DNA of 41,022 nucleotides, from the NCBI GenBank assembly GCA_021776315.1, contig JAJFGD010000197.1:1-41022 (forward strand), given 5' to 3'. The DNA comes from Hyphococcus sp. (GTDB lineage: Bacteria > Pseudomonadota > Alphaproteobacteria > Caulobacterales > Parvularculaceae). Positions 1-41,022 of this stretch are shown here, one piece after another. The notes below the pieces were generated by a model, which was not told the DNA's origin, did no database searches, and worked only from the letters and a program-made list of their open reading frames with translations. Position 1 is the stretch's first letter. Each line of letters starts with the position of its first letter. The translations under genes were made by a program, and so were the position numbers.

Positions 1-512
1 CCCATATTGGTCCAGCTTTTCCCACCATCAGTGGACTTATAGACACCATCACCAAAGGCGACGGATCGCTGTGAATTGTTTTCGCCAGTGCCAACCCAAA
101 TGACTTTGTCGTCTGAAGGCGCAATCTCGACGACACCGATCGCGAAAACATCCTCATTATCAAAAATTGGGGCCCAAGTGACGCCAGCATTCTTTGTACG
201 CCACAATCCACCTGATGCCGTCGCCGCCAAATAATCATGATGTCCCGTCGAAAAGAACGCAAAGTCCGAAATACGACCTGATGGATAAGCTGGCCCGATT
301 AGTCTGAGCGGTAGAGATGCAAGCATGCTGGTCTCAGCCTCTTCAGTAGATTGCGAGGACGCAAAAGACATGAGCCCAACACTTATGCCCAACACCCCAA
401 TAACAATTGCCAGAACTGTTTTCTTACGTAGCCACTGCATCACCCGCGCTCCCAATCTGAGATTATTTTTCAATCGTAGGTTTATTGAAGATCGCACAAA
501 ACGCAAATTCAT
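1..512 (-). CDS. BNR/sortilin (VPS10-like) beta-propeller protein, N-terminal part, truncated by the window edge
   Basis: Reverse translation from the cat at 510-512 gives MNLRFVRSSIN...MQWLRKKTVLAIVIGVLGISVGL...LRLIGPAYPSGRISDFAFFSTGHHDYLAATASGGLWRTKNAGVTWAPIFDNEDVFAIGVVEIAPSDDKVIWVGTGENNSQRSVAFGDGVYKSTDGGKSWTNMG. It has a signal/TM segment followed by BNR-like repeats (GGLWRTKNAGVTW, GVYKSTDGGKSW). An alternative start is at 440. Confidence 0.8.
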   Translation of the reverse strand, partial: MNLRFVRSSINLRLKNNLRLGARVMQWLRKKTVLAIVIGVLGISVGLMSFASSQSTEEAETSMLASLPLRLIGPAYPSGRISDFAFFSTGHHDYLAATASGGLWRTKNAGVTWAPIFDNEDVFAIGVVEIAPSDDKVIWVGTGENNSQRSVAFGDGVYKSTDGGKSWTNM

Positions 513-705
513 CCGTTGATCAGTGGTGAAATTCCGCACTGCGGTGCAATATTTTTCATCGCCCTGTGACAGTCGAAATTTCTATTTGCAATATCTTAAA
601 TACATCTTTAAGCATTTGTCATGAATCACTTGTGATGAAGAGCGGGGGAGACAAAAACAACGCCACCGCTATCCCATTCACGATGGGAGACAGGAAGATT
701 GTATC

Positions 706-1953
706 ATGTCTATTGTCCGTCACGCCCTGAACAAGAGTCCAATATTTTCCCACCAGAAATTTTTCGCACCGACCCTTATTGCCGTCGCCGCAACCATGTT
801 GATGCCGGCTACCGCCGATGAAATCCATCTCGATCTCAACGGCGACATCCGATATCGGTTCGAACATGTTGAGAAATCTAAATTCGATAAAGACGCAAAC
901 GGTAATTCGTTGCGTTTACGGCTGAGCGGCGGCGCAGACCTATATGAATGGGCATCGATCTTAGTTGAGGGCGAACATATTTCACATCTTGGTGCCTTTC
1001 GCGCCTATGATACCGTGAATGGCTTAACTGATTTTCCTAAAATCGCTGATCCTGAAGCCACTGAGCTGAACAGGGCTCAGCTAGAATTGCGATGGAGCGA
1101 TCGCGCCACCATAACGATTGGTCGACAACGTATCATCCATGACAATGCACGCTTCATTGGCAATGTAGGGTTTCGTCAAAACGAACAAACCTATGACGGG
1201 GTAAGAGTGGCGGCGTGCCCCGAGCTAAAATTTTGCATAGACTATGCCTATATTGGAAAAGTTCACCGTATATTTGGCGATCAAAGCCAGTTGGGAGAAT
1301 TTGAAGGCACGTCACATGTCGCCCATGCATTTTTGGATGTCAGTAATAAGACCCAGTTCTCTCCCTATTTATATTTTCTTGACTTGGGTGATGCCTCAAC
1401 CAGCTCTACGGCTACAATTGGCGGCCGACTTAAAAATGAATTTTCGCTTCGCCATCATAGTGAATTGATGGTGGCTTTCGAGGGTGCCCGTCAGTCGGCC
1501 TATGGTGACAATCCTCAACCGCGGTCATTGGGATATGTGGCGGGTGAGATCACCTTTCACCATTCCAATTATGTGATTGAGGCAGCCTATGAACACTTGG
1601 GTGGCGACGGTCTTTCAGGATTTGCAACGCCGCTTGCAACTTTACATGCTTTTCAAGGTTTCGCTGATCTATTCCTTACCCCGCCGCCTGATGGGTTGCG
1701 CGATATCCATGCCGCCATTGAGTTCGAAATTCCCACTCATGATTTGTTTTCAGAAGCCAAAGCCGAACTTTTGCTGCATCATTTTACAAGCATTAAAAAT
1801 GCACGCACCTTCGGGGATGAAATTGATTTTGCCATCCATACAAAACTGTCAAAAGAAATGGCGATGGATCTCACCATCGCGAAATTCTTTTCGAGCACTT
1901 ATGAAAAACCAGATGTCTTCGAAATCGCAATTTCCATTGGATATGTGTTTTGA
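706..1953 (+). CDS. Outer-membrane beta-barrel protein resembling the alginate-export/porin family
   Basis: 415 aa ORF with signal peptide (..TLIAVAATMLMPATADE), alternating beta-strand pattern, 'DIRYRFEHVE', 'ITIGRQRIIHDNARFIGNVGFRQNEQTYDGVRV' and a C-terminal aromatic residue (..GYVF). Confidence 0.65.
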   Translation: MSIVRHALNKSPIFSHQKFFAPTLIAVAATMLMPATADEIHLDLNGDIRYRFEHVEKSKFDKDANGNSLRLRLSGGADLYEWASILVEGEHISHLGAFRAYDTVNGLTDFPKIADPEATELNRAQLELRWSDRATITIGRQRIIHDNARFIGNVGFRQNEQTYDGVRVAACPELKFCIDYAYIGKVHRIFGDQSQLGEFEGTSHVAHAFLDVSNKTQFSPYLYFLDLGDASTSSTATIGGRLKNEFSLRHHSELMVAFEGARQSAYGDNPQPRSLGYVAGEITFHHSNYVIEAAYEHLGGDGLSGFATPLATLHAFQGFADLFLTPPPDGLRDIHAAIEFEIPTHDLFSEAKAELLLHHFTSIKNARTFGDEIDFAIHTKLSKEMAMDLTIAKFFSSTYEKPDVFEIAISIGYVF

Positions 1954-2002
1954 CACCATCCAAAGGGAACAAAGACCCAAAACGCGGGGCTACCGCAACA
2001 GA

Positions 2003-2923
2003 TCAAAACTTCGTGATGCTGGCGTGTTTGCTCTCTAGCTGCGCGCGGATTTCGCGGAAAGCTTTACCATATTTATAAAATGGCAAACGCGGATGCAGGT
2101 GATGCACAAGGTGATAATTTTGAAACAGAAAGATCGCCGTCATAAAATTGTGGACGATCTTGTTGTCTGAAATGAGAACGTTGCTCGCTTGATAACGCTC
2201 TTTACCCGTGTGCGGGTGGTGCACCACAAAAGCAAACAGGAATGCCAACACCGGCATCGCGAGCAGTGCGGGCAAAACCCACAGCATGAACACCTCAACG
2301 CCATAGCCAAAATAAACCGCAACCCCAATCGCAGCGAGCCATAACAAACGCGTCCCGTAAATCGTCGCCATGGTACGCTTTTTGACTAATCCCAATTTTG
2401 CCAAGCGTTGCAGGGTGATTTCATAGCCGAGCAATAATGTGGAACAGCGAGCCAAAACACCAAGGCGCGTCTTGCGCGCAAACCACATGTCGCAATCCAA
2501 TGTTGGATGATTGGTGGACCGATGATGGGAGAAATGGACCGCGCGAAAGGCTGGCAATGGTAAAAACATCCAAAAATTGCCCACATGGCCAATCAATTCG
2601 TTTAGCCATCGCCAATTTGTATCGGCACCGGAAATATTTGCATGCACGGCCTCGTGATTGATGTGTTCGAGGTAATACAAAACAACAATAGAGATCACAG
2701 TGCCGACCCAAAGAGGGATCGCACCCGAAACCGCCAGCCAAACATTAGCGCCACCGGCAATCATTAGCGCGAAAAACACGCCAATCGATGTCCACGCAAC
2801 GCCGCAGGCACCCAAATGACTTCGGGCCGGTTCAGATTGTGCCGCCTCAGATGGATGCGGTGTGATGTCAGTCAAAATTGTCATTAACGAAATTTTAACG
2901 AAATATCCCCGTTTCGCAACCAC
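2003..2923 (-). CDS. Fatty acid desaturase family membrane protein (start probably near 2884)
   Basis: Histidine boxes HINHEAVH, HFSHHRSTNH and HLVHHLHP with several TM segments. Confidence 0.85.
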   Translation of the reverse strand: MVAKRGYFVKISLMTILTDITPHPSEAAQSEPARSHLGACGVAWTSIGVFFALMIAGGANVWLAVSGAIPLWVGTVISIVVLYYLEHINHEAVHANISGADTNWRWLNELIGHVGNFWMFLPLPAFRAVHFSHHRSTNHPTLDCDMWFARKTRLGVLARCSTLLLGYEITLQRLAKLGLVKKRTMATIYGTRLLWLAAIGVAVYFGYGVEVFMLWVLPALLAMPVLAFLFAFVVHHPHTGKERYQASNVLISDNKIVHNFMTAIFLFQNYHLVHHLHPRLPFYKYGKAFREIRAQLESKHASITKF

Positions 2924-3050
2924 TTAGTGACGTCTTTCGATCACGATTTATCGGGTTAAACCGGCATTAAAAGTCGATAGATCGTTAAGCATGCGAACCG
3001 GTCCTTAACGTTCTGGCGTTACGACGTAATGGGGAGCTAGGCGCCATCGA

Positions 3051-4496
3051 ATGACGACGAATTCGGATCAACCTCGCGGTTTCATCATGCCGAGCGTTTA
3101 TAAGGCGCTTTTCGGCACGTTTCCCCGTGAAATGATGAATTGGTGGCGGGTCGCATTTTCTGACCCAAATACCGAGCGCGAATTCCAGAAATATCTTGTT
3201 TCAAACGATTTGCCGAAAGAACGTCTGGTCAACATGCTGTTGATTGTTGGCTATGCGTTATTCGCCATTCTCGACATCATTGCGGTGCGTGAACAGCTGA
3301 CGGAAATTTTGGTGATCCGCCTGGCTATCTGTACGCCATTAGCGCTGGCCATCACGGCCCTCACTTATGTAGATCGCGTCAAACCCTATTTCCAATTGGT
3401 GACCGCCTTTGTGGTCATCCTTGGATCTATGTCCATCGTTGTCATGATTGGCATGATGCCCCCTGGTGAAGGGCCGGCTTATATTGTCGGCATTTTGACC
3501 GTGCTTATCGTTTATTCTTGTTTGCAAAGATTGTATTTCCCCCTCGCCGCAGCAATCTACATTACAATTTTTGCTTCCTACTCCCTGACGATTACGGTGA
3601 TTACGCCAAAGACCGGCGCTGAAATTGCGGCAGGTCATTTTTTCATGACGGTGATCACGGCTACCGCCTTCATTACCTGTTTCATTCAAGAAGCACGGGC
3701 ACGCATCGACTATTACCGTCAATGCCAACGTGAACAGGATGCCAAATTTATTGAGGAACTACTGATCGAGGCTACGGCCGCTGACCGCTCCAAAATCAGC
3801 TTCCTGTCCATATTAAGTCACGAGCTACGCACCCCATTGCACCAAATTGTTGGATTCTCAGAGGTTGTGAAAAACCAGTTTGTAGCAATCGCAGACACCA
3901 ACACCGGAGAATATTTGGATGAAATCCATTCATCTGCAACTGGTCTGTTGAAATCGATTAGTAAAATGCTGCGCTATGCAGATGCCACTGCGGGCAAGAT
4001 TTCTTATGAAATTTTGAGTTGTTCTCCGGAATATCTAATGGAAATGGTCATGGACCAAGTCCGCAGCAAAGCTGAAATGGCCAATATTACGATACAAACA
4101 GCCGATATGGAGCATACAAAACTTAGCATTGATCATCTGCATACGGTATATGCGCTAAGCCAGCTTATTGAAAATGCGATCGTTGCGTCAGAGCCTGGAT
4201 CGGCCATCACAATTGCCGGTGCCCTTGATGAGCGCGGGAAATATCAACTCGACATCATCGATCAGGGTTGTGGCATGAGTGATGAGCAAGTCGACACTGC
4301 CTTTGCACCATTCTCTCAAACCGAAGATGTGAAAACACGCAGCATGGAAGGCGTGGGTCTTGGTTTGACCTTATCCAAGAAAATCCTTGATGGACAAGAC
4401 GCTGAGCTTGAACTGAAATCTGAGATTGGCGTCGGCACTACGGTGAGTGTCATCTTCCCCATTGAAGTCTCAAAAGAGGCCGCGCAATCCGGTTAA
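3051..4496 (+). CDS. Membrane sensor histidine kinase
   Basis: Multiple N-terminal TM segments, H-box 'ILSHELRTPLHQIVGFSEV', and N/G boxes 'QLIENAIVASEPG', 'DQGCGMSDEQ', 'GVGLGLTLSKKI'. Confidence 0.92.
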   Translation: MTTNSDQPRGFIMPSVYKALFGTFPREMMNWWRVAFSDPNTEREFQKYLVSNDLPKERLVNMLLIVGYALFAILDIIAVREQLTEILVIRLAICTPLALAITALTYVDRVKPYFQLVTAFVVILGSMSIVVMIGMMPPGEGPAYIVGILTVLIVYSCLQRLYFPLAAAIYITIFASYSLTITVITPKTGAEIAAGHFFMTVITATAFITCFIQEARARIDYYRQCQREQDAKFIEELLIEATAADRSKISFLSILSHELRTPLHQIVGFSEVVKNQFVAIADTNTGEYLDEIHSSATGLLKSISKMLRYADATAGKISYEILSCSPEYLMEMVMDQVRSKAEMANITIQTADMEHTKLSIDHLHTVYALSQLIENAIVASEPGSAITIAGALDERGKYQLDIIDQGCGMSDEQVDTAFAPFSQTEDVKTRSMEGVGLGLTLSKKILDGQDAELELKSEIGVGTTVSVIFPIEVSKEAAQSG

Positions 4497-4553
4497 GCCA
4501 CCGCGAAACCTCTTCGCCAGCCTCGCGGTCAAAATAGCGGTTTGGCAAGGTGA

Positions 4554-5993
4554 TTATTTCGGCTTTTCAACAATCAAGAAATAGATCGCGTTCATCGGAT
4601 CCTGTTCAATCGTGACAATCCCGCCCGGTGCTTCGCTCGCCATGGCACGCATTTCCGTTTCATTGCGGAAATAAAGCGTCCAATCGAGAATATATTCCAT
4701 CGGCCATAATGTGCCGGTGCGCAAATCATTGACGTTGCCGATGATCAACTTGCCGCCTGGCTTTAGGAATTCATACATGCGGTGAACAAAACGCATAGCC
4801 AATAATGGGTTTAGATAATCCACAAGACCAGATGAATAGATGATGTCTTGCTCAACCAAATGCGCCCGCATTGGCGATGCGTTGAGCATATCCCGAAATG
4901 AAATATTCAGTGCAGAGACGTTTAAGGCACCGCCAGCACCAATATTCGCGGTCTTGTCCAAAGCATAATTCAGCGCCTCAGATTCTTGATCAACAAGTGT
5001 TGCGTGCCACTTAATACCGCCGCTTGCTTTGACCAAGGGTTCAAGTTCACGAGCCGGGCCGGAGCCGATACTCATAATCTTAAATTCATTGCGATCAGTT
5101 TCGGCTGCTGCGTGGTTTAATATGATATCCGCCAATGCCCGCATGCGCGTGACAATCGGCTGGCCCGCAACGACGCCTAACATGTGCAGAAACTTTGCAT
5201 GCATGCTGTCGCCTTCAGGCACACCGTCATACATGTAATTCATGATACGGAAATCGCCCGGATAGCCCATGGGCTTAAAATAACTGCGCCCCCAGCTATT
5301 GCCGGTGGTTAGCTTCCGCGTAATCACCCGTTCCGTATATTGTTTAAGGACTTTTCGTTGTGCCTTATCCTTATGGATTGGAATGACGAGGTCATTGCCT
5401 TCGACCAGTAGAGACTGCCAAGCCGGCGTTGCCCCTTCGGTGAGCTCCATAATAATTTCATTGACAGCTTTATCGTCAAGTTTGCCTTCAATCGGTGTCA
5501 AATGACGATCGATATGCTCAAGATATCCACCGATAAATGACAAAACATCGGCGCAAAAACTTTTATATTCCGTCGACGGTGCCGCCTGTTCTACGCCCTC
5601 ATCAGCAAAACCATAGGCAAGCGCACCGGCATTTTTCCGGACCAAGTCATTGAGCGGAAAGCTGACATCATCGAGGGAGAGCCCGATGATCAAATTACCG
5701 CGATCCAAACCTGTTCTGGCCATGCGGGCGCGGGCGCTAAAAATTTCACGCCCATATTGCGTTAGGCGTAAGACGCCGCGCCCATCACCTTCAATTGCCA
5801 TCTCTTCTGGCAAAAAATCGCGAGTGCGGCAGCCGGCACCGGTGGCGCTAATATTATCGAGCAAAAATTCACGATCGTCGAACCAAACGCTGGGCGGTGC
5901 GCCCGCAAATAATTTGCGCGCAGCATGACGTTCGGGGCGAAAAAATCGCGCCCGTCCTGATGCCCCCGATAGATTCTCGTAATGCTCAGACAT
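4554..5993 (-). CDS. PilZ domain - SAM-dependent methyltransferase fusion
   Basis: N-terminal PilZ motifs RHAAR (RxxxR) and DNISATGAG ([DN]xSxxG). C-terminal class I methyltransferase region 'EFKIMSIGSGPARELEPL...LVDQESEALNYA...DIIYSSGLVDYLNPLLAMRFVHRMYEFLKPGGKLIIGNV'. Confidence 0.8.
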   Translation of the reverse strand: MSEHYENLSGASGRARFFRPERHAARKLFAGAPPSVWFDDREFLLDNISATGAGCRTRDFLPEEMAIEGDGRGVLRLTQYGREIFSARARMARTGLDRGNLIIGLSLDDVSFPLNDLVRKNAGALAYGFADEGVEQAAPSTEYKSFCADVLSFIGGYLEHIDRHLTPIEGKLDDKAVNEIIMELTEGATPAWQSLLVEGNDLVIPIHKDKAQRKVLKQYTERVITRKLTTGNSWGRSYFKPMGYPGDFRIMNYMYDGVPEGDSMHAKFLHMLGVVAGQPIVTRMRALADIILNHAAAETDRNEFKIMSIGSGPARELEPLVKASGGIKWHATLVDQESEALNYALDKTANIGAGGALNVSALNISFRDMLNASPMRAHLVEQDIIYSSGLVDYLNPLLAMRFVHRMYEFLKPGGKLIIGNVNDLRTGTLWPMEYILDWTLYFRNETEMRAMASEAPGGIVTIEQDPMNAIYFLIVEKPK

Positions 5994-6217
5994 AAACCAA
6001 ACAACTCATCTGCTTTCCTGGGGATTAATTATCCCTAACAAAACGTAAAGATCAATGCTGAGTGCGAATTTTATGCATAAAAACAAAAAGTTAACAGAAT
6101 TTCGGCAAGTAACGTGGGCGCTTTCAACGGTCCACAGCTTGACGAATTGCTTTTACAAACAGCAATTTACACAATCTGTGCCTTGGGTTGCATTTTGGGA
6201 CGCAGACAACCTCGCGA

Positions 6218-8626
6218 CTAAGCCGCATCCTCGCCAACAAGGATTTCTCGCTTACCGGCATGGTTTGCCGGCGAGATAACGCCTTCTTCTTCCATCCGTT
6301 CGATCAAAGTCGCTGCGCGGTTGTACCCTATCTGGAGACGACGCTGCACATATGAAGTCGAGGCCTTACGATCCCGCAATACCACGGCAATCGCGCGGTC
6401 ATAAAGTGCGTCACCGGAGGATGTATTGCCGCCAATGTCGAAACCACCACCGCCCGCATCTTCCTCGCGCATTTCCGTAACTTCTTGAACGTAGTCTGGC
6501 GCGCCCTGCTTCTTCAGGAACTTCACGATTTTTTCGACTTCGTCATCGGACACGAACGCACCATGGACACGGCGCAATCGACCACCGCCGGCCATATGCA
6601 GCATGTCACCTTGGCCGAGCAATTGTTCTGCACCTTGCTCACCAAGAATTGTCCGCGAGTCGATCTTTGACGTGACCTGGAATGAAATCCGGGTCGGGAA
6701 GTTGGCCTTAATCGTCCCTGTGATGACATCAACGGAGGGACGCTGTGTTGCCATGATCAAATGGATCCCAGCGGCACGGGCCATTTGTGCCAAACGTTGG
6801 ACCATGCCTTCAATATCTTTGCCGGCGACCATCATCAGATCGGCGACTTCATCAATCACCACAACAATACATGGCATTGCTTCATATTCGAGCTCGTCGG
6901 TTTCATAAACGGGCTCGCCTGTTTCCTCTTCATAACCCGTATGCACTGTACGGGAGAGGACTTCGCCGTTTTCTTCCGCTTCCATGATGCGCGAATTGAA
7001 GCCTTCAATATTGCGCACACCAACTTTTGACATCCTGCGATAGCGCTCTTCCATTTCGCGCACTGTCCATTTCAATGCGACGACAGCTTTGCGAGGGTCA
7101 GTCACAACCGGTGCCAGCAGATGCGGAATACCTTCATAGACAGAAAGCTCGAGCATTTTAGGGTCTATCAAGATCAATTTACATTGATCCGGTGCCATTC
7201 GATAAAGCAGCGACAAGATCATGGTGTTGATTCCCACCGACTTACCCGAACCTGTTGTCCCGGCAATCAACAAATGGGGCATGCGCGCAAGGTCAGCAAA
7301 AGTTGGTTCACCGCCGATGCTTTTACCAAGCGCAAGGGTAAGGTCGCCGCGCGTGTTTTCATAATCACTAGCGCCCAATAGCTCGCGCAGGTAAACCATT
7401 TCTCTGTCTTGGTTTGGCAGTTCAATACCAATGACATTGCGCCCTGGCACAACCGCAACACGACAAGCAACCGCGCTCATTGAGCGTGCAATATCGTCAG
7501 CGAGACCAATGACACGGGATGATTTTATCCCCGCCGCCGGTTCCAATTCGTAAAGTGTGACAACGGGGCCGGGACGAACATTAATGATCTCACCGCGCAC
7601 ACCAAAATCCGATAATACATTTTCAAGCATGCGCGCATTTTGCTCTAGCGCTTCATCAGAAATAACAGTGCGATTAGACGCATTTGGTTTCGCCAAAAGA
7701 TTGAGCGGCGGCAATTCATAATCGCCAGCACTAAAGACGGGCAATACTGGCTGTGCTTCGCGACGCTCGCGTTTACTCTCCCGGGACTTGCCGTGTTTGC
7801 GGATGATTTTGCGTTTGCGCGATGGAGCCTTCAGAACGGTTTCGCCATCTTCATCTAATTCGTCATCTTCGTAATAGTCTTCGTCTTCCTCGTCGCCTTC
7901 TTCATATTCTTCTTCGTCTTCGCCCGCCTCACCGCGCAACGCATCATAGCGCTCCATAACGAAGTTATAGGTCACACAATATCCGTCCTCTAACGCCCAC
8001 CATGCTTCCATACAGCGCTCTTTTGTGAGCCCACAAACAATCGCATAAACGCCAATGGTCAGTACTGCGAATACCGCGCCGAAAACTTGGCTGCCTAAAG
8101 GCAAACCAACGGCCGCGACAATGTCCGTTGTTGCGCCAAGAACCCCATCGCCAATCAAACCACCAGGGCCAACCATAAAGGGCCAGGCTGCTGGTGTCGG
8201 CAATGCGGCAATCGCGGCTGCGCCAATCACAAGGGATACGGGAAACAAGATCAAGCGATGCCAGAATTCGCGAGGCGTTTCGTCTGGGGCACCGTTGAGC
8301 AAAGCAAAGCCGCCCCAAATAGTCATGGGCGCGACAAACAAAAACGCGCCGCCGCCGAAAAGTTGCAGCCATAGATCAGCAATCGCAGCGCCGGCCGCGC
8401 CGGCAATATTGCTGACCGGTGCCCCGGTCGCCGTATTGAAACTTGGGTCGCTGATTGAAAATGTCGCCAGCGCCGCGCCAAACCAAATTGCTAAGAGCAC
8501 GAGGGCAAGGCCACCAGCGCGCAACAGCACGTTGTGGGCCCAAAGGCGCACATTCTCCATGAGTTCTGAAAATTGGTCTCGGTTACGCGGAGACCGGCGG
8601 GCATAGGTTCTTTGGCGTCGCGACAT
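6218..8626 (-). CDS. ftsK: DNA translocase FtsK
   Basis: 4-TM N-terminus, acidic linker, Walker A '[22 protein letters not shown]', '[18 protein letters not shown]', and a C-terminal gamma-type winged helix '[35 protein letters not shown]'. Confidence 0.97.
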
Positions 8627-8686
8627 AATTCGATTACGGAACGTTAGGTTGCAATACAGGTTCCATTGAAGTTTTACATGTCGCGC

Positions 8687-8713
8687 AAAAAAAAGGGTTA
8701 ACGGGTATTAACC
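8687..8713 (-). terminator. Intrinsic terminator downstream of the ammonium transporter gene
   Basis: On the minus strand: GGTTAA-TACCCG-TTAACC followed by eight Ts. Perfect 6-bp stem, 6-nt loop, U-tract. Confidence 0.85.
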
Positions 8714-8722
8714 ATTCGCCAA

Positions 8723-9991
8723 TTAACGTGCACCCGCATTGGCAGGGTCATTTTCTGGCAACGCTTCAGAACGCAAGCGCGCACCAAGGGTGTATTTCAA
8801 GGCAATCCAGAAAAGCATGCTCAACGTAGCGGCAAAGGCCCCGATGGTGGCGGCACCAACGATCTGACCAACAAAGCTCGCATCGGGGTTGGCCCACGCC
8901 ACAACCACGATCCCCCACCCCCCACAAAAGAGATGAGTTGGGACAACCAGCCCAGCATCATCAATCTTGAAACGGTTCAAAAAGGGTGGGGCAACCGTCA
9001 CGATCACGCCACTCACGGCGCCAATCATCGTTGCCTGCCAAAGGGATGGGTGCAAAGGGTCGGCCGAAATCGCCACGAGCCCGCCCACAGCCGCACAAGA
9101 CGCTGAGACAAGCCCCACCCGCTTGTAAACGACCTGCGTCAGGAACAATGCAGCAAGCACCGCACTCGACGCCGCCAGCAATGCGGTGGTCACGATTTTT
9201 GCGATTGAGATCGCACCCTCTATCGTTGCGACCGTGTCGACTTTCGCCGCCATCACCACGAGGAGCGACAACCAAATTAATCCGGAACCGAAAGCAGTCA
9301 GGGGTAATGCCTCTGATGGGATGTGCCTCCCCCCCGCTTGAAGGTGGCGACCCGACCTGGGACCAACAACGGAAGCCGCCATTAATGCGGCGGCACCGCC
9401 CGTTATGTGAACGACGCCAGCACCGGCGAAATCATAAAAATTCCAGACGTAGTCGAGATAACCACCACCCCAAACCCAACCAGCGACAATGGGATAGATC
9501 AAACCAGCGAAAGCAGCGGTGAAGATTAGAAATGACCATAATTTCACCCGTTCGGAGATCGCGCTGGAGACAATAGCAGCACCAATACTCGCCAGAGCCA
9601 TTTGGAAAACCCAATGAACCCCGGACGGATAACCAAGGCTGAGCGGGTCTTCGTCATTTGGCCGCCAGGTCTGGAATTCCCCCAACAACCCACCAGCTTC
9701 GATCATATACATCAGATTATAACCGCTGATCCAAAAGGCGATGGTGCTGACGCAGACCATGCCCATCATCCGCAAACATACTGAAAATGTATGCTGAGGA
9801 CGCGCCAATCCCACATCCCGTAGGCCGAACGCAAAAACCACCATCAACGCCGCCAACGCACCCGCCAGCAAAAAGGCAGTATCGAGGACAAACCTGGCTG
9901 TATTGCTAGCCGCGACGATCTCCTGCGCAGTTGCGCCGGTAGTCGCCAACAGCACGGCAACAAACGTCAAAACGCTCAACTTGATGCGCAT
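8723..9991 (-). CDS. amt: Ammonium transporter (Amt/MEP/Rh family)
   Basis: The start at 9991 gives MRIKLSVLTFVAVLLATTGATAQ (signal). About 11 TM segments with 'GVHWVFQMALASIGAAIVSSAISERVK', 'DFAGAGVVHITGGAAALMAASVVGPR'. The provided ORF start at 10084 is likely an over-extension. Confidence 0.93.
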   Translation of the reverse strand: MRIKLSVLTFVAVLLATTGATAQEIVAASNTARFVLDTAFLLAGALAALMVVFAFGLRDVGLARPQHTFSVCLRMMGMVCVSTIAFWISGYNLMYMIEAGGLLGEFQTWRPNDEDPLSLGYPSGVHWVFQMALASIGAAIVSSAISERVKLWSFLIFTAAFAGLIYPIVAGWVWGGGYLDYVWNFYDFAGAGVVHITGGAAALMAASVVGPRSGRHLQAGGRHIPSEALPLTAFGSGLIWLSLLVVMAAKVDTVATIEGAISIAKIVTTALLAASSAVLAALFLTQVVYKRVGLVSASCAAVGGLVAISADPLHPSLWQATMIGAVSGVIVTVAPPFLNRFKIDDAGLVVPTHLFCGGWGIVVVAWANPDASFVGQIVGAATIGAFAATLSMLFWIALKYTLGARLRSEALPENDPANAGAR

Positions 9992-10132
9992 AGCCCAATT
10001 CTCCAATGCAAATGCCGGCCCTTGAATTTCTGGCTTGTTCCTAATGCCGCGCTTTTCGCCGCAGCCGCAAGCGCTGTTTCGCAAGTAATTGATCTAGACC
10101 TGCCCACCCTAACGCGCGAAACTTGTCAGCCT

Positions 10133-11380
10133 ATGATGCAAAAACCTCAATTTGAGATTGTTATCGTTGGCGGCGGCTTGGCCGGGGGCCTGGCAGCGCT
10201 TGCCCTTGCGGCCCGTGGTTTTTCCTGCGCAGTAATTGATGCCGGTGACCCTGGCAAAATGCGCAGCCAAGGGTTCGATGGGCGCACCACGGCGATTTCT
10301 TATGCCTCTGCGCGGGTTTTTAAACGTCTTGGCTTGTGGGACCCCATTGCCCCTCACGCAGAAGCCATTCGCGATATTTTGGTGACCGATGGGCGCGCCA
10401 AAAGCCGTTTCGACGAAGGCACGATTTCAAGTTTCCATCTGCATTTTGACAGTCGCGAATTAAACGATGAAACGCCCTTGGGCTGGATTGTTGAAAACCG
10501 CATCCTGCGCAATGTCTTGATGGATGCCATCGATCAATCGCAAGACATTGAATTTATCGCACCGGCGCGGCGCGCTTCGACAGAATTTAATGCCGGCAGC
10601 GCCATCACAAAACTGCAAGATGGTCGCGCTATTGAATCATCACTTGTCTTAGCTGCGGACGGACGATTTTCTGGCTTGCGCGCTGAGGCAAAAATCAAAA
10701 CCAACCAATGGCGCTATCCGCAATCGGGCATCGTTGCAACGGTTGCGCATGAACGCCCCCATATGGGTGTCGCACAAGAATTCTTTTTACCAGCTGGGCC
10801 ATTCGCGATTTTGCCCATGACGGAAAACCGCTCCTCGCTGGTTTGGACAGAACGCGAAGATGCCGTCGCTGCCTATATGGCGCTTGACGATGACGCCTTC
10901 CGTACAGAGATTGAAAACCGATTTGGATCCTATCTGGGCGCTATTGAGCCCGCCGGGCCGCGTTGGTCTTACCCCCTCGCCTTTACGTTGGCGCAAAGTT
11001 ATATCGCCCCGCGGTTGGCATTGATTGGCGATGCCGCCCATGCCATCCATCCGATTGCCGGGCAAGGCTATAATCTTGGCGTGAAGGATATTGCGGCCCT
11101 TGCCGACGTGTTGGTGGAATCCCGTGATGTTGGCCTCGACATTGGCTCGCTGACCGTCTTGCAAAATTATCAACGTTGGCGCCGATTTGATTCAGCGTCC
11201 CTTGCCCTCGGCACAGATCTTCTCAACCGTTTATTCTCTAATAACTTCGCGCCGCTACGGATCGCGCGCGATCTTGGCATGGGGGCGGTGAATGCGGTCC
11301 CACCATTACGCAAATTCTTTATGCGCCAAGCCGGTGCCGATCTTGGCACATTGCCGAGCTTAATGGCTGCCGACAACTAA
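10133..11380 (+). CDS. UbiH/UbiF-family FAD-dependent hydroxylase
   Basis: FAD motifs 'IVIVGGGLAGGLAALALAARG' and 'ALIGDAAHAIHPIAGQGYNLGVKDIAALADVL'. The start at 10133 (MMQKPQFEIVIVGGG) is preferred over 10022. Confidence 0.9.
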   Translation: MMQKPQFEIVIVGGGLAGGLAALALAARGFSCAVIDAGDPGKMRSQGFDGRTTAISYASARVFKRLGLWDPIAPHAEAIRDILVTDGRAKSRFDEGTISSFHLHFDSRELNDETPLGWIVENRILRNVLMDAIDQSQDIEFIAPARRASTEFNAGSAITKLQDGRAIESSLVLAADGRFSGLRAEAKIKTNQWRYPQSGIVATVAHERPHMGVAQEFFLPAGPFAILPMTENRSSLVWTEREDAVAAYMALDDDAFRTEIENRFGSYLGAIEPAGPRWSYPLAFTLAQSYIAPRLALIGDAAHAIHPIAGQGYNLGVKDIAALADVLVESRDVGLDIGSLTVLQNYQRWRRFDSASLALGTDLLNRLFSNNFAPLRIARDLGMGAVNAVPPLRKFFMRQAGADLGTLPSLMAADN

Positions 11381-11423
11381 GACCAAAACGACAATCACCC
11401 TGTTAAAAATTTGGAGTTCGGAC

Positions 11424-12686
11424 ATGCAGCTTACCAAGAGAGATTTGATCAAAGCCTCTGGCTTAATTGGCATTGGCGCGGCCAGCAATTTTTTGCCATC
11501 CGCCCCGGCACGCGCAGCGGGCATCGATGAACTCCCCAATCTAGCAAAAGATGCCGTGCCGATCAGCACTGACGAACGCAAAGCCCGGGTTGCGAAAGCA
11601 CAAAAGCTGATGCGTGAACAAGGCGTCTCCGCCCTATTGGTGGAAGCTGGATCCGCCATGGTTTATTTCACTGGGATACGCTGGTGGCGATCTGAAAGAT
11701 TAACCGGCGTTGTTATCCCAGCCGATGGCGATATTGGCGTTGTCACCCCATTTTTTGAAGAACCATCAATCCGCGAGAGCATGAGCTTTGGTGATGATGT
11801 GCGCACTTGGCATGAACATGAAAGCCCATTTGATCTTGTCGCCGGGATTTTAAAAGACCGCGGCCTTACCGGCGGCAAATTGGCGATTGAAGAGACTGTG
11901 CGCCATTTCATCGTTGATGGTGTCGCCAATGCAGCACCACAATTTGACATCGTGCCTGGGCAATCCATCACGCGGGGCTGTCGGATGTATAAGTCACCAG
12001 CGGAACTTGCGCTGATGCAAACCGCCAACGACATCACCATGGCCGCTTATGCCCATACTTATGCGAATGTCGAGAACGGCATGACACCGCAAGAGGTCAG
12101 CACCATGATGAGTGCGGCAACCACAGCATTGGGCGGCAATGTTGGGTTTTCTATGGTGCTGTTGAATGAAGCAAGCGCCTATCCCCATGGATCCAATCAA
12201 CCGCAGGTCGTACAAGATGGCGGCGTGGTGCTGATGGATTGCGGTTGTTCTGTCCATGATTATGAATCTGATATTTCACGCACATGGGTCTCTGGCGAGG
12301 CGAGCGAAAAACAACGTCGTGTGTGGAACACCGTGAAACGCGGACAAGAGCTTGCCATGGAAACCGCGCAAATCGGCACCGCCGCAGGCGTCGTCGATGA
12401 TGTGGTGCGCGCTTACTATGAAAGCGAAGGCTTTGGACCCGGATACAAAGTCCCTGGTCTTTCCCACCGTCTTGGCCATGGCATTGGCATGGATGGTCAT
12501 GAACCCGTCAACTTCGTACACGGAGAAAAAACCCCACTCGCCCCGGGCATGTGTTTTTCAAATGAACCAGGGATTTATATCTTTGGCGAATTTGGCATTC
12601 GAATGGAAGATTGCCTTTATATGACCGAAGACGGACCACAGCTTTTCTCTGCGCTGTCGCCGTCGATCGATAAGCCTTTTGGGTGA
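11424..12686 (+). CDS. Exported M24-family aminopeptidase (Xaa-Pro peptidase-like)
   Basis: Tat-like leader 'TKRDLIKASGLIGIGAASNFLPSAPARAAG'. M24 metal-site motifs 'VVLMDCGCSVHDYESDISRTW', 'HRLGHGIGMDGHE', 'NEPGIYIFGEFGIRMEDC'. Confidence 0.9.
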   Translation: MQLTKRDLIKASGLIGIGAASNFLPSAPARAAGIDELPNLAKDAVPISTDERKARVAKAQKLMREQGVSALLVEAGSAMVYFTGIRWWRSERLTGVVIPADGDIGVVTPFFEEPSIRESMSFGDDVRTWHEHESPFDLVAGILKDRGLTGGKLAIEETVRHFIVDGVANAAPQFDIVPGQSITRGCRMYKSPAELALMQTANDITMAAYAHTYANVENGMTPQEVSTMMSAATTALGGNVGFSMVLLNEASAYPHGSNQPQVVQDGGVVLMDCGCSVHDYESDISRTWVSGEASEKQRRVWNTVKRGQELAMETAQIGTAAGVVDDVVRAYYESEGFGPGYKVPGLSHRLGHGIGMDGHEPVNFVHGEKTPLAPGMCFSNEPGIYIFGEFGIRMEDCLYMTEDGPQLFSALSPSIDKPFG

Positions 12687-12736
12687 GCGGGGTAATTGGC
12701 TAAATGCTTTCGTCTGAATGCATTCGCGCTGACGCC

Positions 12737-13270
12737 TCAGCCGCGCAGGATCATTTCACCAGATCGCGCCTCGACACTGTCGATGCGGGACAAAAAGCTC
12801 ATGCCCAATAGATTTATCGACAGCTGATCGTCGGGCAAGATAAACGCCTTCACCCCGTCGACACGGATATCGTCAATTTCCATTTGGTCGAGGGTGACAT
12901 AGGCGGCTTTGGTTTCACCATTTGCCGTGCGTACGGGATAGGTAAAGTCGGTCCAAGACGTATAGATCCCCGCATCGCGAGCATCGCTTTCGCGCAACGC
13001 GACAAAACTTGCGCCCGTATCAATCAGGAAGCTGGCAGAGCGCCGATTGATTTCAACATTCACATAATAGTGATTGTCATGGCCCGCACTGATCCGGACT
13101 TCATTGGGTCGGCTTGCATAGGCGTTCACCACAGGGGTCGGTGCCGCTGCCCCTTGGGCAACCGCAAGATCAGCTCCTTCAGATGTCGGTGCCGTGTCAC
13201 GGTCGATCAGCCGCACGGTCACAATCGTGCTGGAGACGAGTATAGCGGCGGCGAAAATTTCAGAACGCAT
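12737..13270 (-). CDS. Retropepsin-like (clan AA) aspartic protease, membrane anchored
   Basis: 'NRRSASFLIDTGASFVALRESDARDAGI', N-terminal TM, and C-terminal 'LLGMSFLSRIDSVEARSGEMILRG'. Confidence 0.85.
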   Translation of the reverse strand: MRSEIFAAAILVSSTIVTVRLIDRDTAPTSEGADLAVAQGAAAPTPVVNAYASRPNEVRISAGHDNHYYVNVEINRRSASFLIDTGASFVALRESDARDAGIYTSWTDFTYPVRTANGETKAAYVTLDQMEIDDIRVDGVKAFILPDDQLSINLLGMSFLSRIDSVEARSGEMILRG

Positions 13271-13354
13271 GACAACCTCTGGCAATGGAAAACACCTTGC
13301 CAGGTCAGGGTTGCAGGACCGTCCAGATAATCGTTCAAATTCTATCGGTGGGGA

Positions 13355-14170
13355 TTAACCAAGATCGAGCACATCGCGCATGGAATAGAGCCCAGGAGGC
13401 TTGCCAACGGCCCAGCGGGCGGCCGCGACGGCCCCCTTGGCAAATAGACCACGGTCAATCGCGTGATGGGAGAACTTCACAATCTCGTCAGCACCGGCAA
13501 AAGCGACTTCATGTTCGCCGACGATGCCGCCGCCCCGGATTACGGCAAAACCAATATCGCCGGTCTTGCGGGTGCCGCCACGAGGACCTGTCACCCCTAC
13601 TGCCTTTTCGCCAAGATTGACCCCGCGTCCGCGTGCTGCTGCGTCACCCAACATCAGCGCGGTACCCGATGGGGCATCGCGCTTTGCCCTATGGTGGGCC
13701 TCGGTAATTTCGATGTCGTAATCATCATTTAGGGCGCGCGCGGCGCGTTCAACGAGAGCCGTCAGGATATTGACGCCGACACTCATATTGCCGGATTTCA
13801 CGATCGGAATGGTTTGTGCCAAATCGGCAATGGCTTGCTCATTTTCGGGAGAAAAGCCCGTCGCACCAATCACATGGGCAATGCCTTGGTCGGCAGCCGC
13901 TTTGGCATGAAGGAGAGAGGCGTCAGGGGTGGTGAAGTCGATCATTACCGCGGCGCGTTTAAGGCCCGCATCGACCGCTTCCTCGACCGCCAGGCCAATC
14001 GCGTCGAGCCCCGCAAGGACACCAATATCTTTACCAATATCGGGCCCACCCGGTCTTTCAAATCCCCCCGCCAGGCTCGCCCCAGGGGTTTTCAAAATTT
14101 CCGCGACCACCGCTTTGCCCATGCGCCCACCGGCACCGGCAACCAGGATAGAGGATTTTGGCATTATCAC
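13355..14170 (-). CDS. dapB: 4-hydroxy-tetrahydrodipicolinate reductase
   Basis: 'ILVAGAGGRMGKAVVAEI', 'VMIDFTTPDASL', 'KSGNMSVGVNIL', 'ITEAHHRAKRDAPSGTALMLGDA'. Confidence 0.96.
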   Translation of the reverse strand: MIMPKSSILVAGAGGRMGKAVVAEILKTPGASLAGGFERPGGPDIGKDIGVLAGLDAIGLAVEEAVDAGLKRAAVMIDFTTPDASLLHAKAAADQGIAHVIGATGFSPENEQAIADLAQTIPIVKSGNMSVGVNILTALVERAARALNDDYDIEITEAHHRAKRDAPSGTALMLGDAAARGRGVNLGEKAVGVTGPRGGTRKTGDIGFAVIRGGGIVGEHEVAFAGADEIVKFSHHAIDRGLFAKGAVAAARWAVGKPPGLYSMRDVLDLG

Positions 14171-14282
14171 GTGCTCCGCTGAGCAGGGTCGAAATTGCCC
14201 CTACAGATGAGAACGCCATAGCCTTGCCATCAAATAATGGCAAACCGGCGCGCCTTAAACGCACCGGTTATACCAAAAAATA

Positions 14283-14543
14283 TCAGCCTTCTGGGAAGCA
14301 AACAGAGAGCGCTTCTTTCACAGAATCGTCCATCAAATCCACATCTTCAGCGCTTTCAAGTGAGAGCACAGCATCAGCAACAGATTGATCGCTAGACGCC
14401 ACGTCACCAACACATGAACATGGTTCCGTATCCCAACCATTACCGCCAGCGAAGTCGACGCAGAACGCCTCTACGTCATTGGCAAAGGCTGGTGCAACTG
14501 CGGTGGATATGGCGAAAACGCCTGCTAAAATAGTCTTTTTCAT
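14283..14543 (-). CDS. Small secreted cysteine-containing protein of unknown function
   Basis: MKKTILAGVFAISTAVAPAFANDVEAFCVDFAGGNGWDTEPCSCVGDVASSDQSV...ALSVCFPEG. It has a signal peptide and 4 Cys in about 65 mature residues. Confidence 0.65.
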   Translation of the reverse strand: MKKTILAGVFAISTAVAPAFANDVEAFCVDFAGGNGWDTEPCSCVGDVASSDQSVADAVLSLESAEDVDLMDDSVKEALSVCFPEG

Positions 14544-14756
14544 TGATCGGTTCCTTTTCTTTACATTCTGCCCCGTCCACACAAAAGAAACGCAACCTGG
14601 CGGAGGTCTTTTAGAATTCGGCGAGCTTGAGCGTTGAATGGTGTCATCGTCAACGGCGTAAACGGCAGAAAGCGTGGCAAATGCGGTAAGGCGTGTAGCG
14701 GTTGACTTTAGGTTTGCGCATTAACCCAATGAAACCGGGGTTTGATCCGCTTCATC

Positions 14757-15368
14757 TTACGCCGCAAGAGATCCAATCATCTCCATCAAAAGCGTCTGCA
14801 CATCTTTGTGACGCAGGCTTGCCGTCTTTGCTGGAGCGAGATCGCGATAAAGAAAATGTTCCGTCATGACACTGACCATGACGAGGATCGCCATGCGCCC
14901 TTTAATAAGGTCATCTTTGGTGGGGTGATCAAAATCATCTGCCAAAACAGCGCCCATCATCGCGGATAGTTCATTGCGGATAGGTTGCGTCCCGCTCGTA
15001 CCCGGATGCAGCCGGTTATAAAGATGCACGGTGCGGATCAGACCGGTATTTTTTTGAAAAAGCTGTGCGGTCTTGGTGACGATCAGCTCAATGGCCCCAT
15101 CACGCGTGTCCGCTTTGTCGTCCTCGAATGAACGGGCCCAGTCCGCAAACAAGGCGTCATAGGCGTTAAAAACAAAGGGCAAGACGCTCTCTTTGGTTTT
15201 GAACCGGCGATAGAACGTCCCCACCGCCATGCCCGCTTCTTCCATAATTTCCGCAATTGTCAGCTGATCGAACGGGGCTTGTTCAATCAAGGTCAGCGTC
15301 GCCTGGACAATGCGTTCCTGGCTTTCTTGCCCCTTTTTATGGGTCGGCGTGATGATATCGGGGTGCAT
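14757..15368 (-). CDS. TetR/AcrR family transcriptional regulator
   Basis: N-terminal HTH 'RIVQATLTLIEQAPFDQLTIAEIMEEAGMAVGTFYRRFKTKESVL'. Confidence 0.92.
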   Translation of the reverse strand: MHPDIITPTHKKGQESQERIVQATLTLIEQAPFDQLTIAEIMEEAGMAVGTFYRRFKTKESVLPFVFNAYDALFADWARSFEDDKADTRDGAIELIVTKTAQLFQKNTGLIRTVHLYNRLHPGTSGTQPIRNELSAMMGAVLADDFDHPTKDDLIKGRMAILVMVSVMTEHFLYRDLAPAKTASLRHKDVQTLLMEMIGSLAA

Positions 15369-15400
15369 AGCTTGGCGCTTCCTGAAAGGTGGGGGTTGAC

Positions 15401-15452
15401 TTGTGAATATATATTCATATATGGAAAGTCAAATATGAATATCCATTCACAA
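15401..15452. promoter_or_regulatory. Double palindromic operator, probably for the adjacent TetR
   Basis: TGAATATATATTCA (15404-15417, perfect palindrome) and TGAATATCCATTCA (15436-15449, imperfect). The enclosing 20-mers at 15401-15420 and 15433-15452 are inverted copies matching at 18/20 positions. They lie between the divergent tetR and CPBP genes. Confidence 0.75.
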
Positions 15453-15463
15453 ATGAGGTTACC

Positions 15464-16240
15464 ATGTCTGATGCGCTGAAACAGAAGAACTTTGTGGTTC
15501 TGTCCATTGCCTTGTTCGCTTTCATGCTCGCTTGGTCAGTGGGCCTTGCAAAACCGTTGATTGATTTCATGGACCCACAGTCCGAAGCGGTCAGCTATAT
15601 CATCAACAAGGGTGTTCTTGCGATTGTGATTGCTTGCGCCCTTTGGAAGATGGGCGCGTTTGCCGATGTTGGTTACAGAAAAGGGGCAGGATTTTTTTCG
15701 TCAATCGCGTCCTATATGATCGGCATACCGCTTATGGCCTTGGGGATCTTGTCGCTCATGGATCCGAACCGAGCAACTTTAACCCCGATGGAAATCGCCC
15801 CCTGGGTCGTTGCAATATTTCTAATTGCCTTCACCGAAGAAACACTTTTTCGCGGCGTCATTTGGAAAGCGCTTGAAAATGCGAGCGTTTGGACACGGGC
15901 CATCACAACGTCTGCTCTATTTGGACTGATGCATTTCATCCCAGCAGGCATGGGCGATTTTGGCTGGGGTATGGCCGCCGTTTATGGGTTTTCAGCGGGC
16001 GGTTTTGCTATGGCTTTCGCGGCTATGCGTGAACGCGCCGGATCAATCTGGACGGTCGTCGTTGCCCATATCTTGTTTGACATTGCCGCCATTTCCCAAG
16101 CGGGCAATGTTTCCCAATTGCTAGAGCCAGGGATGGAAACCTATATCCGGTTCGCCACCGCAGGCGTTCTCTTCTCTACATGGGGCGCTGTTGCAATCTT
16201 GCTGATCAATCGGCGCAATCGAAAACTTGGCGCTGCGTGA
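15464..16240 (+). CDS. CPBP-family intramembrane metalloprotease
   Basis: Multi-TM protein with motifs 'FTEETLFRGVIWKAL', 'SALFGLMHF', 'VVAHILFDIAA'. Confidence 0.88.
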   Translation: MSDALKQKNFVVLSIALFAFMLAWSVGLAKPLIDFMDPQSEAVSYIINKGVLAIVIACALWKMGAFADVGYRKGAGFFSSIASYMIGIPLMALGILSLMDPNRATLTPMEIAPWVVAIFLIAFTEETLFRGVIWKALENASVWTRAITTSALFGLMHFIPAGMGDFGWGMAAVYGFSAGGFAMAFAAMRERAGSIWTVVVAHILFDIAAISQAGNVSQLLEPGMETYIRFATAGVLFSTWGAVAILLINRRNRKLGAA

Positions 16241-16321
16241 TCTTGGCCATATAAAATAGCCGCTTAAAATTTCTGGCGAACCCCGTTATACAAATGTAAA
16301 ACACAAATAGGGGAATAACGG

Positions 16322-17056
16322 GTGCTCCTACGCCGAATAACAGAACATGTCAGAGCCCAGAATTGGACGGCAGTGACGCTCGATTTCTTCATTGTTGTTG
16401 TTGGCGTGTTTATTGGTATTCAAGTTGCCAATTGGAATGATGCTGGGCGAGAACGCCTTAGTGAATCCCAATATCTCCAGCGTATCGCCAATGAAATTGA
16501 ATTGACGATTACCCATTTACAAGAAGAGCGTGAATTCAGCGAGGAAGCACGCGCTATGATCGACGTGTTTGTGGATGAGCTTTATCGTGACGGCGCTTCA
16601 GATGACGACCTTTTGACGGCGACGAACGGTTATCTTTCGACCGGTGCATTTTTTGCCAATTTCCGGCCCATTCGCACAACCTTTGACGATATCGTTTCCA
16701 CGGGTAACTTTGAAATCATAAAGAATGGGGCAATCCGGACTGACCTCATCAAGCTATATGCGCATTACGAAGACGCCAACAGCACCATCGAAAGCAATAT
16801 TGATTGGATACAGCAAGGCGAGGATCGCATCTATTATGATTTCGATGCGTTTCGCTTTGATACGCGTACAGAGCATCTTTTTGACAATGTGCCAGCACCA
16901 GCCCTTGCCAATGATGTGCGCGAACAACGCGACCTATTGCGCCGTCATGCGGCGTTTCATTATTGGCTAAAAGTGCGGTCCATAGAGCTATTTGATCAGA
17001 TTGAACCAGAGGCCGAAACCGTCCTTAATCTCATCAAGGAAGAGCTGAACAACTAA
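16322..17056 (+). CDS. DUF6090-like single-pass membrane protein, solitary paralogue of the 36-40 kb array
   Basis: GTG start; MLLRRITEHVRAQNWTAVTLDFFIVVVGVFIGIQVANWN N-terminus, nearly the same as the array members; mid-protein 'TFDDIVSTGNFEIIKNGAIRTDLIKLYAHY'. Confidence 0.8.
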   Translation: MLLRRITEHVRAQNWTAVTLDFFIVVVGVFIGIQVANWNDAGRERLSESQYLQRIANEIELTITHLQEEREFSEEARAMIDVFVDELYRDGASDDDLLTATNGYLSTGAFFANFRPIRTTFDDIVSTGNFEIIKNGAIRTDLIKLYAHYEDANSTIESNIDWIQQGEDRIYYDFDAFRFDTRTEHLFDNVPAPALANDVREQRDLLRRHAAFHYWLKVRSIELFDQIEPEAETVLNLIKEELNN

Positions 17057-17103
17057 TCGCGTCGCCAGTACCCCACCAAACAATTGCGGATACTCACTAA
17101 GCG

Positions 17104-17445
17104 CTATCGGGGAAAGGGCGTGCCATATCGGTGGGCGAAATATTTCGCGATATCGCGGGCATTATCGATGAAGCGATGGTCGTTGGCGGTCTGCACTTCA
17201 GCATAAGGCCCCGCATCAACATCATCACCTAAGATCAATGTTGGGCAATTCCATTTGCCGTCACCAAGCATTTCAACTAGACCGGCACGCGGCTGCGCAA
17301 TCAGTTCATAGCGAATATCAAGCGCCACTTTGATCGCGGGGAAATAGCTTAAAATGCCCCACATCTCAGCGCATTCGGGACAAAACTCACGCCGGTTATG
17401 ATCTTCAAAACCGGGCGGGAGGAGGAAAAGGATATCGCGGGTCAT
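17104..17445 (-). CDS. DUF3088-like protein
   Basis: 113 aa, 'MTRDILFLLPPGFEDHNRREFCPECAEMWGILSYFP...CPTLILGDD'. Thioredoxin-like CPEC segment. Family assigned by recall. Confidence 0.65.
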   Translation of the reverse strand: MTRDILFLLPPGFEDHNRREFCPECAEMWGILSYFPAIKVALDIRYELIAQPRAGLVEMLGDGKWNCPTLILGDDVDAGPYAEVQTANDHRFIDNARDIAKYFAHRYGTPFPR

Positions 17446-17472
17446 AGGGTGATCTAATTGACGATGGAGGGC

Positions 17473-18645
17473 TTAAACCCCATCGGTCACATTATCCCAA
17501 AAGGTTTTAGCGCGATCAAAAAAGCCGCGGCTTTTCGGGCAACAATCTTCGCCGCCGCCAGCCTCGCAGAATTTTTGCAACAGCTCTTTTTGTTCTGCGT
17601 TCAAACCGGTTGGGGTTTCGACCGCTACTTCAACGAAAAGATCACCGCGTCGGCGTGTATGGCCGCGTCCCGTTTGATCAAGCTGGGTCATACCTTTGCC
17701 GCGCACGCGGAAACGTTTGCCGGTTTGTGCGCCTTCGGGCACAGAGATTTTTACCCGGCCGCCATCAATGGTTGGCGCTTCAAAATCACCGCCAAGGGTC
17801 GCCGTTGTCATTGGGATCGGCATTTCACAATAAAGATCGGCCCCATCACGCTCGAACAGATCGTGATTGGCTACATGCACAAAGATATAAAGATCGCCTT
17901 CGGGGCCACCGCGCGGTCCCGCCTCGCCTTCACCAGACAAGCGAATGCGTGTGCCATCTTCGATCCCTGATGGGACATCAACGGAAAGAACGCGCTCGCG
18001 TCGGACGCGGCCTTGACCACTACAATCCGTACACGGATCAGAGATCGTGCGACCCTCGCCATTACAATGGGGGCAAGAGCGTTCAATCGTAAAAAACCCT
18101 TGTTGGACACGCACACGGCCGACGCCTTTACAAGTGCCACAATTGACCGGCCCCGCGCCCGGTTTCGCGCCAGAGCCTTCACAGGTCTCGCAGCCAACTG
18201 AACCAGGGACTTTGATTTCGGTTTTCTTGCCGTTAAACGCTTCTTCCAGATCAATCGACAGATTATATTTTAGATCGGCACCACGACCGGGGCCCGCACG
18301 ACGGCCACCGCCGCGGCCACCCATAAAGTCGCCAAAAATCTCGTCAAATATATCGGTAAAGCCCGCCGCGCCGCCCATGCCGGCACCACCAAAACCACCG
18401 CCGGGGCCGCCTTGGCCATTTTGAAAGGCGGCATGACCAAATCGGTCATAGGCTGCACGCTTTTGCTCATCCGATAGGATTTCATAAGCCGCGCCAAGCT
18501 CTTTAAACTTTTTCTCGGCGTCCGGATTATCCGCATTGCGGTCAGGGTGGTATTGCATCGCGCGTTTGCGAAAAGCTGATTTGATCGCTGCTGCGTCTGC
18601 ACCGCGATCCACACCCAAAGTCTCATAAAAACATGTTTGCGCCAT
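17473..18645 (-). CDS. dnaJ: Chaperone protein DnaJ
   Basis: J-domain with HPD ('[32 protein letters not shown]'), G/F-rich region, four CxxCxGxG-type zinc-finger repeats. Confidence 0.97.
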
Positions 18646-18705
18646 GGTTCGCGCTATCCTTTTTGTCCGTTAGCTGCAGCGGGTAACGCCGTCGCCGCGC
18701 TAAGG

Positions 18706-18737
18706 AAAAACGGCGGCGCCCATAAAAGCGCCGCCGG
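18706..18737 (-). terminator. Intrinsic terminator between dnaK and dnaJ
   Basis: Minus strand: CGGCGGCGC-(8 nt)-GCGCCGCCG followed by TTTTT. Perfect 9-bp GC-rich stem (18711-18719 / 18728-18736), just after the dnaK stop. Confidence 0.8.
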
Positions 18738-18745
18738 TTATCGGA

Positions 18746-20686
18746 TTAGTCTTTTTTGTCGCCGTCGACTTCTTCGAAGTCGGCATCAACGACATCTTCC
18801 GCGGCTTGCTCATCACGGTCAGCATCTGCTGCTGCCGCTGCTTCGCCTGGGTCCATATCGCCTTCTTGGCCAGCGCCCTCTTTGTACATGGCTTCACCAA
18901 GTTTCATGGAAGCCTGTGCCAGTGCTGTTGAGGCGGTATTGATGTCCTCTGCGGTGGCATCATCTTTTTCCAGCGCGTCTTTCAAATTCACGATCGCATT
19001 TTCAATCGCGTCTTTGTCTTCGCTGGTAATCTTGTCACCATATTCCTCAAGGTTTTTCTCAGCCGAGTGGACCAATGCTTCAGCGCGGTTTTTCGTTTCC
19101 ACACCTTCGCGTCGCTCTTTATCCGCGTCAGCATTGGCTTCGGCATCTTTCACCATCTGATCGATATCAGAATCGGACAGACCGCCGGAGGCCTGAATAC
19201 GGATCGACTGTTCTTTGTTGGTGGCTTTGTCTTTCGCCGAGACATGCACGATGCCGTTGGCGTCAATATCAAAGGTCACCTCAACCTGCGGGATACCGCG
19301 TGGTGCCGGTGGAATGCCCACGAGGTCAAACTGACCGAGCATTTTATTGTCCGCCGCCATTTCACGTTCACCTTGGAAGACACGGATCGTCACCGCCGAC
19401 TGATTATCTTCAGCGGTTGAGAATGTCTGTGACTTCTTGGTCGGGATCGTGGTGTTACGATCGATCAGGCGTGTGAACACACCGCCCAATGTTTCGATAC
19501 CAAGCGACAATGGCGTCACATCGAGAAGTAGAACGTCTTTAACATCACCCTGGAGAACACCAGCCTGGATCGCCGCACCAAGGGCAACCACTTCGTCCGG
19601 GTTCACACCTTTATGTGGGTCTTTGCCAAAGAACTGCTTCACAACTTCTTGGACCTTCGGCATACGGGTCATGCCGCCAACCAAGATCACTTCGTCAATA
19701 TCACCAGAGGTCAAACCAGCGTCCTTTAACGCGGCTTTACATGGATCAACGGTGCGCTTCACGAGATCGTCAACGAGGCTTTCAAATTTCGCCCGGGTCA
19801 ATTTCATGTTGAGGTGCTTAGGACCAGAAGCATCAGCGGTAATGAACGGCAAGTTCACTTCATATTGTGCTGTGGAAGAAAGCTCTTTCTTGGCTTTTTC
19901 CGCTTCTTCTTTAAGGCGCTGCAGCGCGAGTTTGTCGCTACGCAAATCAATGCCTTGGTCTTTTTTGAATTCTTTCGCGAGGTAATCAACGATACGAAGG
20001 TCAAAGTCTTCACCACCAAGGAATGTGTCACCATTGGTTGAAAGCACTTCGAACACACCATCACCGATCTCGAGGATGGAGACGTCAAACGTACCACCAC
20101 CAAGGTCATAAACAGCGATTTTCTGGCTGCCGGTTTTCTTATCAAGGCCATAGGCAAGCGCGGCGGCTGTTGGCTCGTTGATGATGCGTAACACTTCGAG
20201 GCCAGCAATCTTGCCAGCGTCTTTTGTCGCTTGGCGCTGAGCGTCGTTAAAGTAAGCAGGAACCGTGATGACCGCTTGGGTCACTTCAGAGCCGAGATAA
20301 GCTTCTGCGGTTTCTTTCATTTTCTGCAAGATAAAAGCGGAAATTTGCGATGGCGCGTATTTCTCGGCGCGGCTTTCAACCCATGCATCGCCATTGTCGC
20401 CTTTGATGATGGCGTAAGGGACCATGTCTTTGTCTTTTTGCGCCGTCGGATCATCATAAGGACGCCCGATCAGGCGTTTAATGGCAAAAAACGTATTTTC
20501 TGGATTGGTAACCGCTTGGCGACGGGCTGGTTGACCGATCAACCGCTCTCCATCTTCGGAAAACGCAACAACAGACGGCGTCGTACGCGCACCTTCGGCG
20601 TTTTCAACAACTTTCGGTTCATTCCCCTCCATCACGGCGACGCATGAATTCGTCGTTCCGAGGTCAATGCCAATAACTTTACCCAT
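18746..20686 (-). CDS. dnaK: Molecular chaperone DnaK (Hsp70)
   Basis: '[20 protein letters not shown]', '[23 protein letters not shown]', '[14 protein letters not shown]', acidic C-terminus. Confidence 0.98.
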
Positions 20687-21005
20687 TCTTCTTTTCTCCT
20701 TGCAGCGAGCCGCCCGTTTATATCCAGCCCGACACCAGCGCCGGAAGCGGACGAACCCCTTGATAGACCGTTAGATTTTTAAGCTGCCGTCCCCTTCTGA
20801 AAAGTACGGCGAGCACTGTTTCGAGCGGGATATAAGGTTGCGATCAAGGGCCCGCAACCCGTCTCAAGACACACATGGCGGAAAAATTGCAATGAAAAGG
20901 GAAGAAGAGGGTGAACTGGGGTGCGATGTTAATTCCCTGGTAAGGAATTCGGCCCGGATCACCCCGTTTTCAGCGTGAAATACATGGCCCTAAAAGCGCT
21001 CAAAT

Positions 21006-22610
21006 CTACTCCTCCGCGACATCAATTCCCGCGGCGGCGCGAACCAGATTGATGAATTCAGCCCGGTAGCCAAAGGGGTCATCGCCTTTTGCCCCTTGGG
21101 CCAGAGCAATGATCTCCTCATAGGCGTAATTATCAGTGTGCCCTGCGCGCTGGAGCTTTTGCCCAAAGGCCGCCACCGCAGCGGCGAATTGGGCGTCATC
21201 AGGTGCATTGTCCAATGAGGCGATCCCATCATTGGTCAGCACAGCCTGTTCGAGCAATTGGCTCTCATCCTCACCCGGCCGCTTATAGCGCAATCGCACA
21301 AAGGCCGTTTCATCAGTATTTCCTTCGGTCACTGGCGCTGGGTCATAGCGAAGGTCATCAATCATGCTGCCACCGGAACCCACAAGCGCGAGCTCATAAA
21401 GCGCGGTGACCGTATGGCCGGAGCCAATATCACCCGCATCAATTGCATCATTGTTGAAATCTTCGCGATTTAGAAGGCGCGTTTCATATCCGATCAACCG
21501 GTATTCCGCGACCACCGCCGGATTGAACTCAACTTGAAATTTTAGATCCGTTGCGATTGGGAAAAGTGTTGAGCGAAATTCGCGCACCAAAACTTTGCGC
21601 GCTTCGTTTAGCGTATCAATATATGCGGCAACACCATTGCCCGCTTGCACCAATTTTTGTGCAATCACATCATTGTAATTGCCTTCACCAAAACCGAGCA
21701 CCGTTAGGAAAATACCACTCTTTCTTTTGCGCGCGACGAAATCTTCAAGACTGTCGGCGTCAACGACACCTACATTGAAATCACCATCGGTCGCAAGAAT
21801 GATGCGGTTGACTTTGTCCTTAGCGAAATTTTCTTCCGCCAGCTTATAAGCAAGCGCGAGGCCCTCTCCGCCCGCTGTCGAACCGCCCGCCTCTAATGCA
21901 TTAAGCGCTTGAATAATTTTGGTTTTTTGGTTTCCCGGTGTGGGTTCCAATACGACACCAGCCGCCCCCGCATAAACCACCACCGCGATCGTATCGTCCC
22001 GGGACATTTCATTGACTAAGAGCTCAACTGACTTTTTGACCAGGGGCAATTTGTTCTCTGCGCGCATGGACCCAGAGACGTCTAACAGCAAAACAATATT
22101 GGCGTCTGGCATTTCATCCGGCTGCAGATCAAACCCTTTGACACCGATATGCATCAGTTTTGTGTTTTCATTCCATGGCGTTGGCGTGACCCAAACCGTT
22201 GGTGAAAATGGTTCTGTCGCACTTGTTGGTTCTTTATACTGATAATCGAAATAGTTGATGAACTCTTCAACCCGCACCGCGTCGGATGGGGGTAGTTGAT
22301 TGTTCCGCCCAATGTAACGGCGCATCACGGAATAAGAGGTTGTGTCTACATCCGACGAGAAAGTCGACACCGGCTCTTCGCGCACAAGCTTAATTGGGTT
22401 CGGGTCAACATCCTCATACTGTTCTGTGATTTGCGGCTCAGGGGGGAGCGCACGGGTATAGCCAGCCGACATCTGTACGCTTTGCATGCGTGAGCCCGTG
22501 ACAACTATTGGGTCGGTCGCCACCTCCTCTTCTGCGATGAGGTTTTGAGTTGGCGTGGTACAACTACTCAGCCCGAGCGCTGCAATCAAAATGACGGAAA
22601 TTTTTCGCAT
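21006..22610 (-). CDS. YfbK-type von Willebrand factor A domain lipoprotein
   Basis: Lipobox-like 'LIAALGLSSC'; VWF-N segment 'STFSSDVDTTSYSVMRRYI'; MIDAS 'LLLDVSGSMRAENKL'; C-terminal YfbK-like region ending 'FINLVRAAAGIDVAEE'. Confidence 0.88.
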   Translation of the reverse strand: MRKISVILIAALGLSSCTTPTQNLIAEEEVATDPIVVTGSRMQSVQMSAGYTRALPPEPQITEQYEDVDPNPIKLVREEPVSTFSSDVDTTSYSVMRRYIGRNNQLPPSDAVRVEEFINYFDYQYKEPTSATEPFSPTVWVTPTPWNENTKLMHIGVKGFDLQPDEMPDANIVLLLDVSGSMRAENKLPLVKKSVELLVNEMSRDDTIAVVVYAGAAGVVLEPTPGNQKTKIIQALNALEAGGSTAGGEGLALAYKLAEENFAKDKVNRIILATDGDFNVGVVDADSLEDFVARKRKSGIFLTVLGFGEGNYNDVIAQKLVQAGNGVAAYIDTLNEARKVLVREFRSTLFPIATDLKFQVEFNPAVVAEYRLIGYETRLLNREDFNNDAIDAGDIGSGHTVTALYELALVGSGGSMIDDLRYDPAPVTEGNTDETAFVRLRYKRPGEDESQLLEQAVLTNDGIASLDNAPDDAQFAAAVAAFGQKLQRAGHTDNYAYEEIIALAQGAKGDDPFGYRAEFINLVRAAAGIDVAEE

Positions 22611-22709
22611 GAGACGTCCCCGTTTCAATGGTTCCATAGGGTTTTGCTACCGGTGGCGGCGATGCTAGCGGCGAGAAACGGCAAGAATGCGGCAGGAAAA
22701 GCCTAGTCT

Positions 22710-24671
22710 TTACGGCGCGTTGCGGGCAACCCGGAAGCCAATATCGTTTTCACGAGCGCCGCCGGTTTTATCTAATCGATGCGCCGCCCGCAGGCGCCAT
22801 CCACCCGTATTCCAAGCCCCGCCTTTGATCACCCGTGTCGTGCAGCCAGGATTGGTGACCGGCGAGCCGTCACCGGGCGCGCCGGCATGATTGGCTGACC
22901 AGCAATCGCTGGTCCATTCCCACGCATTGCCATGCATGTCGTAGAGGCCAAAATTATTGGGTGCGAAGCTCGCCACTGGCGTTGTCTGAGCGCGAAACGC
23001 GCCCTTTTCACCAAGATAGGCATAATTGCCATTGTAATTTGCGTTATTGGTATTGATGCCAGGCCCAAAGGAAAAGGCCGTCGTGCCGCCAGCCCGGGCC
23101 GCAAATTCCCACTCAGCTTCACTTGGTAAACGATATTGTTGGCCCGTTTTCCTGGACAGCCATTGGGCATAGGCGCTCGCGTCTTCATAGGAAACATTCG
23201 TAACCGGACGATTGCCGCGTCCCCAACCCATATCATAAGGGCTATAACCGCGGCAGCCCCCTTCATCGACACAAGCTTGCCATTCAGCATGGGTGACTTC
23301 GCGCGTTGCCAATGCAAACGGCCGAGCGAGCGCAATCGCTCTAGCTGGCCCTTCTGTTGCAAGCCTTGACGGTTCGCCTTCCGGCGAACCCATTTGGAAA
23401 TACCCTGCCGGTAGCGCCACCATTTCTGGGCAAGATGCGCAATCACGAAAATAATTCCCATTCGGAATATCTGCCGTTGCGACCTCTGGTAACGCCGCCA
23501 ATTCTTCAATTGGGTCAGCGGCCTCGGCTAGCAATCCCTGAATAGGATCATCATCAATACTTTGATCCTCACCGCTTTCACTTGTTTCCGATGCGTCTAC
23601 TGCTAGCTCATCGGTGACAGCCTCTCGGTCGATCGGCCCTTCGGCCAATGATGCGCTGGAAATATCGGCTCCCTCACCGACCGGCACATCTTCTGGCTCT
23701 AAATAGGACGTCACCTCAAAATCAGAGCCCGCCATTGGCGCGGCATCAGCGGCATCGTCTGCCGCGACACCTGTCGACGCTGTTGCATCAATTGGTTCTT
23801 CAGCAATTGGGATGGGTTGTATCAGCGCAATAGTTGGCCCAAGTGGCGCTTCACGCAAGGCATCAGGGGTCACTGGTTTTGAAATCAACGCCGGACCCAA
23901 CACAATCGCCGCCGCCGTCAATGCAAACAGCGCAAACCCGCCGCCCCAAACAACATTGCGGGCCGTAAAACGAACCGGTCTTTTCGATGCATTTTCAGCC
24001 TCCGGCCAGTAATTGTCCGTATTGACCTGATAATGGGCCGCGATTTTGATCGGCCCTTGAAAAGCATTGTCCGGCTCAATGGTGTTTTGCGACCCAGCCG
24101 CATCAGTTGCGTGAACATCCGGAAACACCTCATCGACAATCTCAGTGTCAGCGACTGTTTCTTCTGGTGCAACGTCTACTGATGGTTCGTCGATCGCCGG
24201 CTCAGATACCGGCTCATATTCTGGCTCAATATCGGCCGATGGTTGTGATGGTGTCGCTTCCGCTTCCGGTGTCATCCACACGGACCCATCTTCAATACGT
24301 AGACGTTGCGCTGCTAGGCTGATTTCTTCCAAGACAAAGCGCCAACGCGGATCATTCACGTCGCCGCCCCAGCCGGACAAATCCACCGGTTGAAGGTCCT
24401 CAAAGCCAGTGGGCACGCTGCCGCCAGAAATGGTGATCGGGATCAGCGCCCCGCGCTCAAGAGCTTCGCGGGCTTGCACATGCAACCGGGCGAGCTTGGC
24501 CGTCGCTTCCGACCAGATGACAATAGCCGCCCCATCTTCAAGCATAAGATCGCCAGATAGGGGGTCCTCACCAAGACGACGGGCATCGTGACCCTGACGC
24601 GACAACGCATCAGCGATTTTTTCCCCAAGCGCCTCATCATGCAGCGAATGTAAAACTGAAACAGCCGACAT
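22710..24671 (-). CDS. Degenerate TIR-like domain - TM - FGE/SUMF1 (formylglycine-generating-enzyme-like) protein
   Basis: The N-terminus aligns without gaps to the TIR of the 32685-35006 protein from 'WS' to 'GF'. TM 'VVWGGGFALFALTAAAIVLGPALI'. FGE signature 'ALPAGYFQMGSPEGE...EVTHAEWQACVD...YRLPSEAEWEFAARAG...NNFGLYDMHGNAWEWTSDCW...RVIKGGAWN...IGFRVAR'. Confidence 0.85.
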   Translation of the reverse strand: MSAVSVLHSLHDEALGEKIADALSRQGHDARRLGEDPLSGDLMLEDGAAIVIWSEATAKLARLHVQAREALERGALIPITISGGSVPTGFEDLQPVDLSGWGGDVNDPRWRFVLEEISLAAQRLRIEDGSVWMTPEAEATPSQPSADIEPEYEPVSEPAIDEPSVDVAPEETVADTEIVDEVFPDVHATDAAGSQNTIEPDNAFQGPIKIAAHYQVNTDNYWPEAENASKRPVRFTARNVVWGGGFALFALTAAAIVLGPALISKPVTPDALREAPLGPTIALIQPIPIAEEPIDATASTGVAADDAADAAPMAGSDFEVTSYLEPEDVPVGEGADISSASLAEGPIDREAVTDELAVDASETSESGEDQSIDDDPIQGLLAEAADPIEELAALPEVATADIPNGNYFRDCASCPEMVALPAGYFQMGSPEGEPSRLATEGPARAIALARPFALATREVTHAEWQACVDEGGCRGYSPYDMGWGRGNRPVTNVSYEDASAYAQWLSRKTGQQYRLPSEAEWEFAARAGGTTAFSFGPGINTNNANYNGNYAYLGEKGAFRAQTTPVASFAPNNFGLYDMHGNAWEWTSDCWSANHAGAPGDGSPVTNPGCTTRVIKGGAWNTGGWRLRAAHRLDKTGGARENDIGFRVARNAP

Positions 24672-24826
24672 TGGTTCTCTGTTGTTGAAATAGCGGGAAA
24701 CGCGCGCACTACGCATAGTGCCACCATAATTCTAGTCTTGGCTGCAAGCCGAATTTGTCCCCAACCGGCTTACAGATCAGCAAGGAAGCGCCAAGGATTT
24801 AAGCCCGCAATCACGATGCAGACGAA

Positions 24827-26710
24827 TTATCCCGGTAAATTGAGGGGCTTGGAAATGTAGACCAGTCGCCAATCCATATTTTCCATCAACATGGCCCGGG
24901 CCGCCTCAGCCACACGCAATCGCAAGGTTTCCAGCCGCGCTGAATCCGAATGGGTGAGCAGCTCGAATTTTTCTGTGATGGCTTTTAATTGAGCCGCGGT
25001 CGCATGGGAGCGTTCAGCTGTCGACGCAAATTCACCCTGAACTCTGATGCCGAAAAAAGCCGCGCCCAATGCTGGCAAAAAGCCGGTCATCATAGTGACG
25101 CCATTTTTGACCTTTTTCTCTGCGTCATAGGCAAATTCCTTGATCGCCCCAAAGTCCCCGGATTTGAAAAATACCAGGCCTAAATAACAAAGGCAGATCA
25201 ACAAAGTCATGGCAAAGGCAAATTCACCCAGATGGTGCAGGCGATGTTCCATCTTGTGCAAAGTACCCGCTTTGCGATTGTGATAGGCAATCTGTGGGCG
25301 GATCTCCTCGTTCAAAATGATCTCGGCCGTTTCACGCACAGCTTTCGCGTCAAAACAAGCGGAGATCATGCCGGCCTCGCGGCGTGTTGCAGAGAAATAC
25401 CAATCCACCCAGCCGGCCGTTTCGCTGGCCTCACCTTGGGCAAAGTCGTCCATGTTTTCTGAGCGTCCAAGCGTCAAAAAATACAAGCGGTATTGGCGCA
25501 TTTCCTCCGCAAGCTGACGATAATCAATCCATTTTTCATGCCATCGTCCTTTTTTGCCGGCGGTGGTCACTACAAGAATGAGCACGATGATGGTGACTTC
25601 TAAGCCAATCCAGATTGTTTTACTGCCAAAGCCCATTCCGCCAGCAATCAAATCAAAAAGCGCTAAGAACACAGCCACCGCTGCAAAAAGATAGTTGAAG
25701 AAATAGGATGAGCGATAAAGATTGCCGTAATGGATCGCCAAATGATCAGCCCAGACAAAACGCGGGACAATCAATTTGTTAAATGTTCTTTGGTCTTGAG
25801 CCGAGGCTTGGAGCTTTTCAGCCAACGTTGATTTGAGTTCCGCATCAATAGCGGCGCCAGGCAAATTATGGGTTAGCTTCACACCGAAGGGCCATTTTCC
25901 CGCAAATGCCTTTTCCCAGAATTGAAAAAACGACCCCCAATTGGTGGCGTGTCCGGTTTCTTCGCAAAACTCTCTATACGCATAAAGTGCGTGTGTGTCT
26001 TTGCCGGAAAATTTATGTTCAATTTCTGCGCTGGGCGGCGGGGCCACGACAGAATCAATGGCCGTATCAATTGCCTCAGCGGAAAATGGTCGTGTCTCGC
26101 CATCTTCTAAAAGAAAGACCGGCGGTGTGTCTTTAGTGGCGTTAATCCAAACAACTGGTTTACCCGCGGCCACGGCTTCATCTTTGATCACAGCCGTGCC
26201 AGCGATACCGCGGGCGTCCTCGCCATCCCAAACCGCAATCAAAATATCCGATTGTGAAACCGTGGTGATACCCGCTTGTAAATAAGCGCGGTCTTCATTG
26301 TTGGGTGTGCCCCGCACACCATCCAACTCGACAACGGAATCGGCAGCCGTAACCAGGCGTTCATATGCCTTGCGATCTTCTGGGGCGAAATCTTCGCCAT
26401 AGATGTCGCGCGGGAATGGCAATGGCGCCAATAATCGCCAACCATGGTTCAATGCTTTTTGTGCGGCCATGGTATCGGCCCCATCAGCAAGGGCGCTGAC
26501 AAAATAATAAAGTGGCGCAGCCGTCGCATATTCACCCACATATCGATTGTGAGCATTGTGCATCGCCGTGGTGGCGCTTTCGAGGACCATGGCCACTTGC
26601 GCATTAATGCGGTCAAGCTGACTGGCTTTAAGACGGGTTTTGCGATGTCCCGTGACACCGATACGAAATGCAATGACCGGTTTTGGTGGAGAAATTTCTG
26701 TTGTCATCAA
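24827..26710 (-). CDS. SLOG-like Rossmann domain fused to a SLATT-like multi-TM membrane domain
   Basis: N-terminal 'IAFRIGVTGHRKTRL...VSALADGADTMAAQKAL..DILIAVWDGEDARGIAGTAVIKDEAVAAGKPVVWI'. C-terminal pairs of TMs around 'KWIDYRQLAEEMRQYRLYF' and 'VQGEFASTAERSHATAAQLKAI'. Family names are from recall. Confidence 0.65.
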   Translation of the reverse strand: MMTTEISPPKPVIAFRIGVTGHRKTRLKASQLDRINAQVAMVLESATTAMHNAHNRYVGEYATAAPLYYFVSALADGADTMAAQKALNHGWRLLAPLPFPRDIYGEDFAPEDRKAYERLVTAADSVVELDGVRGTPNNEDRAYLQAGITTVSQSDILIAVWDGEDARGIAGTAVIKDEAVAAGKPVVWINATKDTPPVFLLEDGETRPFSAEAIDTAIDSVVAPPPSAEIEHKFSGKDTHALYAYREFCEETGHATNWGSFFQFWEKAFAGKWPFGVKLTHNLPGAAIDAELKSTLAEKLQASAQDQRTFNKLIVPRFVWADHLAIHYGNLYRSSYFFNYLFAAVAVFLALFDLIAGGMGFGSKTIWIGLEVTIIVLILVVTTAGKKGRWHEKWIDYRQLAEEMRQYRLYFLTLGRSENMDDFAQGEASETAGWVDWYFSATRREAGMISACFDAKAVRETAEIILNEEIRPQIAYHNRKAGTLHKMEHRLHHLGEFAFAMTLLICLCYLGLVFFKSGDFGAIKEFAYDAEKKVKNGVTMMTGFLPALGAAFFGIRVQGEFASTAERSHATAAQLKAITEKFELLTHSDSARLETLRLRVAEAARAMLMENMDWRLVYISKPLNLPG

Positions 26711-26862
26711 GGCGCCCTATTCGTTCCGGCTCCTTAGTCAGGCCAAGTCTAAGGTCAGGTCAAGGTGAGCGGCCGTTTCGTGGATAAATTTTTGTTCTTG
26801 TCGTGTTCTATCCGATGGTCCATGCTGGCCTTGACGGGGGAGCCCATGAACCGGGATCCGTC

Positions 26863-28404
26863 ATGGTCTCACACATCACAACATTCGCTTTTCATGGTGT
26901 CGAAGCACGCCCTGTGACCGTTCAGGTGCAGCTCACCGGTGGGCAGCCTGCCTTCACGATTGTCGGTTTGCCAGACAAAGCCGTTTCGGAGGCGAGAGAA
27001 CGTGTTCGCGCCGCTTTATCTGCAGTGGGATTGGGGCTGCCGCCAAAGCGGATCACGGTCAATCTCGCCCCTGCTGATTTGCCAAAAGAAGGCAGTCATT
27101 TCGATCTCGCCATCGCCCTTGGTTTGTTGATTGAAATTGGCGCTGCCCCCCATGACGCGGCCGCCGGTTTTGCAGTGATGGGGGAACTTGGTCTCGACGG
27201 ATCGATCGCGCCCGTTTCTGGCGCCTTGCCCGCCGCGGTGGCCGCGAATACCCAAGGGCTCGGTCTGATCTGTCCTGCCGCCAGTGGTCATGAAGCGGCC
27301 TGGGCGGGCGGCGAGGCACAAATCATTGCACCGAAATCACTGATCCAGCTGGTCAATCATTTCAAAGGCACACAAGTGTTGTCACCAGCAAAACCAGGAG
27401 CTTTGGAAACCCCGCCGTCAGTCCCTGATCTGGCGGATGTAAAGGGACAGGAAACCGCCAAGCGTGCCCTCGAAATTGCGGCGGCCGGTGGGCATAATTT
27501 ACTGATGGTGGGTCCCCCAGGCGCGGGCAAATCCATGCTCGCCGCGCGATTGCCCGGTTTGCTGCCACCTTTGTCCCCATCTGAGATGCTAGAAATATCG
27601 ATGGTGCAATCCCTCGCCGGGTTGATCGAAGGGGGGCGATTAACCCGGGCCCGCCCATTTCGGGCACCGCATCACTCCGCCTCTATGGCCGCGATGATTG
27701 GTGGTGGGATGCGCGCGAGGCCGGGGGAAGCGTCACTCGCCCATCATGGTGTTTTGTTTTTGGACGAGCTTCCGGAATTCACCGCACCCGTCCTCGACAG
27801 TTTGAGACAACCCCTTGAAACGGGCGATGTCTTGATCGCGCGGGCCAATTTTCACGTCCGCTATCCCGCACGGTTTCAACTGATTGCCGCCATGAATCCG
27901 TGCCGATGTGGCTATGGGCGTGCGAGCGGACACCAATGCGGTCGCGGCCCAAATTGCGAAGAAATTTATCAATCCCGGATTTCGGGGCCCCTTTTGGACA
28001 GAATGGATTTGTCGATCACTTTGCCAGCCGTAACCCCGGCGGAACTGTCAGCCATCGGTACCGGGGAGAGCACCAAGAATGTTGCGGCTCGCGTCGAACG
28101 CGCCCGTGAGACCCAAACCGAACGCTCTAACGCCACCAATGCGGCGCTCAACGACGCGGACCTAACCAAAGTGGCCACACCCGACCTTGAGGGGATGTCG
28201 TTATTGAACCGGGCTTGCGAGACATTGTCCCTGTCGGCCCGCGCTTATATGCGCATCTTACGCGTCGCACGCACTTTAGCGGATTTGGACGGTGCTCAAT
28301 CCATTGCGCGCCGGCACATCGCGGAGGCAATCAGCTTTCGTCGGCATAGTGGCGAAAGCGGCCAAAAGAACACTCAATCAGCTGGAAAGCCCATCGCATT
28401 TTAA
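26863..28404 (+). CDS. comM: YifB/ComM-family Mg-chelatase-like AAA+ ATPase
   Basis: 'GVEARPVTVQVQLTGGQPAFTIVGLPDKAVSEARERVRAA', Walker A 'MVGPPGAGKSMLAARLPGLLPPL', 'FRAPHHSAS', 'GVLFLDELPEF', 'MNPCRCG'. The start at 26863 (MVSHITTFAFHG) is preferred over 26803. Confidence 0.95.
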   Translation: MVSHITTFAFHGVEARPVTVQVQLTGGQPAFTIVGLPDKAVSEARERVRAALSAVGLGLPPKRITVNLAPADLPKEGSHFDLAIALGLLIEIGAAPHDAAAGFAVMGELGLDGSIAPVSGALPAAVAANTQGLGLICPAASGHEAAWAGGEAQIIAPKSLIQLVNHFKGTQVLSPAKPGALETPPSVPDLADVKGQETAKRALEIAAAGGHNLLMVGPPGAGKSMLAARLPGLLPPLSPSEMLEISMVQSLAGLIEGGRLTRARPFRAPHHSASMAAMIGGGMRARPGEASLAHHGVLFLDELPEFTAPVLDSLRQPLETGDVLIARANFHVRYPARFQLIAAMNPCRCGYGRASGHQCGRGPNCEEIYQSRISGPLLDRMDLSITLPAVTPAELSAIGTGESTKNVAARVERARETQTERSNATNAALNDADLTKVATPDLEGMSLLNRACETLSLSARAYMRILRVARTLADLDGAQSIARRHIAEAISFRRHSGESGQKNTQSAGKPIAF

Positions 28405-28488
28405 GAGCGATATTAACCACGCCTCTCAACTCTTTTTCAAAGCTGTGCCGCCATTATTCCCTTTCTTGATCAAGGGGAACCCGAATAC

Positions 28489-30360
28489 ATGGATAGGGCA
28501 TTGCCATCTGATGCATCTGGCGCGGTGGGCGCAACTAAGACAGACACCATCAGTGAACTGATTGTTATGTGCGATGCCAACGGTTTAATCCGTTTTGCCT
28601 CCCGGGCATTCGCAACTTATTTTGGCACCACGACCGAAGATTGGCTGGGTCGCCCATTTTCACCTGGTGGCGGCAAGGCCGGCATTGGCGCACCCGCCGC
28701 CTATCGTACCGTTGCAAGTGTTGGCGAGCATGAATTCATTATCGACTGGGAAGAAACCCTGATGGCGAGCGGCGAAACGCTTTACGCTGGCACACCCGCG
28801 TCAGATGGTGTGCCCGGCGATGAGGATGAAACCATCAATGCTGATACGGATTTGCGCTGGCTCGCCACCATGAGCCATGAAATGCGCACACCGCTCAACG
28901 GTATTCTCGGCATGACTGGATTGCTACTCGACACCACGCTTGAGCCAAACCAGCGGGCCTATGCAGAATCAGTGCGGGAATCTGGTGTTGCCCTGCTCGC
29001 CTTGATCAATGATCTATTGGACTTCGCCAAAATTGATGCGGGCCGGTTGGAGCTGAACGCAGCACCCTTTAGTCCCTATACGCTGGTTCAAAGCATTGCC
29101 GAATTATTATCCCCGCGCGCAACGGACAAAGGCATCGAAATCGCCGCCTATGTCGACCATAAAATTCCAGCGAAGCTTTTTGGCGATGAGGCCCGTTTAC
29201 GCCAGGTGCTGATTAACCTTGCTGGCAACGCGGTTAAATTTACCGAAACTGGCGGCATCACGATTGAAGCCCATCTAGTGGAGCAGGCTGATCGCGCATT
29301 GATCAGGGTTGATGTGCTCGACACGGGCATTGGCATTCCTGAAGATGTGCAGTCGGCCATTTTCCAAGAGTTTTCACAAGCCAAAGCAGAACATGGCCGC
29401 ACCGGTGAAGGCACGGGATTGGGTCTTGCCATCGCACGCAAAATTGTGCGCGCCATGGGCGGCGACATTGCTGTCGACAGTGCCGTTGGCAAAGGCAGTA
29501 AGTTTTCTTTCGAGTTTGAACTCGATTTCGAAGAGGCTGCGGGTCAACAACCAACATCCGTTTCCGCGCCGATTATTGTCGCGACATCATCATCCGTATT
29601 GACCAGAAGTTTGCAGCTACAGCTTAAAGCGACGGGCGCTTCAAACGTTGTTGTCGCAGACACCACAGATGCCGCACGCACAGCCATTGAAGCAAATCCC
29701 GGGGCCGTATTGCTCTGTGATATTGATCTTACGGGCGGTGGGCCTGAAGCGCTTTCCGATGTTGCAGAACGATCGTACGTTCTTTTATCACCGCAGGCAC
29801 GCGGTCATATCCCACAACTGAAGAACAAAGGGTTTGGTGGTTACTTCATCAAACCTATTCGTCAATCATCCCTTAGCGAACAATTATCCGATGAAGGTCA
29901 GGCGAAACCATCGACCAGTGTGGACGAGACGCCAAAAGTCAGTGCACCTGAAACGCAAGCAACACGGCCTTTGCGCGTATTGTTAGCAGAGGACAACAAA
30001 ATCAATGCAGTCCTTGCCACCACCATTATCAAACGCGCCGGCCATCATGTTGATCTTGCCAATAATGGACAAGAGGCAATCGATCGGGTCAAAACCCACA
30101 GCTATGATGTTATCTTGATGGATATGCATATGCCGGAGGTTGACGGCATTGAGGCCGCCAAAAAGATCCGCAATTTGGATGGAGACAAGGCACAAACGCC
30201 GATCGTTGCATTAACGGCCAATGCTATGGCGTCAGACCGTCAAAAATGTATCGGCGCGGGCATGGATGATTTTATCAGCAAGCCATTCGAGCCCTCTGAC
30301 CTAACTGATATGTTGGCTAAATGGGGCAGCGTAAAAAGCGAATACTCCGCCGCCTCTTAA
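28489..30360 (+). CDS. PAS-containing hybrid sensor histidine kinase/response regulator
   Basis: PAS-like '[31 protein letters not shown]'; '[22 protein letters not shown]'; '[14 protein letters not shown]'; REC '[24 protein letters not shown]...[22 protein letters not shown]'. Confidence 0.95.
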
Positions 30361-30447
30361 GGCCACCAACGCAATCCGTAATCGTTTTAACGTTTGTACC
30401 CTTTCCCCAGGGACGAATTGGCCTAATGTGCGCCACATTTTAAATTC

Positions 30448-32142
30448 ATGGTGGAGCACATAATGGCCGCGTCAAAACAATATAGTTGGCATGAACTGAT
30501 CACGGCCCTTGGGCGCCGGAAAACAGGTGCCATGTTCGTGCTCGGTTTTGCAGCAGGCCTGCCCTATGTGCTGATCACCGGCACGTTGAACGCTTGGTTC
30601 ACAAATGAAAATATTTCTGTCGCCACCATCGGCGTTTTTTCGTGGATCATCATTATCTACAGCTTCAAATTTTTGTGGTCGCCAGCGGTTGATCGCGCGC
30701 CGACGCCAAAGATCTTTAATATGGGGCAAAGGCGGGCGACCATATTGCTGTTGCAAGGTGTCATCCTTGCCGCCTTGTTCACCATTTCAACGGTTAGCCC
30801 CTCAACACAAATTGGATTGATCGCCATCGCTGCGGTGGTGTGTACATTCGCCTCTGCCTCTCAAGATGTGTTGATTGATGCCTGGCGGATCGAGGTCGCC
30901 GATGAAGAGATCACAGTCGATTTATTGTCTGCGGTCTATCAGCTCGGCTATCGCACCTCGGTTATTCTCGGCGGCGCAGGAGCGTTGATTTTTGCCGCTC
31001 GGATTGGTTGGAACAGTACGTTCGTTGTACTGACCGCCTTAATGGCCGTTGCCGTCAGTGGTGTGTTTATCGCCGCTGATAGTGAGATTGCTGAACGCCC
31101 GCGCACCATCACCGATGCTCCGCCACCGCTTTGGCGTAACCTTGCCCTGACCCCAGTAATTCTCGGTTGGGCGTGGTCGTTTACAGCGTTGTTTGGATTT
31201 ATGGCCTTTGCATTGAGCGCGCCAGACCAAGCCAATGCTCGTGCCTTTACCATGCAAACAGGGCCGCTGATCATTATCGCCTCAATCGTTGCGCCGGTTG
31301 CGGCCGCAACATTCATGCTTGTTGCCCATTCGCGCGGTAAGCAACCAGAGATCGGCGACAAAACATGGCCGGGTCAAAAAATCCTCGACGCCCTTTATGG
31401 ATCCGTCCTCGCGCCCATGGCGGATATCATCAAACGCCTGCGCTATGGGGCATTATTGGTGCTGGTCTTGGTCTTGTCTTATCGCTTCACGGATTTGGTC
31501 TGGGGCGCATTCGCCTATCCATTTTATCTCGGTGAAAATTACGGTGCCCTTGGTCACACATTGGACGAAGTGGCGATTGCGTCAAAACTCTTTGGCGCAT
31601 TGATGACCTTTGTCGGTATTGGTGTTGGCGGTGCGGCGATTTTGAAAATCGGTCGCATGCCCTGTCTTTTTGCCGGGGCGGTTTTGGCCGCCGCCACCAA
31701 TCTTTTGTTCGCGGATCTCGCGCTGGGCGGCGCAAACACCCATGCGGTGATGTCGACCTTGCATCTCTACAGTCTGTTTGGATTTATGCAGCCATTGGCG
31801 AATTTCCTGAGCCTTGATGTCACCGTCAACGAAGCCTTGGCACGGTTGATGTTGGTCATCGCCGCAGAGAATTTGGCGGTCGGTTTCGCCAGTGCCGCAA
31901 TCGTTGTTTATCTGTCATCGATCGTGAACAAGAAATATGCAGCGGTGCAATATGCGTTGCTCGCCTCACTTGGGTTTTTGCTCGGGTCTTTGGGCCGCGG
32001 TGCGCTTGGCGAGCTAATCGAAATTCGCGGCTTTGCCTATGTGTTCTATTTAACTGCTGCGCTGGGTCTTGTCGCGGTTATTGCGGCCGCGATGGAATGG
32101 GCACGCCAGGCAAAATATGGCGCACCCGATACGGACGCTTAA
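30448..32142 (+). CDS. AmpG-family MFS transporter
   Basis: 12+ TM protein; 'LGFAAGLPYVLITGTLNAWFTNENISVATIGVFSW', 'FKFLWSPAVDR', 'ASASQDVLIDAWRIE'. Confidence 0.85.
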   Translation: MVEHIMAASKQYSWHELITALGRRKTGAMFVLGFAAGLPYVLITGTLNAWFTNENISVATIGVFSWIIIIYSFKFLWSPAVDRAPTPKIFNMGQRRATILLLQGVILAALFTISTVSPSTQIGLIAIAAVVCTFASASQDVLIDAWRIEVADEEITVDLLSAVYQLGYRTSVILGGAGALIFAARIGWNSTFVVLTALMAVAVSGVFIAADSEIAERPRTITDAPPPLWRNLALTPVILGWAWSFTALFGFMAFALSAPDQANARAFTMQTGPLIIIASIVAPVAAATFMLVAHSRGKQPEIGDKTWPGQKILDALYGSVLAPMADIIKRLRYGALLVLVLVLSYRFTDLVWGAFAYPFYLGENYGALGHTLDEVAIASKLFGALMTFVGIGVGGAAILKIGRMPCLFAGAVLAAATNLLFADLALGGANTHAVMSTLHLYSLFGFMQPLANFLSLDVTVNEALARLMLVIAAENLAVGFASAAIVVYLSSIVNKKYAAVQYALLASLGFLLGSLGRGALGELIEIRGFAYVFYLTAALGLVAVIAAAMEWARQAKYGAPDTDA

Positions 32143-32513
32143 CCCCTGGCGAGGCAGGCATTTAGATCAGGTTTATCGGCTTCGCTGTTTTGTGCGGTGG
32201 CATCAAGATGCACCACGCGGGACGCGCCTTGTTCATCCGGGTAAAGAATAACAATCAAGGTGCAGGTCGACAACGCGTAACGGCGATATTCCCCGTCGCC
32301 TTCCTGACGGGTCAATGTTGGTGCCCCCAACAGTCTATCAATCGCCGTTGCATCGGCACCCATAAAGTCACTGGCCGCAAATACTGGCGCGGATGGCACA
32401 GTTGGTTCAGCAATCGCTGCCGGTGGATTATCCGCCGTGGTTGAACACGCCCCAAGGAGGAGCAGCGCACCCGCGGTAACGCCAGGCCAGAATCTAGTGG
32501 GTCGATTGATCAT
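32139..32513 (-). CDS. Hypothetical lipoprotein
   Basis: Lipobox 'GALLLLGACSTTADNPPA', then a small domain 'FMGADATAIDRLLGAPTLTRQEGDGEYRRYALSTCTLIVILYPDEQG'. Confidence 0.75.
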   Translation of the reverse strand: MINRPTRFWPGVTAGALLLLGACSTTADNPPAAIAEPTVPSAPVFAASDFMGADATAIDRLLGAPTLTRQEGDGEYRRYALSTCTLIVILYPDEQGASRVVHLDATAQNSEADKPDLNACLARG

Positions 32514-32684
32514 GAGGGTTCTTCCAATGAATACGCGAAACGGTTGATTGCATGCGCTGCAAGCATCGTCCTTATACTAGAATTGGTGTGATCAACAGCT
32601 TAAGTTTTTTTCAGAATGCGGTGGTGGGCGATCAGCGCCGACAGCATTGGATCGCTATCGCAAATGACAGGATTTCCGGAAAAA

Positions 32685-35006
32685 TTATCTACCGTTGCGC
32701 TCTGCGGCCCATGTTTCGTAATTCGCTTTCATCACGAGATAGCGTGGATCATCACGAATGCCGTCAAAATCGGGATCCACCTTGATAGAAAGATATTGTG
32801 ACGGACCAACGAGACGCGTGATCTTGTCCAGATATTCAAATGCGGAATCTCGATCACCGGCACGCTCGAAAGCGATCGCAATCGCGTAATGTCTGTTTAA
32901 GTCCGAAAACGCATCTGGAGTGATACTCGCTTCAAAATCTGCGACGGCGGCACGCACGCCCGCAAGGTCGCCCATCAAGCCTGGAAGTTCGACGGGCAGG
33001 TATGTTGCATTAGCGCTCCAACCGGCGGGGTATGGATTATCTGACGCCTTAATCCGTTCATTGATTTCATTGAGTAAGGCTCGCGATTCTTCTTCCAACC
33101 CCATGGCAGCCAGCGCCTCAGCTTTCGTCAGCGGAAAGATTTCGGGATTGCCCGGATAAACGAGCGGATCTGCAGGGAATGACTCCAACGCATAGGAGAT
33201 TTTTTCCGAATCTCTCGCCGCTATTGCGATGATAAGTCGGAAAAAATAATAAGATGTCCAGCCTGAACCGGGGGTCGTCTCGCTGATCAGCGTCCAGGCG
33301 CGCTCAAACTCACCTGACTCAAGCATGATCCTGACATCCATCGTGAAAACACGCTCGCTTGTAGGATCGAGCGCCCGAGCATGGTCCACGATAGCCTGTG
33401 CGTCTTCAAAACGGTTGAATTGAATATATGACTGCACCAGTTGCCACGGTATTTCTTCTGATAACGGGTCGAGACTGTTCGCGCGTCTGAGGGCCGTCGC
33501 GCTTTCATCAAACCGTCCCGCACGGCGGGCGACATATCCTTTAAGCGCCCAGACTTCAGCATTATTGGGCGCTTTGGCGAGTGCGCGATCAATTACGGTG
33601 TCAGCGCGCTCATAATCGAGAAAGCCCCAATAGTGAAAATAACCGCGCGCAACTAATGTTTCGACCTCGTCTGGCATCAGAGCCTCGGCGCGATCGATGT
33701 TGGCGCGCGCCTTTTCTCGTAATGCTGTGTTGCCCGCATCAATTCTCCAAAATATAGAGAGTTGCGCCTCTGCCTTGGCGGCATAAGCGGCAGCAAAATC
33801 CGGGTCTGCTGCTATTGCTTCATCGAATTCTTTTATCGCGTCGTTGAATTTATCTTCAGTCAGAAAGCTCGCCTCTAACAGGCCTTTGCCACGAATATAC
33901 GCGTCATATGCGGCAAGACTTTGTGTCGGTAAAATCTCCAGCTCCGCTTCATCCGCCTCGGAGAGCACCGAGTTGAGTGCCACTGCAATCGCTTTGGTGA
34001 TTTCTGATTGAATGTCAAAAATATTCTCAGCGGTCAGTTCGCGATCATACGTCTCGGCCCATAAATGCAAATCGCTGTCGGCGTCAATCAATTGCACATT
34101 GATGCGCACCCGGCTGCCGGCGCGTTGCACAGCCCCCTCCATTATCGTTGCGACGCCAAGCTCGCGCGCAATGTCAGGGATTTTTCGTTCCGTACCGGCA
34201 TAGCCGATGACAGACGTGCGCGAGATCACATGCATATCTGCGATCTTGGAAAGACGCGTCAACAAATCATCATGCATGCCTTCGGTGAAAAACGCGTCGT
34301 CCGGATCGGGGCTGCGATTGGCAAACGGTAAGACGGCGATGGATTTTTCCGGACGAGGTGTGAGGGTTTGCTCTGGGACCAGATCAATGCCGGCGGAACC
34401 TGAAACAGTGCTTGTTACATCTGAAGAAGCCGCCGCTTCGGGTTCGGCTCCAGTTCCAGACGGTACAACCCGTTCTGTATCGTCGCGCATAACGACAAAT
34501 GCGATGACGCTCATAAACGCCAAGGCCGAAAGGGCCACGCCGACAAGCTTGGCCGAGATTTTCGGCCTGCCAGCATGTGTCGCCAGCGCAGCAGCAGGCA
34601 TTGTGGGAGCGGCCTCAGCGGGTTGGCCGGCGTCAATCTTCAATGCAATCGAACGCTTTAAATCGTCATGAGCGGTTTTGGTGTTTGATGAAAAATCAAT
34701 CGCATGAAACTGTTTAAACCCGATCGGCGGCAGTGATCCGTCTAGACTAAGAGAGACGAGTTTGCCCGCTTCAGCGGCCAGCCCTGCTTCGTCCTTCACC
34801 CAACGCGATTCAATTGATTGTTTTGACCAGGCGACAATCACCGCCTTCGCCGCTGCAAGCTCTTTTTCAATGTCTTTGGAAAATTCCGAACCACCCGCGA
34901 CATGTCGGTCCCACCAGACTGAATAGCCTTCGGCTTCAAGCGCCGATACGAACTTCTCGATCTTCGCTCGGTCAGCGCGGGCATACGATATAAAGATGTC
35001 GGTCAA
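32685..35006 (-). CDS. TIR domain - TM - TolB-like domain - TPR protein
   Basis: TIR 'MTDIFISYARADRAKIEKFVSALEAEGYSVWWDRHV...VIVAWSKQSIESRWVKDEAGLA...GFKQFHAIDFS'; TM 'LVGVALSALAFMSVIAFVVM'; 'KSIAVLPFANRSPDPDDAFFTEGMHDDLLTRLSKI...IMEGAVQRAGSRVRINVQLIDADSDLHLWAETYDRE'; C-terminal TPR repeats. Confidence 0.9.
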   Translation of the reverse strand: MTDIFISYARADRAKIEKFVSALEAEGYSVWWDRHVAGGSEFSKDIEKELAAAKAVIVAWSKQSIESRWVKDEAGLAAEAGKLVSLSLDGSLPPIGFKQFHAIDFSSNTKTAHDDLKRSIALKIDAGQPAEAAPTMPAAALATHAGRPKISAKLVGVALSALAFMSVIAFVVMRDDTERVVPSGTGAEPEAAASSDVTSTVSGSAGIDLVPEQTLTPRPEKSIAVLPFANRSPDPDDAFFTEGMHDDLLTRLSKIADMHVISRTSVIGYAGTERKIPDIARELGVATIMEGAVQRAGSRVRINVQLIDADSDLHLWAETYDRELTAENIFDIQSEITKAIAVALNSVLSEADEAELEILPTQSLAAYDAYIRGKGLLEASFLTEDKFNDAIKEFDEAIAADPDFAAAYAAKAEAQLSIFWRIDAGNTALREKARANIDRAEALMPDEVETLVARGYFHYWGFLDYERADTVIDRALAKAPNNAEVWALKGYVARRAGRFDESATALRRANSLDPLSEEIPWQLVQSYIQFNRFEDAQAIVDHARALDPTSERVFTMDVRIMLESGEFERAWTLISETTPGSGWTSYYFFRLIIAIAARDSEKISYALESFPADPLVYPGNPEIFPLTKAEALAAMGLEEESRALLNEINERIKASDNPYPAGWSANATYLPVELPGLMGDLAGVRAAVADFEASITPDAFSDLNRHYAIAIAFERAGDRDSAFEYLDKITRLVGPSQYLSIKVDPDFDGIRDDPRYLVMKANYETWAAERNGR

Positions 35007-35156
35007 AATTACCCCTTGAAGGCCTTTCCAGTTTTAAGTCTACAGCATTTTGATCGAAAGTAGAAAGGGCGGAAAGGTCCGAAAACGATTGCCAGTACTG
35101 CGCTTTGGCGAAAAGCTGCCATTGCGCACATGACGCAACCCCAGAAATAACGCTGT

Positions 35157-36047
35157 CTAATTTGGAGGCCTTAGCGCTTCGATAAATTGCGTATTCACCC
35201 AATAAATATCAACCGGGCGTTCACCATCTTCGTCTGCTTCACCGCGCCGATCAAAAAATAGAAAATTCCCATCCGGCGACACGCTTGGATAATTCTCCGC
35301 TTGGGCTGTATTAATCTCAGCACCCAGATTGATCGCCGGGCTCCATGCGCCATTAGACATCCGGTAGCTGATATAAAGATCGGATGAGCCAAACCCATCA
35401 TCTCTGCGACTATCAAAAATGATATAGGACTCGTCAGGCGCAATAAAAGGATGGGCATTATAGCTGCCAATGGCGAATTGAGGCCCCAGTGATTTCGGTG
35501 CTTCGTAATTGCCGTCGATCAAACGCGACGCGCGCAATGGCATATCTAGTTCCGGTGTGAACGTATCAAAATACATTGTACCGCTGGCCGCTGGCGAAAG
35601 CCGCATAATGGCGATGTCGTTAAACGGCGCACCAAGACTTTTTAAGTCCGACCAATCATCACCAACACGCTCTATATATTCGTTGGCAAAATAAATGGTC
35701 GCGCCATCGGGCGAGAATGAGGGTTCGCTCACCCCTTGTCGAATATTTGATTCTTGCCATTGACCCTCTTTAAGCGCGATGACCGTCAACATATTCGCGT
35801 CAGAATCTTGATCAAGCGGTCTTTTGATAAAATAGAAGGCATTCATATCGCCGCCGAACATGCCTTCGATTTCACGGTTCTCTTTTGTATTGACGATGCC
35901 GGGGGCAAAAATCTCAGCCGTTGAACCGGGCGGTGTTTGACCGAGATAAGCGTTTTCGACGCGCGGCGTCGTTTCTTGCCCATTGTCGCTACAACTCGCA
36001 GCGCCGATCGTCAGCATAAGCGCAATACAGAAAGAGAAGTTTTTCAT
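35157..36047 (-). CDS. PD40/WD40-like beta-propeller lipoprotein (TolB-like)
   Basis: 'MKNFSFCIALMLTIGAASCS' lipobox; repeats 'EPSFSPDGATIYFANEY', 'HPFIAPDESYIIFDSRRDDGFGSSDLYISYR', 'YPSVSPDGNFLFFDRRG', 'DIYWVNTQFIEALRP'. Confidence 0.85.
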   Translation of the reverse strand: MKNFSFCIALMLTIGAASCSDNGQETTPRVENAYLGQTPPGSTAEIFAPGIVNTKENREIEGMFGGDMNAFYFIKRPLDQDSDANMLTVIALKEGQWQESNIRQGVSEPSFSPDGATIYFANEYIERVGDDWSDLKSLGAPFNDIAIMRLSPAASGTMYFDTFTPELDMPLRASRLIDGNYEAPKSLGPQFAIGSYNAHPFIAPDESYIIFDSRRDDGFGSSDLYISYRMSNGAWSPAINLGAEINTAQAENYPSVSPDGNFLFFDRRGEADEDGERPVDIYWVNTQFIEALRPPN

Positions 36048-36248
36048 TGTTCGCCTATTTGGTTTTGTGTTCACGCTTTTGCGTTTGCATTCGAACCAGC
36101 AAAATCTGAGACGGGGTTTTTCACTGTTATCGTCATAACACTAGGCCACATAAAAGCCCCCAGCAAGGTGATTGCCTATGCGGGCGCGCTTAATCGGCGA
36201 CAGCGCCATGCCAATGCCGGCATCGAGAAAAACGTGGTTTTTTCTCGG

Positions 36249-36626
36249 TCAAACCGACAATTGATTTAAAAATGGCATGTACTGATCCCAACCCAAAAAA
36301 TATAAAAACGCATAGTGAATCGCTGGCGCACTGAGCGACGCTAAAAAAATATAAATTCCCGCTCGAAACAAAGACATTCTAAAATAAACGGGAGGAAGGA
36401 AAACAGTAATCAACGCGGGAACAGTATAATAAACCTTCCATGACAACCCAAAGTTCGCGCCATATTTCGCAAACACCATCCCACCAACGGAGACGACCGC
36501 ACTGACAACGAGAATTGATAATACATTCGCTCGCGGACTGCTGTTCCATTTTGCGAGCCAAATAACAGCAAACATCACAATGACAGAAGCGGCCATCATA
36601 ATGGGGAATATGTAAATTTCTTCCAT
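36249..36626 (-). CDS. Small multi-TM membrane protein of unknown function
   Basis: 125 aa, about four hydrophobic segments; no recognised family. Confidence 0.55.
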   Translation of the reverse strand: MEEIYIFPIMMAASVIVMFAVIWLAKWNSSPRANVLSILVVSAVVSVGGMVFAKYGANFGLSWKVYYTVPALITVFLPPVYFRMSLFRAGIYIFLASLSAPAIHYAFLYFLGWDQYMPFLNQLSV

Positions 36627-36831
36627 TGGCGTTCCTCTATTTGCAGAGCGCGCAGACGCGTTACCCTATTAGATCTGGACTAAATCACAAGCCGCATATC
36701 AAACGCACCGCAAGCCAAATGTCGCCTTTTGGCGAATAACGGCATTGAATAATTGGGTAACAATGACTGGCTCTATAAAAGCCCATCAAACGTCCTTATA
36801 AACATGATACTGACAATATTGGGGGATTACC

Positions 36832-37578
36832 GTGCTTCTTCGCCGTATCACTGAGCATGTCAAAGCGCAGAACTGGTTCGCGGTTGGGCTGGACTTCATC
36901 ATCGTCGTTGCGGGTATCTTGATCGCATTTCAAATAACAGAGTGGAATGAAGGGCGCTCTAATACCATAGAGGAGCGTGAGCTTCTTCAGCAGTTGAGTA
37001 TAGAATTTGAGCAGATCGAAGCAGGCGCAAAGGATAGTCTTGATTATCAACATAAGGTAATCGCTGGCTTAACCACCATTGCCGTCACCCTTGATGCCGG
37101 ACAGCTTGACGAAAAAGATCGCGCTCTTTTCGAACACGGCCTTAAATATGGCTACACCCTTTATACAAGTTCAGACCGGTCGACTGTACTTGGTGAGATC
37201 ATCTCTAGCGGCAAATCCAGCTTGTTTAAGAATAAAGACTTGTTGCGTGAGCTCATGCGCTATGATGCCTATTTAAATGAGTTTGCGAGTGCCGAAGACA
37301 TTATCTCCGAACAACAAACGGCCTATCTTCCAAATTTCACTAGCAACTTTACCTATGACTTGGAGAAAACCATTTTGATTAGCGGCGCTTCATTTAGGGT
37401 TTCACCCATTGGGACCTATGATATTAGTGCGATGGTCAAGGACCCGGCGTTTCGTGACGCTGTCTATGAGCTTCGCGAAACACATATCATGTATACAAAC
37501 TGGCGTAGAAGAATTTTTGAACGAATCCAGAAAATCCGCATACTGCTAGATGCAGAAATCACCGCAAGTGGGACCTAA
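36832..37578 (+). CDS. DUF6090-like array protein G1
   Basis: GTG start after GGGGG; 'MLLRRITEHVKAQNWFAVGLDFIIVVAGILIAFQITEWNEG'; mid-motif 'VLGEIISSGKSSLFKNKDLLRELMRYDAY'. Confidence 0.85.
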   Translation: MLLRRITEHVKAQNWFAVGLDFIIVVAGILIAFQITEWNEGRSNTIEERELLQQLSIEFEQIEAGAKDSLDYQHKVIAGLTTIAVTLDAGQLDEKDRALFEHGLKYGYTLYTSSDRSTVLGEIISSGKSSLFKNKDLLRELMRYDAYLNEFASAEDIISEQQTAYLPNFTSNFTYDLEKTILISGASFRVSPIGTYDISAMVKDPAFRDAVYELRETHIMYTNWRRRIFERIQKIRILLDAEITASGT

Positions 37579-37580
37579 TA

Positions 37581-38327
37581 ATGCTTCTTCGTCGCATCAC
37601 AGAACATGTCAAAGCGCAGAACTGGACGGCGGTGGCGCTTGATTTTGTCATTGTTGTTGTCGGTGTGTTTATTGGTATTCAAGTCGCAAACTGGAACGGT
37701 GATCGGCTCGCTCAGTCCCGTGAAAACGCAATTTTAGCTCAGCTTGAAGAAGAGTTTTTGGAAATACAAACAGCGATTGATTCACAAATTGGATTTCGCA
37801 GGCAGTATATTGAAAGTTTGGGTGCGCTGATCGAAGTCCTGGAAAGCAAGGATGACGTTGCAGACGAGGCCATTGTCAAAGTTGGCTTAGAAAACGCAAC
37901 AACAACAGGTCGTTGGCCGCCCCAATCCTCAGCCTATCTTCAGCTTATGGCAAATGGGGAGCTTGCGACGCTTTCCAGTGAAAAACTGCAAAAGCTTTTG
38001 GTTCGATATGATGCACGGCGTGAGCGTGATGCGCATTTGATTCCCGAATTGTTACGACTGGTCATAGCGGAGCTTTCTTTAAATGCTGGCACTGATCGGG
38101 CAATTACAATCAACCCAAATATGGGGGCTGCAATCGACGAAAATGTCCCTGCGGACTATCACCCGGGAGACCTAATTCGATCATTTAATCTGGAACAACT
38201 CCGCCAATATGAGCAGCGATATGAGGCCATGTATATTTTACATGGCACATTGGAACTCGCGGAGATAAGACAGTTGGAAATTGTGAAGCAAATCTTGGAA
38301 CTTTTGACGACAGAGACGAATCTATGA
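37581..38327 (+). CDS. DUF6090-like array protein G2
   Basis: 'MLLRRITEHVKAQNWTAVALDFVIVVVGVFIGIQVANWNGD'; mid-motif 'AYLQLMANGELATLSSEKLQKLLVRYDAR'. Confidence 0.87.
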   Translation: MLLRRITEHVKAQNWTAVALDFVIVVVGVFIGIQVANWNGDRLAQSRENAILAQLEEEFLEIQTAIDSQIGFRRQYIESLGALIEVLESKDDVADEAIVKVGLENATTTGRWPPQSSAYLQLMANGELATLSSEKLQKLLVRYDARRERDAHLIPELLRLVIAELSLNAGTDRAITINPNMGAAIDENVPADYHPGDLIRSFNLEQLRQYEQRYEAMYILHGTLELAEIRQLEIVKQILELLTTETNL

Positions 38328-39106
38328 TCCTTCGTCGCATCACCGAACATGTCAAAGCGCAGAACTGGTTCGCGGTTGGGCTGGACTTCATCATCGTCGT
38401 TGTTGGTGTCTTTATTGGTATTCAAGTCTCGAACTGGAACGCAGCACAACAACGGGCCGCGACCGCTGATGTGTTTGAAGCACGTTTGATTGGCGATATT
38501 CGCAATGAAATTGGCGTTATCGAAAACCGCATTGAAATTTACACTGACATTCTCACCATTGCTGATCGCTTGGCTGTCGAGATTACCGGTCCGGCTGACG
38601 CCCTTGGGCCTGATTTTTTGCGTGACGCCCATTTTGCAACATCACTCTGGCGTTTTCGGCGCACGCAAGACACTTATGATGAACTTTTAACAAGTGGGGA
38701 GCTTGGTTTAATCGCCGATACAAAAGTTCGGTCTGAGTTGTCCCGCTATTATCGCGATTTGGACGCCGTCGTTGGGATTTGGGATAAACCGACGAAGTTC
38801 GTCGACTTTGTTCGAATGTACATTCCCGCAAGCGTTCAACAGCAGATACGTCGGCACTGTCAAGAATATAGGGACGGTGAATTTGAGAAGGTTCACTATG
38901 CCATCAAAAAGGAGTGTCAATTGGATGTATCCGACGCCCAATTGCGGATGGCCCTTGACGCATTGCTCGATCCGAGTGCGACGGGCGCAGGTAAGTTTAG
39001 CGTCATGCTCAACGAATTGATCGGAGAGACCAATTTCAAGGTCGACCAGCTCAAACGCAAACGCGGCTCCGCTCAAGACCTCCTCGCACTGATGGAGGCG
39101 CGCTAA
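38324..39106 (+). CDS. DUF6090-like array protein G3
   Basis: ATGA overlap with G2; 'MILRRITEHVKAQNWFAVGLDFIIVVVGVFIGIQVSNWNAA'; mid-motif 'TYDELLTSGELGLIADTKVRSELSRYYRD'. Confidence 0.87.
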   Translation: MILRRITEHVKAQNWFAVGLDFIIVVVGVFIGIQVSNWNAAQQRAATADVFEARLIGDIRNEIGVIENRIEIYTDILTIADRLAVEITGPADALGPDFLRDAHFATSLWRFRRTQDTYDELLTSGELGLIADTKVRSELSRYYRDLDAVVGIWDKPTKFVDFVRMYIPASVQQQIRRHCQEYRDGEFEKVHYAIKKECQLDVSDAQLRMALDALLDPSATGAGKFSVMLNELIGETNFKVDQLKRKRGSAQDLLALMEAR

Positions 39107-39876
39107 TGCTCCTTCGTCGCATCACTGAACATGTCAAAGCACAAAACTGGTTCGCGGTAGGGCTGGACTTCATCATCGTCGTTGTTGGTGTCTTTATTGG
39201 TATTCAAGTTGCAAACTGGAATGCGTCGCGCGCGGACCATGATCTCGCCAATCGCTATGTGATCCAGCTGGCCGGCGATATCCGTTCGGATATCGTCGAT
39301 ATAGAAACCGGCTTACGGACATCCACATGGCGCTATGCAGCGCTATCGACGCTGCTGGAAAAAGCGGGCTTACCGCTGCCGAATAGTACAGCTAACCCGG
39401 AACGGACGTTTGTAATGCCAACCGTGACATTTGAAAATGAATACCCGGCGGCGCTGATCAGCGCAGCTTCTTACACAAGGTTTTTAGACAGTGATCGGCC
39501 GGCCTATTCCTCGCTGGTTAGTGCAGGCAACGCCAACCTGCTCGACAAGATGCCATCATTTCACTGTGTTCTGGCTTATTATGCAGCGCATGATGAATCT
39601 AGAAAATTCGAAGACAGGCTTCTGCTTTTTCGCACCGACCTTGTGCGTGCTCAGCATGATGCTGGTGTTTCGATCGCCGGTGATCTGACGGAACAAGAAG
39701 TTATCGAAAAAATAAAGTCAAACGAACCATTCGCGGCAACAATTGCGAGTTATCGGGTTTTTTCCTATTTTCATCTTAACGTGCTGGGGAGTTTGCATCG
39801 CCAAGCGGAAGAGTTGCTCGTCACTCTGGAAACTAACGGGTCAGCATGCGGCAATAGTGGGCCACCTGCCTTATGA
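39106..39876 (+). CDS. DUF6090-like array protein G4
   Basis: TAATG overlap with G3; 'MLLRRITEHVKAQNWFAVGLDFIIVVVGVFIGIQVANWNAS'; mid-motif 'AYSSLVSAGNANLLDKMPSFHCVLAYYAA'. Confidence 0.87.
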   Translation: MLLRRITEHVKAQNWFAVGLDFIIVVVGVFIGIQVANWNASRADHDLANRYVIQLAGDIRSDIVDIETGLRTSTWRYAALSTLLEKAGLPLPNSTANPERTFVMPTVTFENEYPAALISAASYTRFLDSDRPAYSSLVSAGNANLLDKMPSFHCVLAYYAAHDESRKFEDRLLLFRTDLVRAQHDAGVSIAGDLTEQEVIEKIKSNEPFAATIASYRVFSYFHLNVLGSLHRQAEELLVTLETNGSACGNSGPPAL

Positions 39877-40646
39877 TCCTTCGTCGCATCACCGAACATG
39901 TCAAAGCGCAGAACTGGACGGCGGTCGCGCTCGACTTCGTCATTGTTGTTGTCGGTGTGTTTATTGGTATTCAAGTCGCAAACTGGAATGACGCGCGGGC
40001 GGACAAAAAAACGGGCCGCGAATATATCGCGCGAATCCAACAAGAATTGCTGGCGAACCAGCGCGATATGAACACGCGAATAGCCTATTTCACTAGGATA
40101 AAAAATAAGGGGCTCGACGCGCTAAAGGGATGGAACCAGCCGCCCGATACATTGGGCGAGCAATTTATCATCGATAACTATTACGCTACCTTTGTGCTGA
40201 GGCGGCCAATTGGCAAAGATACCTATAATGAATTGTTATCGGTCGGTGCCATAAATTCAATTCCGGATGTCGTCGTTCGTCAGCGTATTGCGGAATATTA
40301 TCGCGCGAGCGAGGGGGCCGAGTTCTTTTTCACGACGATACCTCCCTATATGGATGCCCTGCGCACCGCTATGCCTTACGACGTACAAGCGGCACTCCGC
40401 GAGCGAGGATGCGTCGGTACATATTATGCCGATGACACAGGCGCAGCCACCGCGATCTTGCCTGAAACATGCAATCCAAATTTAACGGACGAACAAATTT
40501 CGTCGGCCATCAATAGGCTGGTTGAGGCAGACCTTGAGCAAGAGCTCGGGCGTGCTCTGGCCGACATCGATGTCAAATTGTTATTGTTTCATACGGCGAT
40601 TGCGCGCTCGCAGAACCTTTACGATTTTCTTGAGGAGACAAAATAA
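39873..40646 (+). CDS. DUF6090-like array protein G5
   Basis: ATGA overlap with G4; 'MILRRITEHVKAQNWTAVALDFVIVVVGVFIGIQVANWNDA'; mid-motif 'TYNELLSVGAINSIPDVVVRQRIAEYYRA'. Confidence 0.87.
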   Translation: MILRRITEHVKAQNWTAVALDFVIVVVGVFIGIQVANWNDARADKKTGREYIARIQQELLANQRDMNTRIAYFTRIKNKGLDALKGWNQPPDTLGEQFIIDNYYATFVLRRPIGKDTYNELLSVGAINSIPDVVVRQRIAEYYRASEGAEFFFTTIPPYMDALRTAMPYDVQAALRERGCVGTYYADDTGAATAILPETCNPNLTDEQISSAINRLVEADLEQELGRALADIDVKLLLFHTAIARSQNLYDFLEETK

Positions 40647-40756
40647 TGCGCCTGCGTCGCATCGCAAGGTGCGATTACGCGAATGACCGAAGATTAGACT
40701 GTCAATGCAAGCAGCTAAGTTGGTGCCGATTCTGGCTTCAGCGCATTACAATATAG
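40646..40756 (+). pseudogene. 5' remnant of a sixth array gene (36-codon ORF)
   Basis: TAATG junction with G5, preceded by GAGGAG; ATGCGCCTGCGTCGCATCGC gives MRLRRIARCDY..., compared with MLLRRITEH. Homology stops after about 7 codons. Confidence 0.55.
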
Positions 40757-40766
40757 CTAAATTCGG

Positions 40767-41022
40767 TCATCGTTTTGGCCTGCGGATGGAGGAAGGTGAG
40801 CGCCCGTAGAGTTTTGAAAAGGTCGCATTAAAGTGTCTCACGCTGCCAAAACCCGCTTGGAAGGCTATGTCTGTAATAGGCAGTGTCGTCGTGTCCAACA
40901 ATTTTTTGGCGCGTCCGATTCGGAGGGTTTGGGCCGTTTGAATTGGAGATGCTCCTATATGCTTGCCAAATAACCGAGAAAGATGCCTTGCGCCGACGCC
41001 TAGTCGATCTGCAAGATCATTG
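40767..41022 (-). CDS. C-terminal end of an AraC-type regulator resembling the Ada/AlkA HTH module, truncated by the window edge
   Basis: Reverse translation: NDLADRLGVGARHLSRLFGKHIGASPIQTAQTLRIGRAKKLLDTTTLPITDIAFQAGFGSVRHFNATFSKLYGRSPSSIRRPKR*, a typical two-HTH AraC module. Confidence 0.8.
   Translation of the reverse strand, partial: NDLADRLGVGARHLSRLFGKHIGASPIQTAQTLRIGRAKKLLDTTTLPITDIAFQAGFGSVRHFNATFSKLYGRSPSSIRRPKR

What the first reader, a model, noticed from the sequence alone, without database searches (positions are those of the whole stretch)
36832..40756. Tandem array of 'constant membrane anchor + variable ectodomain' proteins
Five same-strand genes (G1-G5), each about 250 aa, plus a 5' remnant of a sixth. 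They share a nearly invariant N-terminus: a basic amphipathic lead, one TM helix, then 'QVANWN'. After that the sequences diverge until little more than a short central motif is recognisable. The N-terminal charge (LLRRITEHVK) predicts N-in/C-out topology, so the variable 200 residues are probably periplasmic. The anchor resembles the DUF6090 N-terminus known mainly from Bacteroidetes (from recall). A constant anchor with diversified outward-facing domains in one operon looks like a diversifying receptor, immunity or hetero-oligomer set. No function is known to me, and this is my best candidate for an undescribed system.
Basis: partly seen in the sequence, partly recalled or inferred. Interest (0 to 1): 0.85.

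Follow-up and report, generated by a model that had tools for sequence, protein, structure and literature searches.

The report
Swappable periplasmic protein cassettes on shared anchor
This bacterium carries about 35 copies of one membrane-anchored gene, many in operon-like rows, in which the start of the gene (the anchor) is kept the same within each genome while the outward-facing part is traded freely among distantly related bacteria; this looks like a collected bank of binding proteins, possibly immunity proteins against rivals, although no function has been shown.

Summary
Observation confirmed: five overlapping genes (G1-G5, 36832-40646) share a near-constant 40-residue anchor and diverge afterwards; a sixth start (40646) is an anchor stub.

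The window is one array of a large family: about 35 copies in this 3.3-Mb genome, 0-28 in congeneric genomes, arrays of up to 22 in one 20-kb stretch. The family is patchy in Alpha- and Gammaproteobacteria and was not found in phages, viral contigs or plasmids.

Main result: anchor and ectodomain have different histories. Anchor trees follow genome of origin (71 label changes against 143 shuffled); the ectodomain tree does not (140 against 143). Only 4 of 36 local ectodomains have their nearest relative in this genome; 8 have it in gammaproteobacterial records. Breakpoints between near-identical ectodomains lie in the anchor. One syntenic site (gatB-PALP) is empty in two species and holds one to at least eight family cassettes in others. 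Many arrays end in in-register anchor stubs.

Ectodomains are periplasmic (342 even against 14 odd cysteine counts), helical, under purifying selection, without universal catalytic residues.

Best explanation: a horizontally collected bank of periplasmic binding proteins recombining through a coding anchor. An immunity or decoy role is likeliest but inferred; it works like T7SS immunity-gene strings, membership not shown.

The parts
36832..37578 (+). G1: anchor (residues 1-40) plus periplasmic helical ectodomain, 248 aa, GTG start, SD-like GGGGG upstream
   Evidence: nearest ectodomain is L032:6389-7126 in the same genome, 48%
37581..38327 (+). G2: anchor plus ectodomain, 248 aa; an orphan ectodomain lineage (best hit 23%)
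38324..39106 (+). G3: anchor plus ectodomain, 260 aa, two-cysteine subfamily; start overlaps G2 stop by 4 nt (ATGA)
39106..39876 (+). G4: anchor plus ectodomain, 256 aa; ectodomain 80% identical to L064:3316-4086 (Marinicaulis sp. MAG, different locus and neighbours) and 46% to L065:10001-10768 (Marinicella litoralis, Gammaproteobacteria)
   Evidence: AlphaFold2 pLDDT 86.6
39873..40646 (+). G5: anchor plus ectodomain, 257 aa, two-cysteine subfamily; AlphaFold2 pLDDT 95.3, pTM 0.84
40646..40756 (+). terminal anchor stub: start codon overlaps the G5 stop, about 7 codons of anchor homology (21 nt), then unrelated sequence to a stop
16322..17056 (+). solitary family member in the same window, 244 aa; its ectodomain orthologue (66%) is a member of an 8-gene array locus in L079
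36832..36948 (+). anchor block of G1 (codons 1-39); equivalent blocks open every gene and are the stretch in which recombination breakpoints fall

Best explanation
Each gene is a cassette: a start-anchor block (about 120 nt: basic lead, one TM helix, QVANWN) followed by a periplasmic helical binding domain. Cassettes are fused into operon-like rows in which each cassette usually carries the ribosome-binding site of the next and stop and start codons overlap. Homologous recombination and gene conversion within the anchor block let cassettes be added, lost and reshuffled without breaking reading frames, and keep the anchors alike within a genome, while ectodomains are acquired from a pool shared by distant proteobacteria. 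Shown by comparison: array structure, dissociated histories, breakpoints in the anchor, occupied and empty sites, terminal stubs, periplasmic topology. Inferred: homologous recombination (rather than a dedicated enzyme) as the agent, and co-expression. Function (inferred): the array is a bank of inner-membrane-anchored periplasmic immunity or decoy proteins, each ectodomain neutralising a particular incoming toxin or other periplasm-crossing agent, and collected because having more variants protects against more attackers. The evolutionary layer I hold at about 0.85, the immunity-bank function at about 0.35-0.4; the confidence given is for the whole statement.
For: Copy number: about 36 anchor matches in this genome; 0 to 28 in others of the genus. 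Arrays reach 22 genes in 19.9 kb (L165). Mean pairwise identity within arrays is 0.68-0.88 for the anchor and 0.22-0.25 for the ectodomain. Same-codon use at identical anchor residues is 0.615 within a contig against 0.402 expected, 0.462 against 0.363 between genomes; ectodomains are at expectation (0.365 against 0.361); the excess falls off at codon 41-42. Label changes on trees of 191 members from 14 genomes: anchor DNA 71, anchor protein 79, ectodomain 140, shuffled about 143. Nearest ectodomain is in the same genome in 0.09-0.13 at every score cut, chance 0.08. Breakpoints: L102:833 against L112:7658 is 0.52 upstream, 0.82/0.88 in the anchor, 0.97-0.99 after it; L082:16814 against L118:3064 is 0.47, 0.55/0.93, 0.96-0.97. 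gatB-PALP site: 109 and 122 bp in G003 and G015; 1, 2, 4, 5 family cassettes in IP29b_bin80, G007, G010, G016 and 8 in this genome's PALP-side contig. Junctions: 203 of 229 overlap by 4 or 1 nt; SD-like GGAG/GAGG/AGGA in 61% against 7% in a control stretch. Stubs at array ends in exact register, also before PALP in three species. Periplasm: cysteine parity 342:14. Purifying selection. Only G125 exceeds 72% outside the anchor among 351 members, which suggests binding rather than catalysis. A similar mode is described for membrane-bound, outward-facing TipC and for EsaG immunity strings (PMC9484751).
Against: No toxin or effector gene was recognised among the array neighbours (112 immediate neighbours scanned; only the 25 commonest Pfam families were listed). 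No recombinase stood out there. No T6SS sheath gene in 40 relatives including this genome, which does not exclude attack by others but removes a home-grown cognate system. dN/dS shows no positive selection. Part of the anchor conservation is plain protein constraint: solitary members have anchors as well conserved as array members (median score 97 against 96). Stubs vary in length (about 13-75 nt), so there is no single crisp recombination site. Several genomes are MAGs, so a few cross-class matches (L082 with L118) could be binning errors.
Confidence: 0.42

Rival explanations
1. Expanded family of periplasmic sensors or ligand-binding adaptors: each ectodomain binds a different envelope or environmental ligand and the conserved anchor signals to or docks on one common inner-membrane partner; exchange is merely how the family spreads.
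For: Anchor protein is strongly conserved even in solitary members, suggesting a common partner; ectodomains are under purifying selection; TolB/TPR-type proteins recur near arrays (22 such neighbour proteins in one cluster; TIR-bearing forms at window 32685-35006 and L034:4206-6551 in this genome).
Against: Copy number swings from 0 to 36 between species of one genus and array composition is not conserved, unusual for a signalling family; no constant partner gene in the neighbour census.
Confidence: 0.25
2. Anti-phage bank: membrane-anchored periplasmic proteins that block phage genome entry (superinfection-exclusion-like), each specific for one phage group.
For: Topology fits and a collection logic fits; absence of universal catalytic residues.
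Against: No relative in 50,697 phage records, in viral contigs or in plasmids, though exclusion genes are usually carried by phages; array neighbours are not enriched in defence genes; no informative PHROG match.
Confidence: 0.15
3. Selfish or nearly neutral cassette accumulation: the anchor block is a convenient recombination patch and cassettes persist without a collective function.
For: Unrelated cargo carries the anchor start (L168:8630-10075, L081:8649-9548, L033:7314-8180, L115:4452-5705); truncated stubs are common.
Against: Ectodomains have open frames with dN/dS 0.07-0.3 in diverged pairs, and most junctions keep translational coupling with an SD.
Confidence: 0.1
4. Hetero-oligomeric complex in which G1-G5 are fixed subunits.
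For: Co-directional overlapping genes sharing an anchor.
Against: Neither number, order nor subtype is kept between species; single cassettes exist alone.
Confidence: 0.04
5. Antigenic or phase variation with one expression site and silent donors, or a diversity-generating retroelement.
For: Constant 5' part and variable 3' part resemble cassette systems.
Against: Nearly every copy has its own start codon, usually an SD, and a coupled start; ectodomain differences are old and spread over the whole domain, not confined to a hypervariable patch.
Confidence: 0.04

Closest known systems
Type VII secretion immunity-gene strings (esaG, tipC, tsaI; Garrett et al. 2022, PMC9484751)
   Same: Tandem strings of non-identical paralogues with conserved sequence blocks through which homologous recombination gains, loses and hybridises genes (shown for esaG and tipC); TipC is membrane-bound, faces outward and reaches 15 copies; the tsaI homology block covers the N-terminal TM region.
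   Different: Those sit beside a toxin locus in Firmicutes and vary within species; here no toxin is adjacent, arrays sit at many sites in Proteobacteria, and ectodomains are exchanged across classes. Sequence homology was not tested directly; no PDB chain matched convincingly (best E 0.21).
Acquired interbacterial defence (AID/rAID) islands of Bacteroidales (PMC12247911)
   Same: Arrays of orphan immunity genes without their toxins, collected horizontally.
   Different: rAID arrays have a recombinase and (from general knowledge) hold several unrelated immunity families; here one homologous family shares one anchor and no recombinase stood out next to the arrays.
DUF6090 (Pfam PF19578)
   Same: Same anchor motif and N-terminal region; several loci of this genome exceed the Pfam cut-off, and 51 of 64 aligned relatives match at E<=0.01.
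   Different: G1-G5 themselves score below the cut-off; the match is mostly to the N-terminal part. No paper in the held library mentions DUF6090.
Integron gene-cassette arrays
   Same: Rows of exchangeable, co-oriented genes at a fixed site that can be empty.
   Different: No integron integrase above cut-off in 30 relatives; the repeated element is coding (start plus TM anchor), not attC. attC sites were not searched for.

Membership tests
DUF6090 (PF19578) | Score above the Pfam gathering cut-off (23.5 bits) | tested here: not met
   G1-G5 14.6-17.8 bits; other members in the same genome reach 31.6, so the family as a whole is a divergent DUF6090 relative
DUF6090 (PF19578) | N-terminal TM segment matching profile positions 2 onwards | tested here: met
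   all five align from residue 22 to profile position 2
Immunity-gene strings (T7SS type) | Tandem non-identical paralogues with conserved recombination blocks | tested here: met
Immunity-gene strings (T7SS type) | Cognate polymorphic toxin encoded at the locus | tested here: not met
   no toxin family among the 25 commonest neighbour families or among the window neighbours scanned; rarer families were not all listed
Immunity-gene strings (T7SS type) | Protein neutralises a toxin | not testable with these tools
   needs expression and competition assays
AID/rAID islands | Associated tyrosine recombinase | tested here: inconclusive
   no recombinase among the 25 commonest neighbour families; single occurrences are not excluded
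Integron | IntI-type integrase in the genome | tested here: not met
   0 of 30 genomes above the TIGR02249 cut-off
Integron | attC sites between cassettes | not tested
   most junctions overlap by 1-4 nt, leaving no intergenic room
Own T6SS effector-immunity system | T6SS sheath gene (VipB/TssC) in the genome | tested here: not met
   0 of 40 genomes, E. coli control positive
Phage superinfection-exclusion genes | Carried by phages or prophages | tested here: not met
   no match in phage records; no relative confirmed in viral contigs

The most novel reading that the evidence does not exclude
A previously undescribed chromosomal gene-cassette system of Proteobacteria in which the recombination element is itself coding: start codon plus TM anchor. 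Any ectodomain, and occasionally unrelated secreted cargo, recombined behind it is at once in frame, translated from the SD of the previous cassette and delivered to the periplasm. Such arrays would be an open-ended, horizontally traded repertoire of periplasmic defence proteins.
Probability: 0.35. Interest if true: 0.88.

Novelty: new variant of a known kind. Interest (0 to 1): 0.74.

Why it matters
It gives a clear case in which two halves of one protein have separate evolutionary histories: an anchor that follows the host genome and an ectodomain that is essentially panmictic across two bacterial classes. If the immunity reading holds, these marine and environmental bacteria, which lack the tested T6SS marker, carry large shields built from one scaffold, and the ectodomain pool would be a catalogue of what attacks the proteobacterial periplasm. 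If it does not, the arrays are still a natural, self-consistent way of shuffling periplasmic domains without breaking an operon, and the gatB-PALP site gives a comparative system with empty and filled states to study it.

Tried and rejected
Fold search of both AlphaFold models against PDB and of the G5 model against BFVD: nothing at E<=0.001; weak hits are generic long helices (OspC, BAR, ClyA, flagellin) and were not used. PDB sequence search: no credible hit. NCBIfam: no credible hit. Viral contigs, phages, plasmids: none. T6SS link: none. Integron: rejected. Defence-island link: PADLOC hits among neighbours are single and scattered. A sharp recombination site at the end of stubs was looked for and not found: homology in stubs ends anywhere from about 13 to 75 nt. 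Positive selection in ectodomains: not seen; the highest ratios come from pairs with almost no synonymous change and are not reliable. Synteny of the window's own flanks in relatives: the 125-aa flank protein and the PD40 neighbour had no match in the loci of other genomes held, so the window's own site could not be shown empty elsewhere; the AraC-type flank has homologues but in contexts that were not compared. The stub control did not exclude array regions, so its six high-scoring random windows are an overestimate of chance.
Full report
WHAT IS THERE. The window carries five overlapping same-strand genes (36832-40646). Residues 1-40 are nearly constant (MLLRRITEHVKAQNW..AV.LDF.IVVVGVFIGIQVANWN) and hold 27 of the 30 columns invariant in all five; G2-G5 are 22-27% identical to G1 overall. 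At DNA level the first 135 nt repeat at 76-84% identity to the G4 copy. The G5 stop overlaps a sixth start that keeps about 21 nt of anchor homology and then runs into unrelated sequence. A solitary member lies at 16322-17056.

HOW BIG THE FAMILY IS. The genome holding the window (3.3 Mb, 275 contigs) has about 36 anchor matches on this contig and 13 others. Other genomes of the genus have 0 to 28; one genome of another family in the order has 22 members in 19.9 kb. Nearest named relatives are Marinicaulis/Parvularculaceae MAGs, so the host is most likely a Parvularculaceae alphaproteobacterium (inference). Related arrays occur in Hyphomonadaceae-type Alphaproteobacteria and in Gammaproteobacteria such as Marinicella, Kangiella, Wenzhouxiangella and Lysobacterales. 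Distribution is patchy: 5 of 197 genomes sampled in the class and 13 of 299 in the phylum, counts that include this genome and close kin. Nothing was found in phage records, viral contigs or plasmids.

ANCHOR AND ECTODOMAIN HAVE DIFFERENT HISTORIES. I collected 356 distinct full-length members. The ectodomains appear to form one homologous family (profile searches from each window gene reach all 276 sequences offered, although the shared anchor contributes to that; direct ectodomain hits are, where only 4 of 306 had none). Within arrays the anchor is 68-88% identical and the ectodomain 22-25%. Where two anchors share a residue they also share the codon more often than codon usage predicts (0.615 against 0.402 on one contig; 0.462 against 0.363 between genomes), whereas ectodomain codons are at expectation; the excess disappears at about codon 41. 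On trees of 191 members from 14 genomes, genome labels change 71 times for anchor DNA and 79 times for anchor protein but 140 times for ectodomains, against about 143 for shuffled labels. FastTree on short or divergent alignments is noisy, so I checked nearest neighbours directly: the nearest ectodomain is from the same genome in 9-13% of cases at every score cut (chance 8%), the nearest anchor in 55%. Of 36 local members only 4 have their best ectodomain match in this genome, 8 have it in records I grouped as Gammaproteobacteria. Two isolates of different classes share an ectodomain at 67% (Marinicella litoralis L065:11556 and Algimonas L106:10001), so cross-class sharing is not only a MAG artefact.

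WHERE RECOMBINATION HAPPENS. Aligning near-identical ectodomains with their flanks shows identity at random level upstream (0.37-0.60 in most pairs), paralogue level in the anchor and 0.9-1.0 after it in the closest pairs, for example L102:833/L112:7658 and L082:16814/L118:3064; in L102:1645/L112:8470 only the first 60 nt of the anchor differ markedly, as expected of a conversion tract. Between the two related MAGs L102 and L112 a gene with 96% identical ectodomain sits at the fifth array position in one and the first in the other. G4 itself has an 80% ectodomain orthologue in L064 with different neighbours and different flanking genes.

A SITE WITH EMPTY AND FILLED STATES. gatB and a PLP-dependent enzyme gene are neighbours in most genomes of the genus examined. 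The gap is 109 and 122 bp in G003 and G015, holds one family cassette in IP29b_bin80, two in G007, four in G010, five in G016, and eight family cassettes plus one anchor-led foreign gene in this genome's PALP-side contig, with assorted small genes instead or in addition elsewhere; an M20-type peptidase stands alone at this site in G005 and lies between cassettes in this genome. In this genome gatB and PALP are on different contigs, so the site itself is inferred from the PALP side.

CASSETTE ENDS AND FOREIGN CARGO. Of 229 junctions, 134 overlap by 4 nt and 69 by 1 nt; 61% carry GGAG, GAGG or AGGA just upstream of the next start against 7% in a control stretch. At array 3' ends 36 of 125 show an anchor-start stub at 65% identity or more over 36 nt, and 28 of the 30 best begin exactly at the last stop codon (offset -4, -1 or 0). 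Three species keep such a stub before PALP, in one of them after an unrelated hydrolase-like gene. The lead of the anchor is also found at the start of unrelated secreted proteins (L168:8630-10075, L081:8649-9548, L033:7314-8180, L115:4452-5705). I read stubs and grafts as footprints of recombination in the anchor; random truncation of dead copies may explain part of them, since stub length varies.

THE PROTEIN. Ectodomain cysteine counts are 0, 2, 4 or 6 in 342 proteins and odd in 14, as expected for disulfides in the periplasm. AlphaFold2 models (G5 pLDDT 95.3, pTM 0.84; G4 pLDDT 86.6, pTM 0.77) show a continuous helix from the TM segment to residue 86-87 followed by further helices, with a small pair of strands (E183-186, E192-195) between the conserved cysteines of the G5 type. 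No solved or viral fold matches at E<=0.001. Only one residue outside the anchor, G125 in G5 numbering, is conserved in most members (88%; the next are below 73%), so a common catalytic site is unlikely. Orthologous ectodomains evolve under purifying selection, dN/dS mostly 0.07-0.3. Solitary members have anchors as conserved as array members, so the anchor is also constrained as a protein.

WHAT IT MOST LIKELY DOES. Collected, co-oriented, individually constrained, apparently non-catalytic, periplasm-facing domains with rapid turnover between species fit a repertoire against varied external agents. The nearest described behaviour is that of T7SS immunity strings, where conserved blocks let paralogues recombine and where TipC is membrane-bound and outward facing (PMC9484751), and of orphan-immunity arrays (PMC12247911). 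No toxin stood out next to the arrays and the genus lacks the T6SS marker tested, so immunity stays an inference. A sensor/adaptor family is the main rival.

LIMITS. Loci were fetched with one anchor as bait, which favours similar anchors but not particular ectodomains. Many genomes are MAGs. Genome groups in the tree test were assigned by record, and the Alpha/Gamma split by record title. Neighbour families beyond the 25 commonest were not listed.

Noticed in passing
window 32685-35006 (-); G000:C222:12623-25320; L034:4206-6551: TIR-TM-TolB-like-TPR protein near the array; this genome has a tandem row of about five or six such TIR proteins on contig C222, a second array with constant N-terminus. 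TolB/TPR relatives with a different conserved membrane lead (ELKRRNVFRVAVAY) directly border arrays in several Gammaproteobacteria.
   Followed up: partly
L067:5855-6397, L068:2264-2857, L031:3774-4343, L079:3267-3776, L160:12284-12838: Further kinds of small single-TM proteins without convincing Pfam match ('RQNASLTR' type and 'TLENIYYIGQ' type) travel inside the same arrays, some with ATGA coupling to anchor genes.
   Followed up: partly
L033:4338-5759 and L177 (G005 gatB-PALP interval): The same M20-type peptidase (by sequence resemblance) stands alone at the gatB-PALP site in one species and between cassettes in this genome.
   Followed up: partly
L079:7541 and L157 array end: Two array-end stubs carry the same CAG to TAG nonsense change at anchor codon 13; chance, shared descent or selection to stop translation was not separated.
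   Followed up: no
downstream of arrays in L096, L079, L159, L034, L038, L100: Similar short motifs (GCAACC.TAACC.GACATT, AAAGCGGACAT) recur after several array ends; probably a dispersed intergenic repeat of these genomes.
   Followed up: no
L165 (G031:C1:308000-327900): 22 family genes in 19.9 kb on a nearly complete genome of another family in the order; a good locus for experiments if the organism is in culture.
   Followed up: no
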